A stretch of DNA of 64,000 bases from Meiothermus sp. (GTDB taxonomy: Bacteria > Deinococcota > Deinococci > Deinococcales > Thermaceae). Positions 1-64,000 of this stretch are shown here, one piece after another. Within the stretch, counting starts at the first letter, position 1; every line of letters begins with the position of its first letter. The stretch is from positions 1 to 64,000 of the forward strand of contig NZ_BPIJ01000001.1 of assembly GCF_026004055.1 (NCBI RefSeq). Direction: 5' to 3'. The notes beneath the pieces are model-generated. The model saw nothing but the letters and a program-made list of their open reading frames with translations, searched no databases and was not told the DNA's origin. A program made the position numbers and the translations under genes.

Positions 1-1083
1 GTACCTGGGTGGTATCGTGCCCTATGGCTACACCGTCGAAGGCGGTCGCCTGCGCTCCCAGCCCGAGGAGGCGGCGGTGGTGCAGCAGATGTTTGCCTGG
101 GTGGCCGAACGGGGCTGGAGCACCGAGCGGGTAGCCCAGGAGCTCAACCGCCTGGGCATCCCCCCGAAGTACCGGCGCGAGGGGCGCGGGGTACGGGGTA
201 ACGCACCGCCGGGGTCTGGCGGGGGGCGGGGTGCTGCGCATCCTCAAGAACCGCACCTATATCGGGGAGTACACCTACGGCAAGCGCACCCGCAAACCTC
301 AGCCCGAACTGGTGCCGGTGCCGGTACCGCCCCTCGTAGAACCTGCGCTCTTCGAGGCGTGCCCAGGAGCAGCTAGCCCGCAACGCCCTGTTCGCCGCTG
401 CGCAACGCCCGCAGCGTGTATCTGCTCAAGGGACTCATCCGCTGCGGATCTGCGGGCGCGCCTATGTCGGATCAGCCGACTACTACGCCTGCGTGGGGCG
501 AGCCAACCGTCAGGCGTCTCCCATCCCCGCCATGCGCTGTACCGCTCCGCACGTGCGCCGGGAGAGCTGGAGGAGAGCATCTGGCAGGACATCCGCTCCT
601 TCCTGCTCAACCCTGGTGAGGCCTTGCAGGCTTTTCTGAATGAGGAGTCCCCGGAAAGCAATGAGGTCTCCCTGCTGGAAAGACGCCTGCAGGCCCTCCT
701 CGAAGCCCGCGCCCGCCTGCTGGACCTTTACCTGGAGGGAGGTGTGGAAAAGGAGACCTACTACGCCCGCCTCGAGGATCTGGACAGCCCGCGTCCAAGA
801 AGTCCAGGCGAGCTTGGAGGCAGCCGCGGCAGCGCTCCATCGCCGAGCGTCAGCGCAAGGAAGCCCTCCACTCCCTGGAGAGTCTCTCGGCCCGACTGCG
901 CGACCGGATAGACCGCCTTACCCCGGAAGAGAAGCAGGCGGTGGCACGGGAGCTGGTGGAGGGGGTGACGGTGCGGCCCGGTGAGGGAGAGGTTGAGGTA
1001 GAGGTGCGTTACCGGTTTGGGCAGATTGCACCTCACACGGGCAGGGGTTCATGGCCGCCACCAGGAGGAACCGGGCCGGGTAG
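1..1083 (+). pseudogene. Large serine recombinase, C-terminal half, frameshifted (cut by window edge)
   Basis: Translations from three frames join into the C-terminal part of a large serine recombinase. Frame 2 from position 2 gives a PYGYTVEGG-like segment of the recombinase domain. Another frame from about 192 gives RILKNRTYIGEY. Next comes a zinc-ribbon-like stretch (LLKGLIRCG and a later CGRAYVG with YYACVG, 430-510), then a coiled-coil region (LLERRLQALLEARARLLDLY) and a C-terminal tail ending at the stop at 1081-1083. At least six frame changes are needed (near 190, 358, 415, 450, 550, 785 and 825), so it cannot make an intact protein unless the sequence has errors. The catalytic N-terminal domain is off the left edge. 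It reads outward into comM, as expected for an integrase gene lying at the end of its own element. Confidence 0.85.
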
Positions 1084-2078
1084 GTGAAGCTGGCCCGGGC
1101 CCTCGAGATGGTCACCACCCCGTCTTCCAGCGGCTGGCGGAGCACTTCCAGGGCATCGCGGGAAAACTCGGGGAACTCGTCCAGGAACAGTACCCCGCGA
1201 TGGGCCAGGCTGATCTCGCCGGGTTTGGGGATGGTACCCCCGCCAATCAGCCCGGCGTCCGAGACGGTGTGGTGGGGGCTGCGAAAGGGTGGGGTTTTGA
1301 TTAGGCCTTGCATCTGGCGTCCGGCGGCCGAGTGGATGCGGGTGACCTCGAGGGCCTCCTCTTGCCCGAGTTGCGGCAACAACCCCGGCATCCGTTTGGC
1401 CAGCATGGTCTTGCCCGAGCCCGGCGTGCCCACCATTAGCAGATGATGGCCTCCGGCGGCGGCGACCTCGAGAGCCCGTTTGCCCTTGGCCTGACCCTTC
1501 ACATCGAGCAGGTCGAGTGCGGTTTCCAAGGTCTCCAGGGCCTCCCGCGAGCGGGCCGGGGACAGGTCTTCCTCTCCCCCCAAAAAACGCACCAGTTGCG
1601 CCAGTTGGGTCGCCCCAAACACCTGCACCCCTTCAATCAGGGCCGCTTCTTCGGCGGAAGTCTGGGGCATGAGCAGCTTGTAGCCATCTCGCAGGGCCCC
1701 CAAGGCCAGGTTCACCGCCCCCGGAACCGGGCGTAACTCGGCGTCCAGGCCCAGCTCGCCCGCCGCCGCAAACCCTTGCAGGGCTCCTTGGGGAAGGGTT
1801 CCCTGGGCACAGAGCAACCCCAGCGCAATGGGCAGGTCGTAGTGGGTGCCTTCCTTGCGCAATTCCGCCGGGGCCAGGTTGATCACCACCCGCCCCTGTG
1901 GGTAGGGAAACCCGGCATTCTTGAGGGCCGCGCGCACCCGCTCGCGCGACTCCTCCACGGCCTTGTCGGGTAGGCCCACCACCGCATAGAAGGGCATCCC
2001 TTGCGAAACATCCACCTCGACCGTGATGGGCTGAGCCTCGAGGCCAAATAGACTGTAGGTTCGTACCTGTGCCAGCAT
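918..2078 (-). pseudogene. comM: Interrupted comM/yifB-type Mg-chelatase-like AAA+ ATPase, 5' fragment
   Basis: ComM/YifB proteins are AAA+ helicases that in Vibrio promote branch migration during natural transformation. Starting at ATG 2078 behind a GGAGGGCGG ribosome site, the product shows the N-terminal domain ([32 protein letters not shown]), Walker A (GTPGSGKT), a Walker B-like segment ([11 protein letters not shown]) and the AMNPCPC motif. It then leaves the family at about 1034, where the mobile element begins. The C-terminal roughly 130-150 residues are missing. The formal stop at 918 lies in recombinase DNA. A truncated protein may still be made but would lack the C-terminal part of the ATPase module. 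An in-frame start further upstream (2168) is possible but lacks family similarity. Confidence 0.85.
1030..1040. other. Junction between integrated element and comM (putative att site)
   Basis: On the minus strand comM matches its family up to the conserved AMNPCPC motif (codons 1035-1052). The family then expects Gly followed by aromatic residues, but here the reading continues into EVQSAQTG, which is the recombinase end read backwards. The break therefore lies at about 1034-1037. The other end of the element, and the 3' part of comM, must be beyond the left edge. The exact crossover dinucleotide cannot be fixed from one end. Confidence 0.7.
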
Positions 2079-2187
2079 ATCTACCGCCCTCCAGCTTAGC
2101 GGGCCGGTTTGCAAATGTTGGGTAATGTGCGAAGCTCGAGGGCTTTTAGCGTACGCAGCGCGTCGCAAGGCCTACCCCTGGGGCTGT

Positions 2188-2193
2188 TATGCT
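2188..2193 (+). promoter_or_regulatory. -10 element, leaderless start of the 2202 gene
   Basis: TATGCT lies 8 nt before the ATG at 2202, with no Shine-Dalgarno between. This is the arrangement of leaderless transcripts that are common in Deinococcus-Thermus. No convincing -35 is seen. Confidence 0.5.
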
Positions 2194-2201
2194 GTTAGCC
2201 A

Positions 2202-2501
2202 ATGAGCGACCGTCACGACCTGGGTGAGGAAGACCAAAGCCACACCATCCCCCGTCGCCTGATTGGGGAGACCCCCTATGTGCTATTTCTCTCGGCGCCC
2301 AGGGTGATTGCCGAAGGCATTCGGGCCCGGCTGGAACAAAGTCGCATTCCGGTTTACCTCGAGACCCCCTTTACCAGCTTTGGCTTGCCCGAAGCCTATC
2401 TGGGTACCTACACCGGGGATGTGAGCCTCTGGGTGCCCGAGGTGCTATACCAAGAAGCTATGTTGATCGTGGAGCGCGACCACCAAGGAGAGCCATCATG
2501 A
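2202..2501 (+). CDS. Small DUF2007-like putative signal-transducing protein
   Basis: A 99-residue soluble protein. After a charged N-terminus the body (PYVLFLSAPRVIAEGIRARL, then IPVYLE, then SLWVPEVLYQEAMLIV) has the beta-alpha-beta layout of the DUF2007 family. In that family a ligand-like pocket is formed by a helix that follows a first strand and a C-terminal V-P-E/D segment. The match is by eye and only moderate. The gene is probably leaderless (TATGCT at 2188-2193), and its stop overlaps the start of the glucokinase by 4 nt (ATGA), so the two are likely translationally coupled. A role linked to sugar phosphorylation is only an inference from this overlap. Confidence 0.6.
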   Translation: MSDRHDLGEEDQSHTIPRRLIGETPYVLFLSAPRVIAEGIRARLEQSRIPVYLETPFTSFGLPEAYLGTYTGDVSLWVPEVLYQEAMLIVERDHQGEPS

Positions 2502-3400
2502 GCGTAGTGGGGATTGACCTAGGCGGAACCAAAATTATGGCCGGGGTGCTAAGCGAGGGCGTTATTCAGGCCAGGGTCACGGTGCCCACGCCGGAAGAGG
2601 GGGGCCAGGCTGTCGTCGAGGCCATGGCCCAGGCCGCTCGAGCCGCCATCGAAGCCGGGGGGAGCGCCGTCAAGGCCATCGGCCTGGGTACCCCAGGCCC
2701 TTTGGACTTCAAGCGGGGCCGCATCAAGTTTGCCCCCAACATCGCCAACTTCACCGATTTTCCCATTGTGGAGCGGCTCGAGGAGGCCACCGGTTACAAG
2801 GTTTATATGGAGAACGACGCCAACGCCGCCGCCCTGGCCGAACACAAGTTGGGCGCAGCCCAGGGGGCCGAGAGTACCCTTTTCATGACGGTCTCGACCG
2901 GGGTGGGGGGCGGTTTTGTGTGGGGCAACCAGGTGCTGCGGGGGGTGAACGGGCAGGGCGCGGAGATCGGGCACATCACCATGCAGCCAGGGGGCCCTTT
3001 GTGCGGCTGCGGGCTCGATGGCTGCTTGGAGGCCCTGGCTACAGGCCCGGCCATGGAGCGCATGGCCCTGGCTTCCTTCAAGCGCGAGATGGGCACCCGG
3101 GAGCTTTTTGCGCTTTTTCAGCAGGGCGACCCCCGGGCGGGCCGGATCGTCTTGCAAGCTGCGGGCTGGGTGGGCATCGCCCTGGCCTCGTTGGTCAAGT
3201 GCTACGACCCCGAGGTGGTGGTACTGGGGGGCGGGGTGGCGCTCAACGCCGGCCCGGCCTACCTCGACGAGGTGCAGCGCCTGTACCATCGCTACATGGA
3301 GAACTGGATTGTCCCACCCATCCGGCTGGCCAAACTGGGAGGCGAGGCCGGGCTCTTGGGGGCTGCCCTGACGGCGGCCCTCGAGGTTGGCGAAGCCTAG
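2498..3400 (+). CDS. glcK: ROK-family glucokinase
   Basis: A 300-residue ROK sugar kinase, which phosphorylates glucose at C6 with ATP as entry to glycolysis. The N-terminal phosphate loop DLGGTK (residues 7-12), the ENDANAAALAE segment, GTPGPLDF, and the ROK zinc motif CGCGLDGCLEA (Cys169, Cys171, Cys176, with the upstream His in GAEIGHI) are all present. Length is normal for bacterial glucokinases. The substrate could also be another hexose or N-acetylmannosamine, since the ROK family is broad, but the GHITMQPGGPLCGCG signature is typical of glucokinases. It follows the small 2202 gene with a 4-nt overlap. Confidence 0.9.
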   Translation: MSVVGIDLGGTKIMAGVLSEGVIQARVTVPTPEEGGQAVVEAMAQAARAAIEAGGSAVKAIGLGTPGPLDFKRGRIKFAPNIANFTDFPIVERLEEATGYKVYMENDANAAALAEHKLGAAQGAESTLFMTVSTGVGGGFVWGNQVLRGVNGQGAEIGHITMQPGGPLCGCGLDGCLEALATGPAMERMALASFKREMGTRELFALFQQGDPRAGRIVLQAAGWVGIALASLVKCYDPEVVVLGGGVALNAGPAYLDEVQRLYHRYMENWIVPPIRLAKLGGEAGLLGAALTAALEVGEA

Positions 3401-3458
3401 CCAGCGTTGTCAAAAGCACACAGTTTTGCCCGCAGCTCAGGTAAATTTCTGGCTGGCT

Positions 3459-3725
3459 ATGATTACCATGTACACCACCGCCTGGTGCTCCGACTGCCGT
3501 GCAACCAAACAAGCCCTCGCGGCGCTGGATTTGCCCTATACCGAAGTGGACATCGAGCAAGACCCAAGCGCCGCCGAGTTGGTGATGAAGCTGAATAACG
3601 GCAAGCGCAGCGTACCCACCCTGGTGTATGGCAACCACGCCGCCTCGATGAGCCGTTTCTCCATTGCCAAGCTCAAGCGCTGGCTCGAGCAAGCTGGTCT
3701 TCGGGCAGACAGCTACCAGGCGTAA
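3459..3725 (+). CDS. Glutaredoxin/mycoredoxin-like thiol oxidoreductase
   Basis: A short thioredoxin-fold protein (88 residues from ATG 3459; ATG 3468 is an equally possible start). It carries the redox motif WCSDC near the N-terminus, a cis-proline segment (RSVPTLVYG) and a C-terminal helix. Glutaredoxin-like proteins of this type reduce disulfides or mixed disulfides in the cytoplasm. The WCxDC variant resembles mycoredoxin/NrdH-like proteins used in bacteria without glutathione, which would suit a lineage that uses bacillithiol or another thiol; that link is inference. An upstream extension to 3387 is in frame but unlike the family. A strong terminator follows at 3849-3873. Confidence 0.8.
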   Translation: MITMYTTAWCSDCRATKQALAALDLPYTEVDIEQDPSAAELVMKLNNGKRSVPTLVYGNHAASMSRFSIAKLKRWLEQAGLRADSYQA

Positions 3726-3741
3726 CCTGATACACTCTATC

Positions 3742-3820
3742 GCGGTTTCCACCAAAAGGGCCCACGCGGTGGCTCGTATGATAGTCCCTACAATTGTAGG
3801 GACTATTCGTGGGAACCGCT
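3742..3820. repeat. Palindromic intergenic repeat, copy 1
   Basis: Outer arms GCGGTTtCCACC and CGTGGGAACCGC pair with each other. An inner perfect palindrome, ATAGTCCCTAC-AATT-GTAGGGACTAT (26 nt), sits at 3781-3806. The same outer arms and the internal text GGGCCCAC...TGGCTCGTAT recur at 38390-38478, where the inner stem is different. Probably a small nonautonomous or REP-like element. Confidence 0.75.
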
Positions 3821-3848
3821 CTAAAGAACCCCCCCAACCAAAGCAAAG

Positions 3849-3873
3849 CCGGGGCTTCACGCCCCGGTTTTTG
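3849..3873 (+). terminator. Rho-independent terminator
   Basis: Perfect 7-bp GC stem CCGGGGC-TTCAC-GCCCCGG followed by TTTTTG. It ends the plus-strand genes and lies just past the convergent minus-strand gene that stops at 3882. Confidence 0.85.
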
Positions 3874-3881
3874 TGGAGGAT

Positions 3882-5723
3882 TCAGTATTTCCTCGCGGCT
3901 TCTACCGCGCTACGAAAAAATTCCAATACCTCTACCTTTGGTGCGGACTGGGCCTGGGCTGCCGGGGCGATGCGGTAGGAGGTGGCCTCAATATCAATCA
4001 GGCCGCTTTCGGCGCTGCTGGTGAGGCGGATGCTGGCCCCCGCCGGAACCCGGAACCAGATATCGAGTTCTTCTTGCAGCGGCAGCAGCAGGGCGTTGTC
4101 GGCCAGAGCCCCGGCCTGGATGCCGGGGAGGAAAATTACTCGGGCCTCGCGGGGCTCCTGGATCTCCAGCATGAGGGGCGCAGCACGGCCCGAGATGCCC
4201 ACCCCCAGGGGGTTTTCCACGTAGATGTGGCCTTTGAGGTGCAACAGGGAGGCTTCATCGTGGCCGGCCCAGATAATACCCGAGGTGGTGGCCAGGGAAG
4301 GGGTGCGTACCCAGCGCACATGGCGACCCTCTACTTCGAAGCCTGGTCCAAAGCGGGCTTCTTCCAGGAGCGTTAGTTCACTGCCGCGGCCTACCTCGCT
4401 GGTGCTGGGCCCCATAGGGAGGGTTTCGTTCATGCCCAGCCAGGCCTTGAGGCCGTAGCGGGTCCAGCCCGGCAGGGTATTGACGAAGGTACCCCAGTCG
4501 GCGGTGTCGCCGGCCATCAGGCGGTGGTAGGCCTCGGCCATACGCTGTTCTTCCATAGCGCATTGCAGAGCCGCCTGGCGGTGGTACTGCTGGCGGCGGC
4601 CCGGTTGCAGCCCCAGGTACAAGACCCGGCGGCTGGCATCGTCGGAGAACTGCCACTGTCCGGCATAGACCAGCCAGCCCCGGCGCTCGAGCTCGTCCAG
4701 GTAGGGCGTGGCTTCCAGCGCATCCAGCAAACCCTGGCTGTAGGGGCCGGGATGCACCGAGAGGCGCTCGAGGGCCAGGCGGGCCTCCAGCGAGAGCATG
4801 CGGGCCTCGAGCTGTACCTGGGCCCGCACCCGTTGGGGCAGGGGCACTTCGGCGCCGGTGTGGGGCACCGCCAGCAGCTCACGCAGGTGGCCAGGTGAGC
4901 CCCCCGAGGCCAAAAACAACCGGGCTGCTTGGGCAAAGGGAAGGTTCGAGAGCATCGAAGCCCGAGCCTCGGCCCACGACAGAGGCGGCAGGGTGATGTA
5001 GCGGGTGCGCTCGGCCGGGTAGTGGCTGCGCAACTCCAGGATCAGTTTGGGGTCTTCCCCGTAGGAGGAGCGCTCGACTACCCACAAGCCTTCGCGGTCG
5101 GTGAGGATGCGTTCTACCGAGACATCGGTGTAAGGCGGGCGCAGATAGTGCAGGGCCTTGCCACCTCCACGGGGGCCTTCCAGGAAAGGCACTCCCAGGG
5201 CTTTGGCCAGGGCTTGGGCAAAAGCCGTGCGGCCCGAGCCGGGGCGGCCCATCAGGATCAGCACCGAGGGCAAGGTTAGTTGCGAAGCCACCTCCTGCAC
5301 CAAGCGTTCGCGCCCGACCGTGCCGGAGCTATTGGCCATGAGCTGTGAACGCTGGCCCTCGAGCCAGGCCCTAAACTCCACCGAGAGTTCTTCCAGCCCT
5401 TCCATGGGGGCCCCCGGTGATGGGGTGCGATCCAGGGTCACAAAAGGGGGTAGCTGCAAGGGGTCTTCGCCGGCTTTGAACAAGGTATAGCCCAGGGGGG
5501 CTAAGGCCTGGCTCAGGCGGTGCAGTTCGACCCGCAGGTTCTGCGAGGCTGCTGCATGTCCCCAGAGCAGATCGGCCAACACCTCGCGCCGGGTAGCTCC
5601 TTCCAGGGCTAGGTAATACAGAATGGCCAGGCCCTTGCGCTGCAGCTTGAGTTCGCGGCCTTGATACTCGAGCCGGGCCGGCCCCCACAACTTTAGTTGG
5701 ATTGGTCCTCCAGCTTTATTCAT
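3882..5723 (-). CDS. SARP/BTAD-type transcriptional regulator with ATPase domain
   Basis: A 613-residue protein starting at ATG 5723 behind AAGGAG. Residues about 8-60 resemble the OmpR-like winged helix of SARP regulators (LKLWGPARLEY, then LALEGATRREVLADLLW), which bind direct repeats at promoters. A linker leads to a P-loop ATPase domain (GRPGSGRTAFAQAL) similar to the NTPase cores of large SARP/LuxR-like regulators. Helical repeats follow (LQPGRRQQYHRQAALQCAMEE). The last 200 residues look beta-rich (ISGRAAPLMLEIQEP, IWFRVPAGASIRL), possibly a ligand-binding sandwich, and are unfamiliar in this class. Target genes are unknown. It is encoded alone, convergent with the glutaredoxin gene. 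Confidence 0.75.
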   Translation of the reverse strand: MNKAGGPIQLKLWGPARLEYQGRELKLQRKGLAILYYLALEGATRREVLADLLWGHAAASQNLRVELHRLSQALAPLGYTLFKAGEDPLQLPPFVTLDRTPSPGAPMEGLEELSVEFRAWLEGQRSQLMANSSGTVGRERLVQEVASQLTLPSVLILMGRPGSGRTAFAQALAKALGVPFLEGPRGGGKALHYLRPPYTDVSVERILTDREGLWVVERSSYGEDPKLILELRSHYPAERTRYITLPPLSWAEARASMLSNLPFAQAARLFLASGGSPGHLRELLAVPHTGAEVPLPQRVRAQVQLEARMLSLEARLALERLSVHPGPYSQGLLDALEATPYLDELERRGWLVYAGQWQFSDDASRRVLYLGLQPGRRQQYHRQAALQCAMEEQRMAEAYHRLMAGDTADWGTFVNTLPGWTRYGLKAWLGMNETLPMGPSTSEVGRGSELTLLEEARFGPGFEVEGRHVRWVRTPSLATTSGIIWAGHDEASLLHLKGHIYVENPLGVGISGRAAPLMLEIQEPREARVIFLPGIQAGALADNALLLPLQEELDIWFRVPAGASIRLTSSAESGLIDIEATSYRIAPAAQAQSAPKVEVLEFFRSAVEAARKY

Positions 5724-6102
5724 CGGTACACTCCTTGCAAATCCCCTTGGGGTGTGTCCAAAGTCCCGCTGAGGCGCCCTGGATGGCAATGGCTGCAGTG
5801 GGTGCGGCCTGCAATAAGTGCATGGGGGTATACCACCAGGGTCTGTTCAACACGGGGCTTCCACAACCCCGGCCAGGGAATAGACATGCAGGGGTGGCCT
5901 TTTCCACCCTGCCACGTCGGTTGCTTGTGACCTCCTTTTCTCAAGCGTGAACTCCTCCGTTAAACCTCTCATGCAGAGTAACACGGTGAAAGGAAATCCC
6001 TTGGTCAAAATGCACAAACAAGTCACACCCCCGTTTTGGGGGTGTGGGTTGCTGGCTATGGTGCTGTATAGAGTTGCCGCTGCCTGTGTTATCTGGGCAA
6101 AT
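5724..6102. other. Intergenic region
   Basis: No convincing gene. It holds the leader of the 3882-5723 regulator (AAGGAG just before 5723), an imperfect hairpin at 5888-5912 (GCAGGGGTGG / CCACCCTGC) and the terminator-like hairpin described separately at 6024-6046. Confidence 0.6.
6024..6046 (-). terminator. Probable terminator of the chemosensory operon
   Basis: Perfect inverted repeat CACACCCCC-GTTTT-GGGGGTGTG located 57 bp downstream of the REC-roadblock gene. On the minus strand it is followed by a moderately T-rich stretch (ACTTGTTTGTG), so it may be a weaker terminator than that at 3849. Confidence 0.55.
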
Positions 6103-7014
6103 TCAGTCGCCCAGCACAGCTTTGAGCTGGGGCGTTTGTTTTTGTACCAGATAACGAATCACGCCTGTTCCACCGGTGCCCCGCACCAGGAGCACCAGCG
6201 AGGACTTTTCGCTAATGCGGTTGACCATGAGGGTTTTGCCGAGGTACTCAAGACTCAGGCTTTGAATGGGGGAGAGATGGTATTTTTCGCCCATGACGCT
6301 CGAGATAGAAAGGATGGTGTGCAGGTAGGTGGCCAGCAGGTCGGGTTCGTCCATGGTTTGGCCGACCCAGGCCAGCAGTTGACCCGTATGGCCGATCACC
6401 AAGGCACTTTCAATCTCGGGCTTGTCCAAAAAGGGCCGCAGTGCTTCTATCAGCTGGGTATGGACGCCACCGGCCATGGGGGTAGGCGGTGAAACCGAGG
6501 CCGGCGCTGCAGACAGAGGGGGGTCGGCAGGTTTTGGAGCCGCTATGAAGGCGGTAGGGGCAGTCACAGATGCAACAGGGGCCGGCGCTGGGGCCACCGG
6601 CGCCGCCGGAATCAAGTCTGACGAGGCAGAGACCATCTGTTTGGCGGCATTCAGGGCACGCTCGATTTTGGGAAAGAGATCGTCGGGGGTAAAGGGTTTG
6701 GAGACCACGTCAAAGGCCCCTGCTTCCTGAGCCTGGGCCACCACGCTCTCGTTGATGATGCCCGAAATCAGGATAACCGGCACCGCCTTGGTGGACTCGC
6801 GTAGCTTGAGCATCTGGCAGAGTTCAAAGCCGCTCATACCGGGCATGACCACATCGGCAATCACCAGATGGGGGGGGTTGTGGGTAATGGCCTCGAGGCC
6901 CTGTTCGGCAGACTCGCTGGTTGTGACGACCAGACCCCGGGTGGACAACAGCTTCTCCAGCACCTTTCGTACGCTGGTGCTGTCGTCAACGACTAGAACC
7001 TTGGCTCCTTGCAT
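6103..7014 (-). CDS. Response regulator with C-terminal roadblock/LC7-like domain
   Basis: A 303-residue protein. Residues 1-125 are a complete receiver (VLVVDDS, phosphoacceptor Asp in LVIADVVMPGMSG, Thr/Ser switch in ILISG, Lys in VSKPFTPDD). A long Ala/Pro linker (about 130-185) leads to a C-terminal domain (ALRPFLDKPEIESALVIGH, then GQLLAWVG, then LVLLVRGTGGTGVIRYLV) resembling roadblock/LC7 proteins. In bacteria these include MglB, the GTPase-activating partner of the polarity GTPase MglA. A phospho-receiver fused to such a domain could link chemosensory output to pilus pole selection; this is inference. It is separated from the rest of the operon by a 791-bp repeat. Confidence 0.8.
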   Translation of the reverse strand: MQGAKVLVVDDSTSVRKVLEKLLSTRGLVVTTSESAEQGLEAITHNPPHLVIADVVMPGMSGFELCQMLKLRESTKAVPVILISGIINESVVAQAQEAGAFDVVSKPFTPDDLFPKIERALNAAKQMVSASSDLIPAAPVAPAPAPVASVTAPTAFIAAPKPADPPLSAAPASVSPPTPMAGGVHTQLIEALRPFLDKPEIESALVIGHTGQLLAWVGQTMDEPDLLATYLHTILSISSVMGEKYHLSPIQSLSLEYLGKTLMVNRISEKSSLVLLVRGTGGTGVIRYLVQKQTPQLKAVLGD

Positions 7015-7128
7015 AACTACCTCAATGGTAGAACCTTGTGAGGGCTAAGCTGGTGACGTGTGACCATGACTGCAAGAATGGGGTGTAGGCAACCAACCAA
7101 GGAATATCTCGCAGTGCCTATTAGAGAC

Positions 7129-7919
7129 GTGGCCGCCCACGAAAACGAGAAGGGACAAGCAGACGTGCCTCACCTCGGTGAGGCACGCTTGTCTGCGTTG
7201 CGTCTGGGCCAGGTTAGCCACGTTGTGGCTATGGCATAAGCCATTCCCTGGCAGACGCATGTTACGCACTGGGGCGTGGGCCACGGGTGCTTGGGTTTCG
7301 AGTTTCCCGGCGGCCACTGTTTTGTCCAGGACAAAAGATTCTTATACCGGATTCAAAAAGATACTCTTCAAAACCAAAAACCCAGAGGCTATCTTTTTGA
7401 ATCCTAGAGCACACCCCTCCCTGACGGTCGGCGAAAAAAACGTCTCCCTTCCAAGGGGCGGTATCGCCCTCCGCTACGCGGATAACTTCGGTCGGGTTAG
7501 TTCGTTACCATTCGGTGACGAACTAACCGAATCTGGTATTAGTGGTCTGGTAACTAAATTTCCGAAGTTTTGTACCGCACACCGAATACATCGATGTAGA
7601 GATTCCATCCCACTTCGGCCCCCGAGATGGCCTAAAAACGCCCTCCCTACCGCGTAGGGAGGGTGGGGGAGGGTATCAGGCAAGGCCCCCAATCCGCTGC
7701 GTGAAGGGCCAGGTCAGCCACCCCACCTGGCCTCCCCTACGCAGTAGGGGAGGGAAGGGGCGAAGCGGGGTGGGGTGCTTTTTGCATGACCGTACAGGCA
7801 AGACACCGAAGGCCCAGGTTTACGAGACACGGCGCGTTCTGAAGGCTAAACCCCATACTGCGTATTTTGTTACCAGACCATTAGTCCCCGATGGCTCGAT
7901 ATTTGTGAAGAGCGCTCTA
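7129..7919 (+). repeat. Composite modular repeat, copy 1 (A+ B+ C+ D)
   Basis: Four parts are visible. Cassette A (7129-7317) is bounded by GTGGCCGCC / GGCGGCCAC and contains the hairpin GTGCCTCAC-CTCG-GTGAGGCAC. Cassette B (7344-7539) is bounded by ATACCGGATTC / GAATCTGGTAT. Cassette C (7540-7883) is bounded by TAGTGGTCTGGTAAC / GTTACCAGACCATTA and contains two hairpins (CCCTCCCTAC-CGC-GTAGGGAGGG and CCTCCCCTAC-GCA-GTAGGGGAGG). Tail D ends in TGTGAAGAGCGCTCTA. Almost identical to the copy at 24837-25628. A small ORF inside (7178-7657) recurs only because the DNA is repeated; nothing supports it as a gene. No transposase is present. Confidence 0.9.
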
Positions 7920-8654
7920 ATTGATGCCGTGCTGCCGGTGATCCATCTCCACAGCCAGGGAAAGCAGGAGTTGGTCGGTACTTTTGCGAATGGTGACGGG
8001 CTCGAGAAAGAAATCGGCCTCGGTGAGGGGTTCAAAGTGAAAAAGGCCCTTTTGTTGTTTCTCGGCCAGCAGCAGTAGGTGCAGCACCGCATCCTCTCCG
8101 CTCTTCCCGGCGTACTCGGCGTGGATGAGCTGGCCTTTGCTAAAGAGCCAGACGGCACTATCTGCTTCGATCTCGACCCGCAAGCGCCCGGTTTTGGCCG
8201 ATTTGGCCAGCCACTGGGCCAGCTCAAACAAGCTCATATCGCCCAATTGCCCCTGGATGCCGTGTTGTGCGACGGTGTTGGCGGGCTCGGTGATGTACGT
8301 TTTGCGGGTGAGCTCGAGGATCAGCTTGTAGGCGCTGCGAACCACTTCCGCTACCGGCGTGTCGGGGGACAGGATGAGATCGAGGTCGCCCACCTTCGAG
8401 GGGATGGTATCGTCGAGCAAGACAAAAGGCACCAGGGCAAGCTGAGGGTCGGAGCGCACTAGGTCGAAGAACTCGGCCCCGCTCAGATCGCTGAGGCTGG
8501 CAGTGCTCACGATTACATCGGGCCGGCTGCGCTCCAGAAGGGTCATGGCATAAAGGGCGCTGTCCTCGACCTGGACATCGAAACCCGACAGCGCAAAACT
8601 GTCTTTGAGGGCGATGCCGCGCTTGGGTTGACCGGTCAGGATCAGGGCTTTCAT
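7917..8654 (-). CDS. Pseudo-receiver with PATAN (DUF4388) domain
   Basis: A 245-residue protein. The N-terminal half has the receiver fold pattern but lacks its acidic pocket (LILTGQP in place of VDD) and the phosphoacceptor Asp (VIVSTASLSDLSG), so it is unlikely to be phosphorylated. Residues from about 133 (QGQLGDMSLFELAQWLAKS, then TGRLRVE, then GQLIHAEY) are a PATAN/DUF4388 domain, found in PatA-like regulators of cyanobacterial phototaxis and in related motility systems. It follows the hybrid CheA by 31 bp in the same operon. The TAG stop (7917-7919) is formed by the last bases of the adjoining repeat, so the C-terminus may have been shortened by that insertion. Confidence 0.8.
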   Translation of the reverse strand: MKALILTGQPKRGIALKDSFALSGFDVQVEDSALYAMTLLERSRPDVIVSTASLSDLSGAEFFDLVRSDPQLALVPFVLLDDTIPSKVGDLDLILSPDTPVAEVVRSAYKLILELTRKTYITEPANTVAQHGIQGQLGDMSLFELAQWLAKSAKTGRLRVEIEADSAVWLFSKGQLIHAEYAGKSGEDAVLHLLLLAEKQQKGLFHFEPLTEADFFLEPVTIRKSTDQLLLSLAVEMDHRQHGIN

Positions 8655-8685
8655 CGAATAATCTCCTATTCAAAGTGCATATAAG

Positions 8686-11427
8686 CTAAATCTCTTGCAA
8701 AAACCGCTCCAATTCTACCTCGTCGGCGGGCTTGGTCAGGTAGGCATTTGCACCAAGCTCGACGGCTAGGTCGCGGTGTTTGGCCGAGGCGCGGGTAGTC
8801 AGCACGGCGATGGGCAGGTGGGAGAGGTGGGGGCGGCGGCGCACCTCTTCCAATAGCTCAAAGCCCGACATGCGGGGCATCTCGAGGTCGGTGACCACCG
8901 CCTGGAAGGGTTGCTGCTCCAGGAGCTCGAGGGCCTCCTGACCATCTGCCGCCGTAACAACAGGATGCCCGGCCTTGCGCAGCATCTGCCCCACCACCTT
9001 GCGCACCGAGAGGGAGTCGTCTACCAGCAACACCGGGAGGCGCCGGCTGGAGGCGGCCTCGACGTGGGTTCGGATGGGGAGGGCGGTGTTGAGATTGAGC
9101 AAGCCGCTCGGGCTCAGCACCAGAATGACCTCGCCGGTGGCCGAAACGGTGGCGCCGATAAGGTGAGGTAACTGGGAAAGAGGCGCTGCCAGGGGCTTGA
9201 CCAGGGCTTGCTGTAAGCCCAAAAAACGTTCGACAGCCAGCGCAACCAGGGCCCCGCCGTGTCCTTCTACTACGGCCAGGGCAAACTCTTCTTGTTCTTG
9301 TGGAGTGGGGGGCAGGCCCAGTAGTTGGTTCAGAGGCTTGATGGGAACAGAGGTGCCCTCGTAGTCCACTGCTTGCTGGCCTGCCGGTGCGCTGAGGAGG
9401 GTGACCAGGCTTTCGCGCGGGAGAGCCATGACCTGACCGCTGCTCTCGAACACCAGGATATCCGAGACCACCAGGTTCTGCGGAACCCGTAGGCGCACGG
9501 TGGTGCCTAGCCCGCTGCGGGTTTCGATATTCAGCTCGCCACGCAAGCGCCGGATGGTGGTTGCCACGACGTCCATACCCACCCCACGCCCGGCCACATC
9601 CGAGACCTCCGAAGCGGTGGAGAGCCCCGGAAGAAAGATGAGCTGGAGGGCTTCCTCTGGGCGCAGGGTGTCCACCTGTTCCTTCGTGCGCAAACCCTTT
9701 TCCACGGCTTTTTGCTTGACCGCCTCGAGGTTAATACCCCGGCCATCGTCGCTGATTTCCAGTACCAGGGTGCTGCGCTGCTGCTGGGTACGGATGGTCA
9801 GGCTGCCCTGGGTCGCCTTGCCTTTGGTCCGGCGCTCTTCGGGGCTTTCCAGACCGTGAATTAATGCGTTGTTAACCAGGTGAATGAGGGCCTCGGATAA
9901 GCCATCGAGCAACACCGAGTCGATTTCAACCTGCTCTCCCAAAAACTGCGTTTGTACCTGCTTTTCGCCTGCAATTTGCTGAATCTGCCGGCTTAGGCGC
10001 TGGTAGAAACGACCAATTGGAACCAGGCGGGCCCGACTCACCTCGTTGCGCAAGTCCTGTGAAAGCTTGCCAAAAAGCTCGGTTTCTTGACGGAAGGCCT
10101 TGATTTGTTCGCTGAGGGCGTTGCGTACCTCGGCTAAGTCGCTGGTCATTTCCTGGATGGAGCGGGCTAGGATGTTGAGGTCGTCGTAGCGGTCGAACTC
10201 GAGCTCACTAAAAAGCTCCTGTACGGTTTTGCCCAGGTTACTCTGGGCCTGGGGGGCCTGGGCTTCTTGTAGCGAAAGACGGGGGTTGAGGTAGCGGGTT
10301 TCAAAGTCGGCGGTGGTGCGCAGCAGCCGCTGACGGGCCGCTTCCAGCAAGTGATCCATCTCCTCGAAGCGCTGGGCCAGCAGCCCTAGGCGCGAGTGGG
10401 CCACCAGGGTCTCGCCGGCCAGGTTGAGCAGGGTATCAAGGCGATCCAGGCTTACCCGCACCGAGGTGGTGCTAAGGCGGGTTTGTTTGGCCGGGGTGGG
10501 CGGAGGGTTGGGGGCCGGGGAGGGTTGGGGCGTCTCGGGGGCTTCTCGGTTCAGCAAGTGGGCCAGCCGGTGCTCGAGCTCGAGGAGCGCGGCGGGGAGG
10601 CTTTGGGCTGTCTGAGGGTCTTTGCCCTCGGCCACCCCAATCATCCTGCCCAGTATCTCTGCACCCTCCAGCATTACCTGGGCTATCTCGGGGCTCCAGG
10701 TTTTGCGGCCTTCGCGTACCTCCACCATCAGGTCTTCGAGCTGGTGGGCCAGGGCCCCGATGGGCTTACAGCCTACCGAGTAGGCCGCGCCCTTGACCGT
10801 GTGCATGGCCCGGAAGAGCGCCCGCAGGTGCTCGCCGTCTTCGTCGCCCGCTTGCAGGCTGGCCAGCACGCTATTTACCTGGTCGAGGTTTTCCAGGGTC
10901 TCGGGGGCAAAGAACTCCCAAAACTCGGCATTTTGCCGATAAAAGCCCTGTAACTCCTCCACCACCCCCTGGGGTGGGGCAGGTTGTGGGGCCGCTTCTT
11001 CGGTAGTTTCGGGGTTCTCGACCACAAAAGCCGTGGGGTTGAGGGCGGCGAGTTCCCGAATCAGATCGGCGGCCCCCAGCCGGCCTAGCTCGAGGCCCAC
11101 CCGGCCCTCTTCGCCGTGAATGGCGATGTTTTCCAGCGCGGTGATCAGTACCGCCGTGACCTGGGCCATGAACTCGGCCACCTTGACCTTTTGTGCTTCG
11201 GTGTAGTGAGGTGCGGCCTCCAGCATGCGCTCGACCAGGGCGCCCAGGTTGGAGGTCTGGGGGAAACCATACAGGCCTGCCGAGCCCTTGAGGCGGTGGG
11301 CCATGACCACCAGGGGCTCGTGCCGCCCAATGGCCAAAAACTCGGCGGTCTGCTCGAAGACTGCCACGGTTTCCCAGGCCTCGTCGAGGAAACTTTGCAG
11401 CAGATCGGGGGTAGTTGCAGCAGGCAT
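8686..11427 (-). CDS. Hybrid CheA/PilL-type histidine kinase
   Basis: A 913-residue chemosensory kinase. It has two HPt domains (HRLKGSAGLYGF with His44, and HTVKGAAYSVG near residue 225), a dimerisation segment (DTLLNLAGETLVAHSRL), a HATPase domain (N box HLVNNALIHG, G1 DDGRGIN, G2 GRGVGMDVV), a CheW-like domain (SDILVFESSGQVMALP), and a C-terminal receiver (VLLVDDS, Asp in AVVTDLEMPRMSG, Lys in YLTKPA). This layout matches ChpA/PilL kinases of type IV pilus chemosensory systems rather than flagellar CheA. It autophosphorylates on the HPt histidines under control of the two MCPs and passes phosphate to the receivers of this operon. Confidence 0.92.
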   Translation of the reverse strand: MPAATTPDLLQSFLDEAWETVAVFEQTAEFLAIGRHEPLVVMAHRLKGSAGLYGFPQTSNLGALVERMLEAAPHYTEAQKVKVAEFMAQVTAVLITALENIAIHGEEGRVGLELGRLGAADLIRELAALNPTAFVVENPETTEEAAPQPAPPQGVVEELQGFYRQNAEFWEFFAPETLENLDQVNSVLASLQAGDEDGEHLRALFRAMHTVKGAAYSVGCKPIGALAHQLEDLMVEVREGRKTWSPEIAQVMLEGAEILGRMIGVAEGKDPQTAQSLPAALLELEHRLAHLLNREAPETPQPSPAPNPPPTPAKQTRLSTTSVRVSLDRLDTLLNLAGETLVAHSRLGLLAQRFEEMDHLLEAARQRLLRTTADFETRYLNPRLSLQEAQAPQAQSNLGKTVQELFSELEFDRYDDLNILARSIQEMTSDLAEVRNALSEQIKAFRQETELFGKLSQDLRNEVSRARLVPIGRFYQRLSRQIQQIAGEKQVQTQFLGEQVEIDSVLLDGLSEALIHLVNNALIHGLESPEERRTKGKATQGSLTIRTQQQRSTLVLEISDDGRGINLEAVKQKAVEKGLRTKEQVDTLRPEEALQLIFLPGLSTASEVSDVAGRGVGMDVVATTIRRLRGELNIETRSGLGTTVRLRVPQNLVVSDILVFESSGQVMALPRESLVTLLSAPAGQQAVDYEGTSVPIKPLNQLLGLPPTPQEQEEFALAVVEGHGGALVALAVERFLGLQQALVKPLAAPLSQLPHLIGATVSATGEVILVLSPSGLLNLNTALPIRTHVEAASSRRLPVLLVDDSLSVRKVVGQMLRKAGHPVVTAADGQEALELLEQQPFQAVVTDLEMPRMSGFELLEEVRRRPHLSHLPIAVLTTRASAKHRDLAVELGANAYLTKPADEVELERFLQEI

Positions 11428-11435
11428 GGCGGCTC

Positions 11436-14027
11436 CTAGCTCGGCAGGCGGAAGCGGGCCAGGTTCTGAGAAAGCGCTTGGGCCAGAGCCCGCATGGCCT
11501 CGGCAGACTGGCGGCCCTCCTGGCTTTCGCGGCCGGTTTGTTGGGCGGTGTGGGCGATTTTTTGTACGGCCTGATCCACCCGTTCCACCACCGATACCTG
11601 GCTCTGGGCCAGCCCCGAGATTTCTTGAGCCAGGCCGGCAGATTGCGCAGCCAGTTGGGCGATTTCCTCGAGGCGACCCCCGGCGCTGGTGGCCACGTTA
11701 TAGCCGGTTTCCACCTCGCGTACGCCCTCTTGTACCCGCTCCACCACGCGGGCAATCTCGCTTTGCACCTGTTGCACCAGGTGGTTGACCCGGCTGGTTT
11801 CACGGGCCGACTCCTCGGCCAGCTTACGGATTTCATCGGCTACGATGGCAAAGCGCCGGCCTGCAGCGCCGGCCCCGGCGGCTTCGAAGGAGGCGTTGAG
11901 GGCCAGCAGGTTGGTTTGCGAGGCGAAGTCCTCGAGCACCTTGGTGATGTTCTCGATCTCGGCGGAGCGCCGGGCCAGCGCGGTAATGTTCTCGGCGATG
12001 GCCTGCATTTCGTTGCGAATGTTGCCCATACCCACAAGGGTCTGGGCCACGGCCTGACGGCCCAACTGGGCCGACTCGAGGGTTTGTAAAGCGGCCTGGG
12101 CGCTAAGGCCGGCGCTCTGGGCCATCTGACGGATGCCGGAGGTCACCATCTGGGTTTGCGCTTGTACCTGGCCCACTTCCTGGGCCTGCAGCAGCGCTCC
12201 CGAGGCAATAGACGCCGTGAGCTGATCCATCTGGGCCGCGCTTTGGTTTACCGACTCGGCGGCCTGCTTGACCCCTTTGAGCAGGTGGGCAATTTCCTCC
12301 ACGGTGAGGTTGACTGCATCTACCACGTTGCCCAACACGTCGTTGCTCACCTCACCACGCTTGGTCAGGTCGCCCTGGGCGATCTCGGTGGCAACAGACA
12401 GGAACTTCTGCACGTTTAGCTGGAGCTGGGCGGCTTTTTGCCGTTCTTCCTCTTGCTGGGCTAAGAACTCACGCAATCGCAAGATTGAGTTGTTAAAGGC
12501 CAGCCCCAGTTGGCCGATTTCATCCGAGCTTTTGATGGGCACTAACTGCGAGAGATCTCCTCGGCCAAAACGCTCCACCACCTTAGCAATTGCTTGCACC
12601 GGTCGCGTTAGTGAACGCACAAAAAGTAGGGTGGCCACCCCGGCCACTGCAAGCACCAAGGCCAGCACCACCCAGACGGCCTCGAGCAGCTTTTGTTGCA
12701 GCCGGCTCAGAGGCTGTAACACCTCGGAGAGCGATGCCTCAGCGAAGATGGCCCAGGGTAGGCCAAGACCTAGCTGATCAAAGGCAACGATCTCCTCTTC
12801 ATTGATAACTGCCCCCGCACCGTTTTCGGCCAGATTGACTACCTCTTCGCTTTCTTTCAATAAGCCGGCTACACTGGACTTGGTCAGCATCTGCTCGAGG
12901 ACGGGTTTTGCGTAGCCTTTCGCCTCGAGCGTTTGAAGGTACTGCTCTGGGTTTTGCAGGAAGGCGCGTTTATTGGTGAGGTACAGGCGGCTGTCGAGGT
13001 GTATAAGGCTCACGTCGCCTTCTTTGCCCAAGCCCAGGGCTTCATAGTCCCCATAGTTGGTTACGAGGGCCTCGAACTTGCTTACCGGGGCGTCGAAGGC
13101 CACCACGCCTAAGAATTTGTTTCCTTCGTATACCGGTGCTGCAAAGAAAACGGTGAACTCGTTGAAAGCTGGCGCATAGAAGCCAAAGTCGCTGATCACC
13201 GCTGAACGGCTATTCAGGGCCTTGCGGAAGGCCTGTGCCATGGGTGAGCTGTTTAGAGGCGGTTTGAGTAGCGACTGACCCAGGTCAATGTCCCTGTTGG
13301 AGCTAAAAACCATCATCCCTTGGGGGTTGATGAGCCGGATCCCCTTGAGCTCGAGGCGGGATGCCAGGTTTTGCAGCGACTGAAAATACTGCTGATACGC
13401 GATACTGTAACTCGAGCCGTCCTTAACATCGAGTCGATCCCGGCTTCCTTCCCCAAAGGAATTCTTCACAATGTAGTCGTGTTGAAGAACCGTCCCCGCG
13501 TCGCTAAGCGCGCTCAAAAATGGTTTGAACTCGAGGCTTTGCCCACCGTTTAGGTTCTTGAACTTTTCCCACCACTGGTTCTTATAGTAACTAACCAGCG
13601 CCTGCTTTTTGGATGCGAGTTCTGCGGGGGTAAAGGGCCTACCGCCATTTCCATCTTGGGGCAGTTTGGCAAAGGCCGCTGAAAAATCCCTGAGTGCGGC
13701 CGCCACCACAGGCTCCCGTGCGGCCGAGCCGGTGCTCCGAAGCAAAAACCCGATTTCTTCTTGCACCTGCCGTTTGGCGGCATCCCGAATCACCACCAAC
13801 TTTTCCTGGGCTGCTTGGGTTAGAGCCTCGCGGGTGTTGCGCAGCGAGGCTGCTGTCGCAATTAGCGCAATCAAGATCACCGGGATCAAGGCCAAGGTCA
13901 AACCCCCTAGCAATAGCCGGGTGCCCAGACTTTGGCTTTGCTTGCCCATGGGGGTTCCGGTGGGCTTTTTTTGTTGTAATAGGGGCTTGGTCTGACGCAG
14001 CGGCCTAGATATCAACGGCTTGTTCAT
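11436..14027 (-). CDS. Methyl-accepting chemotaxis protein with periplasmic sensor domain
   Basis: An 863-residue receptor from ATG 14027 behind AAAGGAGGGG. TM1 (about residues 35-60) is followed by a periplasmic domain of about 380 residues with a Cache-like look ([18 protein letters not shown], then [12 protein letters not shown], then [14 protein letters not shown]). Then come TM2 ([20 protein letters not shown]), a HAMP domain ([18 protein letters not shown]) and a coiled-coil signalling domain. The tip reads [14 protein letters not shown] rather than the usual NAAIEAARAG. Both this and the other MCP end in RFRLPS. It probably senses an extracellular small molecule and controls the CheA encoded just downstream. 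Its start overlaps the preceding gene by 23 nt. Confidence 0.9.
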
Positions 14028-14841
14028 AGCCCCTCCTTTCAAGGCTGCTGACTGTGCCCATGTGCTCAGAGGCGGCTGCGTTTGCGGGAAGGAGTGCAGC
14101 CAGTGCGGGCAAACTGAGCTGGATAACCCAAACAATGTCCGTCCAGTGGCCGTAGTACCAGGTATCCCGCATGGCAGCATAGCCTGTATCGGCTATCATG
14201 TTGCCCAAAGCAGTTAGGGCAAGTAGTCCAAAAACCTTCGACCTCCAGCCTCCCGAGTTCCAAAGAGCTACCAGGGCGAAGAAAAGAGCAGACATACCGT
14301 TGGGAACCAGCATGCTGGTGTCAAATAAATACGAGAAACGTGCATAGAACGTTTTACTTCCCTCGAAGTGAGCAATTCCGCTTGCATAGTGAAAGGCAAC
14401 CGGAACCAGCGCTGCTCCCAGCAAACCCAGCAGCAAATACAAGGGCAGGTCTTCGGAACTATCCTGTGGGAGAAAGCGGACTAGGGCTACAATGCTTGCA
14501 GCCATCAAGCAAAAGTAGGCCAAGTAGTAGACATAATCGGCCCAGATCAGACCCTGGCTCGAGTCGCCAAAGGGTAAGTAGGTGAAGCCAAAATTGCCCA
14601 AGCTCCAAAGTAGGCAGTACAGGGCCGCCAAACCCAAGATTGCTTTGATGGGTTGCTCGACCTGGCGAAGCAGCAGCAGCAAAACCACAAAGGAAACGCC
14701 AGGTACGACAATAGAAGCGTTGGCCATGAGGGGGTCGGACTTGCTGATGTAGCCATAAAAGTAGGTGCCCAGACCTGCCGCTAACCCCAGCAGGGCCAGA
14801 GCAGAAAGGAAGTTGATCGGAGGCGGTTTCTGCATGAGCAT
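14005..14841 (-). CDS. Multi-pass membrane protein of unknown function
   Basis: A 278-residue protein with about seven or eight hydrophobic helices ([20 protein letters not shown], then [14 protein letters not shown], then [14 protein letters not shown], then MAASIVALV, then [17 protein letters not shown] and others). No known domain is recognised. The number of helices and the position beside MHYT and MCP genes suggest a membrane sensor module acting with the receptors, but that is inference. ATG 14835 may be the true start, since it sits at better distance from the GGGGGA site than ATG 14841. It lies between the two MCP genes, 6 bp after the first and overlapping the second. Confidence 0.7.
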
Positions 14842-14847
14842 TCCCCC

Positions 14848-17115
14848 TTAGCTGGGCAGCCGGAAGCGGTTGAGGTTTTGGCTCAGTTGCTGGGCCAATG
14901 CACGCAGCTCCTCGGCGGTTTGGCGGCCTTTGCGGCTTTCCTGGTCGGTTTGCAGGGCGGTGTTGTAGATTTCCTGCACCACGCCCGTTACTTCTTCTAC
15001 CCGGTTCACCTGCTCCTGGGCGGCCTGGGCTACAAAGCGGGCGGCCTCGGCGGACTGCTGGGCCAGGGCGGCGATTTGCTCGAGCTTGCTCCCGGCCTCG
15101 GTAGCGATGCGGTAGCCCTGCTCTACCTCGCGGGTACCGCCCTCTACCGAGATCACCACCCCCTGAATCTCGCTCTGAATGCCCTTGACCAGCAGGCTCA
15201 CGCGTTGGGCCGCACGGGCCGAGTCCTCGGCCAGTTTGCGCACCTGATCGGCCACTACCGCAAAGCGGGCTCCGGCTTCCCCGGCCCCGGCGGCCTCAAT
15301 GGCGGCGTTCAGGGCCAGCAGGTTGGTTTGCTTGGCGATGCGCGAGATGGTCTCTACTACTTCGGAAATCTCCAGCGAGCGATCGGAAAGGCCCTTGATG
15401 CTCTTGGAGATGCTCTGCACCTCGCGGCGGATATTTTGCATGCCTGAAAGGGTATTTTGCACCGCGCCCTTGCCTTCCAGAGCAGCCTCCTTAGCCTGCA
15501 TGACCAGTTCGGAGCCTTGTACGATTTGATCGGCCATGCTACGGATGGAGTCGGTGGTGTCGAGGGCTTCGATACGGGCCCGGGCCGAAAGCTCTGCTTG
15601 CGACTCGGCTTTTTCCTGCACCAGGCTCGAGCTCTGGGCCATCTGAGCGGCTCCTTGGTTTACCATTTCCGCCGCCGCTTGTACCTGCTTGAGCAGGTAG
15701 GCGATCTCCTCAACCGTCAGGTTCACCGCGTCTACCACGTTGCCCAGCACGTCCTCGGTCACCCGCCCGCGCTGGGTCAGGTCGCCCTGGGCGATCTCCA
15801 TGGCTACGCTCAGGAAGGCCGCGATGTTTTCTTGCAAGAGCTGGCTCTGCCGAAGCTGCTCGGCGTCGGCCTCAGCCTTGGCCTTGAGCTGCACAGCAGT
15901 TTCGTTGAAGGTGCGGGCCAGCGAACCCAGCTCGTCGGAGGATAGAACGGGTACCTGTACCCCTAGGTCGCCTTTGCGCAAGCGCATAGAGGCCTGGAAC
16001 AGCTGCCCCACCGGGCCCGTAATCGAGCGGGCCACCGCCCCAATCAGACCGAAGGTAAGGGCCAGGGCCAGGGCAAAGAATACAAAGGTGACGAGCTGCT
16101 CTCGTTTCAGGGTGTAAATCCGCTTTTCTAGTAGGTTGTCTAGTTGGTTCAGCGCAGCAGAAGTGTAGGCCGCCAGGCTACTGATAGCCTGGTCAAAAGC
16201 AGTACCGTAGTTGCGGGCCGAATAGCTAAGCTTGCTTGGCGCAACAATTTCGTTGATGGCCAGCACATAGGCTTCCCGGATAAACCCTTCGGCCTGATTG
16301 AGTTGTTCGCCCAAAGCTTTTTGCAAGGTGGGGTTTACTCGGCCCGCTGTTTCCAGATGCAGTTTTAGTTCGTTTACACTACGGCCTACTTTGACCGCCA
16401 GCGCGTTTACCTCGGCGCGTTCATAGGCGTTAGCAGAGCCTTTCTTAAGGATGTTTTGCCCCAGATTGTGCAACCGGGCCAGATCTTCTTGTAGCTCTGG
16501 AACTACCTCGAGGGTGGAGCCAATCAAGTAGCGGGTATCCAACCCTGGGTCGAGTAGCAAACCACTGTTGTTACCCACTGCTGTGATGAGCTTCCGTACA
16601 TCTGAGATTAGGGCCGCATGCTCGTCAAAGTTGCTGATGGAATCCAAACTGGGGGCTTGGCTTTTGAGCCGATTCCAGTTATTTTGTAATGCACCGATTT
16701 GCTCGCTCAACCCCAGCTTGTTTCGAAGTTGTAAGTCAAGGTTGCTTAGGGCTGCTAGAGTAGCATCCACTTCGGCAGCTTTCTTTTGTACGTCCTCTCG
16801 GCTACCCTGGCCGGTTAGAAGCCGCTCCACATTGCGCCGGTGCTGCTCGACCTGCAACATGACCGCGTAGAGACTGCGGATGTACCGCACCCCTTCAGCT
16901 TCGCGCCAGACAGCGCCAATTTGTTTTTGCTGACTGGTGTACAGCGTGGCAACGAGCAGGGTAACCGGTGCTAGAAAGGTAATGCTAATCAGCAACAGCT
17001 TCTGCCAGATTTTAAGTGAACCCAAAAATCCCCCTGCTTGCTGCAACTGGGTGGGGGCAGCCGGGGCGGGGCGGCGGGTTGTGCGAACGGCGGGTTTGGG
17101 GCTACGGCGGGTCAT
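14848..17115 (-). CDS. PilJ-like methyl-accepting chemotaxis protein
   Basis: A 755-residue receptor. A basic Pro-rich cytoplasmic start leads to TM1 (KLLLISITFLAPVTLLVATL), a helical periplasmic domain of about 280 residues (QVEQHRRNVERLLTG, GLLLDPGLDTRYLIGSTLEV) resembling helical-bundle sensors, TM2 (LVTFVFFALALALTFGLIGA), and a HAMP domain (SITGPVGQLFQASMRLRKGD). The signalling coiled coil has tip NLLALNAAIEAAGAGEAG. The domain order is that of PilJ, the pilus chemosensory receptor. The gene overlaps the MHYT gene upstream by 4 nt (ATGA). Confidence 0.9.
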   Translation of the reverse strand: MTRRSPKPAVRTTRRPAPAAPTQLQQAGGFLGSLKIWQKLLLISITFLAPVTLLVATLYTSQQKQIGAVWREAEGVRYIRSLYAVMLQVEQHRRNVERLLTGQGSREDVQKKAAEVDATLAALSNLDLQLRNKLGLSEQIGALQNNWNRLKSQAPSLDSISNFDEHAALISDVRKLITAVGNNSGLLLDPGLDTRYLIGSTLEVVPELQEDLARLHNLGQNILKKGSANAYERAEVNALAVKVGRSVNELKLHLETAGRVNPTLQKALGEQLNQAEGFIREAYVLAINEIVAPSKLSYSARNYGTAFDQAISSLAAYTSAALNQLDNLLEKRIYTLKREQLVTFVFFALALALTFGLIGAVARSITGPVGQLFQASMRLRKGDLGVQVPVLSSDELGSLARTFNETAVQLKAKAEADAEQLRQSQLLQENIAAFLSVAMEIAQGDLTQRGRVTEDVLGNVVDAVNLTVEEIAYLLKQVQAAAEMVNQGAAQMAQSSSLVQEKAESQAELSARARIEALDTTDSIRSMADQIVQGSELVMQAKEAALEGKGAVQNTLSGMQNIRREVQSISKSIKGLSDRSLEISEVVETISRIAKQTNLLALNAAIEAAGAGEAGARFAVVADQVRKLAEDSARAAQRVSLLVKGIQSEIQGVVISVEGGTREVEQGYRIATEAGSKLEQIAALAQQSAEAARFVAQAAQEQVNRVEEVTGVVQEIYNTALQTDQESRKGRQTAEELRALAQQLSQNLNRFRLPS

Positions 17116-17867
17116 ACCTCGGCCTCCTGAGCCAGGTCGGCGGGGCCCTCGAGCAGCGAGCTCAAAAACATTGGGAGCCCCACCACGGCCACTGCGAGCA
17201 ACAGAAACACGTTGAGCGAGAGCAGGTTGCCACCGGCCACCATGCTGTGAATCTGCTCGCTGCCGGTAGGGCTGAAGCGGGCCGCCAGCATGGCGGTGTA
17301 GTGCATGAAGGGGATGGCCGAGCCGGTGATGACCGCGGTCACCAGCTGGCGGAAGGGAACTAGGTTAAAGGCCGGGCTGACCAGCGTCCAGATCCCAAAA
17401 GTACCCAGCACCACCGCTACCAGCACCGAAAGCGCTACCAGCGGTAGGTCGAAGGTCAGCTTGGCATCCAGGCGCAGGGCAAACATGCCCACGTAGTGCA
17501 TGGTGCCGATGCCTGCTCCCAGAAAAAAGCCGGCTCCGAGTATTTGGGAGGGGCCAATGCTGGGGCGGCTGACCAACTGAAAAGCTGCTGCTGCCCCCAG
17601 CATGGCAAAGAACACCGAGACCAGAGTGAGCAGGGGGTCGTAGGCTATGAGCATGTTGAGGTTCAAGGCGGTCATGGCGGTAAAGTGCATAGCCCATACC
17701 CCCAGTCCAAAGGTGATCGCGCCCAACCAAAGCCAGTTTTTGTTAGCACGGGTCTGCCGCAGACGGCCTATGATGGTCAGCGCGGCATAGGACGTGAAGA
17801 TAGCGATTAGAAACGAGACCCCCACCAGTAGGGGGTCGTGGTTCATGGGAAGGTGGGTTTGCTCCAT
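17112..17867 (-). CDS. MHYT-domain integral membrane sensor
   Basis: A 251-residue protein of about seven transmembrane helices with the three internal repeats of the MHYT domain: WAMHFTAM (residues 58-65), GTMHYVGM (121-128) and PFMHYTAM (187-194). MHYT domains are proposed to bind copper through their Met/His residues and to sense oxygen, CO or NO. They usually sit at the N-terminus of diguanylate cyclases or kinases. Here the domain stands alone inside a chemosensory operon, so it may pass its signal to the adjacent MCP or membrane protein. It is 9 bp downstream of cheW and overlaps the PilJ-like gene by 4 nt. Confidence 0.9.
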   Translation of the reverse strand: MEQTHLPMNHDPLLVGVSFLIAIFTSYAALTIIGRLRQTRANKNWLWLGAITFGLGVWAMHFTAMTALNLNMLIAYDPLLTLVSVFFAMLGAAAAFQLVSRPSIGPSQILGAGFFLGAGIGTMHYVGMFALRLDAKLTFDLPLVALSVLVAVVLGTFGIWTLVSPAFNLVPFRQLVTAVITGSAIPFMHYTAMLAARFSPTGSEQIHSMVAGGNLLSLNVFLLLAVAVVGLPMFLSSLLEGPADLAQEAEV

Positions 17868-17876
17868 GTGAACTCC

Positions 17877-18347
17877 TTAGGCTTGTGGTACGGATTGGCT
17901 GAGGGCTGCCGATGGTTGTGTCGGTGAAGACATCTGCAAGGAGAGGTGTGCGAAGAGGTTGCGCACCTCGAGGATGCGTATGCTTTTGCCGTCCTCTTCC
18001 AAGACGGCGCTAAACAAAGGTTCTTGGCTAGGCGTGATCCAGGCCCCGCTCAGGTTGGTGCGGAGTCCCAGCACCTCGTCGATCATGAACGCCAGGGGTT
18101 GTCCTTCGAACTCGAGCAAAGCGGCGATGCCTGAACCCGCGGGCGTGATCTGCAGAGTGTGGCTCAGGTCGAATACCGGCACAATCTGGCCCTGGTTGCT
18201 CAGAAGTCCCAGCAGAGGGGCGGGGGCTAGCGGGACTGGGGTAGGCTGGGTCACTTCCAGAACCTCTTTGAAGGCCTTGGGTTCCACCCCAAGAAAAGCG
18301 TTGCCCAAGCGCAGTACCCAAATTTTGCCGATGGCGGTGTTTAACAT
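17877..18347 (-). CDS. CheW-like coupling protein
   Basis: A 156-residue CheW/PilI-type adaptor that joins receptors to the CheA kinase. The CheW fold is visible: KIWVLRLGNAFLGVEPKAF, then PLAPAPLLGLLSNQGQIVPV, FDLSHTL, LLEFEGQPLAFMIDEVLG. A 25-residue Ser/Pro-rich tail follows. It is the second gene of the chemosensory operon. Confidence 0.9.
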   Translation of the reverse strand: MLNTAIGKIWVLRLGNAFLGVEPKAFKEVLEVTQPTPVPLAPAPLLGLLSNQGQIVPVFDLSHTLQITPAGSGIAALLEFEGQPLAFMIDEVLGLRTNLSGAWITPSQEPLFSAVLEEDGKSIRILEVRNLFAHLSLQMSSPTQPSAALSQSVPQA

Positions 18348-18400
18348 GACTTAGCCCCTGTGCCACTCAATAGATTCCGCGGCGATCTGCCTTGGGGTTG

Positions 18401-18757
18401 CTAAAGCAACTCCTGAACTGCTTTGCGCAGCGCCTCGGGGGTGTAGGGCTTGGTGAGGTAGCCGTTGGCTCCCTGGCGTTTGCCCCACTCGATGTCGGTG
18501 GGCGCACTTTTGGAGCTAATCACCAGCACCGGGATGTTTTTGGTGGCCTCATTCCGGCGCAGCGAGCGCAACACCTCGTACCCGTTGCGGCCCGGCATCA
18601 CCACATCCAGCAGCACCGCATCGGGTTTTTCGGCCTCAATGTGCTGCTCTACGTTCTCGCTGCCCTGGTACAAAACCACCTGGTGATACTGCGAAAGCGC
18701 CTGTTCGATGAGCTTAAGGTCTGCCAGAGAGTCATCTACCGCAATCAGTTTGGCCAT
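18401..18757 (-). CDS. Single-domain response regulator (PilG/PilH-like)
   Basis: A 118-residue stand-alone receiver starting at ATG 18757 behind a GAGGAAAA site. Acidic pocket IAVDDS, phosphoacceptor in AVLLDVVMPGRNGYEV, Ser/Thr in VLVISS and Lys in YLTKPYTPE are all intact. Such single receivers carry the CheA signal to pilus motors or act as a phosphate sink. It is the first gene of the operon. The upstream codons to 18871 lack family similarity and were not included. Confidence 0.9.
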   Translation of the reverse strand: MAKLIAVDDSLADLKLIEQALSQYHQVVLYQGSENVEQHIEAEKPDAVLLDVVMPGRNGYEVLRSLRRNEATKNIPVLVISSKSAPTDIEWGKRQGANGYLTKPYTPEALRKAVQELL

Positions 18758-19181
18758 GTTTTCCTCCGAGGTTGCGGGGGAGGCAGAGATGACTGCATGG
18801 GGGGTATTTCCGCCCGCAAGTTGTTCGCATGTTACGCGAGGCGTTACGGATACCCTGTGATGGATGCACACCCTTACGGCATCCAGGCGTTACGTGCAGT
18901 TCCCCCGAATGGGGGAGAGGGTTCTAGCCGGGCGTAAAAAGCACCGGGTGTTAGCGATTGAAACGGTATGGCTTAGCTACACAGTCCGCCTAGATGGGTC
19001 TATAAGTTTACGTAAGAGCGTTTTGTCATTGGCTTGGAGTGAACCGCGGCACAACAGTAAGGGCATCTCTACAACGGTGTATTAAGCTTGAAAATAGGAT
19101 ATGCGGGTTTTCTGCTTCCGAACCCAGTAGTCTGGCTACAAAAAAGGATGGATGGGGAAGGTTGTACCCGGGAGGTGGTGA
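18758..19181. other. Divergent intergenic region between chemosensory operon and uspA-like gene
   Basis: It must contain the promoters of both directions. On the plus side a strong GGGAGGTGG site precedes ATG 19182. A small hairpin (CCCCC-GAAT-GGGGG, 18903-18916) lies closer to the operon. No gene was found. Confidence 0.5.
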
Positions 19182-19598
19182 ATGTTCAAAAACATCTTGC
19201 TAGCCTTTGATGGCTCTGCGCATGCCCAGAAAGCGGCCCACCTGGCGGCCGATCTGGCCCGGCAGTATGGGGCTACATTGTGTGTGGTGCATACCTACGA
19301 TCCCGTTCCAGACTATTTGGGCGAACCTTTTTTGCAAGAGGTGATCTCCAAACGTACCGAAGCAGCAGATAAGGTTATGGCACAGGCCCTGGCGCTGGTG
19401 GGTAAGCTACCCCGGCTCGAGACCGAGATACTGGAAGGGCCGCCCGCCGAGGCCATTTTGCGGGTTGCAGAAGTGCGGGGAGTGGATTTGATCGTGATGG
19501 GAACCCGGGGTTTGGGGCAGCTGAGCGGCTTGCTGCTAGGGAGCCAGAGCCAGAAGGTACTGACCCATGCCCGGTGTCCGGTACTGCTGGTGCGGTAG
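19182..19598 (+). CDS. Universal stress protein (UspA family)
   Basis: A 138-residue single-domain Usp. It starts with the typical FKNILLAFDGS and ends with VDLIVMGTRGLGQLSGLLLG followed by SQKVLTHARCPVLLV. The G-x2-G-x9-G-S nucleotide-binding signature is complete, so it is probably an ATP-binding type that forms dimers and responds to starvation or stress. It is transcribed divergently from the chemosensory operon and converges with the dynamin-like gene. Confidence 0.9.
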   Translation: MFKNILLAFDGSAHAQKAAHLAADLARQYGATLCVVHTYDPVPDYLGEPFLQEVISKRTEAADKVMAQALALVGKLPRLETEILEGPPAEAILRVAEVRGVDLIVMGTRGLGQLSGLLLGSQSQKVLTHARCPVLLVR

Positions 19599-19627
19599 AA
19601 AGAACCACTCCAGCAACAAAGGTGTTT

Positions 19628-21274
19628 TTACCCTAGCCGACGTTGCAGCTCGAGGGCCTCGGTTTTCAACTGCTCGATTTGCTGTAGTTGGGCCAGGGTG
19701 GTCTCGCGGCTGTTCTCCAGCCGGGTGCAGGGGGTGCGGTACAGGCTATTGAAGCGTTCGCGGGTGCGCTGCAACTCGGTGTTTAGGGTTTCGCTCAAGG
19801 CCCGCTCGAGGGTGCTCTTGAGCTCTGCCAACCGTTCGCGCAGGCGGGCCTTGGCGGTCTCCTTGCGGCGGGGCAGGATGGAGGTGGCCAGAATAGCGCC
19901 AAACACCGTGGCAAAAATGCCCAGAATATCGAAGGCAATTTTTTGGGCGACCAGCAGGATGGTCAGACCCAACCCCATTACCCCTACTTCGGCCAGGGCG
20001 GTGCCGCGCAGGCTCTCCTGAATGAAGTCGCGCAACTGAATGGCCTCGGCCTCGGCATCAAAAGAGCGCAGGGCATCTTCGAGGTTGCCCGCAATGGTAC
20101 GCTCTTCCGGCCCGACCTGCTCGGTTTGCCGCAGGCCGGGGGCTTCGCGTAGCAGCGATAGGGCATCTTCCAGCAGTTCGCGGTCGCGCTTGGCCAGCCA
20201 GTTCATGGCCTCGAGTACCCGGCGCTCTATATCCTGGTTGGCCCCTTTGACCACATCGTCAATAAAACTCTGCTTGAGCTTGCTGGATTGCAGCAGCTCG
20301 AGAAATTTGGAGAACCGCACTTTTTCGTCCAGCCAGCGCTCGCCCCGGCTGCGCACCTCATCAATGGCCTGCAGCGCCAGCGCGACCTGCCCGGTAAAGT
20401 CGCGGCGGGTGCGTTCTTCGTGCCGCTGGAGCAAGCTATCGAGCTCGCGGCAAGTAGCAAGCTGCTTCTCGGCCTCTTTGAGCCTGGACTCCAGGGCAGG
20501 CTTAGCTTCTTCGCTGAGCCGCGCCAGCACCCCCAGGGGCGAACCCAGCTTGAGGAGGGCGGCCTCGTGGGTGAGCACCTGCCGAATGTGGGCCTCGAGC
20601 TCGGGAATATGGCTTTGGGCCACATCGCCTTGCCGCGCCCGACGGGCCGACACCGTAAAGATAGGAGGGATGTGTCCTAGGGTCTGGTCGGCGCCTTTCC
20701 GCACGAACTCGAGCACCTGCTGTAACTCGGCCTCGGTTAGCAAATCTATCTTGTTGAGGATGAGCACCACCTTCTTGCCCCAGGCCCGAATGAAATGGAG
20801 AAAGTCGGCTTCGGACTGGGTGAAGGGCCGGTCGGCGCTGGTGACGAACAAGATCAGGTCGGCGCGGGGGAGAAATTTCTGGGTCAAAACCTGATGATGT
20901 TGCAGGATGGCGTTGGTGCCGGGGGTGTCTACCAGCCGCACATCCTTGAGCAGGGGGTGCGGCAACTGAATGAGCACCAGCTCGGGAGACTGCGGCTCCA
21001 GTTTGGGTTCGGGGCCATAGCCAATCAGGTTGATGCGGTCGGTGGTGGGCGTGACCCCCTCCTTCAAAAAATCGCCCCCCAAAAGCGCATTGAGCAACGA
21101 CGATTTGCCGCTATTAAACTCACCCGCCACCACTAACAAAAAGGGGCCGTCCAGATCGAGCAAGGCTTGCTTGAGCGGCTCGGTTTCGATCCCCACTCGA
21201 GCCAATGCATCCAGCCCTTTGGTCAGCAACGCACGCACATCTTGGGCCAGGGCCAATGTTTTGGAATCCAACAT
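19628..21274 (-). CDS. Dynamin-like GTPase
   Basis: A 548-residue large GTPase. G1 (GEFNSGKSSLLNALLG), G2 threonines (GVTPTTDRINLIGYG), G3 (DTPG) and G4 (LNKIDLL) are clear near the N-terminus. A helical stalk (ESRLKEAEKQLATCRELDSLL) follows, then a hydrophobic hairpin around residues 440-480 (LAEVGVMGLGLTILLVAQKI and FDILGIFATVFGAILATSIL) that may insert into membrane, and a C-terminal coiled coil. Bacterial dynamin-like proteins remodel or repair membranes. The start at 21274 was chosen because TAGAAT lies 7 nt upstream and the extension to 21454 has no family features. Confidence 0.85.
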   Translation of the reverse strand: MLDSKTLALAQDVRALLTKGLDALARVGIETEPLKQALLDLDGPFLLVVAGEFNSGKSSLLNALLGGDFLKEGVTPTTDRINLIGYGPEPKLEPQSPELVLIQLPHPLLKDVRLVDTPGTNAILQHHQVLTQKFLPRADLILFVTSADRPFTQSEADFLHFIRAWGKKVVLILNKIDLLTEAELQQVLEFVRKGADQTLGHIPPIFTVSARRARQGDVAQSHIPELEAHIRQVLTHEAALLKLGSPLGVLARLSEEAKPALESRLKEAEKQLATCRELDSLLQRHEERTRRDFTGQVALALQAIDEVRSRGERWLDEKVRFSKFLELLQSSKLKQSFIDDVVKGANQDIERRVLEAMNWLAKRDRELLEDALSLLREAPGLRQTEQVGPEERTIAGNLEDALRSFDAEAEAIQLRDFIQESLRGTALAEVGVMGLGLTILLVAQKIAFDILGIFATVFGAILATSILPRRKETAKARLRERLAELKSTLERALSETLNTELQRTRERFNSLYRTPCTRLENSRETTLAQLQQIEQLKTEALELQRRLG

Positions 21275-21281
21275 GCTCTGT

Positions 21282-21287
21282 ATTCTA
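21282..21287 (-). promoter_or_regulatory. -10 element, leaderless start of the dynamin-like gene
   Basis: TAGAAT on the minus strand, 7 nt before ATG 21274, with no ribosome site between. Confidence 0.45.
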
Positions 21288-21796
21288 TCGTAGGCTTTTG
21301 TAAAGGCCTGTGGGGTTTTGGGGCTCGAGCCGAACCAGCCAATGGGGCTTTTTTCGATAAGGGAAGAAGCGACGCCATTTTTCGAAGTGCGTTTTACCTC
21401 GATATATACGGTATATATGGCGGGTTGTACGGGTGGAACCTCGAGCCTACTCAAAGACCAATAACCTGGTTCGCTCGATGTTGGCGCAATTGATTAAGAT
21501 GCCCTGGGAGGAATTTTCGACTTTAGAAAAATGCGATAAGAAAGGCACAAATCGCACCTTCATGTCTTTGTCGAGCAAAATGCAAATTCACCAATGGGTT
21601 GTATTTGACATGTAAAAACCACACCACATGTTGTATAGTTGGCTTTAGTGGAGCAACAATCTGACAGCAACACTCGTCCACGTTTCGCACAGTGCCAAAA
21701 TTCGGTTATGTGCAATGGGCGAATCATCCGCTGGATAGCGCATGATTCGAGGGTTTCTGCTGGGATGGCTCCACTCTGACTAAAGGAGGTAACTTC
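21288..21796. other. Divergent intergenic region upstream of the histone-like gene
   Basis: AT-richer than the surroundings. A TTGACA at 21605-21610 and a TATAGT near 21634 are candidate promoter pieces for the 21797 gene, but their spacing (23 nt) is not standard. No gene was recognised. Confidence 0.4.
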
Positions 21797-22195
21797 ATGA
21801 CTGAACAACCAAAACCTGCTGAAAAGCCCGCTGCAAAGAAAGCGGCCACCAAGAAGCCTGCTGCCAAGACCGCTGCGAAACCTGCGGCTAAAACGGCTGC
21901 GAAGCCTGCTGCCAAGAAAGCGGCTGCAAAACCCGCTAGCAAGGCTGCTGCGAAGCCCGCGGCTAAAACGGCTGCGAAGCCTGCGGCTAAGACCACTGCC
22001 AAGGCAGCTGCGAAACCTGCCGCTAAAACAGCTGCGAAGCCTGCCATAAAGACTGCTGCCAAGGCTGCTGCCAAGGCTGCTGCGAAGCCCGCGGCTAAAA
22101 CGGCTGCGAAACCTGCCGCAAAGACCGCTGCGAAGTCCACTACTAAAGCGACCGCGAAGAAGGCCGCTCCTAAAAAAGCGGCTACCAAGAAGTAA
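21797..22195 (+). CDS. Lys/Ala/Pro-rich histone H1-like protein
   Basis: A 132-residue protein made almost entirely of Ala, Lys, Pro and Thr, in repeats of the type KPAAKTAAKPAAK. This resembles the C-terminal tail of histone H1 and bacterial H1-like proteins such as AlgP, HctB and the tails of mycobacterial HupB. It should be highly basic, unstructured and DNA- or RNA-binding. No folded domain is seen. A very strong ribosome site (AAAGGAGG) suggests high expression, and a terminator follows at 22210. It has no clear partner among its neighbours. The repeat DNA may vary in length between strains. Confidence 0.85.
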   Translation: MTEQPKPAEKPAAKKAATKKPAAKTAAKPAAKTAAKPAAKKAAAKPASKAAAKPAAKTAAKPAAKTTAKAAAKPAAKTAAKPAIKTAAKAAAKAAAKPAAKTAAKPAAKTAAKSTTKATAKKAAPKKAATKK

Positions 22196-22209
22196 GACGT
22201 ACTTCTGCT

Positions 22210-22240
22210 AACCGGCTCCGTACAGGAGTCGGTTATTTTG
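22210..22240 (+). terminator. Rho-independent terminator of the histone-like gene
   Basis: Inverted repeat AACCGGCTCC-GTACA-GGAGTCGGTT (one mismatch) followed by ATTTTGTT. Confidence 0.8.
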
Positions 22241-22360
22241 TTCGATTTCGCACGTTTGCAAGGGTCTCCACGGTGGCTCGCATGGTAATGCCCCGTCGTA
22301 AAGATACCTTTACAGTTCCACGTCCAATGCATGATAGCCCTATGGCTCTTCCCTACTGCT

Positions 22361-22665
22361 TAGTGGTCTGGTAACTAAATTTCCGAAGTTATGTACCGCA
22401 CACCGAATACATCGTTGTAGAGATTCCATCCCACTTCGGCCCCCGAGATGGACTAAAAACGCCCTCCCTACCGCGTAGGGAGGGTGGGGGAGGGTATCAG
22501 GCAAGGCCCCCAATCCGCTGGGTGAAGGGCCAGGTCAGCCACCCCACCTGGCCTCTCACCTGGCCTCCCCTACGAGGTAGGGGAGGGACAGAGCAAGTCC
22601 AGGCGGGGTTTGATTTACTTCGTTGGCCGTACGGGCGGGGCTGTATGGGCTTTTACGCGACACAG
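22361..22665 (+). repeat. Diverged, partial copy of repeat cassette C
   Basis: It starts with the full cassette end TAGTGGTCTGGTAACTAAAT and follows cassette C of the other copies closely to about 22580, including the CCCTCCCTAC/GTAGGGAGGG hairpin. It then drifts (a duplicated CACCTGGCCTC, substitutions in the second hairpin) and lacks a recognisable right end. Cassettes A, B and D are absent, showing that C can exist alone. Confidence 0.8.
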
Positions 22666-22676
22666 CATACAGACTA

Positions 22677-24602
22677 CTAGCTTGATAAATTCCGAATCGC
22701 TTCAACGGCTTGTGGGTTCTCGAGGGCCGACAGATCGCCGGGGTTTTGGCCCAGATAGGCAGCTCGAATCACCCGCCGCATTACCTTGGCGTTGCGGGTT
22801 TTGGGCAGGTCGGGAACAAAAATAATTTTTTCTGGCTTGAGGGCTTTGCCCAGGCGACCGGCAATGGTTTCTGCTATGGCCTGTCCCATTTCCTCGCTCG
22901 GAATGTGCTCGGCCCGCAGCACCACAAACACCACCGCAGCCTCGCCCTTGACTGGATGGGGAATGCCAATAGCAGCTGCTTCCTTCACTGCCGGGTGCTC
23001 AACGGCGGCGCTCTCGTATTCGGCTGGGCCCACCCGCTTCCCTGCAATTTTCAGGGTATCGTCGCTGCGTCCCTGGATCATCCAGTGGCCTTCATGGTCC
23101 AAAATGGCCCAGTCGCCATGCACCCAGATGTTTTCAAATCGGCTCCAGTAGGTGTCTAGGTAGCGCTCGGGAGCCTTCCAAAAACCCTTGGTCTGTCCAG
23201 GCCACGGCCCCATCACGGCCAGCTCTCCTACCTCATCGCGTATAGGCCGGCCCTTGCTATCCAGTACCTCGGCGTGCATGCCCGGAACGGCGGTGTTGAA
23301 CCCCATGGGCTTGATGGGCCGCCAGGCGGTGCAGCCCAGGATGCCCCCGCCAATTTCGGTGCCGCCGGAGTAGTTGATGATGGGTGTGCGATTTTGGCCT
23401 ACAGTTCTGGCAAACCAGAGATAAGGCTCCAGGTTCCAGGGTTCGCCGGTGGAGCCCAGCATCCGTAATCTGGACAAATCGTGCTTGCGAACGGGCTCGT
23501 CGCCCAGGGGCATCAGGGCCCGTACCAGGGTGGGGGAGAGGCCCAGGTGGGTGACCTTGTGCCGCTCACATATAGCCCACAGCCGGCCTGCATCGGGATA
23601 ATCGGGGGCCCCTTCGTAGAGCAACACGGTACCCCCGATGGTCAGGGCCCCCAGGATGGCCCAGGGCCCCATCATCCAGCCCATATCGGTGAACCAGAAC
23701 AGGGTCTCGTGCTTTCGCAGATCGAAGAGGTGGGCCATGTCCTGGGCGGCCTTGATGGGAAATCCTGCGTGGTAGTGCACGGTGCCCTTGGGTTTGCCGG
23801 TGGTGCCGGAGGTGTAAATCAGCATGAAGGGATCCATGCTGTGCATGGGCTCATAAGAGGCTGTGGTGGGCTGCTGTGGAACGATTTGATCCCAGGCCAC
23901 CTCGTTCGGTGCTAGCTCTACGTTCCCAAAACGACGCACCACCAAAAGCTGCTGCACGCTGGGTGAAAGCGCCGCAGCAGCACGGGCGTTATCCAATAGC
24001 TTGACCTGGCTGCCCCGGCGGTAAAAGCCATCGGCGGTGATAATCAGTTTGGCCTCGGCATCCTGAAGGCGGGTGGCTGCTGCCTCAGCGGCATAGCCCG
24101 AGAAAATGGGTACAAAAATCGCGCCGATCTGGGCCAGGGCCAAGGCGCTGATGGCAGTCTCGGGCAGCATGGGCAGGAAGAGGCCCACCCGATCCCCCTT
24201 GCCAATGCCCAGGGATCGTAGGGCATGCGCGGCCTGGGCTACGGTGACCTCGAGCTCACCATAATTCAACCTCACCACAGCACCGTCTTCCCCTTCCCAG
24301 AGGAGGGCCGGGTCGTGGGGCCGGGTTTTGGCATGGTGCAGGGCGTTATAGGCCAGGTTGAGCTGCCCCCCCACAAACCACTGCGGCCACTGCGGCCCCT
24401 GCGAAACATCCAACACCTGACGGTAGGGTACAAACCACTCGATGCCCAAAAGCTCCAAGGTGGCTTCCCAGAAAGCCTCGGGCTGCTGGATACTGAAGGT
24501 ATAGAGCGCCTCATAGCTATCCAGCTTCAGGTGCTTTAGCAGGGTTTCTATGTGGCTGCCGCGTTTGTATTCCTCGGTTGGGAACCAGATGGGTTGGTTC
24601 AT
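22677..24602 (-). CDS. Acetoacetyl-/acetyl-CoA synthetase-like AMP-dependent ligase
   Basis: A 641-residue member of the ANL superfamily, which activates a carboxylic acid as acyl-AMP and transfers it to CoA. It has the P-loop motif (LIYTSGTTGKPKG), the A5 motif (NYSGGTEIGGG), the A7/A8 hinge (WVHGDWAILDHEGHWMIQGRSDD) and the A10 lysine (LPKTRNAKVMRRVIRA). The N-terminal ACAS-like part and a length of about 640 residues point to the acetyl-/propionyl-/acetoacetyl-CoA synthetase branch. The exact acid cannot be told. ATG 24602 (MNQPIW) has GAGG upstream; ATG 24623 is also in frame. It is encoded alone between repeat copies. Confidence 0.85.
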   Translation of the reverse strand: MNQPIWFPTEEYKRGSHIETLLKHLKLDSYEALYTFSIQQPEAFWEATLELLGIEWFVPYRQVLDVSQGPQWPQWFVGGQLNLAYNALHHAKTRPHDPALLWEGEDGAVVRLNYGELEVTVAQAAHALRSLGIGKGDRVGLFLPMLPETAISALALAQIGAIFVPIFSGYAAEAAATRLQDAEAKLIITADGFYRRGSQVKLLDNARAAAALSPSVQQLLVVRRFGNVELAPNEVAWDQIVPQQPTTASYEPMHSMDPFMLIYTSGTTGKPKGTVHYHAGFPIKAAQDMAHLFDLRKHETLFWFTDMGWMMGPWAILGALTIGGTVLLYEGAPDYPDAGRLWAICERHKVTHLGLSPTLVRALMPLGDEPVRKHDLSRLRMLGSTGEPWNLEPYLWFARTVGQNRTPIINYSGGTEIGGGILGCTAWRPIKPMGFNTAVPGMHAEVLDSKGRPIRDEVGELAVMGPWPGQTKGFWKAPERYLDTYWSRFENIWVHGDWAILDHEGHWMIQGRSDDTLKIAGKRVGPAEYESAAVEHPAVKEAAAIGIPHPVKGEAAVVFVVLRAEHIPSEEMGQAIAETIAGRLGKALKPEKIIFVPDLPKTRNAKVMRRVIRAAYLGQNPGDLSALENPQAVEAIRNLSS

Positions 24603-24836
24603 AGCTGGCCTCACGTTATACAAAAGTTTAAGCCCATCGGGTGCTCTGCAACGAGTTCAAAGCTGCTGAAGGCACCCCTGAGTCTGGCTTTTCCCTTGCA
24701 CTCAATGCCTCGGCTGGGCTTCCAGCAGATGTTTACCCTGTTGTGATGGCCGAGTACAGGCTACCAAGGCCGGCAAGCTCCTTTTCTACGCCGTAGAGAG
24801 TATTTCCTCGAGGCTCCTATCGCGCTTTTCACGGAT

Positions 24837-25628
24837 GTGGCCCGCCCACGAAAACGAGAAGGGACAAGCAGACGTGCCTCACCTCGGTGAGGCACGCTTG
24901 TCTGCGTTGCGTCTGGGCCAGGTTAGCCACGTTGTGGCTATGGCATAAGCCATTCCCTGGCAGACGCATGTTACGCACTGGGGCGTGGGCCACGGGTGCT
25001 TGGGTTTCGAGTTTCCCGGCGGCCACTGTTTTGTCCAGGACAAAAGATTCTTATACCGGATTCAAAAAGATACTCTTCAAAACCAAAAACCCAGAGGCTA
25101 TCTTTTTGAATCCTAGAGCACACCCCTCCCTGACGGTCGGCGAAAAAAACGTCTCCCTTCCAAGGGGCGGTATCGCCCTCCGCTACGCGGATAACTTCGG
25201 TCGGGTTAGTTCGTTACCATTCGGTGACGAACTAACCGAATCTGGTATTAGTGGTCTGGTAACTAAATTTCCGAAGTTTTGTACCGCACACCGAATACAT
25301 CGATGTAGAGATTCCATCCCACTTCGGCCCCCGAGATGGCCTAAAAACGCCCTCCCTACCGCGTAGGGAGGGTGGGGGAGGGTATCAGGCAAGGCCCCCA
25401 ATCCGCTGCGTGAAGGGCCAGGTCAGCCACCCCACCTGGCCTCCCCTACGCAGTAGGGGAGGGAAGGGGCGAAGCGGGGTGGGGTGCTTTTTGCATGACC
25501 GTACAGGCAAGGCACCGAAGGCCCAGGTTTACGAGACACGGCGCGTTCTGAAGGCTAAACCCCATACTGCGTATTTTGTTACCAGACCATTAGTCCCCGA
25601 TGGCTCAATATTTGTGAAGAGCGCTCTA
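24837..25628 (+). repeat. Composite modular repeat, copy 2 (A+ B+ C+ D)
   Basis: Nearly base-for-base identical with the copy at 7129-7919 and in the same orientation. The few differences seen are GTGGCCC for GTGGCC at the left end, GGCACC for GACACC, and CTCAAT for CTCGAT near the right end. It shares the extra roughly 60 bp of cassette B that the copies at 37650 and 44035 lack. The identity implies recent duplication or gene conversion. Confidence 0.9.
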
Positions 25629-25708
25629 CGAGGTGGGCGAGGGACGGGGTGGTTCTAGGTTTAGGTTGCTTTGCTTCGCGGAGGGTGCGGAGGTGGTGGT
25701 ATCGGCAG

Positions 25709-26575
25709 CTATCGCTTGCGAAACAGTCCCCCAAAAAGCCCTTTGCCTTTAGGGGGTTTGTCTTCTGGGGGGGTTTTGTTGGGTTTGGGTTCGGTTTGGG
25801 GGGTGCCCTGTACAACCTGGAGAAAAGCTTTGGGGGTGGCCCGCAGGGCGGGGTCTTTGGCCAGGAGATTGCGCACAATCCGGTCGAGGTGGGGGGGGAG
25901 GTTGGTTGGAGGAGGCAGTTTGTGCAGGTGGGCGTGGCTGAGTTCCTCTAGCGTTTCGCCCACAAAGGGGCGCTTGCCCACCAGCAACTCGAAAGCCATT
26001 ACTCCAAAGGAATAGGCGTCCGAGGCGGGGGTGGCGGGCTCGCCCAAGAAGAGTTCGGGGGCCATGTAGAAGGGGCTTCCTGCGCGCTCGAGGGGTTTGG
26101 GGTTTTCACGGGTTTTGGCCACCCCAAAGTCGCCGAGTTTGAACAGCAGCCCGTCGATGAAGATGTTGGAGGGCTTGACGTCCTGGTGGATGATGCCCCG
26201 GTCGTGGAGGTAGATCAGGGCCTGGGCAATCTGACTCAAGCACTCGAGGGCCACCTCGCGGCTCAGGGGGCCTTTTCGGAGGCTGTCCTCGAGGGTTCCT
26301 TCCTCAAAATACTCCAGCGCCAAAAAAGCCCCTTCCCCTTCGGGACGACCCGAAAGCCCCCGCACCAGGTTGGCGTGGTTGAGGGTCAGGGAAAGGGCTA
26401 CTTCCTGGGCAAAGCGCTCGGTCAGGGCCCGGTCGGTGCGCACCTCACGGCGGGGCACCTTGAGGGCTACCTTGGTGCCGTCGGGGGCGTGGGCCAGGTA
26501 GACCTGCGACGACCGCCCCAAGCCCAGGAGCATCTCGAGCTTGTAGTGTTGGCGGGTGAGTCGGCGGTAGTCCAT
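25709..26575 (-). CDS. Cytosolic Ser/Thr protein kinase (Hanks type, non-RD)
   Basis: A 288-residue eukaryotic-like kinase. Gly-rich loop GLGRSSQVY (residues 18-26), catalytic Lys39 in VALK, catalytic loop HQDVKPSN (His130, Asp132), DFG at 149-151, and APE (MAPELF). Gln131 replaces the Arg of HRD, which makes it a non-RD kinase that may not need activation-loop phosphorylation. There is no membrane helix or PASTA domain; the protein ends in a short Pro/Lys-rich tail. Substrates are unknown. It lies beside repeat copy 2 and near a UPF0173 hydrolase. Confidence 0.88.
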   Translation of the reverse strand: MDYRRLTRQHYKLEMLLGLGRSSQVYLAHAPDGTKVALKVPRREVRTDRALTERFAQEVALSLTLNHANLVRGLSGRPEGEGAFLALEYFEEGTLEDSLRKGPLSREVALECLSQIAQALIYLHDRGIIHQDVKPSNIFIDGLLFKLGDFGVAKTRENPKPLERAGSPFYMAPELFLGEPATPASDAYSFGVMAFELLVGKRPFVGETLEELSHAHLHKLPPPTNLPPHLDRIVRNLLAKDPALRATPKAFLQVVQGTPQTEPKPNKTPPEDKPPKGKGLFGGLFRKR

Positions 26576-26616
26576 GCAGATTCCAGGTTTCTTTAGCTAT
26601 CTAAGCACAGCTTGCG

Positions 26617-27294
26617 TTATGAAAGCGTTAGGTGCTGGCCTGGCTCGAGCGCCTGACCTCCTACCCCCAGCAGACCGGCCCGCTGGACAAAGGCCGCCCC
26701 ATCCTGGGCAATGGGGGGGAAGGTGTTGTAGTGCACCGGCAGTACCTGTTTGGCGCGTACAAGCTCGAGGGCCCGCAAAGCATCGTCGGGCCCCATGGTG
26801 AAGTGGTCGCCGATGGGCAGGATGGCCAGGTCGAGGTTATACTGGGCCACCAGTGCCATATCGCTGAACAGGGCCGTGTCGCCAGCGTTGTAGATTCGCT
26901 TGCCGCCCAGTTCCAGCACAAACCCCTGGGCCACACCGCCGTAGGTTCCGTCGGGGAAAGAAGAAGAATGCCAGGCGGGGAACCACTTGAGCCAGCCGCC
27001 CTTGAACTTATAGGTACCCCCCAGGTTCATACCCACGCCCTTGCCTCCCTGCTTCTCGGCGTAGCTCACAATCTCGTAGTTGGAGATGATGGGGGCTCCG
27101 GTGCGCCGGCTAATGGCTACGCTGTCGCCATAATGGTCGCCGTGGGCATGGGTGAGCACAATCAGGTCGGCTTCCACCTGGTCGGCGCTCAGGGCCGCTT
27201 TGGGGTTGCCGGTAAGGAAAGGATCTACCACAAGACGGGTGCTGCCATCGCTAATAAGCAACGCCGAGTGTCCCAAGTAGCGTACTTCAACCAC
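26617..27294 (-). CDS. UPF0173-type metallo-beta-lactamase-fold hydrolase
   Basis: A 225-residue metal-dependent hydrolase. The metal motif THAHGDHYGD (His49, His51, Asp53, His54) and later ligands (AWHSSSFPDG, NAGDTALF, PVHYNTFP) match UPF0173 proteins, whose substrate is not established. It starts with GTG 27294 behind a good GGAGGTG site; a TATACT about 20 nt further upstream is a candidate -10. Confidence 0.88.
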   Translation of the reverse strand: MVEVRYLGHSALLISDGSTRLVVDPFLTGNPKAALSADQVEADLIVLTHAHGDHYGDSVAISRRTGAPIISNYEIVSYAEKQGGKGVGMNLGGTYKFKGGWLKWFPAWHSSSFPDGTYGGVAQGFVLELGGKRIYNAGDTALFSDMALVAQYNLDLAILPIGDHFTMGPDDALRALELVRAKQVLPVHYNTFPPIAQDGAAFVQRAGLLGVGGQALEPGQHLTLS

Positions 27295-27409
27295 GGTGCC
27301 ACCTCCTTTTCCAGTATATGCTCAGATTCCCGGTTTATCTTTGGGGCTTTTGGGGTATCGAGGTGCGGGCCAAAGGATACAGATAAGCGATAGGTCAGAA
27401 TTGCGGGCA

Positions 27410-27841
27410 TCAGACTTTGGTCAGCCGCTCCAAGACCCTCTCCACGTTGCGCTCAAAGGCGGCTTCGGCCAGCCGTCCCAAAGCCCGCCCTCCCCATTTT
27501 TCTCCCTGGGGCAAGGTAGCGTGGATACGCAGGGTGAGCTGATAGTCTATGCCACCCCCCACAACCTTCCCCCTTCCTTCAAGCTCGGCCCAGAAGGCGG
27601 GCGGGTCTGGTAGGGGCAGGGCCTCCAAGCGGGCCTGCGAGCCCTGTGGATGAATACGGCTTTGGAAGGGAAAATGGATTTCCCCAAACAGCGGGGCCTC
27701 GGCCACCAGATAGCCCTGGAGGATGGTGTCCTGTCGGGTCAGATCGCCAAAAGGAGGCTTGCCGGCGAACACCCGCTCGGGCTCGAGCAGATGTTCGGGG
27801 GATTCGGTCAAATGCAATTGGAAGGATTTTTCCAACACCAT
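27410..27841 (-). CDS. Conserved hypothetical protein (DUF3809-like)
   Basis: A 143-residue soluble protein, beta-rich with a C-terminal helix (GRALGRLAEAAFERNVERVL). The overall look (LTRQDTILQGYLVAEAPLFGEIHFPF) suggests a polyketide-cyclase/START-like or DUF3809 protein known mainly from Deinococcus-Thermus; the family name is from memory and tentative. Its ATG directly follows the TAA of the 27842-28045 gene, so the two are probably co-translated. Confidence 0.6.
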   Translation of the reverse strand: MVLEKSFQLHLTESPEHLLEPERVFAGKPPFGDLTRQDTILQGYLVAEAPLFGEIHFPFQSRIHPQGSQARLEALPLPDPPAFWAELEGRGKVVGGGIDYQLTLRIHATLPQGEKWGGRALGRLAEAAFERNVERVLERLTKV

Positions 27842-28045
27842 TTAGTTGACCCACTCGACCCGCAGTTGTCCGGCCTGCGAGAGCTGCTCGATTTCCTCGT
27901 CGGTCACGTTTCGCAGGCGTGCCAGGTGGCTAAACTCCGGGGCCGCCGAGGCCAGCCCGACCCGGACTACCAGCACCTCCTCGCCTTCGGCCTTGCCGAT
28001 GCGCCAGACCAGATGATTTCCTAGCCGCTCGAGCAGATCCTCCAT
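27842..28045 (-). CDS. Small conserved hypothetical protein (DUF3248-like)
   Basis: A 67-residue acidic protein (MEDLLERLGNHLVWRIGKAE, then EVLVVRVGLASAAPEFSHLA). It is possibly one of the small Deinococcus-Thermus families such as DUF3248; the assignment is tentative. Head-to-tail with the 27410-27841 gene (TAA directly followed by ATG). It is divergent from the nucleotidyltransferase, 68 bp away. Confidence 0.55.
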   Translation of the reverse strand: MEDLLERLGNHLVWRIGKAEGEEVLVVRVGLASAAPEFSHLARLRNVTDEEIEQLSQAGQLRVEWVN

Positions 28046-28101
28046 AACCCATAGCGTATCGGGTTGCGGGGGCTGGGTAAAGAGAGCGGGGTGACGAAGG
28101 G

Positions 28102-28107
28102 TAAACT
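28102..28107 (+). promoter_or_regulatory. -10 element, leaderless start of the 28114 gene
   Basis: TAAACT lies 6 nt before the GTG at 28114; there is no ribosome site. Confidence 0.45.
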
Positions 28108-28113
28108 AGGGCA

Positions 28114-28818
28114 GTGGAAGCGATTGTGCTGGCCGGAGGCAAAGCCGACCCGCTGGCCCTGAAGTTCGGCGTTGCCAGCAAGACCCTGGTGCCCTACCGG
28201 GGCCGACCACTGGTGGAGCACACCTTGGAAGCCTTAGTGCAGGCGGGGCTGGAAGTGATTTTAGTGGGTCCTTCAGCCCCCTTGAACCCGCCGCCCAAGG
28301 TATTCCTGGCTGACCACGGCAGCCTGGTTGCCAACCTCGAGGCGGGCATCAATGCAGCCAAAGGAGACAAGGTGCTGGTTGCTACCGGCGATATGCCCTT
28401 CCTGAGCGGAGAGGCCGTGCGCTGGGTGCTGGAACATGCGCCCCAGGCGGGTTTCGTATACACCATTATCGCCAAACCCACCATCGAGCAACGCTTTCCT
28501 AACATGCGGCGCACCTATGCCCGCATCCGGGAGGGCTCCTTTACGGGGGGTAACATCGTTCTTGTTGACAAAAAGCTCTTTTATACGGCCCTTCCTTTGC
28601 TCAAACGGGCCCTGGAGCTGCGCAAAAGGCCCCTGGCCCTGGCCCAGCTGATCGGCTTTGGAACCTTGCTGAAGGTGCTCCTGGGCCAAGCCGATATAGC
28701 CGGGCTCGAGGCCAGGGTCTCGCAAATCCTCGGGGTTCCGGCCAGGGCACTCATCACCCCCTACGCCGAGGTGGGGGTTGATATAGACAAAGAAGAGGAT
28801 CTGCAGTGGTTGGGGTAA
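28114..28818 (+). CDS. MobA-like nucleotidyltransferase
   Basis: A 234-residue GT-A-type nucleotidyltransferase. It starts GTG-EAIVLAGGKADPLA, with SKTLVPYRGRPLVEHTLEAL, then the metal site VATGDMPFLSG and a C-terminal VGVDIDKEEDL. These features match the family that includes MobA (molybdopterin guanylyltransferase) and CoF-type or sugar nucleotidyltransferases. The AGG loop lacks the usual S/R-M pattern of MobA and the protein is somewhat longer, so the substrate is open. It converges with pilT. Confidence 0.75.
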   Translation: MEAIVLAGGKADPLALKFGVASKTLVPYRGRPLVEHTLEALVQAGLEVILVGPSAPLNPPPKVFLADHGSLVANLEAGINAAKGDKVLVATGDMPFLSGEAVRWVLEHAPQAGFVYTIIAKPTIEQRFPNMRRTYARIREGSFTGGNIVLVDKKLFYTALPLLKRALELRKRPLALAQLIGFGTLLKVLLGQADIAGLEARVSQILGVPARALITPYAEVGVDIDKEEDLQWLG

Positions 28819-28843
28819 TTGGGCCGCACAATGAAGACTACCC

Positions 28844-29950
28844 CTACAAACGGCGCGAGCCTGCAGGCTGAGGCGTGGGGCTACCGGCGCCTGCCAGACG
28901 GGCAAACTCCTTCGGGTCAACCGCACGCGACTGTCCCATCTCGTAGGTGATCAGCTTGCGCTTATACAAGTCGGCCAGATAGGCGTCCATGGTGATCATG
29001 CCGTACTGTCCACCGGTTTGGATCACGCTCACAAGCTGGTGGCTCTTACCTTCGCGGATGAGGGCCCGCACCGCCGGGGTGGCAATCATGAGTTCGTAGG
29101 CCAGCACCCGCCCACCGCCAAAGGCCTTTGGCAAAAGCTGCTGGGTAAGCACTGCCACCAGGTTGTTGGAAAGCTGTACCCGCACCTGCTCTTGTTGCGA
29201 CTCCGGAAACACGTCGATGATCCGGTCGATGGTCTCGGGGGCGCTGTTGGTATGCAGGGTGCCCATCACCAGGTGGCCGGTCTCGGCAGCGGTGATGGCA
29301 GCAGATATGGTTTCGTAGTCGCGCATCTCTCCCACCAGGATTACGTCCGGCGCCTGGCGCAACACCGACCGCAGGGCCTTGTCGAAGCCGTGGGTATCGG
29401 AACCAATTTCGCGCTGGTTGATGATGGAGGATTTGTGACGATGGAAAAACTCGATGGGGTCTTCGATGGTGACGATGTGGCAGCGCTTGCGCTCGTTGAT
29501 GTAGTCGATCATCGAGGCCAGGGTAGTAGACTTCCCCGAGCCGGTAGGCCCGGTCACCAGCACCAGACCACGCGGGTTCATGGCGATGTCGGCCACGTTC
29601 TTCGGCAGGCCCAGTTCCTCAAAGCTCTTGACGTTGGAAGGCACCACCCGCAATACCCCACCCACGCTACCGCGCTGCAAGAAGATATTCACGCGGAAGC
29701 GGCCCTTACCGGGCAGGCTAAAGGAGAAGTCGAGTTCCTTCTCCTCTTCGAAGACCCGCTGCTGCTTTTCGTCCATCAGGGCATAGGTCAGACGGCGGGT
29801 TTCCTGCGGGGTGAGGGGTTCGTACTCGGTGGGATGGAACTCACCGTCAATTTTAATCATGGGGGGTAGACCGACCGTGATGACCAGGTCGCTCGAGTTC
29901 CGATCTACGGCCAGGTTGAGCAAATCTACGATATCCGGGGCTTTGGTCAT
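28844..29950 (-). CDS. pilT: Type IV pilus retraction ATPase PilT
   Basis: A 368-residue secretion-type ATPase that powers pilus retraction and twitching. Walker A GPTGSGKST (residues 134-142), Asp box (IVTIEDPIEF), Walker B (DVILVGEMRD), His box (GHLVMGTLHTNSA) and the C-terminal AIRNLIRE-type motif seen here as AVRALIREGK. Length is normal for PilT and it lacks the PilB N-terminal domain. Start ATG 29950 has GGAGAG upstream. It is encoded away from other pilus genes but in the same window as the Pil-Chp-like operon, which would control it. Confidence 0.92.
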   Translation of the reverse strand: MTKAPDIVDLLNLAVDRNSSDLVITVGLPPMIKIDGEFHPTEYEPLTPQETRRLTYALMDEKQQRVFEEEKELDFSFSLPGKGRFRVNIFLQRGSVGGVLRVVPSNVKSFEELGLPKNVADIAMNPRGLVLVTGPTGSGKSTTLASMIDYINERKRCHIVTIEDPIEFFHRHKSSIINQREIGSDTHGFDKALRSVLRQAPDVILVGEMRDYETISAAITAAETGHLVMGTLHTNSAPETIDRIIDVFPESQQEQVRVQLSNNLVAVLTQQLLPKAFGGGRVLAYELMIATPAVRALIREGKSHQLVSVIQTGGQYGMITMDAYLADLYKRKLITYEMGQSRAVDPKEFARLAGAGSPTPQPAGSRRL

Positions 29951-30042
29951 GCGTCTCTCTCCAGTTGTCAACTAGGATACGCCAAACCAAAAGCAAGGTA
30001 TGTTTATCTGCCCATTCCGGTTTCGCTGGAGGCAAAAGGGCA

Positions 30043-30582
30043 TTACTTGGCACCTAAATATTTGAAGTAGCGCTCGCGGGTAATCATGCCGTGAACGGTA
30101 TCGCCATCGGCCACAAAAACAATCTGGTGTTGGCGAAACAAAGAACCCAGTTCGCTGGCGGCTGTATCGCCGGGTACCACCGGGGCCTCGTCCCAGGGCA
30201 CCAGCGAGTCGGCAATGCCGATGATACCTACTGGGTGTCCTGCTTCGAGCAGTACCGCGATGTTGCCCTCGAAGGATTGCAGGGCATTGATGACCGGCAC
30301 CGGCCGGGCCAGCTTACGGGCCGAGGTGGGGGCAAAGATTCCGGCCGAGAGTAGGGTGGTAGTGGTCACCTTGACCGCCCGCTTGGCAATCCAGAGGCTA
30401 AGGGTGAAGACCAGCAAGAAAGCAAGCCCCTCGAGTACGCCCAAAAAGTTGAAGCCCTCCCAGCCAAACTGGCCCCGCCCGCCAAAAGCCAGGTGTATGA
30501 GTCCAGAAACCATTAGCCCCGCAATAAGGGCTGCAAGATAAGCAATCAAGCCCGCCAGGCGTAAATCACGAACCGTTCGCAT
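30043..30582 (-). CDS. Membrane protein with C-terminal CBS-like domain
   Basis: A 179-residue protein with two membrane helices (LAGLIAYLAALIAGLMVSGL and FLGVLEGLAFLLVFTLSLWI). A cytoplasmic part follows, resembling a degenerate CBS pair (GHPVGIIGIADSLVPWDE, then HQIVFVADGDTVHGMITRE). Function unknown; CBS domains usually bind adenosine nucleotides. TAGACT 9 nt before the ATG and an AGGAG are both present. It may share transcripts with pilT, 92 bp downstream. Confidence 0.65.
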   Translation of the reverse strand: MRTVRDLRLAGLIAYLAALIAGLMVSGLIHLAFGGRGQFGWEGFNFLGVLEGLAFLLVFTLSLWIAKRAVKVTTTTLLSAGIFAPTSARKLARPVPVINALQSFEGNIAVLLEAGHPVGIIGIADSLVPWDEAPVVPGDTAASELGSLFRQHQIVFVADGDTVHGMITRERYFKYLGAK

Positions 30583-30681
30583 CTGGCTCCTAGTCTACAC
30601 CGCTTAGTAGTGTAGCTAGCTGTCGGCAGCTGGGTTCGCCGCTAGCAAGTGCCCTGGGCCAAACCCTATGTACTGTATTCG

Positions 30682-32709
30682 CTAGTCCAGCAACCCCGAG
30701 CGGGCTAACAGGGCCTTGGGGTCGGGGTCGCGGCCCAGGAAGCGGCGGAAGAGCTCGGCGGGCTCTGCGGCATTGCCCTTGCTCAGGATATGGGTAATGA
30801 AGTCCTCGCCGGTCTGGCGGTTGAAGATGCCCTCGGCCTTGAAGCGCGAGAAGGCATCGGCGTCGAGCACCTCCGACCATTTGTAGGAGTAGTAGCCTGC
30901 GGCATAGCCCACCGGATGGCCAAAAAGGTGGGCAAACCCGGCCACAAAAGCGTAGTCTTCGGGCAAGGGGGCCGGCATAAAAGGCTGCATCACCTGCCGG
31001 GCATACTGCATCACGTCGCCGTCGCTGGGGGTGTAGTGCACGTGCAGCGAGAGGTCGAGCATGCCAAAGGACAATTGCCGCATCCCCAGGTTGGCGGCCC
31101 AGTGATTGCGGGCCCGTAGCATCTTTTCGAAAAGTGCCTCTGGAATGGGCTCGCCGGTCTGGTAGTGGCGGGCAAACAGATCCAGGGCCTCGCGCTCCCA
31201 GCACCAGTTTTCCATAATCTGGCTGGGGAGCTCTACAAAGTCGCGGGCGACCTGGGTGCCTACCAGGCTCCGCGCCTCGACGCTCGAGAGGGCCAGGTGC
31301 AAGAGATGGCCGAACTCGTGGAAGACGGTCTCGACCTCGCGGTGGGTGAGGAGGGCGGGCTGGTCGCCTACTGGGGGGGTCAGGTTGCCGCACATCAAGC
31401 CCAGGTGGGGCTCGGTGGCCTCGCCCTGGCGCACCCCACGGATGAGGGAGTTCATCCAGGCCCCGCCGCGCTTGTTCTCGCGGGGGTGCCAGTCGGTGAA
31501 GAAGCGGCAGATGCGCTGTCCATTGCGGTAAATCTCGTAGGTCTTGACCTCGGGGTGCCAGGTGTCCACGCCCTTTACCTCGTGTACCTCCAGCCCAAAC
31601 ACCCGTCGCACAATCTCAAAAAGCCCCTCGAGCACCCTTGGCAGGGCAAAGTAGGGGCGCAGCTCTTCTTCATCGAAGTCGAAGAGCGCTTTGCGCTGTT
31701 TTTCGGCGTAGTAGGCGATGTCCCAGGGCTCCAGGGGCGGCGCCTGGGGGCCCTCGAGTACCCGCCGGAAGGCCTGCAAGGCTTCGATCTCCCGGCGGAA
31801 GTGGGGCTCGTAGGCGGCCCGCAAGTCCTGCTCGAAACGCAAGGCGGTCTCGGCTTTGCTGGCCATGCGGTTCTCCAGCACGTAGTCGGCAAAGTTGGCA
31901 TAGCCCAGCAGCGCGGCCTTTTCGCGGCGCAGGGCCAGAATTTCTTCAATCAGCGGGCGGTTGTCGCGGCCTGGCTCGGTGGCGCGGGTGTGGTAGGCCA
32001 GGTAGACCTGTTTTCGTATCTGGGCGTCGTCTAGGTAGGTTTGCAGGGCCAGGTAGCTGGGCTGTTGTAAGGTGAAGCGGTAGCCCTCCCGTCCTCTGGA
32101 AAGCGCACTTTGGCGGGCGGCCTCGAGGGCGCTTGGGGGCAGCCCGGCTACCTGGGTTTCGTCCAGGTAGAGCTCCCAGTCGGTGGTGGAGTCGGTGAGG
32201 TTTTGCTCGAACTGGGTGGTGATCTCCGAAAGGCGGGTGTTGAGGGCCTCGAGGCGGGCCTTTTTGTCGGGCGGGAGGTCGGCCCCCTGGCGACGGAACT
32301 CGTCTAAGCGCAGCTTGAGGAAACGGGCCCAGTCGGGGGAGAGCTGGGCGGCCTCGGGGGTGGCAGCAAAGTCCTTGAGCGCCTGATACAGCTCATCGGA
32401 AATCTGTACCTTGGTGCTGAAGGCGGTGATGGGGGGGATGATGGCGTTGTAGGCGGCCCGTAGCTCGGGGCTCGAGACCACGCTCTCGAGGTGGGCTACC
32501 AGGGTAAAGGCGTAGCTTAGCGCCTCGCCCAGCCGATCCAGAGGCCGCAGGGTGTTTTCCAGGGTGCGGGGGCCTTCGACCCGCAGGATGGCCTGAAGCT
32601 CTTCTTCCGCCTGGGCTAGCAGGGTTTGAATGGCCGGCTCGATGTGCTGAGGCTGGATAGCGCTAAACGGGATATCGTAGCGAATCTCCAGCAAGGGGTT
32701 CTCCGACAT
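30682..32709 (-). CDS. M3-family zinc oligopeptidase (oligopeptidase A-like)
   Basis: A 675-residue cytosolic metallopeptidase of family M3. The zinc motif HEFGH is in [15 protein letters not shown], with the third ligand Glu in [12 protein letters not shown]-terminal substrate residues ([20 protein letters not shown]) are intact. Length matches OpdA/PrlC and bacterial Dcp. It degrades short peptides left by other proteases. TATACT lies 8 nt before ATG 32709, so it is probably leaderless. Confidence 0.92.
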
Positions 32710-32717
32710 AGCACCCC

Positions 32718-32723
32718 AGTATA
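32718..32723 (-). promoter_or_regulatory. -10 element, leaderless start of the M3 peptidase gene
   Basis: TATACT on the minus strand, 8 nt before ATG 32709. Confidence 0.5.
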
Positions 32724-32879
32724 AGCAGGACTGGGTGTAGAGAATGTGCACCTATTAAGTACTCCACGGGAAGCTTCACCTTTTGGGTGGGTTGGGGGCC
32801 TACCCAGTTTTCCCACCAGCGCGCGGATCCACGCTTCCCGTGGGGGCCCCAGATGAGAGAAAATCAAAATTGAGGACAC

Positions 32880-34016
32880 CTAGGTACAGGTTCGAACCGC
32901 CCGAATCACCGCCTCTATCTGAGCTTCTTCCAAGAAGGGGTGCATGGGCAGGCTCAGTACCTCGCGGGCCGCGGCCTCGGCAGCGGGAAGGGTGCCCTCG
33001 GGGGCTAGGTCGCGGTAGGCCGGTTGGAGGTGTGCCGGAAGGGGGTAGTGGACGCTGCTGCCGATGCCCTGTTCTTTGAGGTGGGCGGCCAGCCGGTCGC
33101 GCTCGGGGTGGCGGATGGTGTACTGGTGGTAGATGTGCAGCGCGTAGGGCATCTCGCAGGGAACCTGCACCTTGTCCCGAAGCCCCTGGTGGTAGATCTG
33201 GGCAATCTGTCGGCGGCGGGCGTTCCAGGTTTCCAGGTGGGGGAGCTTCACCCGCAGGATGGCCGCCTGCAGGGCGTCGAGCCTCGAGGTGTAGCCGGCG
33301 GGCCGTACATGGTGGTAACGCACTTTGGAACCATGAGCGGCCAGCAGGCGCGACTCTTCGGCCATGGCCTCGCTGTGGGTGGCAATAAAGCCCCCGTCGC
33401 CATAGGCCCCCAGGTTCTTGGTGGGGTAGAAGCTGAAGGCCCCGGCATCGCCCAGGGTGCCGGCCATGGGATGGGGGCAGTCGCAGGCCCGGCCTACCGG
33501 GTGCTGGCAGCCGGTAGCGCAGTAGCGGGCGCCAATGGCCTGCGCGGCATCTTCCAGCACCTTCAGGCCGTGTTGCTGCGCAAAGGCCCGAATCTCTTGC
33601 ATGGGCGCCACCTGTCCGTACAGGTGCACCGGCAAAACGGCCCGGGTGCGCGGGGTGAGGGCTGAAGCCAGCAGTGCGGGGTTTAGGTTGAAGTGCCGAG
33701 GGTCGATGTCCACCAGCACCGGCCGGGCCCCGGCGTGCAGGATGGCCTCGAGGGTGGCAATGAAGGTAAAGGGGGTAGTAATGACCTCATCCCCCGGCCC
33801 CATGCCCATGGCCCTAAGGGCAATGAAGAGCGCATCGGTGCCAGAGCCGCATGTCACCACATAGGGCACCTTCAGATAAGCTGCCAGCTCGCTTTCCAGG
33901 GCGGCCACCTCGGGGCCCCCCACAAACCCGCCCGATGCCAGCACCCGTTCCACAGCGGCATCAATTTCACTTTTGAGCTCGAGGTACTCTTGCTTCAGAT
34001 CCAATATCGGAATCAT
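32880..34016 (-). CDS. DegT/DnrJ/EryC1-family sugar aminotransferase with Cys-rich insert
   Basis: A 378-residue PLP enzyme that aminates keto-sugars on nucleotide carriers for surface glycans. Fold type I features: GSGTDALFIAL, TPFTFIATLEAI, DIDPRHFNL, HLYGQVAPM, LEDAAQAIGA, and PLP lysine Lys200 in FSFYPTKNLGAYGDGGF. Between LEDAAQAIGARY and GTLGDAGAF the family normally has a short linker. Here an insert of about 18 residues carries Cys166, Cys170, Cys178 and Cys180 plus two His, a possible metal site. It is 70 bp downstream of the Lpt-like genes, which fits an envelope glycan role. Confidence 0.88.
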   Translation of the reverse strand: MIPILDLKQEYLELKSEIDAAVERVLASGGFVGGPEVAALESELAAYLKVPYVVTCGSGTDALFIALRAMGMGPGDEVITTPFTFIATLEAILHAGARPVLVDIDPRHFNLNPALLASALTPRTRAVLPVHLYGQVAPMQEIRAFAQQHGLKVLEDAAQAIGARYCATGCQHPVGRACDCPHPMAGTLGDAGAFSFYPTKNLGAYGDGGFIATHSEAMAEESRLLAAHGSKVRYHHVRPAGYTSRLDALQAAILRVKLPHLETWNARRRQIAQIYHQGLRDKVQVPCEMPYALHIYHQYTIRHPERDRLAAHLKEQGIGSSVHYPLPAHLQPAYRDLAPEGTLPAAEAAAREVLSLPMHPFLEEAQIEAVIRAVRTCT

Positions 34017-34086
34017 TCAACACACCTGGCGTTTAGCTTAGTACATGGGAGGTCACTTATGCTGACAGTCTAGTAGCCAGCAGCTT

Positions 34087-35220
34087 TTAGCGATAGATGC
34101 CCTTCCCCAGCCAGAAGCCAACCACCAGGCCCAGCAGGTTGGCACCCCAGGCGGCCAGCTCGGGGGGCAGGGGGCTCGAGAGGGCCAGCACCTTGCCGGT
34201 GCTGAAAGCCACGTAGTAGGCAATGGTGAGCACCAGGGCCAGGGCCAGGGCCGTTCCGGGGCTGGTGGCCCGACGTACCGCAATGGGCAGGGCCAGGATG
34301 AGCACCATCAGGTTGCCCAGGGCCAGGGCAATGCCGGAGTGCCACTGGGCTGTGGCCTCGCGCCGTTCGCGCGGGGAAGTGCGGGGGTCTTGGAGCTTGC
34401 GCCACCACTCCGAGAGCGAGACCGGTACCTCGAAACCGCCCCCGGCGTACTGGGCTTCCAGGTCTTCGCGGCTTCGGGAAAGCCGTACCGAGAGCTCGGC
34501 CCCGGGCGGGCCGATGTTCTGGGCCCGGAAGACCTCTTGCAAACCGGTTTCGGCTTGCTCGAGGGTGGCAAACTCGGGAAGGGGCAGGCGGGCAAAGTCC
34601 AGGGTAAACACCTTGTAGTCCCGAAACACGATCTCCGAGCCCTGCAAGCGGGCGCTCTGGGCCAGAATCACGGTCATGGTGGGGCCCTGCCAGCGCTCGA
34701 GGCGCACCTGTTGCAGCCGGTCTTGGGCCGGGTCGAAGCCCTCATAGCGCAGGGTGTATTCACCCACCGAGAGTTCGCGCCCCACCAGGTTGAATTGAGG
34801 GGTGCGCTCGGGAATGAGCTCATTCCAGTACACCACCGCCGTGGCTCGGTTGGCCCAGGGCACCACCCACTCCGAGAGCACCAGCGAGAGCCCGCTTAGC
34901 AAGAGCCCTCCAACCAAGAAGAGCCGGGCGGTACGCAGCACCGAGATGCCGCCGGCTTGCATCACCAGAAGCTCGTTTTCCCGGGCCAGTCGCCCAAAGG
35001 CCAGCATCACCGCCAGCAGTCCGGCGATGGGCATGGCCTGCACCGCTGCATACGGTACCTGCAAAGCCAACCATTTGAGGATGCTGCCCAGCTCGGCGGT
35101 GCCCATCCACTGCGCCCTGGGCAGGATGTTGCTGAGCAGGCCGAAGCCCACATACAGCACCAGCCCGAACAAAAAAACCGGCACGGCTTCGCGCAGAATG
35201 TAACGATCCAGGTGGGTCAT
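34087..35220 (-). CDS. LptF/LptG-family permease
   Basis: A 377-residue member of the YjgP/YjgQ family. It has three N-terminal helices (VFLFGLVLYVGFGLLSNIL and others), a periplasmic domain of about 170 residues (LVGRELSVGEYTLRYEGFD, then EIVFRDYKVFTLDFARLPLP) and three C-terminal helices. LptF/G are the membrane subunits of the ABC exporter that pushes lipid onto the periplasmic Lpt bridge. Only one such permease is seen here and no lptB ATPase is adjacent. Its start overlaps the lptD-like gene by 4 nt (ATGA). Confidence 0.88.
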   Translation of the reverse strand: MTHLDRYILREAVPVFLFGLVLYVGFGLLSNILPRAQWMGTAELGSILKWLALQVPYAAVQAMPIAGLLAVMLAFGRLARENELLVMQAGGISVLRTARLFLVGGLLLSGLSLVLSEWVVPWANRATAVVYWNELIPERTPQFNLVGRELSVGEYTLRYEGFDPAQDRLQQVRLERWQGPTMTVILAQSARLQGSEIVFRDYKVFTLDFARLPLPEFATLEQAETGLQEVFRAQNIGPPGAELSVRLSRSREDLEAQYAGGGFEVPVSLSEWWRKLQDPRTSPRERREATAQWHSGIALALGNLMVLILALPIAVRRATSPGTALALALVLTIAYYVAFSTGKVLALSSPLPPELAAWGANLLGLVVGFWLGKGIYR

Positions 35221-36914
35221 CGAATTTCCAGTCCAAACGTGAGTTTGCCGTTGGCTACCTCGCCCGGATGCTGGGCGAGGCGGATCTCCTGGTAGCCCAG
35301 CCGCCAGATGAAGCAGCAGTCGGCGTAGCGCAGTTCCAAACCCCAGCGGCTTACGCCCTGGCGCAGGAAATCATACCCGAGGAAGGGGGTCAGGTTGAGG
35401 TCGTAGGTGCAGGAGAGCGGAACCGGCGTGAAGCCCACCACCAGTTCCCGGCGCTCCCAGTCGTCGCGCCCGTTGCTCAGGGTCTTGCCCACGCAGTTCC
35501 AGCAGGTGTGGAGCCGGGCCCAGACCTCGCCGTAGTCCTGCCTAAAGCCAATCCGCAGGCTGGCCTCGGTCTGGGTCTTGAGGAAATCGTGCTCGGCCTC
35601 GAGTCGCACGTTTTGGTACTGCAGGCTACCGGAGAGCTTCTGGGCAGCCTCACGGCGCTCGAGCCAGAAGCGCCCGGGGGTGGACTCGATGGCCCAGGTA
35701 TAGCCCACCCGCAGGGCAAACTCGCCCTCGTAGCGGCCTTCGGCCTGTCCGCCGTAGGCCAGGTACTGCTGGGGCTGGTCGTAGAAGCCCAGCACCCCGA
35801 AGGGCTCGAGGCGGAAGCGAAAGGGCCCCTCCTGCACTTCGAAGGCGTAGCGCAGTTCGGCTCCGGCAGCCAGTCCCTGCTCCTGGGTAGCAGGGGTGCC
35901 GTCGCGCCAGTCCTGCGCTACCCAGGCATAGGGGATGAGGGTAAAGCGCTCCAGGGCAAAGGCCTTTTTGAGTCCGAAGGCATAGCGGCCCAGCTCGCTG
36001 TCGTGCACGAAGAACAAGGGGCCATCCACCACCTCCCCCCGGCTGGCAAAGCCGCTGGGTTTGCTATCGAGTTGCAGGCTGGCCCGGCGGTTTTTTTCCT
36101 GGGCGGCCAAGCCCAGCCGCAGGATGGGGTCAGGGCTGCCCAGGCGCAGGCCCAGCAGGGTCAGCCGGGTGGAGAACTTGCCGGCAACACCGGCCGAATC
36201 GGGCAGGGGAAACTCGTTCAGGCCCACATTCAACCCCTGGTCGAAGTCGAAGCGAAGGGGCAGGGCGAGGGGGGCATCGCCGGCCCCGGCAGGGGCGAGG
36301 CCCAGGTTTTCACCCAGGGGTCGGTCGGGCTCGAGGCGCAGCTCACTAAAGCGGGCCAGGCCGAAGGCGTAGACCTCGAGCCGGCTCTCCTCCAGCACCA
36401 TCTCGCCGCTCTGGGTATCGAAGCGCAGGGTCTCCGACAAAAGCCGCAGGTCGTCGCCACAGCGGCAGGTGGTGGCCCGAATCCCGCGGGCCTGCAAGAC
36501 CTGGCCTTTAATGCGCCCCTCTTCGGCCCAGAAGCGGTAGCGAGCGGTTTCTACCTCGAATTGCTGGGCGGTCAGTTCGCCGCTGCCCTGGTCGTAGCGC
36601 AGGCTGGGGGCTTGCAGCAGCAAACCTTTGGTCTGCAAACACGCCCCGTCGCTGAAGATGGCCACCTCGGCGTCAAACTCAAGGTTTCCTCCCCCTGCGA
36701 GCCCCTCCGGGGTCTCGAGGGTATAGGGTTGTTCCGCACAGGGGACTGGGCTGGTCGGGGAGGCCCAGGCCAGGCCACCGAACAGGGCCAGGAGGAGAAG
36801 CAAAGGGCAGAAGGCGCAGGGGAGAGGGGGTTTCGCTGCCCCCTGGCTCCCTACCCCTGTGCCTATCGAGGGCTCGGAATCCGGCGCCCTGTAATCTGCT
36901 CTTCCCATCCACAC
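35217..36914 (-). CDS. lptD: LptD-like outer-membrane protein
   Basis: A 565-residue secreted protein. A signal peptide (LLLLLALFGGLAWA) is followed by an OstA/LptA-like jellyroll domain to about residue 170, then many amphipathic beta-strands ending with an aromatic-rich C-terminus (GKLTFGLEIR), as in a beta-barrel. The C-terminal Cys pair in YADCCFIWRLGY (Cys533, Cys534) and N-terminal Cys150/Cys152 (ATTCRCGDD) match the disulfide-forming cysteines of LptD. It is shorter than the roughly 780-residue E. coli protein, so its barrel is smaller. The start may be GTG 36914 or the ATG two codons later. It begins 3 bp after the lptA-like stop. Confidence 0.82.
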   Translation of the reverse strand: MWMGRADYRAPDSEPSIGTGVGSQGAAKPPLPCAFCPLLLLLALFGGLAWASPTSPVPCAEQPYTLETPEGLAGGGNLEFDAEVAIFSDGACLQTKGLLLQAPSLRYDQGSGELTAQQFEVETARYRFWAEEGRIKGQVLQARGIRATTCRCGDDLRLLSETLRFDTQSGEMVLEESRLEVYAFGLARFSELRLEPDRPLGENLGLAPAGAGDAPLALPLRFDFDQGLNVGLNEFPLPDSAGVAGKFSTRLTLLGLRLGSPDPILRLGLAAQEKNRRASLQLDSKPSGFASRGEVVDGPLFFVHDSELGRYAFGLKKAFALERFTLIPYAWVAQDWRDGTPATQEQGLAAGAELRYAFEVQEGPFRFRLEPFGVLGFYDQPQQYLAYGGQAEGRYEGEFALRVGYTWAIESTPGRFWLERREAAQKLSGSLQYQNVRLEAEHDFLKTQTEASLRIGFRQDYGEVWARLHTCWNCVGKTLSNGRDDWERRELVVGFTPVPLSCTYDLNLTPFLGYDFLRQGVSRWGLELRYADCCFIWRLGYQEIRLAQHPGEVANGKLTFGLEIR

Positions 36915-36917
36915 GCC

Positions 36918-37541
36918 CTACAGTTTATCGGCGTAGGGGCGCAGGCGGTTCAAGACCTCGGCCGGCACGCGGGTGTTGGCCCGCAGCTTGCCACTTTCAA
37001 AGGTGAGCAGCAGGGTGCTATCGGGGCGGTTGCCCCGCAGGGTGGTGGCACCGTCCCGATAGGTAAACACCCCCAGCACCAGGGCCTGGTCTTTAGCGGT
37101 GTCCACCACCAGGGTGCTGGCCTCGAGCACCGGATCGCTCGAGCGCACCTCGCCCTTGAGCACCAGCACATCTTCTTTAAGCAGCAAGCCCTGTTGGGCG
37201 GTGAGGGCCTTGAACTCTTTGGAGCTGAAGCGCACCCCGGTCATCCGCAGGGTGTCGGGCTTTTGCAGGTACTCGAGGCTTGCCGCGATAAACTCCCCCT
37301 CCTTGGCCCTTAGGGTAGCGCCCTGGGCTTTTATGAAGTCGCCATCGCGGTACTGGATATAGCGGGCCTCCAGCACCAGCCCGTTCTTGTTGTCGGTGAT
37401 GGTGCCGCCGGTGGGCAGGGTATAGATGCCGGTGCCCACATCGAGCTCGGAGTTGCCCCGGGGTTTGACCTCGAAGCCGGCAAACCTCGAGGCCAGCCCC
37501 ACCAGCGATAGAAGTGTAAGCAGAACCAACCAACGCTTCAT
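36918..37541 (-). CDS. LptA/LptC-like periplasmic protein
   Basis: A 207-residue protein with an N-terminal signal or anchor (WLVLLTLLSLVGLASRF). A repetitive beta-strand domain of the OstA type follows (LVLEARYIQYRDGDFIKAQ, then ATLRAKEGEFIAASLEYLQK, then LLLKEDVLVLKGEVRSSD). Such jellyroll proteins form the periplasmic slide for lipid in Lpt systems. Whether it acts as LptA or LptC cannot be told. It is the first gene of the lptA-lptD-lptF set. Repeat copy 3 starts 109 bp upstream and may separate it from, or supply, promoter elements. Confidence 0.75.
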   Translation of the reverse strand: MKRWLVLLTLLSLVGLASRFAGFEVKPRGNSELDVGTGIYTLPTGGTITDNKNGLVLEARYIQYRDGDFIKAQGATLRAKEGEFIAASLEYLQKPDTLRMTGVRFSSKEFKALTAQQGLLLKEDVLVLKGEVRSSDPVLEASTLVVDTAKDQALVLGVFTYRDGATTLRGNRPDSTLLLTFESGKLRANTRVPAEVLNRLRPYADKL

Positions 37542-37649
37542 GATTCCAATCCTAGAGCCTATGGCATGAACCGAATGAGCAAAACATCAACACAGCCACG
37601 AAGCCGATTTCTGATGCACAAAAGAAGCCTGGACACAAAGCCGAAAGCC

Positions 37650-38353
37650 TACAGCGCTCTTCACAGGCGTGGCCGCCCACGAAAACGAGAAGGGACAAGC
37701 AGACGTGCCTCACCGAGGTGAGGCACGCTTGTCTGCGTTGCGTCTGGGCCAGGTTAGCCACGTTGTGGCTATGGCATAAGCCATTCCCTGGCAGACGCAT
37801 GTTACGCACTGGGGCGTGGGCCACGGGTGCTTGGGTTTCGAGTTTCCCGGCGGCCACTGTTCTGTCCAGGACAAAAGATTCTTATACCAGATTCGGTTAG
37901 TTCGTCACCGAATGGTGACGAACTAACCCGACCGAAGGGAGTGCTCTAGGATTCAAAAAGATAGCCTCTTGGTTTTTGGTTTTGAAGAGTATCTTTTTGA
38001 ATCCGGTATTAGTGGTCTGGTAACAAAATACGCAGTATGGGGTTTAGCCTTCAGAACGCGCCGTGTCTCGTAAACCTGGGCCTTCGGTGCCTTGCCTGTA
38101 CGGTCATGCGAAAAGCACCCCACCCCGCTTCGCCCCTTCCCTCCCCTACTGCGTAGGGGAGGCCAGGTGGGGTGGCTGACCTGGCCCTTCACCCAGCGGA
38201 TTGGGGGCCTTGCCTGATACCCTCCCCCACCCTCCCTACGCGGTAGGGAGGGCGTTTTTAGGCCATCTCGGGGGCCGAAGTGGGATGGAATCTCTACATC
38301 GATGTATTCGGTGTGCGGTACATAACTTCGGAAATTTAGTTACCAGACCACTA
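37650..38353 (+). repeat. Composite modular repeat, copy 3 (A+ B- C-)
   Basis: The left end TACAGCGCTCTTCACAG is followed by cassette A in the same orientation as copies 1 and 2, but with hairpin loop CGAG instead of CTCG. Cassette B then runs from ATACCAGATTC to GAATCCGGTAT and is reversed relative to A. Cassette C runs from TAGTGGTCTGGTAACAAAAT to ATTTAGTTACCAGACCACTA and is also reversed. It lacks the roughly 60-bp extra segment of B found in copies 1 and 2. Its inverted partner is 44035-44774. Confidence 0.9.
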
Positions 38354-38389
38354 TTCCTGTATCGCCCCACATTGAAACCACATGTGATC

Positions 38390-38478
38390 GCGGTTCCCAC
38401 CAAAAGGGCCCACACGATGGCTCGTATTGTAGTCACTACAGCAAAAACTGCTGTAGGAACCATTCGTGGGAACTGCTC
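38390..38478. repeat. Palindromic intergenic repeat, copy 2
   Basis: Outer arms GCGGTTCCCACC and CGTGGGAACTGC, text GGGCCCACACGATGGCTCGTAT as in the copy at 3742, and an inner stem CTACAGCA-AAAAC-TGCTGTAG. The inner stem sequence differs from that at 3742 while the arms are conserved. It follows repeat copy 3 by 36 bp, downstream of phnE. Confidence 0.75.
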
Positions 38479-38612
38479 TGACATCGCACAAATTACCGCC
38501 CATAGCCATATACGGCCATAGACGGTGTCCCAGATGAGGGAAAATCAAAGGGAGGGCGTTCAGACCCAGGAAGGGCTTTACGGGCATTTCACAGCACAGC
38601 GGTTTTTTCCCT

Positions 38613-40244
38613 TCAAACCAGCCGGCTACGCAACCACGAAGAAGCAAAGTCGATGATATTCACCACAATCACAATCGCAATCACCCCCACGATCATCTGG
38701 TCGTACTGCCCCGAGGCCATCTTTTCGTTGATGAAGTAGCCGATGCCCCCGGCCCCTACCAGCCCCAGCACCAGCGAGGAGCGGAAGTTGATCTCGAAAT
38801 TGTAGACCGTATAGGACACAAACAGCGGCAAGACCTGGGGCAAAATGGCCCAGCGCACCACGTTCACCCCCGAAGCACCGGTGGACTCGAGGGCCTCAAC
38901 AGGCCCCTTGTCGGCGTTCTCGATGGCCTCCGAGTAGAGCTTGCCCAGCTCGGTGAGGGAGTGGATGGCGATGGCCATGACCCCCGCAAAAGGTCCCAAC
39001 CCCACTGCCGCCACCAGGATCAGGGCAATAATCAGGGTCGGAACCCCCCGCAGCACGTTTAAGAAGAGGCGGGTCAGATAGAACACCGAGCGCATTAGGG
39101 GTGTACCCGAGGTCACGTTGCGGGCAGCCAGAAACGAAAGGGGCATGGCAAAGATGGCGGCCAGGAAGGTGCCCACCAGGGCCATCTGCACCGTGACCGC
39201 AATCTGGCTCAAGACTTCCTGCAGGGGATAGCGCTCGGCACCTGGGTCGGCCAGCAAGGGCGGCCAGGCTTTGTCGGCAAACTGCTGCAAGAAGGGCCAG
39301 CCCACCACCAGCTTGTTCAGATCGAACTCGGTGGCATCAAAGGCCGGAATCAGAAAGCTCGCCACCAGGGCAATCAGGATGCCGGCACGGAAGTCGTCGG
39401 GCTCCTGCAAACTGGCGTTGCGCAGTTGCATGAGCCCGGCCCCCAACATCAAGCCTGCCAGGAAGAAGACTGCAAAGGCCCCGTACTGGGTGGTGGCCGG
39501 CTGTACCAGGCGGTAACCCTCGCTCGAGGCTTGCTGGGGAATGGCCCCTTGCAGGTCGGCCAGGCTCTGAATGGGCTTCAGCTCGTCCTGACCCAGTTCT
39601 TTGCGGATGGCGTTAAGCTCGGGCAACGCCCGGTTATAGGCCTCGGCAAATTCTTGCTGGGCAGTGGGGGGTGTGGGAAAGAGCAGCTTGTAATAGCCCA
39701 GGCTTTTGGGCAGGTAGGCCCCGCCCCCCTGGGGGGTGTGGAACCAAAAGAAGGCCAGCACCCCCGCCACAACCGCCCCTATCAGGATGGGGACACGCTG
39801 CCGAGGGCGGCTGAAGGATAAGAGCGCGATGGAGCCCGCCACCCCCAGGGCCAAGAGCAGCTCAATCAGGCCCTCGAGCGGATAGAGTTTGGCAATCTGT
39901 ACAGGCTGAAGGTACCACCCACCGGCGGCAACCAGGGTCGCGACACCACCCAGCACCCCGCCCAGCCCAGCCGCCTGCCCACCCCGACGGGCCAGCACCA
40001 GCGCGAGCAGCACCCCCAGCGGAATCAGCAGCAGCAAGGGTAAAACCGGCACCACCCCTAACAGGGTGGGGTCTATGGTATCGCGGCTCAAAAAGCCCCG
40101 GGCCCGGCTGAAGGGGAAGGCCGCAAAGACCACCAGCAAGGCCAGTCCAGCACCGATGATCCAGCGCCGCATGGAGCCTTTGGCCACGCCCGCCAGCACG
40201 GCCAGTACGCCACCCAAAAGCGTGTAGAGGAGCAGCTCGGTCAT
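38613..40244 (-). CDS. phnE: PhnE-type ABC transporter permease with large N-terminal membrane extension
   Basis: A 543-residue permease. The C-terminal roughly 220 residues are a normal PhnE-like transmembrane domain with the EAA-type loop (IAIHSLTELGKLYSEAIENADKGPVEALESTGAS). Ahead of it lie about 320 residues with around eight extra hydrophobic helices and a soluble segment (QEFAEAYNRALPELNAIRKE), not found in the usual 260-280-residue PhnE. The transporter imports phosphonate, phosphite or a related anion. It overlaps phnC by 4 nt (ATGA). No phosphonate lyase or phosphite dehydrogenase gene is in the cluster. Confidence 0.88.
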   Translation of the reverse strand: MTELLLYTLLGGVLAVLAGVAKGSMRRWIIGAGLALLVVFAAFPFSRARGFLSRDTIDPTLLGVVPVLPLLLLIPLGVLLALVLARRGGQAAGLGGVLGGVATLVAAGGWYLQPVQIAKLYPLEGLIELLLALGVAGSIALLSFSRPRQRVPILIGAVVAGVLAFFWFHTPQGGGAYLPKSLGYYKLLFPTPPTAQQEFAEAYNRALPELNAIRKELGQDELKPIQSLADLQGAIPQQASSEGYRLVQPATTQYGAFAVFFLAGLMLGAGLMQLRNASLQEPDDFRAGILIALVASFLIPAFDATEFDLNKLVVGWPFLQQFADKAWPPLLADPGAERYPLQEVLSQIAVTVQMALVGTFLAAIFAMPLSFLAARNVTSGTPLMRSVFYLTRLFLNVLRGVPTLIIALILVAAVGLGPFAGVMAIAIHSLTELGKLYSEAIENADKGPVEALESTGASGVNVVRWAILPQVLPLFVSYTVYNFEINFRSSLVLGLVGAGGIGYFINEKMASGQYDQMIVGVIAIVIVVNIIDFASSWLRSRLV

Positions 40245-40999
40245 GCCAGCATCTCCTTACGTTCGTAGAGGTCGTCTACCACGTCTTCGGATAGTTCGGT
40301 GGGCAGCCCATCGAACACCACCCGCCCCCGCTTGAAGGCGACGATGCGTTTGGCGTACTTGAGGGCCAGGTCGAGGGCGTGAATGTTGATCACCACCGTT
40401 ACCCCGTCCTGCTCGTTGAAGCGCTTGAGGGTACGCATGACCTCCTCCGAGAGCACCGGGTCGAGGTTGGCGGCGGGCTCGTCGGCCAGCATCAGGGTAG
40501 GTTGCTGGGCCATGGCCCGGGCAATGGCCACCCGCTGTTGCTGCCCCCCCGAGAGCGAGTCCACTCGAGCGTTTTCCTTCGCCGCCAGATCCACGCGCCC
40601 CAGCTGCTGCCGGGCAATCCGGTAATCGGCCTCGCCGTACAGGCCCAGCAAGCCACGCCAGGTCGGGAGGTAGCCCAGGCGGCCATGCAAAACGTTGTCC
40701 AGGGTACTCAGGCGGTTGACCAGGTTGAACTGCTGAAAGATAAAGCCCACCGTGCGGCGGTACTTTTGCAGCTCACGCTTGGGCAGCCGGGTGATGTCGG
40801 TGCCGTTCACCACCACCGAGCCAGTGGTGGGAATTAGCAATCCGTTTAGGGTGCGCAAGAAGGTGCTCTTGCCGGCCCCCGAGCGGCCAATCACGGCCAC
40901 AAAGTCGCCCTGGGGAATGTCCAAGTTGATATCCATCAGCACCTGGAGCGGCCCCTTGGCGGTCTGGAAGGTCTGGTTGAGGTTGCGAACTTCAATCAT
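40241..40999 (-). CDS. phnC: PhnC-type ABC transporter ATP-binding protein
   Basis: A 252-residue ATPase from ATG 40999 behind GGAGAGG. Walker [11 protein letters not shown]-loop FIFQQFNLV, signature [14 protein letters not shown], Walker [13 protein letters not shown], and a switch His in [10 protein letters not shown]. The PhnC-like features [14 protein letters not shown] and [11 protein letters not shown] are present. It energises uptake through PhnE and is second in the phnDCE order. Confidence 0.92.
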
Positions 41000-41102
41000 G
41001 CGTCCTCTCCATCCAACATCACTTTCCACATCGGTTTCATGTCATCAAATCATAAGCCCCCAGCAACCTGGGGGCAGGGGTACACAGCTAACTTGCAAAC
41101 CC

Positions 41103-41978
41103 TTACTGACCAGCCACTTTGCGGGCCTGCCGCACCACATCGTAGTCGGAGTCCTGGGCCGGAATCATGTAGTCGATGCGGTAGAGGTTGAACAGGAGCT
41201 TGTTTTCAGGGGTTCTAATACCCTGCAAGGCCGCCGCAATGCCACGCGATAGGGTGGGGTTCTTGGCATAAAACTGCTTGGAAACCGAGAAAGTGTCGCC
41301 GGGGATGGGCTTGGAGTAGAAGATGGCCGTCAGCTGGGCGGCTTCCTCGGGCTTGAGGAACTGCGTCCAGGCCCCGCTCTTGTTGCGGGTATCGTTGGCG
41401 AAGGTGGCGCAGGCATCCACCGATTTGTTGAGCACGGCCAGCACGCAGGCATCATGGCGCCCGGCAAAGGTCTGCTTGGCAAAGAGTTTGTCCGGGTCGA
41501 GGCCGGCCCCTACCACCGCCGCGCGGGGGAAGACATACCCCGCCGCCGAGTTCTTGTCCACCCAGGCGATGCTTTTGCCGTCAAGACCCTGGAGGTTCTT
41601 GATGCCCGAGTCCTTGCGCACAATGATGGCGCTCCAGTAGAAGGGGCTGGTGCCACGCACGCTCTTCAGGAGCACCTGGGCCCCTACATCCTGGTTGGCA
41701 ATCACATAGCCATCGGGCGGGAAGAAGGCAAAGTCGAGGTTGCCGCCGCGCATGGCCTCGATCAGGCCGCGGTACTCGGTGGGGATGAAGATTTCCACCT
41801 CGATGGCCCCCTGGAAGCGGCGCTCGAGGTAGTCCGCGATGGCCTGGGCCGCCGGACGAAGCTGGTCGGAGTTCTGGGTGGGGTTGAAGCCGATGCGTAC
41901 TTTGACCGGGTTCTGCGCGAAACCAACCGACAGACCCAGCGCCAACAAAGCCAGTATGAGAAGCAAGCTACGTTTCAT
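41103..41978 (-). CDS. phnD: Phosphonate/phosphite-type ABC transporter substrate-binding protein
   Basis: A 291-residue periplasmic protein with a clear signal peptide (LLLILALLALGLSVGFAQ). The PhnD-like fold is seen in KVRIGFNPTQNSDQLRPAAQ, then EIFIPTEYRGLIEAMRGGNLDFAFFPPDGY, then ADGKSIAWVD-type text here as LDGKSIAWVDKNSAAGYVFPRA. The ligand may be phosphonate, phosphite, hypophosphite or phosphate. It heads the phnDCE operon, and the 103-bp gap to phnC is common in such operons. Confidence 0.9.
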   Translation of the reverse strand: MKRSLLLILALLALGLSVGFAQNPVKVRIGFNPTQNSDQLRPAAQAIADYLERRFQGAIEVEIFIPTEYRGLIEAMRGGNLDFAFFPPDGYVIANQDVGAQVLLKSVRGTSPFYWSAIIVRKDSGIKNLQGLDGKSIAWVDKNSAAGYVFPRAAVVGAGLDPDKLFAKQTFAGRHDACVLAVLNKSVDACATFANDTRNKSGAWTQFLKPEEAAQLTAIFYSKPIPGDTFSVSKQFYAKNPTLSRGIAAALQGIRTPENKLLFNLYRIDYMIPAQDSDYDVVRQARKVAGQ

Positions 41979-42129
41979 ACGCCGCCTAGCCTACACCAGC
42001 TTCTGTCAGATTTGAATCAGGTCAAAGTTTTTTTTGGCCTGGATGTAGTTTGTAAGCTGAACCGGTTTTGAAAACAGCCACCTGGGGTCGTTGCGCTGAA
42101 GGTCTGACAAGGATCCCCGGCAAAGGAAG

Positions 42130-42135
42130 TAAAAT
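42130..42135 (+). promoter_or_regulatory. -10 element, leaderless start of the HAD gene
   Basis: TAAAAT lies 7 nt before ATG 42143. The GGAAG just before it is too far from the start to serve as a ribosome site. Confidence 0.45.
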
Positions 42136-42142
42136 CACGCAG

Positions 42143-42826
42143 ATGCAAGCCCTGATCTTCGATTTCGACGGTACCATACTCGACACCGAAAGCACCGAGT
42201 TTCAGGCCTGGCAGGAGGTTTATCAGGAATACGGGGCCGAGCTTTCGCTGGACTACTGGCTTCCTTTTGTGGGCAACAACTCGATTCCTTTCGACCCTGC
42301 GGGCCACCTGGAAAAGCTGGTAGGCAAACCACTGGACAAGCAAAGCATCGAAGACTGGGTTGGGCAGCGCAAACAATCCCTCAACCAGTCGCTAAAACCC
42401 CTGCCGGGGGTGCTGGACTACCTCGAGGCCGCCCAGGCGATGGGTCTGAAGCTGGCGGTGGCCAGCAGCTCGAGGCGGGCCTGGGTGGAAGGACACCTGG
42501 AGCGACTGGGGTTGCTGTCGTACTTCCAGGTCATCCGCACCAAGGAAGACGTGGCCCTGACCAAGCCCGACCCGGCCCTCTTTTTGCGGGCTGCCGAAGG
42601 GCTCGGGGTACCGCCCCGAGAAACCATTGTGCTCGAGGACTCCCAGAACGGGGTACGGGCGGCCAGGTTCGCGGGGGCCTTTACGGTGGCCGTTCCCAAT
42701 GCCCTCACCCGGCACCTGGACTTGAGCCAGGCCAATCTGCTGCTAGAGAGCCTTGGTGACCTGCCGTTGTGGGATCTGCTGCCCATAGCACGGCAGTGGG
42801 GCCGCACCCGGCTACCCACCGTTTAG
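42143..42826 (+). CDS. HAD-superfamily phosphatase (beta-phosphoglucomutase/GPH-like)
   Basis: A 227-residue subfamily IA HAD hydrolase. Motif I FDFDGTILDTE, motif II AVASSSRRAW, motif III TKPDPALFLRAAEGLG and motif IV LEDSQNGVRAARFAG are intact, with a helical cap between I and II. This branch includes phosphoglycolate phosphatase, beta-phosphoglucomutase and similar enzymes; the substrate is not clear. It converges on the amidase gene with a 15-bp overlap of the 3' ends. Confidence 0.88.
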   Translation: MQALIFDFDGTILDTESTEFQAWQEVYQEYGAELSLDYWLPFVGNNSIPFDPAGHLEKLVGKPLDKQSIEDWVGQRKQSLNQSLKPLPGVLDYLEAAQAMGLKLAVASSSRRAWVEGHLERLGLLSYFQVIRTKEDVALTKPDPALFLRAAEGLGVPPRETIVLEDSQNGVRAARFAGAFTVAVPNALTRHLDLSQANLLLESLGDLPLWDLLPIARQWGRTRLPTV

Positions 42827-43891
42827 GAAGCGCAGGATGCCCCGGGCCAGGGCCTCGGCCAGGGCTTGACGGTAGGCACTGGTTTGGAGGCGGCGGCCCT
42901 CCTCGGGGTGGTTGGCAAAGCCGACCTCGACCAGAATGGCGGGGATGCGGGCATTACGGATCACGTAGAAGGGCGCCTGGCGTACCCCCCGGTCTACCGC
43001 GCCGGTGGCCTGGAGCATAGCGCCATGCACCAGATGGGCCAGCTGGCGCGAAAACTTGAGGTTGGACTGGGCGATCAGATCGCGCACCAGCCGCTCGCCC
43101 ACGCTCTGGGCCTCGCGGGTCAGGCGACGGCCCAGCTCGCCCCCGCCGTTTTCGCGGATCACCTGGGCCAGCAGGCCGGGGTCAATGGAGTGGCCAAAAT
43201 AGTAGGTCTCGAGGCCCTGGGCCGGATTGGAAGCACTGTTGACGTGAATAGAAACGAACAGGTTGCGCTTGGAGTGGGCCATCTCGGCCCGCAAGCCCAG
43301 ATCGGTGGCCTTGTCGGGGGAAAGATGGGTGTCGCTGCTACGGGTAAGGATCACCTCGATGCCTTCTTTTTGTAGCAATTGCCGCAAGCGCAAGGCCATG
43401 TCGAGGGTGACCTCTTTTTCCACCACAAAACCCACCGCGCCGGGGTCTATGCCCCCATGCCCGGCGTCAATGACCACAATCTTGGGCTGGGTGCGAGGCT
43501 TAGGGGGCTCTGGACGAGAGCTGGTCTGGGGTGGGCTCTGCGGGGGTCGGGTCGCGCTCACCACATCCACCACCAGGCGCCGCCGGTTGCCATCGTTTAG
43601 CTCCGAGGTTTTGACCTCTACGTTGGGGCGCAAGCGAACAAACACCGTGGCACCCCCCGCCGCGGGCACCACCTGGTAGGAGGCGACCTGCGGCGAACCG
43701 ACATCGGTATCGCTGGCGGCAGGGGTCATGCCAATCAGGCGAAGGGTCAGGGTGTCGGGCGTCTGGGTAATCTGGTACTGCGTTTTGGCCTCGAGATCGA
43801 ACACCAGTCGGGTGTAGCCTTCGTGCAGGCCCAGTCTGGGAAAAGCCAAAGCCGGAGCCAGAATTACCATCAGGAAGGCCAATAGCCGCAT
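42812..43891 (-). CDS. N-acetylmuramoyl-L-alanine amidase (AmiC/LytC-type, Amidase_3)
   Basis: A 359-residue secreted zinc amidase that cleaves the stem peptide from glycan strands of murein. Signal peptide (LLAFLMVILAPALAF), an N-terminal AMIN-like beta domain (LHEGYTRLVFDLEAK, YQVVPAAGGATVFVRL), a Pro-rich linker, then the catalytic domain with zinc ligands in DAGHGGIDPGA (His145), VEKEVTLD and FVSIHVNSA, and the last Glu in ILVEVGFANHPEE. ATG 43891 was chosen because it begins the signal peptide and TATACT lies 8 nt upstream. Confidence 0.92.
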   Translation of the reverse strand: MRLLAFLMVILAPALAFPRLGLHEGYTRLVFDLEAKTQYQITQTPDTLTLRLIGMTPAASDTDVGSPQVASYQVVPAAGGATVFVRLRPNVEVKTSELNDGNRRRLVVDVVSATRPPQSPPQTSSRPEPPKPRTQPKIVVIDAGHGGIDPGAVGFVVEKEVTLDMALRLRQLLQKEGIEVILTRSSDTHLSPDKATDLGLRAEMAHSKRNLFVSIHVNSASNPAQGLETYYFGHSIDPGLLAQVIRENGGGELGRRLTREAQSVGERLVRDLIAQSNLKFSRQLAHLVHGAMLQATGAVDRGVRQAPFYVIRNARIPAILVEVGFANHPEEGRRLQTSAYRQALAEALARGILRFLNGG

Positions 43892-43899
43892 CTGTTTGG

Positions 43900-43905
43900 A
43901 GTATA
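43900..43905 (-). promoter_or_regulatory. -10 element, leaderless start of the amidase gene
   Basis: TATACT on the minus strand, 8 nt before ATG 43891; there is no ribosome site. Confidence 0.5.
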
Positions 43906-44034
43906 GCCGAAAAACTTGCGTTCTTTTTGAAGATTTGACCCCGGTTCCCACGGGCTTGCACAGCCATGCCATCTGCGCACAGTTCGCAATAGGTCACTGG
44001 TCATTGGCTGCTTGTAGCTTTCAGCCTTCGGCTT

Positions 44035-44774
44035 TAGAGCACTCTTCAAAAATATCGAGCCATCGGGGACTAAGGGTCTGGTAACTAAATTTCCGAAGTT
44101 TTGTACCGCACACCGAATACATCGATGTAGAGATTCCATCCCACTTCGGCCCCCGAGATGGCCTAAAAACGCCCTCCCTACCGCGTAGGGAGGGTGGGGG
44201 AGGGTATCAGGCAAGGCCCCCAATCCGCTGGGTGAAGGGCCAGGTCAGCCACCCCACCTGGCCTCCCCTACGCAGTAGGGGAGGGAAGGGGCGAAGCGGG
44301 GTGGGGTGCTTTTCGCATGACCGTACAGGCAAGGCACCGAAGGCCCAGGTTTACGAGACACGGCGCGTTCTGAAGGCTAAACCCCATACTGCGTATTTTG
44401 TTACCAGACCACTAATACCGGATTCAAAAAGATACTCTTCAAAACCAAAAACCAAGAGGCTATCTTTTTGAATCCTAGAGCACTCCCTTCGGTCGGGTTA
44501 GTTCGTCACCATTCGGTGACGAACTAACCGAATCTGGTATAAGAATCTTTTGTCCTGGACAGAACAGTGGCCGCCGGGAAACTCGAAACCCAAGCACCCG
44601 TGGCCCACGCCCCAGTGCGTAACATGCGTCTGCCAGGGAATGGCTTATGCCATAGCCACAACGTGGCTAACCTGGCCCAGACGCAACGCAGACAAGCGTG
44701 CCTCACCTCGGTGAGGCACGTCTGCTTGTCCCTTCTCGTTTTCGTGGGCGGCCACGTCTGTGAAGAGCGCTGTA
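44035..44774 (-). repeat. Composite modular repeat, copy 4 (inverse of copy 3, plus D)
   Basis: Reading the minus strand gives copy 3 almost base for base: TACAGCGCTCTTCACAG, cassette A with loop CGAG, B reversed, C reversed. After C it also has tail D (TAGTCCCCGATGGCTCGATAT, ending near GAGTGCTCTA), which copy 3 lacks. Together with 37650-38353 it forms an inverted repeat of about 700 bp around 5.7 kb. Confidence 0.9.
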
Positions 44775-44811
44775 ACGAAACAAGTAACGGGGCAGATGTC
44801 CCAAACCCGTT

Positions 44812-44817
44812 TATAAT
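44812..44817 (+). promoter_or_regulatory. Candidate -10 box of the copper oxidase gene
   Basis: Consensus TATAAT in AT-rich DNA just right of repeat copy 4, about 93 bp before the ATG. A clear -35 is not seen. Confidence 0.4.
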
Positions 44818-44910
44818 ACATTAGAAATTCATTGCATCTAGCTAAAGCTTTTGTTAAATACACGGCGGCTCCATCAAGTCGTGATGCATAACGCCAACGG
44901 GGGGTTGGGT

Positions 44911-47715
44911 ATGGCTTTATATTGGAACCGGCATAGGCTCTGGCTTTTGGTTTGGGTACTGGTTTTTTCGGCGTGCTCGAGTCCCAAAAACACCGCCCCT
45001 GGCCCCTACGCCGCTGGCCCGGTCCTGTGGTCGGACTCCGGCGAGGGGAGGGTAATAACCCAAGCTGTCCCCAGCGGCAATGTGTATCTGAGCGACCTGA
45101 GCTGGCTCTCGGCCACCAACGGCTGGGGGCCGGTGGAGCGTGACCAGAGCAACGGCGAGACTGCCCAGGGCGATGGGCGTCCCATTACCCTGAATGGGGT
45201 GGTGTTTTCCAAGGGTCTGGGCGCCCATGCCCCTTCAGATATCCTGAACAACCTCGGCGGCAACTGTACCCGCTTCCGCGCAGCGGTGGGCCTGGACGAT
45301 GAGGTAGACCACCAGACCGAGTGGGGGAGCGTGATCTTTCGGGTGCTGGCCGATGGGGTTTTACTCTTTGACTCGAGCCTGATGCGGGGCAGCAGCCCTA
45401 CTCAGACGGTCGATGTGGACGTGAGCGGTCGCCAGGAACTCCAGCTAATCATTACCGATGGAGGTGACAACAACTACTACGACCACGCCGATTGGGCCGA
45501 TGCACGCCTGGTCTGTGCCGAGGGAGGCGGCGGCGGTTCGACGCCGCAGGGCCTAACCGGTGAATATTTTGACAATAGCAACTTTACCGGCACTAAAGTA
45601 ACCCGCCTGGATGCCCAGATCAACTTCAACTGGGGCCGGGGCTCTCCCGAAAGCCAGATCGCACCCGATACCTTCAGCGTGCGCTGGACGGGTCAGGTTG
45701 AGGCCCGCTTTAGCGAGACCTACACCTTTACTACCCGTACCGACGACGGGGTACGGCTCTGGGTCAACGACCAGCTGATTATTGATAGCTGGCGCAACCA
45801 GTCGGCTACCAACCGAAGCGGAAGGATTACCTTGGTAGCCGGACAGCGCTACAGCCTCCGCATGGAGTATTACGAGAGCACCGGCAGCGCGGTGGCCCAG
45901 CTCTACTGGAGCAGCCCCAGCCAGGCCCGCGAGATCATTCCCCAGCGCTACTTGTATCCCATCAACGTAACCGGCGCGCTACAGCCCCCTACCGACCTGA
46001 TTGCAGTGGGTTTATCCGAGAACAGCGTTTACCTGGACTGGTCGGGCGTGGGAGGGGCTACGGGGTATGTGGTGGAACGGCGTACGGGAAGCACCGGCAC
46101 TTTTACTCAGGTAGGCGTGCCTATAGGCTCGAGCTTTGTGGATAATGGCCTATCCCCTGGTACCCTCTACACCTACCGGGTAAGCGGCACCGCTCCCGAT
46201 AAAACCTTGTCCTATGCCACTACCACCGTTACTACCCCTACTGCAACCGGCCCGGTGCAGGGTGGAGCGGAAGCCCGCACCAAAGGGGTTTTCGGCCCGG
46301 TGCGCGACTTCCCACTGGTGGCTACCCACGCCGCGCTACTGCCCAACGGTAAGGTAATCGCCTGGTACAGCTACGACCGGATTGGGGTCTACCGCGATAA
46401 CCAGGATGCTAATGCGCCCTTTCACCAAAGCTCCATCGTGACTTTGTGGGATCCCGCAACCAACACCTTCGAGGAGGTCAACAACAACACCACCGACCTC
46501 TTCTGCGCGGGTTGGGCGGTCATGCAGGATGGGCGTTTGCTGGTGGCCGGGGGCAACCTGGGCACGCCCAACGGAAGCCTGCATACCAATATCTTCGATC
46601 CCGTTACTAAAACCTGGATCCGCGGCCCCAACATGCGGGCCGGGCGCTGGTATCCCAGCGTGACACCCTTGCCCAACGGCGAACTGCTCATTACCGGCGG
46701 CCAGACCGAAACCGGAGCCAACAACACCGTGCACGAGGTTTGGCAGACCAACGGCAGCCTCCGGCAGCTTACGGGGGCTACCACGTCGGGGCGCGATTTT
46801 GAGCACTACTTTCCCTGGATGCACGTAGCCCCCAACGGGCTGGTATTCCATGCAGGCTGGAACAATACCATGTCGTATCTCAACCCCGCTGGCAGCGGTT
46901 CATGGAGCAGCCAGACCTGGACGCGCCAGGGGCCTCTACGCTGGTACGGTTCTTCGGTCACGTACCAGCCAGGTCGGATTATCGTTCTGGGAGGCGGCGC
47001 CAGCGCCAATGCTTCCACCACCCTAATAGACCTTACCAACGGCGTGACTTCCCAGGCCGGCCCTTCCATGAACTTTGCCCGCACCCACCCCGACGCCACT
47101 CTACTGGCCGATGGAAAGGTATTTGTCAATGGGGGCAACAACGGTGACCTGTGGGATCTGGCCTCGTCGGTTTATGTGGGCGAGATTTGGAACCCCCAGA
47201 CCAATACCTGGACGGTGGCGGCTTCCGCCCAGCGACCGCGAAACTACCACTCGGTGGCTTTGTTACTGCCGGATGCCACCGTCTGGGTTGCGGGCAGCGG
47301 CGGGTGTGGCCTGGAGTGCCAGCCCGGGAGCGGCAGCGCCCGCGCTGGGGTAAACCAACTCAACTACGAGGTTTACTATCCGCCGTATCTCTTCGATAGC
47401 AGCGGTTCACTGGCCACCCGCCCGAGCATCAGCAACGTTCCAAGCAGCATTCGCTACGGCCAGGGCTTTGTAATTGAAACCCCCGATGCCCCCAACATTG
47501 GATCCGTTACTCTACTAGCTCTGGGGGCTTCTACCCACGCTTTCAACTACACCCAGCGTTTTATGGCACTGCCCATCCAGTCCAGGAGTTCTACTGGCCT
47601 GACCGTGCTCGCACCGGCCAATCCTAATCTGGCCCCGCCCAACTACTACATGGTGTTTATCTTCAATCAAAGCGGCGTGCCCTCGGTTGCCCGTATCGTG
47701 CGGCTTGAACCTTAG
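44911..47715 (+). CDS. Lipoprotein radical-copper oxidase (galactose/glyoxal oxidase family) with NPCBM, PA14 and Fn3 domains
   Basis: A 934-residue exported protein. A lipoprotein signal ([11 protein letters not shown]) is followed by an NPCBM-like carbohydrate-binding domain (about 50-210, [16 protein letters not shown]), a PA14 domain (about 210-350, [14 protein letters not shown]), an Fn3 domain (about 355-445), and a seven-bladed Kelch-type oxidase with a C-terminal DUF1929 Ig-like domain. All radical-copper residues of galactose oxidase can be placed: Cys532 (LFCAGW) for the Tyr-Cys cofactor with Tyr581 (RWYPS), then Tyr779-His780 (RNYHS) and His876 (STHAFN). The stacking Trp290 of galactose oxidase is Thr599 here, closer to glyoxal oxidases. 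It would oxidise a primary alcohol or aldehyde and release H2O2 at the cell surface. GGGGGG precedes ATG 44911; ATGs at 44851 and 44884 are less likely. Confidence 0.88.
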
Positions 47716-48659
47716 CTTTGGTAGTGCCCCAGCCCCCTAAACCGCCGGTAACGATCCTCGAAGAGCTCTTCGGGGCCTAGGTGCGAGAGTTCGGCCAGCG
47801 AGGCCAGCAGGGCCTGCTTGATATTCACCAGGGTGGCGGCAGGGTTGCGGTGGGCCCCCCCGTCGGGCTCGGGGATGATTTTGTCCACAATTCCCAGGCT
47901 CAAGAGGTCGGGGGCCGAGAGTTTGAGGGCTTCGGCCGCCTTGGCCGCTTCCTTAGCGTCGCGCCACAGAATGGCCGCACAGGACTCGGGTGAGATCACC
48001 GAATACCAGGCGTTTTCCAGAATCAGCACGCGGTTGCCCACCCCAATGGCCAGCGCCCCGCCCGAGCCCCCCTCGCCCAGAATGATCGCAATTGCTGGCA
48101 CCCGAAGGCGGGCCATGCGCTGGATGCTTTGGGCAATCACCCAGGCCTGGCCGCGCTCCTCGGCGGAGATACCCGGATAGGCGCCGGGGGTGTCGATGAA
48201 GGCGATGAAAGGACGGCCAAAGCGGTCGGCCAGATCCATCAGGCGCATGGCCTTGCGGTAGCCCTCGGGGTGGGGCATGGCAAAGTTGCGCCGGATGTTT
48301 TCCTTGGTATCGCGGCCTTTTTGATGACCCACCACCACCACGGAGGTGCCTTCCAGCCGGGCCAGCCCGCCTACCACGGCGGCATCCTCGCCAAAAGTGC
48401 GATCTCCGGAGAGCTCGACGAACTCGGTCATGATCCCCCCGATGACATCGAGGGTGGTGGGGCGACCGGGCGCCCGGGCCAGTTGTACCCGTTCCCAGCG
48501 GGACAGGTTTTGGAACGTTTCGGATTTGAGCTGGGCCAGACGCTCACGCAGGACTTGCAGCTCCCCCGAGAGGTCTACTCCGCTGCTGGCCGCAAACCCC
48601 TCGAGCTCGGCAATTTTGGCCTCGAGCTCTTCAATTGGCTTCTCGAACTCAAGCGGCAT
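47712..48659 (-). CDS. accA: Acetyl-CoA carboxylase carboxyltransferase subunit alpha
   Basis: A 315-residue crotonase-fold subunit that, with AccD, moves the carboxyl group from biotin to acetyl-CoA for fatty-acid synthesis. It has the coiled-coil N-terminus ([19 protein letters not shown]), [38 protein letters not shown] and [18 protein letters not shown]. Length is typical. Its stop overlaps the end of the convergent oxidase gene by 4 bp, and it lies 83 bp downstream of accD. Confidence 0.95.
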
Positions 48660-48742
48660 GGAGGCCTCCTTCAGGCGTGCTGGACGCCGGACACCCTGGG
48701 TCGAGCGTTACCGCCCAACCCAGGGCGCCCGACCCCCGACCC

Positions 48743-49597
48743 CTATCCGACATGGTTCACCGTCCTGGGGTGCAGCAGCTTTAGGATCCTGGCTACGGTC
48801 TCCTTGAGCTGACGTCGGTCTACGACCTGGTCTACCATGCCGTGCTTGAGCAAAAACTCCGAACGCTGGAAGCCTTCGGGCAAGTCCTGGCGGATGGTCT
48901 GCTTGATGACCCGTGGCCCGGCAAAGCCGATGAGAGCCCCGGGTTCGGCCAGAATCACATCGGCAATGGCCGCGAAGCTGGCCGTCACCCCGCCGGTGGT
49001 GGGGTCGGTGAGGATCGAGACATAGGGCAGCTTGCGGGCCCAGAGCCGGTCGAGGGCCAGGGTGGTCTTGGCCATCTGCATTAGCGAGAGGGCCGCTTCC
49101 TGCATCCGCGCCCCGCCCGAGACAGAAACGATCACCACCGCCCGGTTTTCCTGGGCGGCGAGTTCGATGCCCCGGGTAATCTCCTCGCCCACCACGCTCC
49201 CCATCGAGCCGCCGGCAAAGGCGTAGTCCATGACCAAAAGCACGCTCTCCACCCCGCCAATGGTGCAGCGCCCCCCCACGATGGCGTCGGGACGCCCGGC
49301 TTCCTTTTGGTAGCGCTCGAGCCGCTTGGGGTAGGGCTCGGTGTCCACAAAGCCCAAGGGGTCAGCGGGTTTGAGGCCGGTGATCTGCTCAAAGGTGCCC
49401 GCGTCGGCCAGCATCTCGATGCGCTTGTCGGCGGAAAGCCGCAGGTGATGCCCACATTTGGGGCAGATGTGCAGGTTGGTCTCGAGGTCTTTTTTGTAGA
49501 TCTGCGCGTCGCACTTGGGGCACTTGACCCACAGCTCGGGAATATCCCTCGCCTCCCCCTGTGCCCGGCGACGGCGGAAAAGCCGCTCTAAGGCCAT
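48743..49597 (-). CDS. accD: Acetyl-CoA carboxylase carboxyltransferase subunit beta
   Basis: A 284-residue subunit with the N-terminal four-Cys zinc ribbon (CPKC at about 26-29 and CPKC at about 45-48) and the crotonase core ([52 protein letters not shown]). It forms the heterotetramer with AccA. TAAGAT lies 8 nt before the ATG, so the accDA operon may begin with a leaderless mRNA. Confidence 0.95.
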
Positions 49598-49605
49598 AAC
49601 GCCCT

Positions 49606-49611
49606 ATCTTA
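49606..49611 (-). promoter_or_regulatory. -10 element, leaderless start of accD
   Basis: TAAGAT on the minus strand, 8 nt before ATG 49597. Confidence 0.4.
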
Positions 49612-49678
49612 TACCGCAGAATGAGAATCGGACGAAACCCCCCCTGTTTGAACGGGGTTCAAGTTGGCTTCTGCACCG

Positions 49679-50647
49679 TTACCGTGTAACGGCCAGACCC
49701 ACGTAAGGCAGAGGGTCAACCGCCACCCCATAGCGATAGACCGTGTAATGCAGGTGCGGCCCGGTGGAACGCCCGCTGGAGCCGACTGCGCCGACCAAGC
49801 TCCCTTGCTCGATCTGCTGGCCTTTTTCCACATACGACGCCGATAGGTGGCCGTACAGGGTGTGCAGGCCGTTGCCGTGATCCAGAAGCACCATCAGCCC
49901 AAAGATGGGATTCCAGCCCAGCTCGCTCACCGTGCCGGAGGCGGTGGCATAGACCGGGGTACCCTCGGGGGCAGCAAAATCTGCGCCGTTGTGGAACTCA
50001 TAGGCCCCACCGCCAAAGGGGTTGGAGCGGTAGCCGAAGGTGGAGGTGACGCGGGTTTCGGTCAGCAGGGGCAGGCCGGTAGGTATGAACCGTGCGGGAT
50101 CGAGGGGGGTGGTTTGAGGTGCCCGGACAAGGGGTTGAGAGCGCTTAATAATGCGCCCCGGACGAGGGTCGGGGGGGAGGGGATGATGGAGGGCTCGGGC
50201 AGTGGCCTCGAGCTCTACGGCAAAACCCTCTACCTGCGAGCGCAGGCTCAGCAGCAGGTTGCCCAAGTCAATGGGTTCGCCGGCGCCTCGGGGAGCCGTT
50301 TCCGGCTTAGGGGGCCGGTTGGGCTGGATGGGTTCGGGCACCAGGCGAATCTTGGGTAGGCCGGCTTTGCCCCGCAGGCGGTTGATTTCGGCCTCGAGCA
50401 CCTTGAGGCTTTGCTGGAGCTGTACCGCCTCGATGCTATAGGCGTCGTTGCGGCTTTTTTCGGCCTCGAGTTCCAGGGTCAGCTTGCGGGCCTGGGTTTG
50501 GAGCTCGGCCAGCTGGGTGCGCTCGCTCGAGCTTCTATTCCATAAATAAAGTACCCCGACCACCAACAGCATCGGCAGGATAGCCACCCCCCAGAGCGGC
50601 ACCGTTAGGGTGACGCCGGACGTAAGGGAGTGCGGCTCTTTCGCCAT
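49679..50647 (-). CDS. M23/LytM peptidase with membrane anchor and coiled coil (second of pair)
   Basis: A 322-residue envelope protein: one N-terminal helix (GVAILPMLLVVGVLYLW), a coiled coil (about 45-95), a Pro-rich linker, and a C-terminal LytM domain with zinc and active-site motifs (FHNGADFAAPEGT, TLYGHLS, GPHLHYTVY). All zinc ligands (His and Asp of HNGAD, the last His of HLH) are present, so it can be an active murein endopeptidase. It is paralogous to the 51286-52188 gene, with bactofilin between them. The three genes face the same way. Confidence 0.9.
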   Translation of the reverse strand: MAKEPHSLTSGVTLTVPLWGVAILPMLLVVGVLYLWNRSSSERTQLAELQTQARKLTLELEAEKSRNDAYSIEAVQLQQSLKVLEAEINRLRGKAGLPKIRLVPEPIQPNRPPKPETAPRGAGEPIDLGNLLLSLRSQVEGFAVELEATARALHHPLPPDPRPGRIIKRSQPLVRAPQTTPLDPARFIPTGLPLLTETRVTSTFGYRSNPFGGGAYEFHNGADFAAPEGTPVYATASGTVSELGWNPIFGLMVLLDHGNGLHTLYGHLSASYVEKGQQIEQGSLVGAVGSSGRSTGPHLHYTVYRYGVAVDPLPYVGLAVTR

Positions 50648-50690
50648 GACCCTATCAGCCTACTCCGCTGAGGCCCTGGGTCGGGTGATA

Positions 50691-50720
50691 CCTGACCAAG
50701 AGCGCTCAAAAGTGGTCAGG
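50691..50720. repeat. Inverted repeat between M23 peptidase and bactofilin genes
   Basis: Perfect 8-bp arms CCTGACCA / TGGTCAGG around a loop containing GAGCGCTC. No T-tract, so terminator function is doubtful. Confidence 0.4.
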
Positions 50721-50772
50721 GCTTGGGGGCCCCATAAACCTTCAGGCGCGTTCAGCTTTGGCCCTTCGGCCT

Positions 50773-51165
50773 CTAGCTATTACCGGCCTTGGTGCTCTGG
50801 GGTAAAGCCCGGGGTTCGCCGGTCTGGCTGCGGCCTACGAAAACCGCGCCCGCCTCCACATCCAGCGACATAGCCCGCACATCCCCTTCCACCCGCGCCG
50901 TTTTGGTGATGTGCAGTTTGCCGCTGGCGATGACCTGGGCATTCACCTGCCCATGCACAATGATGTTGTTGGCCCTCACCTGTTCGCCTTCGATGTGGGC
51001 GTTGCTCCCAACCTCGAGGTCGCCCTCGATGTGGAGCGAACCCTTGACCTTTCCGTCAATGCGGGCGCTTCCGGGTGTTTTGAGATTACCCTCGAGTTCG
51101 CTGCCCTCGCTAAGGTAGGTAAGCACAGCCGGATTGGGTTTACGTCCACCACCTAGCACCGCCAT
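50773..51165 (-). CDS. Bactofilin
   Basis: A 130-residue polymer-forming cytoskeletal protein. The right-handed beta-helix repeats are evident (GNLKTPGSARIDGKVKGSL, HIEGDLEVGSNAHIEGE, NIIVHGQVNAQVIASGKLH, ARVEGDVRAMSLDVEAGA), with short disordered ends. Bactofilins assemble into filaments without nucleotide and place murein enzymes locally. Being sandwiched between two M23 peptidase genes matches the bactofilin-peptidase pairing known from other bacteria, such as Helicobacter CcmA with Csd1. Confidence 0.92.
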   Translation of the reverse strand: MAVLGGGRKPNPAVLTYLSEGSELEGNLKTPGSARIDGKVKGSLHIEGDLEVGSNAHIEGEQVRANNIIVHGQVNAQVIASGKLHITKTARVEGDVRAMSLDVEAGAVFVGRSQTGEPRALPQSTKAGNS

Positions 51166-51285
51166 AGTCTACACCCCTGCTTTCCTTTCGTGGTCTTCAT
51201 GTGCAACCCCCTGTACCCTGCGGGTGCGGCTTGAGGGGTTTGTTTTGGGAAACCCACCCGCCATCGTTTGAGCACCCCGAGGTTT

Positions 51286-52188
51286 TTAGTCCAGATACCC
51301 GGTCGGATTCACTTCGTTCCCGTGGCGGAAAACCGTGTAGTGCAGGTGTGGGCCGGTCGAACGGCCGGTCGAGCCTACCAACCCCACCAGGTCGCCGCGC
51401 TCCAGGCTCTGCCCAACCCGTACCGAGATGGAGGACAGGTGGCCGTACAAGGTGCGGTAGCCATAGCCGTGATCCACCACCACGGCCAGGCCAAAAGGCC
51501 CTTTCCAGCCCGCCTCCACCACCTCTCCTGCGCCGGTGACCCGCACGGCGGTGCCGTAGGAAGCGGGGAAGTCAATGCCGTTGTGAAACTCGAACCCCCA
51601 GCCAAAAGGGTTGCGGCGGTAGCCAAAATACGAGGTGATGCGGCTATGCCCCCGAAGGGGGTAGCCGTAGGGCGTGGCCGCCTCCCGCTTGAGCGTTTCG
51701 TTGAGGGCCGGCGAAACCTCGCTTAGTTTGGCGGTAAAAGCCCGGGTTTGCTGGTCGGCGTACTTGAAAACCTCCTCGAGCTCTGCTGGAACCGAAGCAC
51801 CCCCCCGCCCTCCGCTTTCGTTGCGGGTGGGCACCAGCTTGATCTTGGGCATGCCGGCCCGCTCGCGTAGGGTGTTGATCTCGGCCTCCAGTACCTGCAA
51901 CTGCTTGAGGATGCTCTGGGCATCCTGGCTCAGGGCATTGTTGCGGGTGCGCTCGAGGGCGAGCTGGTTGTTGAGCTTGCGGGCCTGATCCGACAAACTG
52001 ACCAACTGAATCTGCAGACTGCGCATCTCGGCCGTGCGCTGCCAGAGCCAGAGGTTGAGCCCACTCCAACCCAACAAAACCAGCAGTACCACCACCGGAA
52101 TCCATGCCGGTAGGGACAGGGTTCGAGGGGCTGCGCCGGTGCGGGCTAACCACAGGGTGTAACGCACGGGGTGACGTCGAAGCGGCAT
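51286..52188 (-). CDS. M23/LytM peptidase with membrane anchor and coiled coil (first of pair)
   Basis: A 300-residue protein: basic N-terminus, one membrane helix (WIPVVVLLVLLGWSGLNLWL), coiled coil (about 55-110), linker, and a LytM domain with complete metal site (FHNGIDFPASYGTAV, TLYGHLSS, GPHLHYTVFRHG). It shares with its paralogue the segment EAEINxLRxxAGxPKIxLVP, so the two arose by duplication. Likely role: cleaving peptide cross-links during growth or shape control, positioned by bactofilin. Confidence 0.9.
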   Translation of the reverse strand: MPLRRHPVRYTLWLARTGAAPRTLSLPAWIPVVVLLVLLGWSGLNLWLWQRTAEMRSLQIQLVSLSDQARKLNNQLALERTRNNALSQDAQSILKQLQVLEAEINTLRERAGMPKIKLVPTRNESGGRGGASVPAELEEVFKYADQQTRAFTAKLSEVSPALNETLKREAATPYGYPLRGHSRITSYFGYRRNPFGWGFEFHNGIDFPASYGTAVRVTGAGEVVEAGWKGPFGLAVVVDHGYGYRTLYGHLSSISVRVGQSLERGDLVGLVGSTGRSTGPHLHYTVFRHGNEVNPTGYLD

Positions 52189-52403
52189 CAGGTGCTATAA
52201 GTAACGCGGCCCTGTGATTAAAGTCAAGACTCTTTAATCCGTTACGTTAAAGTTCTCATCCGGGGCTCTTGTGTGAATTGGCTTCGTAATGGGCCAATTT
52301 TCATCATCCAGGGCTATGCCAAAATGAGACTTGGCTTGCAGCAGGGCGGCGTTACATGAAAAAAGCTAGATTGTGGCAGGCATTTCATGCGTGGAAACCG
52401 CGC

Positions 52404-53171
52404 TCAGGCGAACTCTTCTGCGACCACCATGGTCACATCAATGGCCCTTTGCACGGCCTGATCCTTGGCCTCGAGGATTACCTGCTCGGCTCGTGTGCGC
52501 TGGGCGATAATCCCACAGATGCAGGCCGCCGCAAACCCATATACGTTGCCCATTTTGAATAAAGTTCCGGCTTCCATCTCGTAGTTGAGTATGTTCAGGT
52601 GGCGGTATTCTTCGGTGATGCCCTGGAGGCTGCGCAAGAGATGGGGATTGGCCGAGCCGGTGCGCTCTTGTCCTTCGTAAAAGGTATCTACCGAGGCCGT
52701 CACGCCCAGGGCGTAGTCGATGCCCAAGCGTTTGGCCGCTTCTACCAGGGCTACGGTCAGGAAAGGATCGGCGCTGGCGGGATACTCCGGCGGTGCGATA
52801 TCGTTGGCCGCACCCTGGCGGCACAAGGCGGCTTTGGAGATGACGACGCTGCCGGGCCGAACCCCCTCCTGGATGGAACCGCTGGTGCCAACCCGGATGA
52901 TGGTGCGGATACCGACCTGTACCAACTCATTGACCACAATGCTTAAGCTGGGGGCCCCCATGCCGCTGGTGGCCGAGAGGATGGGGCGCCCATTGGGTAA
53001 AAATCCCAAATAGCTATTGAGCCCGCGGTTTTCCGAGAGGGTCTTGACCCGGCTTAGCTTGGTTTGGGCAATAAGGGCGGCCCGGTGGGGGTCGCCGCTC
53101 AGGATGGCCAGGGTGGGAGGGGCATCGCCTAGGTCTTCGGGTCCAAAGCCGATGTGGTAAAGGTCTGCCAT
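52404..53171 (-). CDS. udp: Uridine phosphorylase
   Basis: A 255-residue nucleoside phosphorylase of the PNP/UDP family that splits uridine with phosphate to uracil and ribose-1-phosphate. Phosphate site GDPHRAALIA, ATSGMGAPSLSIVVNEL, RVGTSGSIQ and the substrate motif NYEMEAGTLFKMGNVYG are typical of uridine phosphorylase. Length is normal. It is encoded alone, divergent from the methyltransferase. A region of about 215 bp between it and the M23 gene holds no recognisable feature. Confidence 0.9.
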   Translation of the reverse strand: MADLYHIGFGPEDLGDAPPTLAILSGDPHRAALIAQTKLSRVKTLSENRGLNSYLGFLPNGRPILSATSGMGAPSLSIVVNELVQVGIRTIIRVGTSGSIQEGVRPGSVVISKAALCRQGAANDIAPPEYPASADPFLTVALVEAAKRLGIDYALGVTASVDTFYEGQERTGSANPHLLRSLQGITEEYRHLNILNYEMEAGTLFKMGNVYGFAAACICGIIAQRTRAEQVILEAKDQAVQRAIDVTMVVAEEFA

Positions 53172-53260
53172 GCGCTTATTATCGCACTCCTTGGGTGGCT
53201 TGGCTCAAGCAACCCGCTCAGCGATAGATCCGATTTGACCCCAGGACGGGCATTCTTCTT

Positions 53261-53266
53261 TATGCT
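53261..53266 (+). promoter_or_regulatory. -10 element, leaderless start of the 53273 gene
   Basis: TATGCT lies 6 nt before ATG 53273. A TTGACC at 53235-53240 is a possible -35, though the 20-nt spacing is long. Confidence 0.5.
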
Positions 53267-53272
53267 CATGGA

Positions 53273-54430
53273 ATGGAACGCGTTGTCGCGAGGGCTGGCA
53301 AGGACAAAAAAGTGCGCAATTTCTACCCGGGGCTGTTTGCCGACGAACTCGAGGCGGTACCCGACAAGCCGGGTGTGGTGCAGGTGTTTTCCTCTCAGAA
53401 CGACCTCCTGGGGGTGGGCTACTACGACCCCAGAAGCCGCGTAGCGCTACGGGTCTACCGCTTTGAGCAGGGGCCGCTGGATAAGAAATTCTTTCTCCAT
53501 CGTTTTGCGCGGGCCAAGGAAAAACGAGCCAAACTGGGCGATTTTCACCGACTGGTACACGCCGAGGCCGATGGGTTGCCGGGGCTGGTGGTGGATCGCT
53601 TTGGGGGGGTATTGGTGGTGCAGGTGCGCAACCGGGCCATGGAGGCTCTGCGTGAGTTCTGGATGCCTGCTCTCATCGAGGTGGCCGAGCCGCGGGGGCT
53701 CTACGAGCGCTCCGACATGGACAGCCGCCGGCAAGAGGGGCTGCCCGAGCAGGTCGGCGTCCTGTATGGAGAAGTGCCGCCGATGTTGGAAGTGCACGAA
53801 GATGGGCTGGTGTTCCAGATTCCCCTGGCCCTGGCGCAAAAAACCGGCTACTACCTGGATCAGCGCGAGAACCGCCGGTTGTTGGAGCAGATGATTCGGC
53901 CAAATGAGCGTGTGCTGGACGTGTATAGCTACGTGGGGGCCTTTGCGCTGCGGGCGGCCCGCCAGGGAGCCTACGCCCTGGCGGTGGACAAAGACCTGGA
54001 AGCCCTGGGGGTGCTGGATCGCACCGCCTCCAAGCTGGGGCTACGGGTCGATATTCGCCAGGGGGATGCCCTGGAAGTCTTGGAAAGCCTGGCTCGAAGT
54101 AAGACCCCTCCCTTCCAGCATGTGCTGCTCGACCCTCCGACGCTGGTCAAGAAGCCGGACGAACTGCCCAGGGTCAAGCGGCTCTTAGTGGACTTGCTGC
54201 GGCCCGCTTTGCGGCTGTTGGACGTTGAGGGGTGGCTATGGCTCTCGAGCTGTGCTTACTACCTGGGGGTGGAGGAACTGCTCGAGGTCACGCGCCGGGC
54301 TGCCGCCGATGAAGGCCGCCGCCTGCGGGTTCATGCCATCCACTACAACCCCCCCGACCACCCCTGGAGCCTGCACGTGCCGGAATCGCTCTACCTCAAG
54401 ACCGTTATCTTCCAGGACGACCCCCTATAG
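53273..54430 (+). CDS. RlmI/RlmO-like 23S rRNA cytosine-C5 methyltransferase
   Basis: A 385-residue protein of the COG1092 family. An N-terminal PUA-like domain ([27 protein letters not shown]) is followed by a bridging domain ([20 protein letters not shown]), then the SAM-binding domain with [19 protein letters not shown], the motif IV segment [10 protein letters not shown] and the motif VI Cys in SSCAYYLG, which in RlmI-type enzymes attacks the base. It methylates cytosines of 23S rRNA in relatives (RlmI in E. coli, RlmO in Thermus). The exact target here is unknown. Confidence 0.85.
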
Positions 54431-54470
54431 CCTGGTCAGGATCGCTACGGTCGAACGTCACAGATATGGC

Positions 54471-54476
54471 TAAACT
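54471..54476 (+). promoter_or_regulatory. -10 element, leaderless start of apaG
   Basis: TAAACT, 6 nt before ATG 54483. Confidence 0.45.
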
Positions 54477-54482
54477 GAAGCC

Positions 54483-54878
54483 ATGAAACAAGACCTGCCC
54501 ATCCGCCACGACATTCTCGTCCAGGTGGAGGTGGTGTACGCCGAACAACACTCGAGGCCGGGGCAGCATGTGTTTGTCTACTTCATTACCCTGGAAAACC
54601 GGGGCCATGAGACCGTACAGCTGTTGCGCCGTGAATGGTTCATTTACGACGGCAACGGCGAGGTTAGGCATGTGCAGGGCGAGGGGGTGGTGGGCGAACA
54701 ACCCATCCTCGAGCCGGGGCAAAGCTATCAGTACAATAGCTTCTGCCCCATCGCCTCCCCGCCGGGTTCCATGCAGGGGTACTACACCTTCCAAAACACC
54801 TTAGGCCGGCTATTCCACGTTCAGATCCCGACCTTTGCGCTCAGGCTGCCAGAGGCAAACCCCCGCACCCTCAACTAG
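54483..54878 (+). CDS. apaG: ApaG (DUF525) protein
   Basis: A 131-residue Fn3-like beta-sandwich protein. It matches ApaG: ILVQVEVVYAEQHSRPGQHV, FVYFITLENRGHETVQLLRR, EWFIYDGNGEVRHVQGEGVV, then a SFCPIASPPGSMQGYYTF segment, typical of the family. Its biochemical role is not settled; in enterobacteria it is linked to the apaH operon. Here it stands alone. Convergent with the sua5 gene. Confidence 0.92.
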   Translation: MKQDLPIRHDILVQVEVVYAEQHSRPGQHVFVYFITLENRGHETVQLLRREWFIYDGNGEVRHVQGEGVVGEQPILEPGQSYQYNSFCPIASPPGSMQGYYTFQNTLGRLFHVQIPTFALRLPEANPRTLN

Positions 54879-54927
54879 AGGTAGGGTTATGGCCTCGCCA
54901 TCCCGGCAAAAACCTTTGGCAACGGCT

Positions 54928-55923
54928 CTACTGTTCGGCCGGGGTGGTCAGGTGATCCAAGACCCGGGGCGCATCTGCGCTGGCGGCCCGCCGCAAGCGA
55001 TCCATGATGGCCCGGCCCAAACCTTCCTCGGGCACAGGCTCGGCATAGATGACCTCCAAACCCAGTCGGTCAAGCTGATGTAGGGCTTCAAATAGGTGGG
55101 CGGCAGCCTCGAGCAGGTTGCCGGTAGGGGACAACACCTTGACCACCTTGAACCCCTTGGGCACCTGCTGGAAAGCCAGATAACCCGCCCTCTTGCGAAG
55201 CCCTGGAGGGATGGCTTCCGGGGGCGCAATCCGAATGGGGGTGCGGGGGGCATAGTGCTGGGGTAACTGGCCGGGCACCAGCGGATTTTCGCTTGGCCCG
55301 ACCTGCAATTCCAGCGAGCCCAGTACTGTCTCTAACTCCTCGAGCGTTACCGCGCCATAGCGCAGCAAAACCGGCTTTTCGGCCAGCAACACAATGGTAG
55401 ACTCTACCCCGAACTCGGTAGAACCTCCGTCCAGGATGAGGTCTACGCGCTCTCCCAACATACGCTCGACATGCTCGGCGCGGGTGGGGCTCAGGTAGCC
55501 AAAAGGATTGGCGCTGGGCGCGGCAACCGGCACAAGGGCCCGCCGGATCAGCGCCTGGGCCACCGGGTGCGCCGGCATCCGCACCGCTACCGTGGGCAGC
55601 CCGGCGGTTACGATGCCCGGCACCTGCTCCGACTTGGGCAGAACGAGCGTAAGGGGGCCGGGCCAGAAGCGCGACATTAGCTTCTCGGCCACTTCTGGAA
55701 CCTCCCGCACCACCTGCTGTAGCATCTGCCGATCCGATACGTGCACGATGAGGGGGTCAAAACTAGGACGTTGTTTGGCTGCAAAGATTTTGGCCACAGC
55801 CGTCGCATCCAGGGCGTTGGCTCCCAGGCCATACACGGTCTCGGTAGGAAAGGCCACCAGCCCGCCGCTACGGATGATCTGGGCGGCGCGCTCGAGGTTT
55901 TCGGGGGTGGGGGGCACAACCAT
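54928..55923 (-). CDS. sua5: L-threonylcarbamoyladenylate synthase (Sua5/YwlC type)
   Basis: A 331-residue enzyme that makes threonylcarbamoyl-AMP for the t6A37 modification of ANN-decoding tRNAs. The YrdC domain (1-200) shows GGLVAFPTETVYGLGANA, KIFAAKQRPSFDPLIVHV, FWPGPLTLVL, VAVRMPAHP and PSANPFGYLSPT. A C-terminal Sua5 domain (about 215-331, then YAPRTPIRI and GLEVIYAEPVPEEGLG) places it in the long Sua5 class rather than TsaC. Divergent from ftsY. Confidence 0.93.
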   Translation of the reverse strand: MVVPPTPENLERAAQIIRSGGLVAFPTETVYGLGANALDATAVAKIFAAKQRPSFDPLIVHVSDRQMLQQVVREVPEVAEKLMSRFWPGPLTLVLPKSEQVPGIVTAGLPTVAVRMPAHPVAQALIRRALVPVAAPSANPFGYLSPTRAEHVERMLGERVDLILDGGSTEFGVESTIVLLAEKPVLLRYGAVTLEELETVLGSLELQVGPSENPLVPGQLPQHYAPRTPIRIAPPEAIPPGLRKRAGYLAFQQVPKGFKVVKVLSPTGNLLEAAAHLFEALHQLDRLGLEVIYAEPVPEEGLGRAIMDRLRRAASADAPRVLDHLTTPAEQ

Positions 55924-56018
55924 ATAACCTGCACATCATAGCAAAAATCTCTTTGGCCGCGTCCGAGCGGCAAAGCCAAACTGAGCGTTTCCACACCGGA
56001 GGGCTGTGGGGCAAAGGG

Positions 56019-56024
56019 TAGACT
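56019..56024 (+). promoter_or_regulatory. -10 element, leaderless start of ftsY
   Basis: TAGACT, 6 nt before ATG 56031; no ribosome site. Confidence 0.45.
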
Positions 56025-56030
56025 AAGATC

Positions 56031-56945
56031 ATGAGCTGGCTGCAACGCCTCAAAGAAGGCCTGAGCAAAACCCGCGACAACCTGACCAAAGCCATACCCT
56101 GGAGCCAAAACCCCGAGGAAGTGCTGGAGGAACTCGAGTTCGCCCTCATTGCGGCCGATGTGGGTGTGGAGGCTACCCAGGAGATACTGGAGGAAGTGCG
56201 CCAGTCGGGCAAAAAAGACCTGCGCGAAGCCCTCAAGCAAGCTCTCACGGTGCAGCTCGAGCCCGACCGCTTCCGGGCCAAAATCCGCAAGGCCGGCTTT
56301 AACCCGAGCGCCAAAAAATCCACCGTGGAACCCCAGGGGAAGGTCATTCTGATGGTGGGGGTGAACGGGGTGGGCAAGACCACCACCATCGCCAAACTGG
56401 GGCAGTACTACCAAAGCAAGGGCAAGCGCGTGATGTTTTGTGCGGGCGATACCTTCCGGGCGGCGGGTGGGGCCCAGCTGGGTTTGTGGGGTGAGCGGCT
56501 GGGTATCCCGGTGATCCAGGGCCCCGAAGGCTCCGACCCCGCAGCCCTGGCGTTTGATGCAGCCTCGGCCCGCAAGGCCCGGGGCCTTGACCTGCTGCTG
56601 GTAGACACCGCAGGCCGCCTGCACACCAAGCACAACCTGATGGAGGAGCTGGCCAAGGTCAAGCGCTCCATTGCCAAGGCCGACCCCGGCGAGCCCGCCG
56701 AGGTCTGGCTGGTACTGGATGCCGTCACCGGGCAGAACGGCCTTGAGCAAGCCAAAAAATTCAACGAAACCGCTGGCCTGACCGGGGTCATCGTGACCAA
56801 ACTCGACGGCACCGCCAAGGGGGGCGTCCTGGTGCCCATTGTGCGGGAGTTGGGCGTGCCTATCAAGTTTATCGGCGTGGGCGAGAAGGCCGACGACTTG
56901 CAGCCGTTCGACGCGGGCGAGTTTGTTGAAGCGTTGCTGGGTTGA
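56031..56945 (+). CDS. ftsY: Signal recognition particle receptor FtsY
   Basis: A 304-residue SRP GTPase that docks ribosome-SRP complexes at the membrane. The short NG-only form: N domain helices (VLEELEFALIAADVGVEAT), G1 GVNGVGKTTTIAKL (about residues 110-123), the DTFRAA motif, G3 DTAGRLHTKHNLMEEL, G4 TKLDGTAKGG and the C-terminal GVGEKADDLQPFDAGEFVEAL. The acidic A domain of E. coli FtsY is absent, as in Thermus. Its TGA stop is immediately followed by the start of the GNAT gene. Confidence 0.96.
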   Translation: MSWLQRLKEGLSKTRDNLTKAIPWSQNPEEVLEELEFALIAADVGVEATQEILEEVRQSGKKDLREALKQALTVQLEPDRFRAKIRKAGFNPSAKKSTVEPQGKVILMVGVNGVGKTTTIAKLGQYYQSKGKRVMFCAGDTFRAAGGAQLGLWGERLGIPVIQGPEGSDPAALAFDAASARKARGLDLLLVDTAGRLHTKHNLMEELAKVKRSIAKADPGEPAEVWLVLDAVTGQNGLEQAKKFNETAGLTGVIVTKLDGTAKGGVLVPIVRELGVPIKFIGVGEKADDLQPFDAGEFVEALLG

Positions 56946-57602
56946 TTGCACCCCGTGGCACTCCTCAACCTTCACGAGCTATACCGCCCTCTGGCCTCAA
57001 GTGGGCATTCCGGCGAGGTGGCGGGTATTCCCTACCTGCTTCAGCCTCACTTCCCCCTGCTGCTGGCGAACACCGCTTTTGGCTATTCTGAGGCTGCCCA
57101 AAAGGAGCTCGAGGTGCGTTTCCGCGCTGTCGGGGCGCCGCCTGCCTTCACCGTGACGGAAGACCTGGATGCCTCGGCGCTTTTGGCCCTGGGCTATCGG
57201 CCCTCGGCCAATTTCGAGCTCTGCCAGTCCGAACCTAGCCCCCGCGCCTACTGGACGGAGCAGGTGCCCTGGTCGGAAGCCTGGAGTATCGCGCGCATCC
57301 TCACCGAGGCTTACGGTGTCCCCGAGTGGCGGTTTCCCTTCTCGCATGCGGTGGGCAAGCTGCTCCAGAACCCCCACAGCCAGGCCTATGTGGCCTACCT
57401 GTATGGCGAGGCCGTGGGCGCCATCCTTACCCACCAGGAAGTGGGGCTTCTAGCCGGGGTCGTGCCCGGGCGGCTGGGCCACGGGGTCGGCGCTGCTTTG
57501 ATAGGGCGCATCCACCCCAGGCCTTTCATACGTCTGGCCGGAACCGAGGCCGAATTCCCGGGTCAAGTGCAAAACCGCCTGGTGCGCTACGCCTTAGAAT
57601 AA
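56946..57602 (+). CDS. GNAT-family acetyltransferase-like protein
   Basis: About 218 residues. The start may be TTG 56946, directly after the ftsY stop, or GTG 56955. The C-terminal part has GNAT features (AYVAYLYGEAVGAILTHQ, then the acetyl-CoA loop VVPGRLGHGVGAALIGRI). The N-terminal half (LFALTVTEDLDA-like stretch, ALGYRPSANFELCQ) may be a second, degenerate GNAT fold. No substrate can be proposed. It is translationally linked to ftsY and precedes a dsbB-like gene by 4 bp. Confidence 0.7.
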   Translation: MHPVALLNLHELYRPLASSGHSGEVAGIPYLLQPHFPLLLANTAFGYSEAAQKELEVRFRAVGAPPAFTVTEDLDASALLALGYRPSANFELCQSEPSPRAYWTEQVPWSEAWSIARILTEAYGVPEWRFPFSHAVGKLLQNPHSQAYVAYLYGEAVGAILTHQEVGLLAGVVPGRLGHGVGAALIGRIHPRPFIRLAGTEAEFPGQVQNRLVRYALE

Positions 57603-57606
57603 GCAG

Positions 57607-58032
57607 GTGCAGACTTCATCTACCTCCACTTTTGACCGCAACGCGCTTCTCTTGGCTTTTGCCTGGTTCGTTGCGCTGGTAGCAATGCTTGGTAGCCTCT
57701 ACTACTCGGAGGTGCGCAACTTTATTCCTTGCACCCTGTGCTGGTACCAGCGCATCGCCATGTATCCGCTGGTGTTCCTGCTGGGTATTGCAACCTGGCG
57801 GAACGACGCTGGCATCAGGCCCTATGCCCTTACCCTATCGCTATTGGGGTTGTTCTGGAGCAGCTATCACCTCCTGGAGCTATGGGTTCCGGGGGTAGCG
57901 CCCAATGTTTGCAAGGGCCCGATTCCCTGCAACGTCGAGTACATACCCAGCTTTCCCATTCCGCTTCAGGCGGGGATTGCTTTTTTGCTCATCTCGATAG
58001 CGCTATTTTGGGTGCGTCCGGCCCGGCAGTAG
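57607..58032 (+). CDS. DsbB/BdbC-like disulfide bond formation protein
   Basis: A 141-residue membrane protein with four helices and the DsbB cysteine pattern: [14 protein letters not shown] after the first periplasmic loop, and a second pair (Cys in [15 protein letters not shown]) in the second loop. It would pass electrons from a periplasmic thiol oxidase to quinone. No DsbA gene is in the window. Starts with GTG 57607 behind a weak AGCAG site. It could serve cysteine-paired envelope proteins such as the LptD-like protein of this region (inference). Confidence 0.88.
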
Positions 58033-58041
58033 GGGGTAGGG

Positions 58042-58519
58042 TCAGGCCCATTTGCGTATCCAGCGCGGTAGCCACAGGGTGCAGAATAAAGCAGCCAAAA
58101 ACGGCAGGGTTAGGGTAAGGGCCAGGGTGGGGTCGGCCAGCCCAAAGAGGGCGCCCAGGCCCATGAGCAGTAGGGCCACAAAGGCGAACGCCCGGTGACC
58201 TGCAAGCTGAAGGCGCTGGAAAAGCCGGACAAGACCTGAAGGGCCCTGAGCGCTTGCGGAAGCGCTGGGGGTCATGGCTTTGGTCAGGCCCAGCATGCCA
58301 TACCACGCAAGCAATAGCATGACCGAGATTACCAGCAAGGCATCGCGCCAAGTGCCTACCGACTGCACCGACAATACATACACGGCCTGTATTGCCAGGG
58401 TAAGCCCCACATGAATGGCGCTTTGCAAGCGGTTCTGGGCTTTGCTCAGGCTTACCTCCGCCGAGACCAGGAGCGCCATGGCCCAGGCCCCCACCGCAAA
58501 TAGCAGGGCCAGGAGCAGG

Positions 58520-58530
<11 letters not shown>
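58042..58530 (-). CDS. Hypothetical membrane protein
   Basis: A 162-residue protein (from ATG 58530) with four to five hydrophobic helices (LLLALLFAVGAWAMALLVS, IHVGLTLAIQAVYVLSV, ALLVISVMLLLAWYGMLGL, FAFVALLLMGLGALFGL, LTLTLPFLAALFCTLWL). No family was recognised. Its start overlaps the end of the dehydrogenase gene by 11 nt, so the two are probably co-translated. Confidence 0.65.
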
Positions 58531-60593
<2,063 letters not shown>

Positions 60594-60603
60594 CCGGAAA
60601 AGG

Positions 60604-60631
60604 AAGAGAGCCCCAGTTTTTCGGGGCCCTC
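60604..60631 (-). terminator. Terminator, mainly for the tRNA gene
   Basis: Hairpin AGGGCCCC-GAAAAACT-GGGGCTCT on the minus strand, followed by CTTCCTTTTCC. It may also stop plus-strand transcription from the isomerase gene, though no T-tract follows on that side. Confidence 0.65.
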
Positions 60632-60635
60632 TGGC

Positions 60636-60712
<77 letters not shown>

Positions 60713-60738
60713 ACGGCGCTGCATGTGACAGCTTTTAC

Positions 60739-60767
60739 ATATTAGCCTTCAAGGCCTGTTTGGTCAA
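60739..60767 (-). promoter_or_regulatory. Promoter of the initiator tRNA gene
   Basis: TTGACC (60762-60767) and TAATAT (60739-60744) on the minus strand with exactly 17 bp between them, 27 bp before the tRNA. Confidence 0.8.
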
Positions 60768-61032
60768 GATACCCGGCAGAGTGCAAGAATAAAAACCAGT
60801 CCGACGGAACAAGGACACCCTCATCGCGCCTCCCACAAACACTGCCCTCGTGGCAGCCGGTGTTTTACTTCCACCCGCATACACCGCTGGAGATATGCGT
60901 GGGAACCGCTCTTAGAAGTCGTGTGCGGAGAAGGCTTGGCCTAAAGAGCTCGGCTAGTGCATTTGCCGCTTGTGCATTTTCTTCACGTGCTACAATGGGC
61001 GGCAAGATGACGATTAACCTGAAGGAGACGCT
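60768..61032. other. Intergenic region with promoter of the TPR gene
   Basis: TACAAT at 60991-60996 is a likely -10 and GAAGGAG precedes ATG 61033. The segment 60896-60912 (GCGTGGGAACCGCTCT) equals the right arm of the palindromic repeats at 3742 and 38390, so a remnant of that element is probably present. Confidence 0.5.
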
Positions 61033-62475
61033 ATGAAACAACTTTTATATGCGGCGCTTCTGATTTTTTCGCTGGGTTGGGCGCAGCAAAGTCAGCCCGC
61101 CCCTGCTCTTCAGCAGACGCTGCAACAGGCCCAGGCGGCCCTCGAGGCTGGGCGCCTCAACGAAGCCGTGCAGGGCTTTGAAGCGGTCATCGCGCGAGAC
61201 TTCTCCAACTACAGCGCGCATTTTGGCCTGGGTCTGGCCCTGTACCGCCTGGGCGACCTGCGGGGAGCAGCCTTCGAGTTCACCCAACTCACTGCCCTCG
61301 ACCCCAATCGTTTTGAAGGGTGGTTCAACCTGGGGGTCGTGCGTGACCGCCAGGGCCAGGCCGCCGAGGCTGCTCAGGCCTTTGCTAAAGCGGTCGAGGT
61401 GGGTGAGAAAGCCAACCTGAGTGCCGCCGACCTTAAGCCGGCTTATATAGGCCAGGTCAAAGCTCTGCGCACCCAAGGGCAGTACGAAGCTGCTACTACT
61501 GCTGCCCGCAAGGGCCTGGAAAAAGTCCCCGGCGACGCCGAGCTGACCTCGCTGCTGGCCGATAGTCTGGTCAGGGCCAATAAGCCTCTGGAAGCTTTGC
61601 CGGTGCTTTACCAGATTTTGGGCGGCGACCCCGCCAACGTGCAGGCCATCTCCCAAATCGCCGATATCTACATTGCCCAGGGACTGCCTCAGCGGGCGTT
61701 GCGCGAGATTGACCGGGGGTTGGAAGCTGCCAAAGACAATACCGCACGGGCCCAACTGCTGCTCAAAAAGTCCACCCTGCAGCAGGGGCGCGAACAACAG
61801 GCTTCGCTGCAAGAAGCCATCCGACTCGAGCCCAAGTTGTGGGCTGCTCACTACAACCTGGGGGTAGCGCGCCTACGTGATGGCAATGCCCGGGGGGCTT
61901 TGGAGTCTTTCCAGAATGCCTATGCCCAGAACCCCGACGAGCCCAAGGTGTTGCTGGGGCTGGCCACGGCCTACGACCGCTTGGGCCAGGCCGCCGAGGC
62001 GAGCCGGTTCGCTGCAATGGCCGCCAAGGCCAGCCAGGGTGCCGACAAGCTGGAAGCTTTGTTCCTCCAGGGGAAATCCGCGTATGCCCAACGCCGCTAT
62101 ACCGAAGCAGTCGAAGCGCTCTCGCAGGTAATACGGGAAAAACCCGATCAGGCCGAGGCCTGGTTCTTCCTGGGGGTCTCACAGTTCAACCTCAAAGACT
62201 TTGCTGCTGCAGCAGAATCACTGGAAAAGGCCCAGGCTTTGGCACCTAGCGCCTCGACTGCGGCCAACCTGGGCGCGGCCTTGTACTCTGCGGGTAAATA
62301 CTCCGATGCAGAGCGGGTGCTTTCGCAAGCGGTAGCCCTGGATGGTCGGAACCCGGTGGCGTGGTACAACCTAGGTTTGGCGCTTCGCTCCTTGGGCCGG
62401 GTATCCGAGGCCCGGCGGGCCTGGCAGCGCTCCGCCGACTTGGGCTATGCCCCTGCCCGCGAATTATTGCGGTAG
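61033..62475 (+). CDS. Secreted TPR-repeat protein
   Basis: A 480-residue protein with a signal peptide (LLYAALLIFSLGWAQ) and about a dozen tetratricopeptide repeats through its length (for example AHFGLGLALYRLGDLRGAAF, AWFFLGVSQFNLKDFAAAAE, AWYNLGLALRSLGRVSEARR). TPR arrays bind partner proteins. The export signal and the next gene, a SPOR protein, suggest a periplasmic role in envelope or cell-wall assembly, which is inference. The SPOR gene begins 9 bp downstream. Confidence 0.88.
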   Translation: MKQLLYAALLIFSLGWAQQSQPAPALQQTLQQAQAALEAGRLNEAVQGFEAVIARDFSNYSAHFGLGLALYRLGDLRGAAFEFTQLTALDPNRFEGWFNLGVVRDRQGQAAEAAQAFAKAVEVGEKANLSAADLKPAYIGQVKALRTQGQYEAATTAARKGLEKVPGDAELTSLLADSLVRANKPLEALPVLYQILGGDPANVQAISQIADIYIAQGLPQRALREIDRGLEAAKDNTARAQLLLKKSTLQQGREQQASLQEAIRLEPKLWAAHYNLGVARLRDGNARGALESFQNAYAQNPDEPKVLLGLATAYDRLGQAAEASRFAAMAAKASQGADKLEALFLQGKSAYAQRRYTEAVEALSQVIREKPDQAEAWFFLGVSQFNLKDFAAAAESLEKAQALAPSASTAANLGAALYSAGKYSDAERVLSQAVALDGRNPVAWYNLGLALRSLGRVSEARRAWQRSADLGYAPARELLR

Positions 62476-62484
62476 ATTGGTGGC

Positions 62485-63384
62485 ATGGGTTGGCTTAGAA
62501 CAAACTGGCTCGATGCGCTGATCTTTCTACTGGTAGCGGCCATCATGGCGGGCGTGGTGCTTTTTCTGACCGGGGTGAACCCATTTGGCGGCCCGCAGGG
62601 GGGGCAAACAACCCCGGCGGTTCAGCCTTTGCCGCAGCCCCTGCCTCCCCCATCCTCGCCTGCGCAGTCCCAGCCCCAAACCACCCCGCCTCGCTCGCAA
62701 ACCCCGCCTGCCGCGCGGCCCCAGCCCAAGCCGGAACCTGAGCCCGTGGTTACGGTGCTGCCTGTTCCGCAAGCGCCCCCGGCCCCGGCCAGCAAGCCCA
62801 TCCCGGCCCCGCCCAAGGTAGAAGACAAACCCCCACAACCTACCCAATCGACGCAGCCGGTGGCCCGTCCGGCACCCCCGGTGGCCGAACGTCCCCTCCT
62901 GAGCGCCGATGCACAGGGCAGTTGGCGGGTGATGGTGGGCTCCTTTGGCAACCGTGAAAACGCCGAACGCCTGGCTGCGACCCTGCGCCAGCAAGGCTAC
63001 CCGGTGCGCCTCGAGACCTCCGGCAGCCTCACCCGGGTCTGGGTGGGCCCCTACAGCAGCCAGGCTCGAGCCCGCACCATCGCCAACACGCTTGGTCAGT
63101 ACCAACCCCAAGTAGCCCGAATTGCGGCCAGCGCCCCCACAGCCCCCGCCCCCCAGCCCCAGACCGAACCTGCCCCCAGCACCGGCCGCTTCCTTCAGGT
63201 AGGGGCTTTCCGCAATGCCCAGAGCGCTCAGTCGGTGGTCGATGCTGTGCAACAAGCAGGTTACCCCGTAGTGCTGCTCGAGGAAGGTGGTTTGGTTAAG
63301 GTACGGGTAGGGCCTCTGGAAGATACCTCGAGTGCGGCTGCGGCCCTGCGGGCCAGGGGCCTCGAGGTATTGGAGGTTCGCTAG
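62485..63384 (+). CDS. Membrane-anchored protein with two SPOR domains
   Basis: A 299-residue protein: one membrane helix (ALIFLLVAAIMAGVVLFL), a Pro/Gln-rich spacer of about 115 residues, then two SPOR domains (WRVMVGSFGNRENAERLAAT to about 215; FLQVGAFRNAQSAQSVVDAV to the end). SPOR domains bind denuded glycan at the division septum, so it is probably a divisome or septal murein protein. It is cotranscribed with the TPR gene and followed by rex after 22 bp. Confidence 0.9.
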   Translation: MGWLRTNWLDALIFLLVAAIMAGVVLFLTGVNPFGGPQGGQTTPAVQPLPQPLPPPSSPAQSQPQTTPPRSQTPPAARPQPKPEPEPVVTVLPVPQAPPAPASKPIPAPPKVEDKPPQPTQSTQPVARPAPPVAERPLLSADAQGSWRVMVGSFGNRENAERLAATLRQQGYPVRLETSGSLTRVWVGPYSSQARARTIANTLGQYQPQVARIAASAPTAPAPQPQTEPAPSTGRFLQVGAFRNAQSAQSVVDAVQQAGYPVVLLEEGGLVKVRVGPLEDTSSAAAALRARGLEVLEVR

Positions 63385-63406
63385 ATGTTCCCAACAGGAG
63401 TTGTGT

Positions 63407-64000
63407 ATGGCTAAAGTACCCAGTGCGGCCATCTCCCGCCTGGTCACCTACCTGCGGATTTTGGAAGACCTCGAGGCCCGCGGCATCAACCGCACCTCCT
63501 CCGAACAACTGGCCGAGGAAGCCCAGGTTACCGCTTTCCAGGTACGCAAAGACCTCTCGTACTTTGGCAGCTACGGCACTCGAGGGGTAGGCTACACGGT
63601 GCAAATTTTACGCCGGGAACTGCGGCAAATTCTGGGCCTCAACCGTCGCTGGGGGCTTTGCATTGTGGGCATGGGCCGCTTGGGCCAGGCCATCGCCGAC
63701 TACCCTGGTTTCAGTGAGAATTTCGAACTGAAAGGCCTTTTTGACCGCGACCCTTCCAAGATCACCATGACCTTCCGGGGCCTGCACGTCGAAAGCATGG
63801 ACAACCTCCCCCGGGCGGTGGCCGAAAGACGCATCGAGTTCGGCCTTTTGGCGGTTCCTGCAGATTCGGCCCAAGCTGTAGCCAATCGTCTGGTAGAGTC
63901 GGGGATAAAGGGCATCCTGAACTTTGCCCCGGCAGTTTTGGAAGTGCCCAAGGAGGTAGCAGTGGAGAACGTGGACTTTCTGGCCGGGCTAAGCCGTCTC
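63407..64000 (+). CDS. rex: Redox-sensing transcriptional repressor Rex (cut by window edge)
   Basis: The first 198 residues of Rex, open to the right edge. The winged helix (VPSAAISRLVTYLRILEDL, then VTAFQVRKDLSYFG) and the start of the NAD(H)-binding Rossmann domain (LCIVGMGRLGQAIADY) are clear. Rex represses respiratory and fermentative genes and is released from DNA by a high NADH/NAD ratio. AGGAG precedes ATG 63407. The last 10-15 residues are beyond 64000. Confidence 0.95.
   Translation, partial: MAKVPSAAISRLVTYLRILEDLEARGINRTSSEQLAEEAQVTAFQVRKDLSYFGSYGTRGVGYTVQILRRELRQILGLNRRWGLCIVGMGRLGQAIADYPGFSENFELKGLFDRDPSKITMTFRGLHVESMDNLPRAVAERRIEFGLLAVPADSAQAVANRLVESGIKGILNFAPAVLEVPKEVAVENVDFLAGLSRL

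Follow-up and report, generated by a model that had tools for sequence, protein, structure and literature searches.

The gene and its modules

The stretch of DNA analysed here – 64,000 nucleotides of a Meiothermus contig, referred to below as the window – carries on its forward strand a gene for a modular protein whose C-terminal half matches the copper-radical oxidases, the family that includes galactose oxidase (GalOx) and the Streptomyces enzyme GlxA. The gene, its modules, the residues of interest and the adjacent repeat are located as follows.

44911..47715, + strand: copper-radical oxidase gene, 934 aa (open frame)
44911..44976, + strand: putative signal peptide with lipobox, Cys22 (sequence; orthologues have LAAC or LTAC at the equivalent place)
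45079..45510, + strand: NPCBM (CBM51-type) module, residues 57–200 (Pfam PF08305, 3.6e-53; PDB 2vmg/2vmh)
45547..45945, + strand: PA14 module, residues 213–345 (Pfam PF07691, 2e-31; top PDB match 6qe7, RsgI3)
45985..46188, + strand: weak Fn3 module, residues 359–426 (Pfam PF00041, 21.3 bits)
46261..47712, + strand: catalytic part (predicted Kelch propeller and Ig domain), residues 451–934 (AlphaFold2, Foldseek/VIA)
46504..46506, + strand: Cys532, putative cross-link Cys (GalOx C228, GlxA C121; position check, alignments)
46648..46653, + strand: Trp580–Tyr581, relocated stacking Trp and putative cross-link Tyr (GlxA W288 and the next Tyr; alignments, PMC13094651)
46705..46707, + strand: Thr599, at the GalOx W290 position (position check, phmmer alignment)
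47245..47250, + strand: Tyr779–His780, putative axial Tyr and first His ligand (position check, joint alignment)
47419..47703, + strand: GO-like E-set (Ig) domain, residues 837–931 (Pfam PF09118, 1.2e-23)
47536..47538, + strand: His876, putative second His ligand, within the Ig domain (position check, joint alignment)
44035..44775, no strand: composite non-coding repeat directly upstream of and outside the gene, on one side of an inversion

Pfam Kelch and Glyoxal_oxid_N also score above cut-off in the 934-residue protein. The sugar-type modules that a sequence-only reading of this DNA had placed in front of the enzyme are confirmed for NPCBM and PA14; the Fn3 module falls below the curated Pfam cut-off of 25 bits here and rises above it only in the orthologues. 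Two of the three orthologues scanned, both of them longer proteins, have an additional CBM6, accompanied by Fn3, located between NPCBM and PA14. At the N-terminus, the lipobox (FSAC) is imperfect at position -3, and those of the orthologues read LAAC and LTAC; the protein is lipoprotein-like, and putatively lipid-anchored at the cell surface, in keeping with the anchoring first proposed for it.

A stable gene beside an inverted block

The oxidase gene is convergent with accA–accD, and the same junction is found in contigs L001, L002 and L003 and in G018; in L004 the gene is located elsewhere. The earlier suggestion that its position beside a mobile repeat might be recent does not stand, as at least four further Meiothermus genomes conserve the gene–accA junction. 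An insertion of recent date was ruled out, and the gene itself judged unmoved, because of this shared junction and because its G+C content equals that of its surroundings (0.607, against 0.612 for the window).

A block of about 5.4 kb at 38613–43941, running from a phosphonate-type transporter to an amidase (named from their translations), is inverted relative to G018, whose orientation is shared by SKYG110 for the available part of the block. Two inverted repeat copies flank the block (37650–38349 and 44075–44774, 99.7% identical), so its inversion is most simply explained by recombination between these copies. The repeat has a core of about 340 bp (44075–44415), present in at least 40 copies in the same genome at 99–100% identity; one further Meiothermus genome has two copies at 97%, and elsewhere there are only diverged pieces of about 110 bp. 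This pattern marks the recent proliferation of a small element that carries no coding sequence. The core often abuts a second unit (44540–44775), and the copy at 44035–44775 is interrupted by a 125-bp segment bearing perfect inverted repeats; further copies in the window lie at 37650–38349, 25253–25589 and 7544–7880. Rfam gave no match to the upstream repeat, a sigma-70 promoter and terminator scan upstream of the gene found neither, and a search against a library of defence genes was likewise without a match.

A copper-radical oxidase scaffold

For the catalytic part, AlphaFold2 (27-sequence input; pLDDT 90.4, pTM 0.92) predicts a seven-bladed Kelch propeller with a C-terminal Ig domain, as in CAZy family AA5. 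The top structural matches to this model are all copper-radical oxidases (Z 50.8 to 40.5 by Foldseek and VIA-align), the next unrelated propeller scoring 24.3. A phmmer search of the catalytic part against PDB chains agrees, with the bacterial galactose oxidase 9g43/9g8h as the best match (E 5e-62, or about 1e-61) and Fusarium galactose oxidase, GlxA (4unm) and fungal alcohol oxidases among the others. The five metal and cofactor residues of galactose/glyoxal oxidases – Cys532, Tyr581, Tyr779, His780 and His876 – lie where they had been placed by inspection and are invariant in 27 of 27 aligned Deinococcota sequences. Tyr581 aligns with GalOx Y272 in the phmmer alignment, and in the joint alignment the Cys, the second Tyr and the two His fall at the GalOx and GlxA ligand positions. 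Both the fold, as modelled, and the ligands thus bear out the assignment as a radical-copper oxidase.

Similarity declines in the order galactose oxidase (33% identity, Z 51), GlxA (27%, Z 46) and fungal glyoxal oxidase (23%, Z 40.5). The galactose oxidases of Pseudoarthrobacter siccitolerans (9G43/9G8H) and Fusarium (1GOF) are the best match in sequence and fold, with metal ligands like those of the window protein; they differ from it in having Gly before the cross-link Tyr, Trp at +18 and Arg330, where the window protein has Trp580, Thr599 and Phe630. GlxA of Streptomyces lividans (4UNM) shares the propeller and Ig fold, the five residues and a Trp right before the cross-link Tyr, its identity being that of the structural alignment; the window protein adds a putative lipobox and the NPCBM, PA14 and Fn3 modules. 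FgrAldOx (9N3U), a Fusarium AA5_1 aldehyde/glyoxal oxidase, shares the cofactor residues and a W509–Y510 pair (PMC13094651), but is only 23% identical (Z 40.5) and has a WSC domain where the window protein has NPCBM and PA14.

By NCBI's curated cut-off, the window protein is not a GlxA orthologue: it scores 199 bits against the GlxA equivalog NF052501, for which 800 are required. GlxA–CslA (PMC11022532) is the nearest studied analogue, yet the window gene has no adjoining glycan synthase or copper chaperone; it has no cslA (cellulose synthase-like) neighbour, and the adjoining genes, judged by their translated products, are an amidase gene and accA.

A relocated tryptophan

In galactose oxidase, the residue stacked on the cofactor is W290, which lies 18 positions beyond the cross-link Tyr; Arg330 has a role in sugar binding. 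In the window protein, the position of W290, occupied in the GalOx type by Trp, Phe or Tyr, holds Thr599, while Phe630 aligns with the missing Arg330. That Thr599 takes the place of the stacking Trp had been recognised from the sequence; what needs amending is its meaning, for the Trp has moved rather than been lost. In GlxA the stacking residue is W288, which matters for cofactor formation, and in FgrAldOx W509 directly precedes the cross-link Tyr510 (both PMC13094651). When a Deinococcota relative is aligned with 4unm, and likewise in the joint alignment, the GlxA Trp falls at Trp580, immediately before Tyr581; the chain index of GlxA was related to its published numbering by an offset of 30, fixed by C121 (named in PMC4736821). 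Trp580, like the five cofactor residues, is invariant across diverged relatives. Loss of the stacking Trp was accordingly rejected in favour of relocation, and W678, an aromatic position in most of the clade that had been considered as the replacement, was ruled out when the GlxA alignment pointed to Trp580.

Among 39 aligned sequences, 33 have W–Y and 6 have G/A–Y with an aromatic residue at +18, and in a tree of these 39 rows the two types fall on either side of a single branch (support 100/100), with the window protein outside the GalOx clade, itself supported at 100/100. One W–Y row, from Sinorhizobium, has an additional Tyr near +18.

Trp580 at the GlxA W288 place, Thr599 and the missing Arg330 together argue for an enzyme of the glyoxal/aldehyde type rather than a galactose oxidase. 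The residues around the active site thus suggest the former, even though similarity over the whole scaffold is somewhat nearer GalOx, and the gradient given above counts against this reading. Since W290 and R330 of the GalOx pocket are missing, the substrate would most likely be an aldehyde, or an aldehyde or primary alcohol on a glycan, rather than free galactose; judged by these residues, H2O2 is probably made from aldehydes or sugar-chain ends and not from galactose.

Distribution and selection

At least one relative is present in each of 18 genomes of the genus (18 of 18, that of the window included), while no convincing copy was found in 27 genomes of a sister genus taken to be Thermus. 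Orthologues of the window gene itself occur in five other Meiothermus genomes, including M. hypogaeus, with catalytic parts 82–86% identical. With dN/dS at 0.08–0.10, purifying selection on the gene is strong. The occurrence of such an enzyme in a thermophile, also part of the original claim, agrees with Meiothermus being a moderate thermophile.

A third oxidase clade (L027, L028, L029 and L040; about 800 aa) retains the five residues and has long extra propeller segments. Elsewhere, a sister genus has a tandem pair of copper-radical oxidase genes, one with PA14 and one without (L049, G003:C3:2484224-2487816), and oxidase genes directly adjoin an SCO copper chaperone on a Caballeronia plasmid (L059, 743-3392) and a copper P-type ATPase on a Haliscomenobacter plasmid (L063, 1-3497).

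One GlxA homologue from Deinococcus-Thermus was noted as early as 2013 (PMC3543389). Our literature search found no paper on a copper-radical oxidase from Meiothermus, nor any joining galactose oxidase with Meiothermus or NPCBM; publications on glyoxal oxidase, copper radicals and thermophilic bacteria were, by their titles, general reviews or fungal work.

A second oxidase in polysaccharide clusters

The genome of the window encodes a second oxidase (G000:C2:918880-921478; L030, 8863-11566), directly after an epimerase gene and with genes for a DegT aminotransferase, a Big_2 protein and a GT4 farther up the same strand. G018 has an equivalent gene run by its translations, and G009 has the epimerase–oxidase pair with glycosyltransferases; in all, the paralogue follows an epimerase in the polysaccharide clusters of three Meiothermus genomes, the DegT aminotransferase being seen in two of the three. 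The paralogue is 46–49% identical to the window protein and shares its motifs and its PA14 and Fn3 modules, but sits in a glycan-synthesis cluster, and NPCBM was not found in the one paralogue scanned (L021). The link to glycan deposition drawn in the sequence-only reading is visible at the paralogue locus and not at that of the window gene.

In the genome of the window, a frameshift at eight consecutive C deprives the paralogue of the Ig domain and of the last His within it; the C tract may be phase-variable, or the frameshift may be an assembly error. Should the frameshift be genuine, no intact copy other than the window gene was found in this genome.

Proposed function and alternatives

We favour, with some reserve, a lipid-anchored extracellular copper-radical oxidase of the AA5 type, outside the GalOx clade, which would act on an aldehyde or a glycan end and release H2O2. 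This proposal combines the modelled fold with the ligands, the relocated Trp, the conservation and the purifying selection read from the sequences. In its favour, too, are the polysaccharide clusters around the paralogue and the copper-handling genes beside other bacterial relatives; the low GlxA equivalog score and the lack of an adjoining glycan synthase or copper chaperone count against it. One copper ion would be bound by Tyr581, Tyr779, His780 and His876, and Tyr581, thioether-linked to Cys532, would form the radical cofactor, on which Trp580 would stack and, like W288 of GlxA, stabilise the radical. Two electrons would be taken from the substrate – an aldehyde of the glyoxal or methylglyoxal type, or an aldehyde or primary alcohol on a cell-surface glycan, which the NPCBM and PA14 modules may hold – and passed to O2 to give H2O2.

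More tentatively, the Meiothermus clade may be a distinct functional type, in which a compact GalOx-like scaffold, a GlxA-type relocated Trp and an NPCBM/PA14/CBM6 tether would serve to oxidise the cell's own surface polysaccharide, cross-linking or capping it at high temperature.

We consider it unlikely that the enzyme is a galactose or general primary-alcohol oxidase (AA5_2-like) acting on the galactose ends of NPCBM-bound glycans. NPCBM modules bind galactosides, those of known structure belong to glycan-degrading enzymes, and the closest solved structures are galactose oxidases, the bacterial P. siccitolerans enzyme first among them; against this stand the missing W290 and R330 (Thr599 and Phe630) and the position of the protein outside the fully supported GalOx clade. 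Rather doubtful, too, is a role as a mere H2O2 source, feeding a surface peroxidase or harming competitors in a hot-spring biofilm, with the sugar modules used for attachment only: H2O2 follows from the chemistry, and the putative lipoprotein signal and modules would suit such a role, but reading the translations of neighbouring genes, in the window and at the orthologue loci, revealed no recognisable peroxidase. A catalytically dead Kelch adhesin with the fold retained, which the adhesion-type modules N-terminal to the Kelch part might bring to mind, is highly improbable given five cofactor residues and a Trp580 invariant over diverged relatives and the low dN/dS.

Significance

Copper-radical oxidases are valued as biocatalysts, and the Meiothermus clade of the favoured AA5-type oxidase offers natural candidates for heat-stable versions. 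The clade also gives a clean series of sequences, with the radical-stabilising Trp at one or the other of two places, so that its effect on the choice between aldehyde and alcohol can be tested. With two genes per genome, one of them in a polysaccharide cluster, Meiothermus provides a bacterial system beyond Streptomyces for studying the action of these oxidases on surface glycans.
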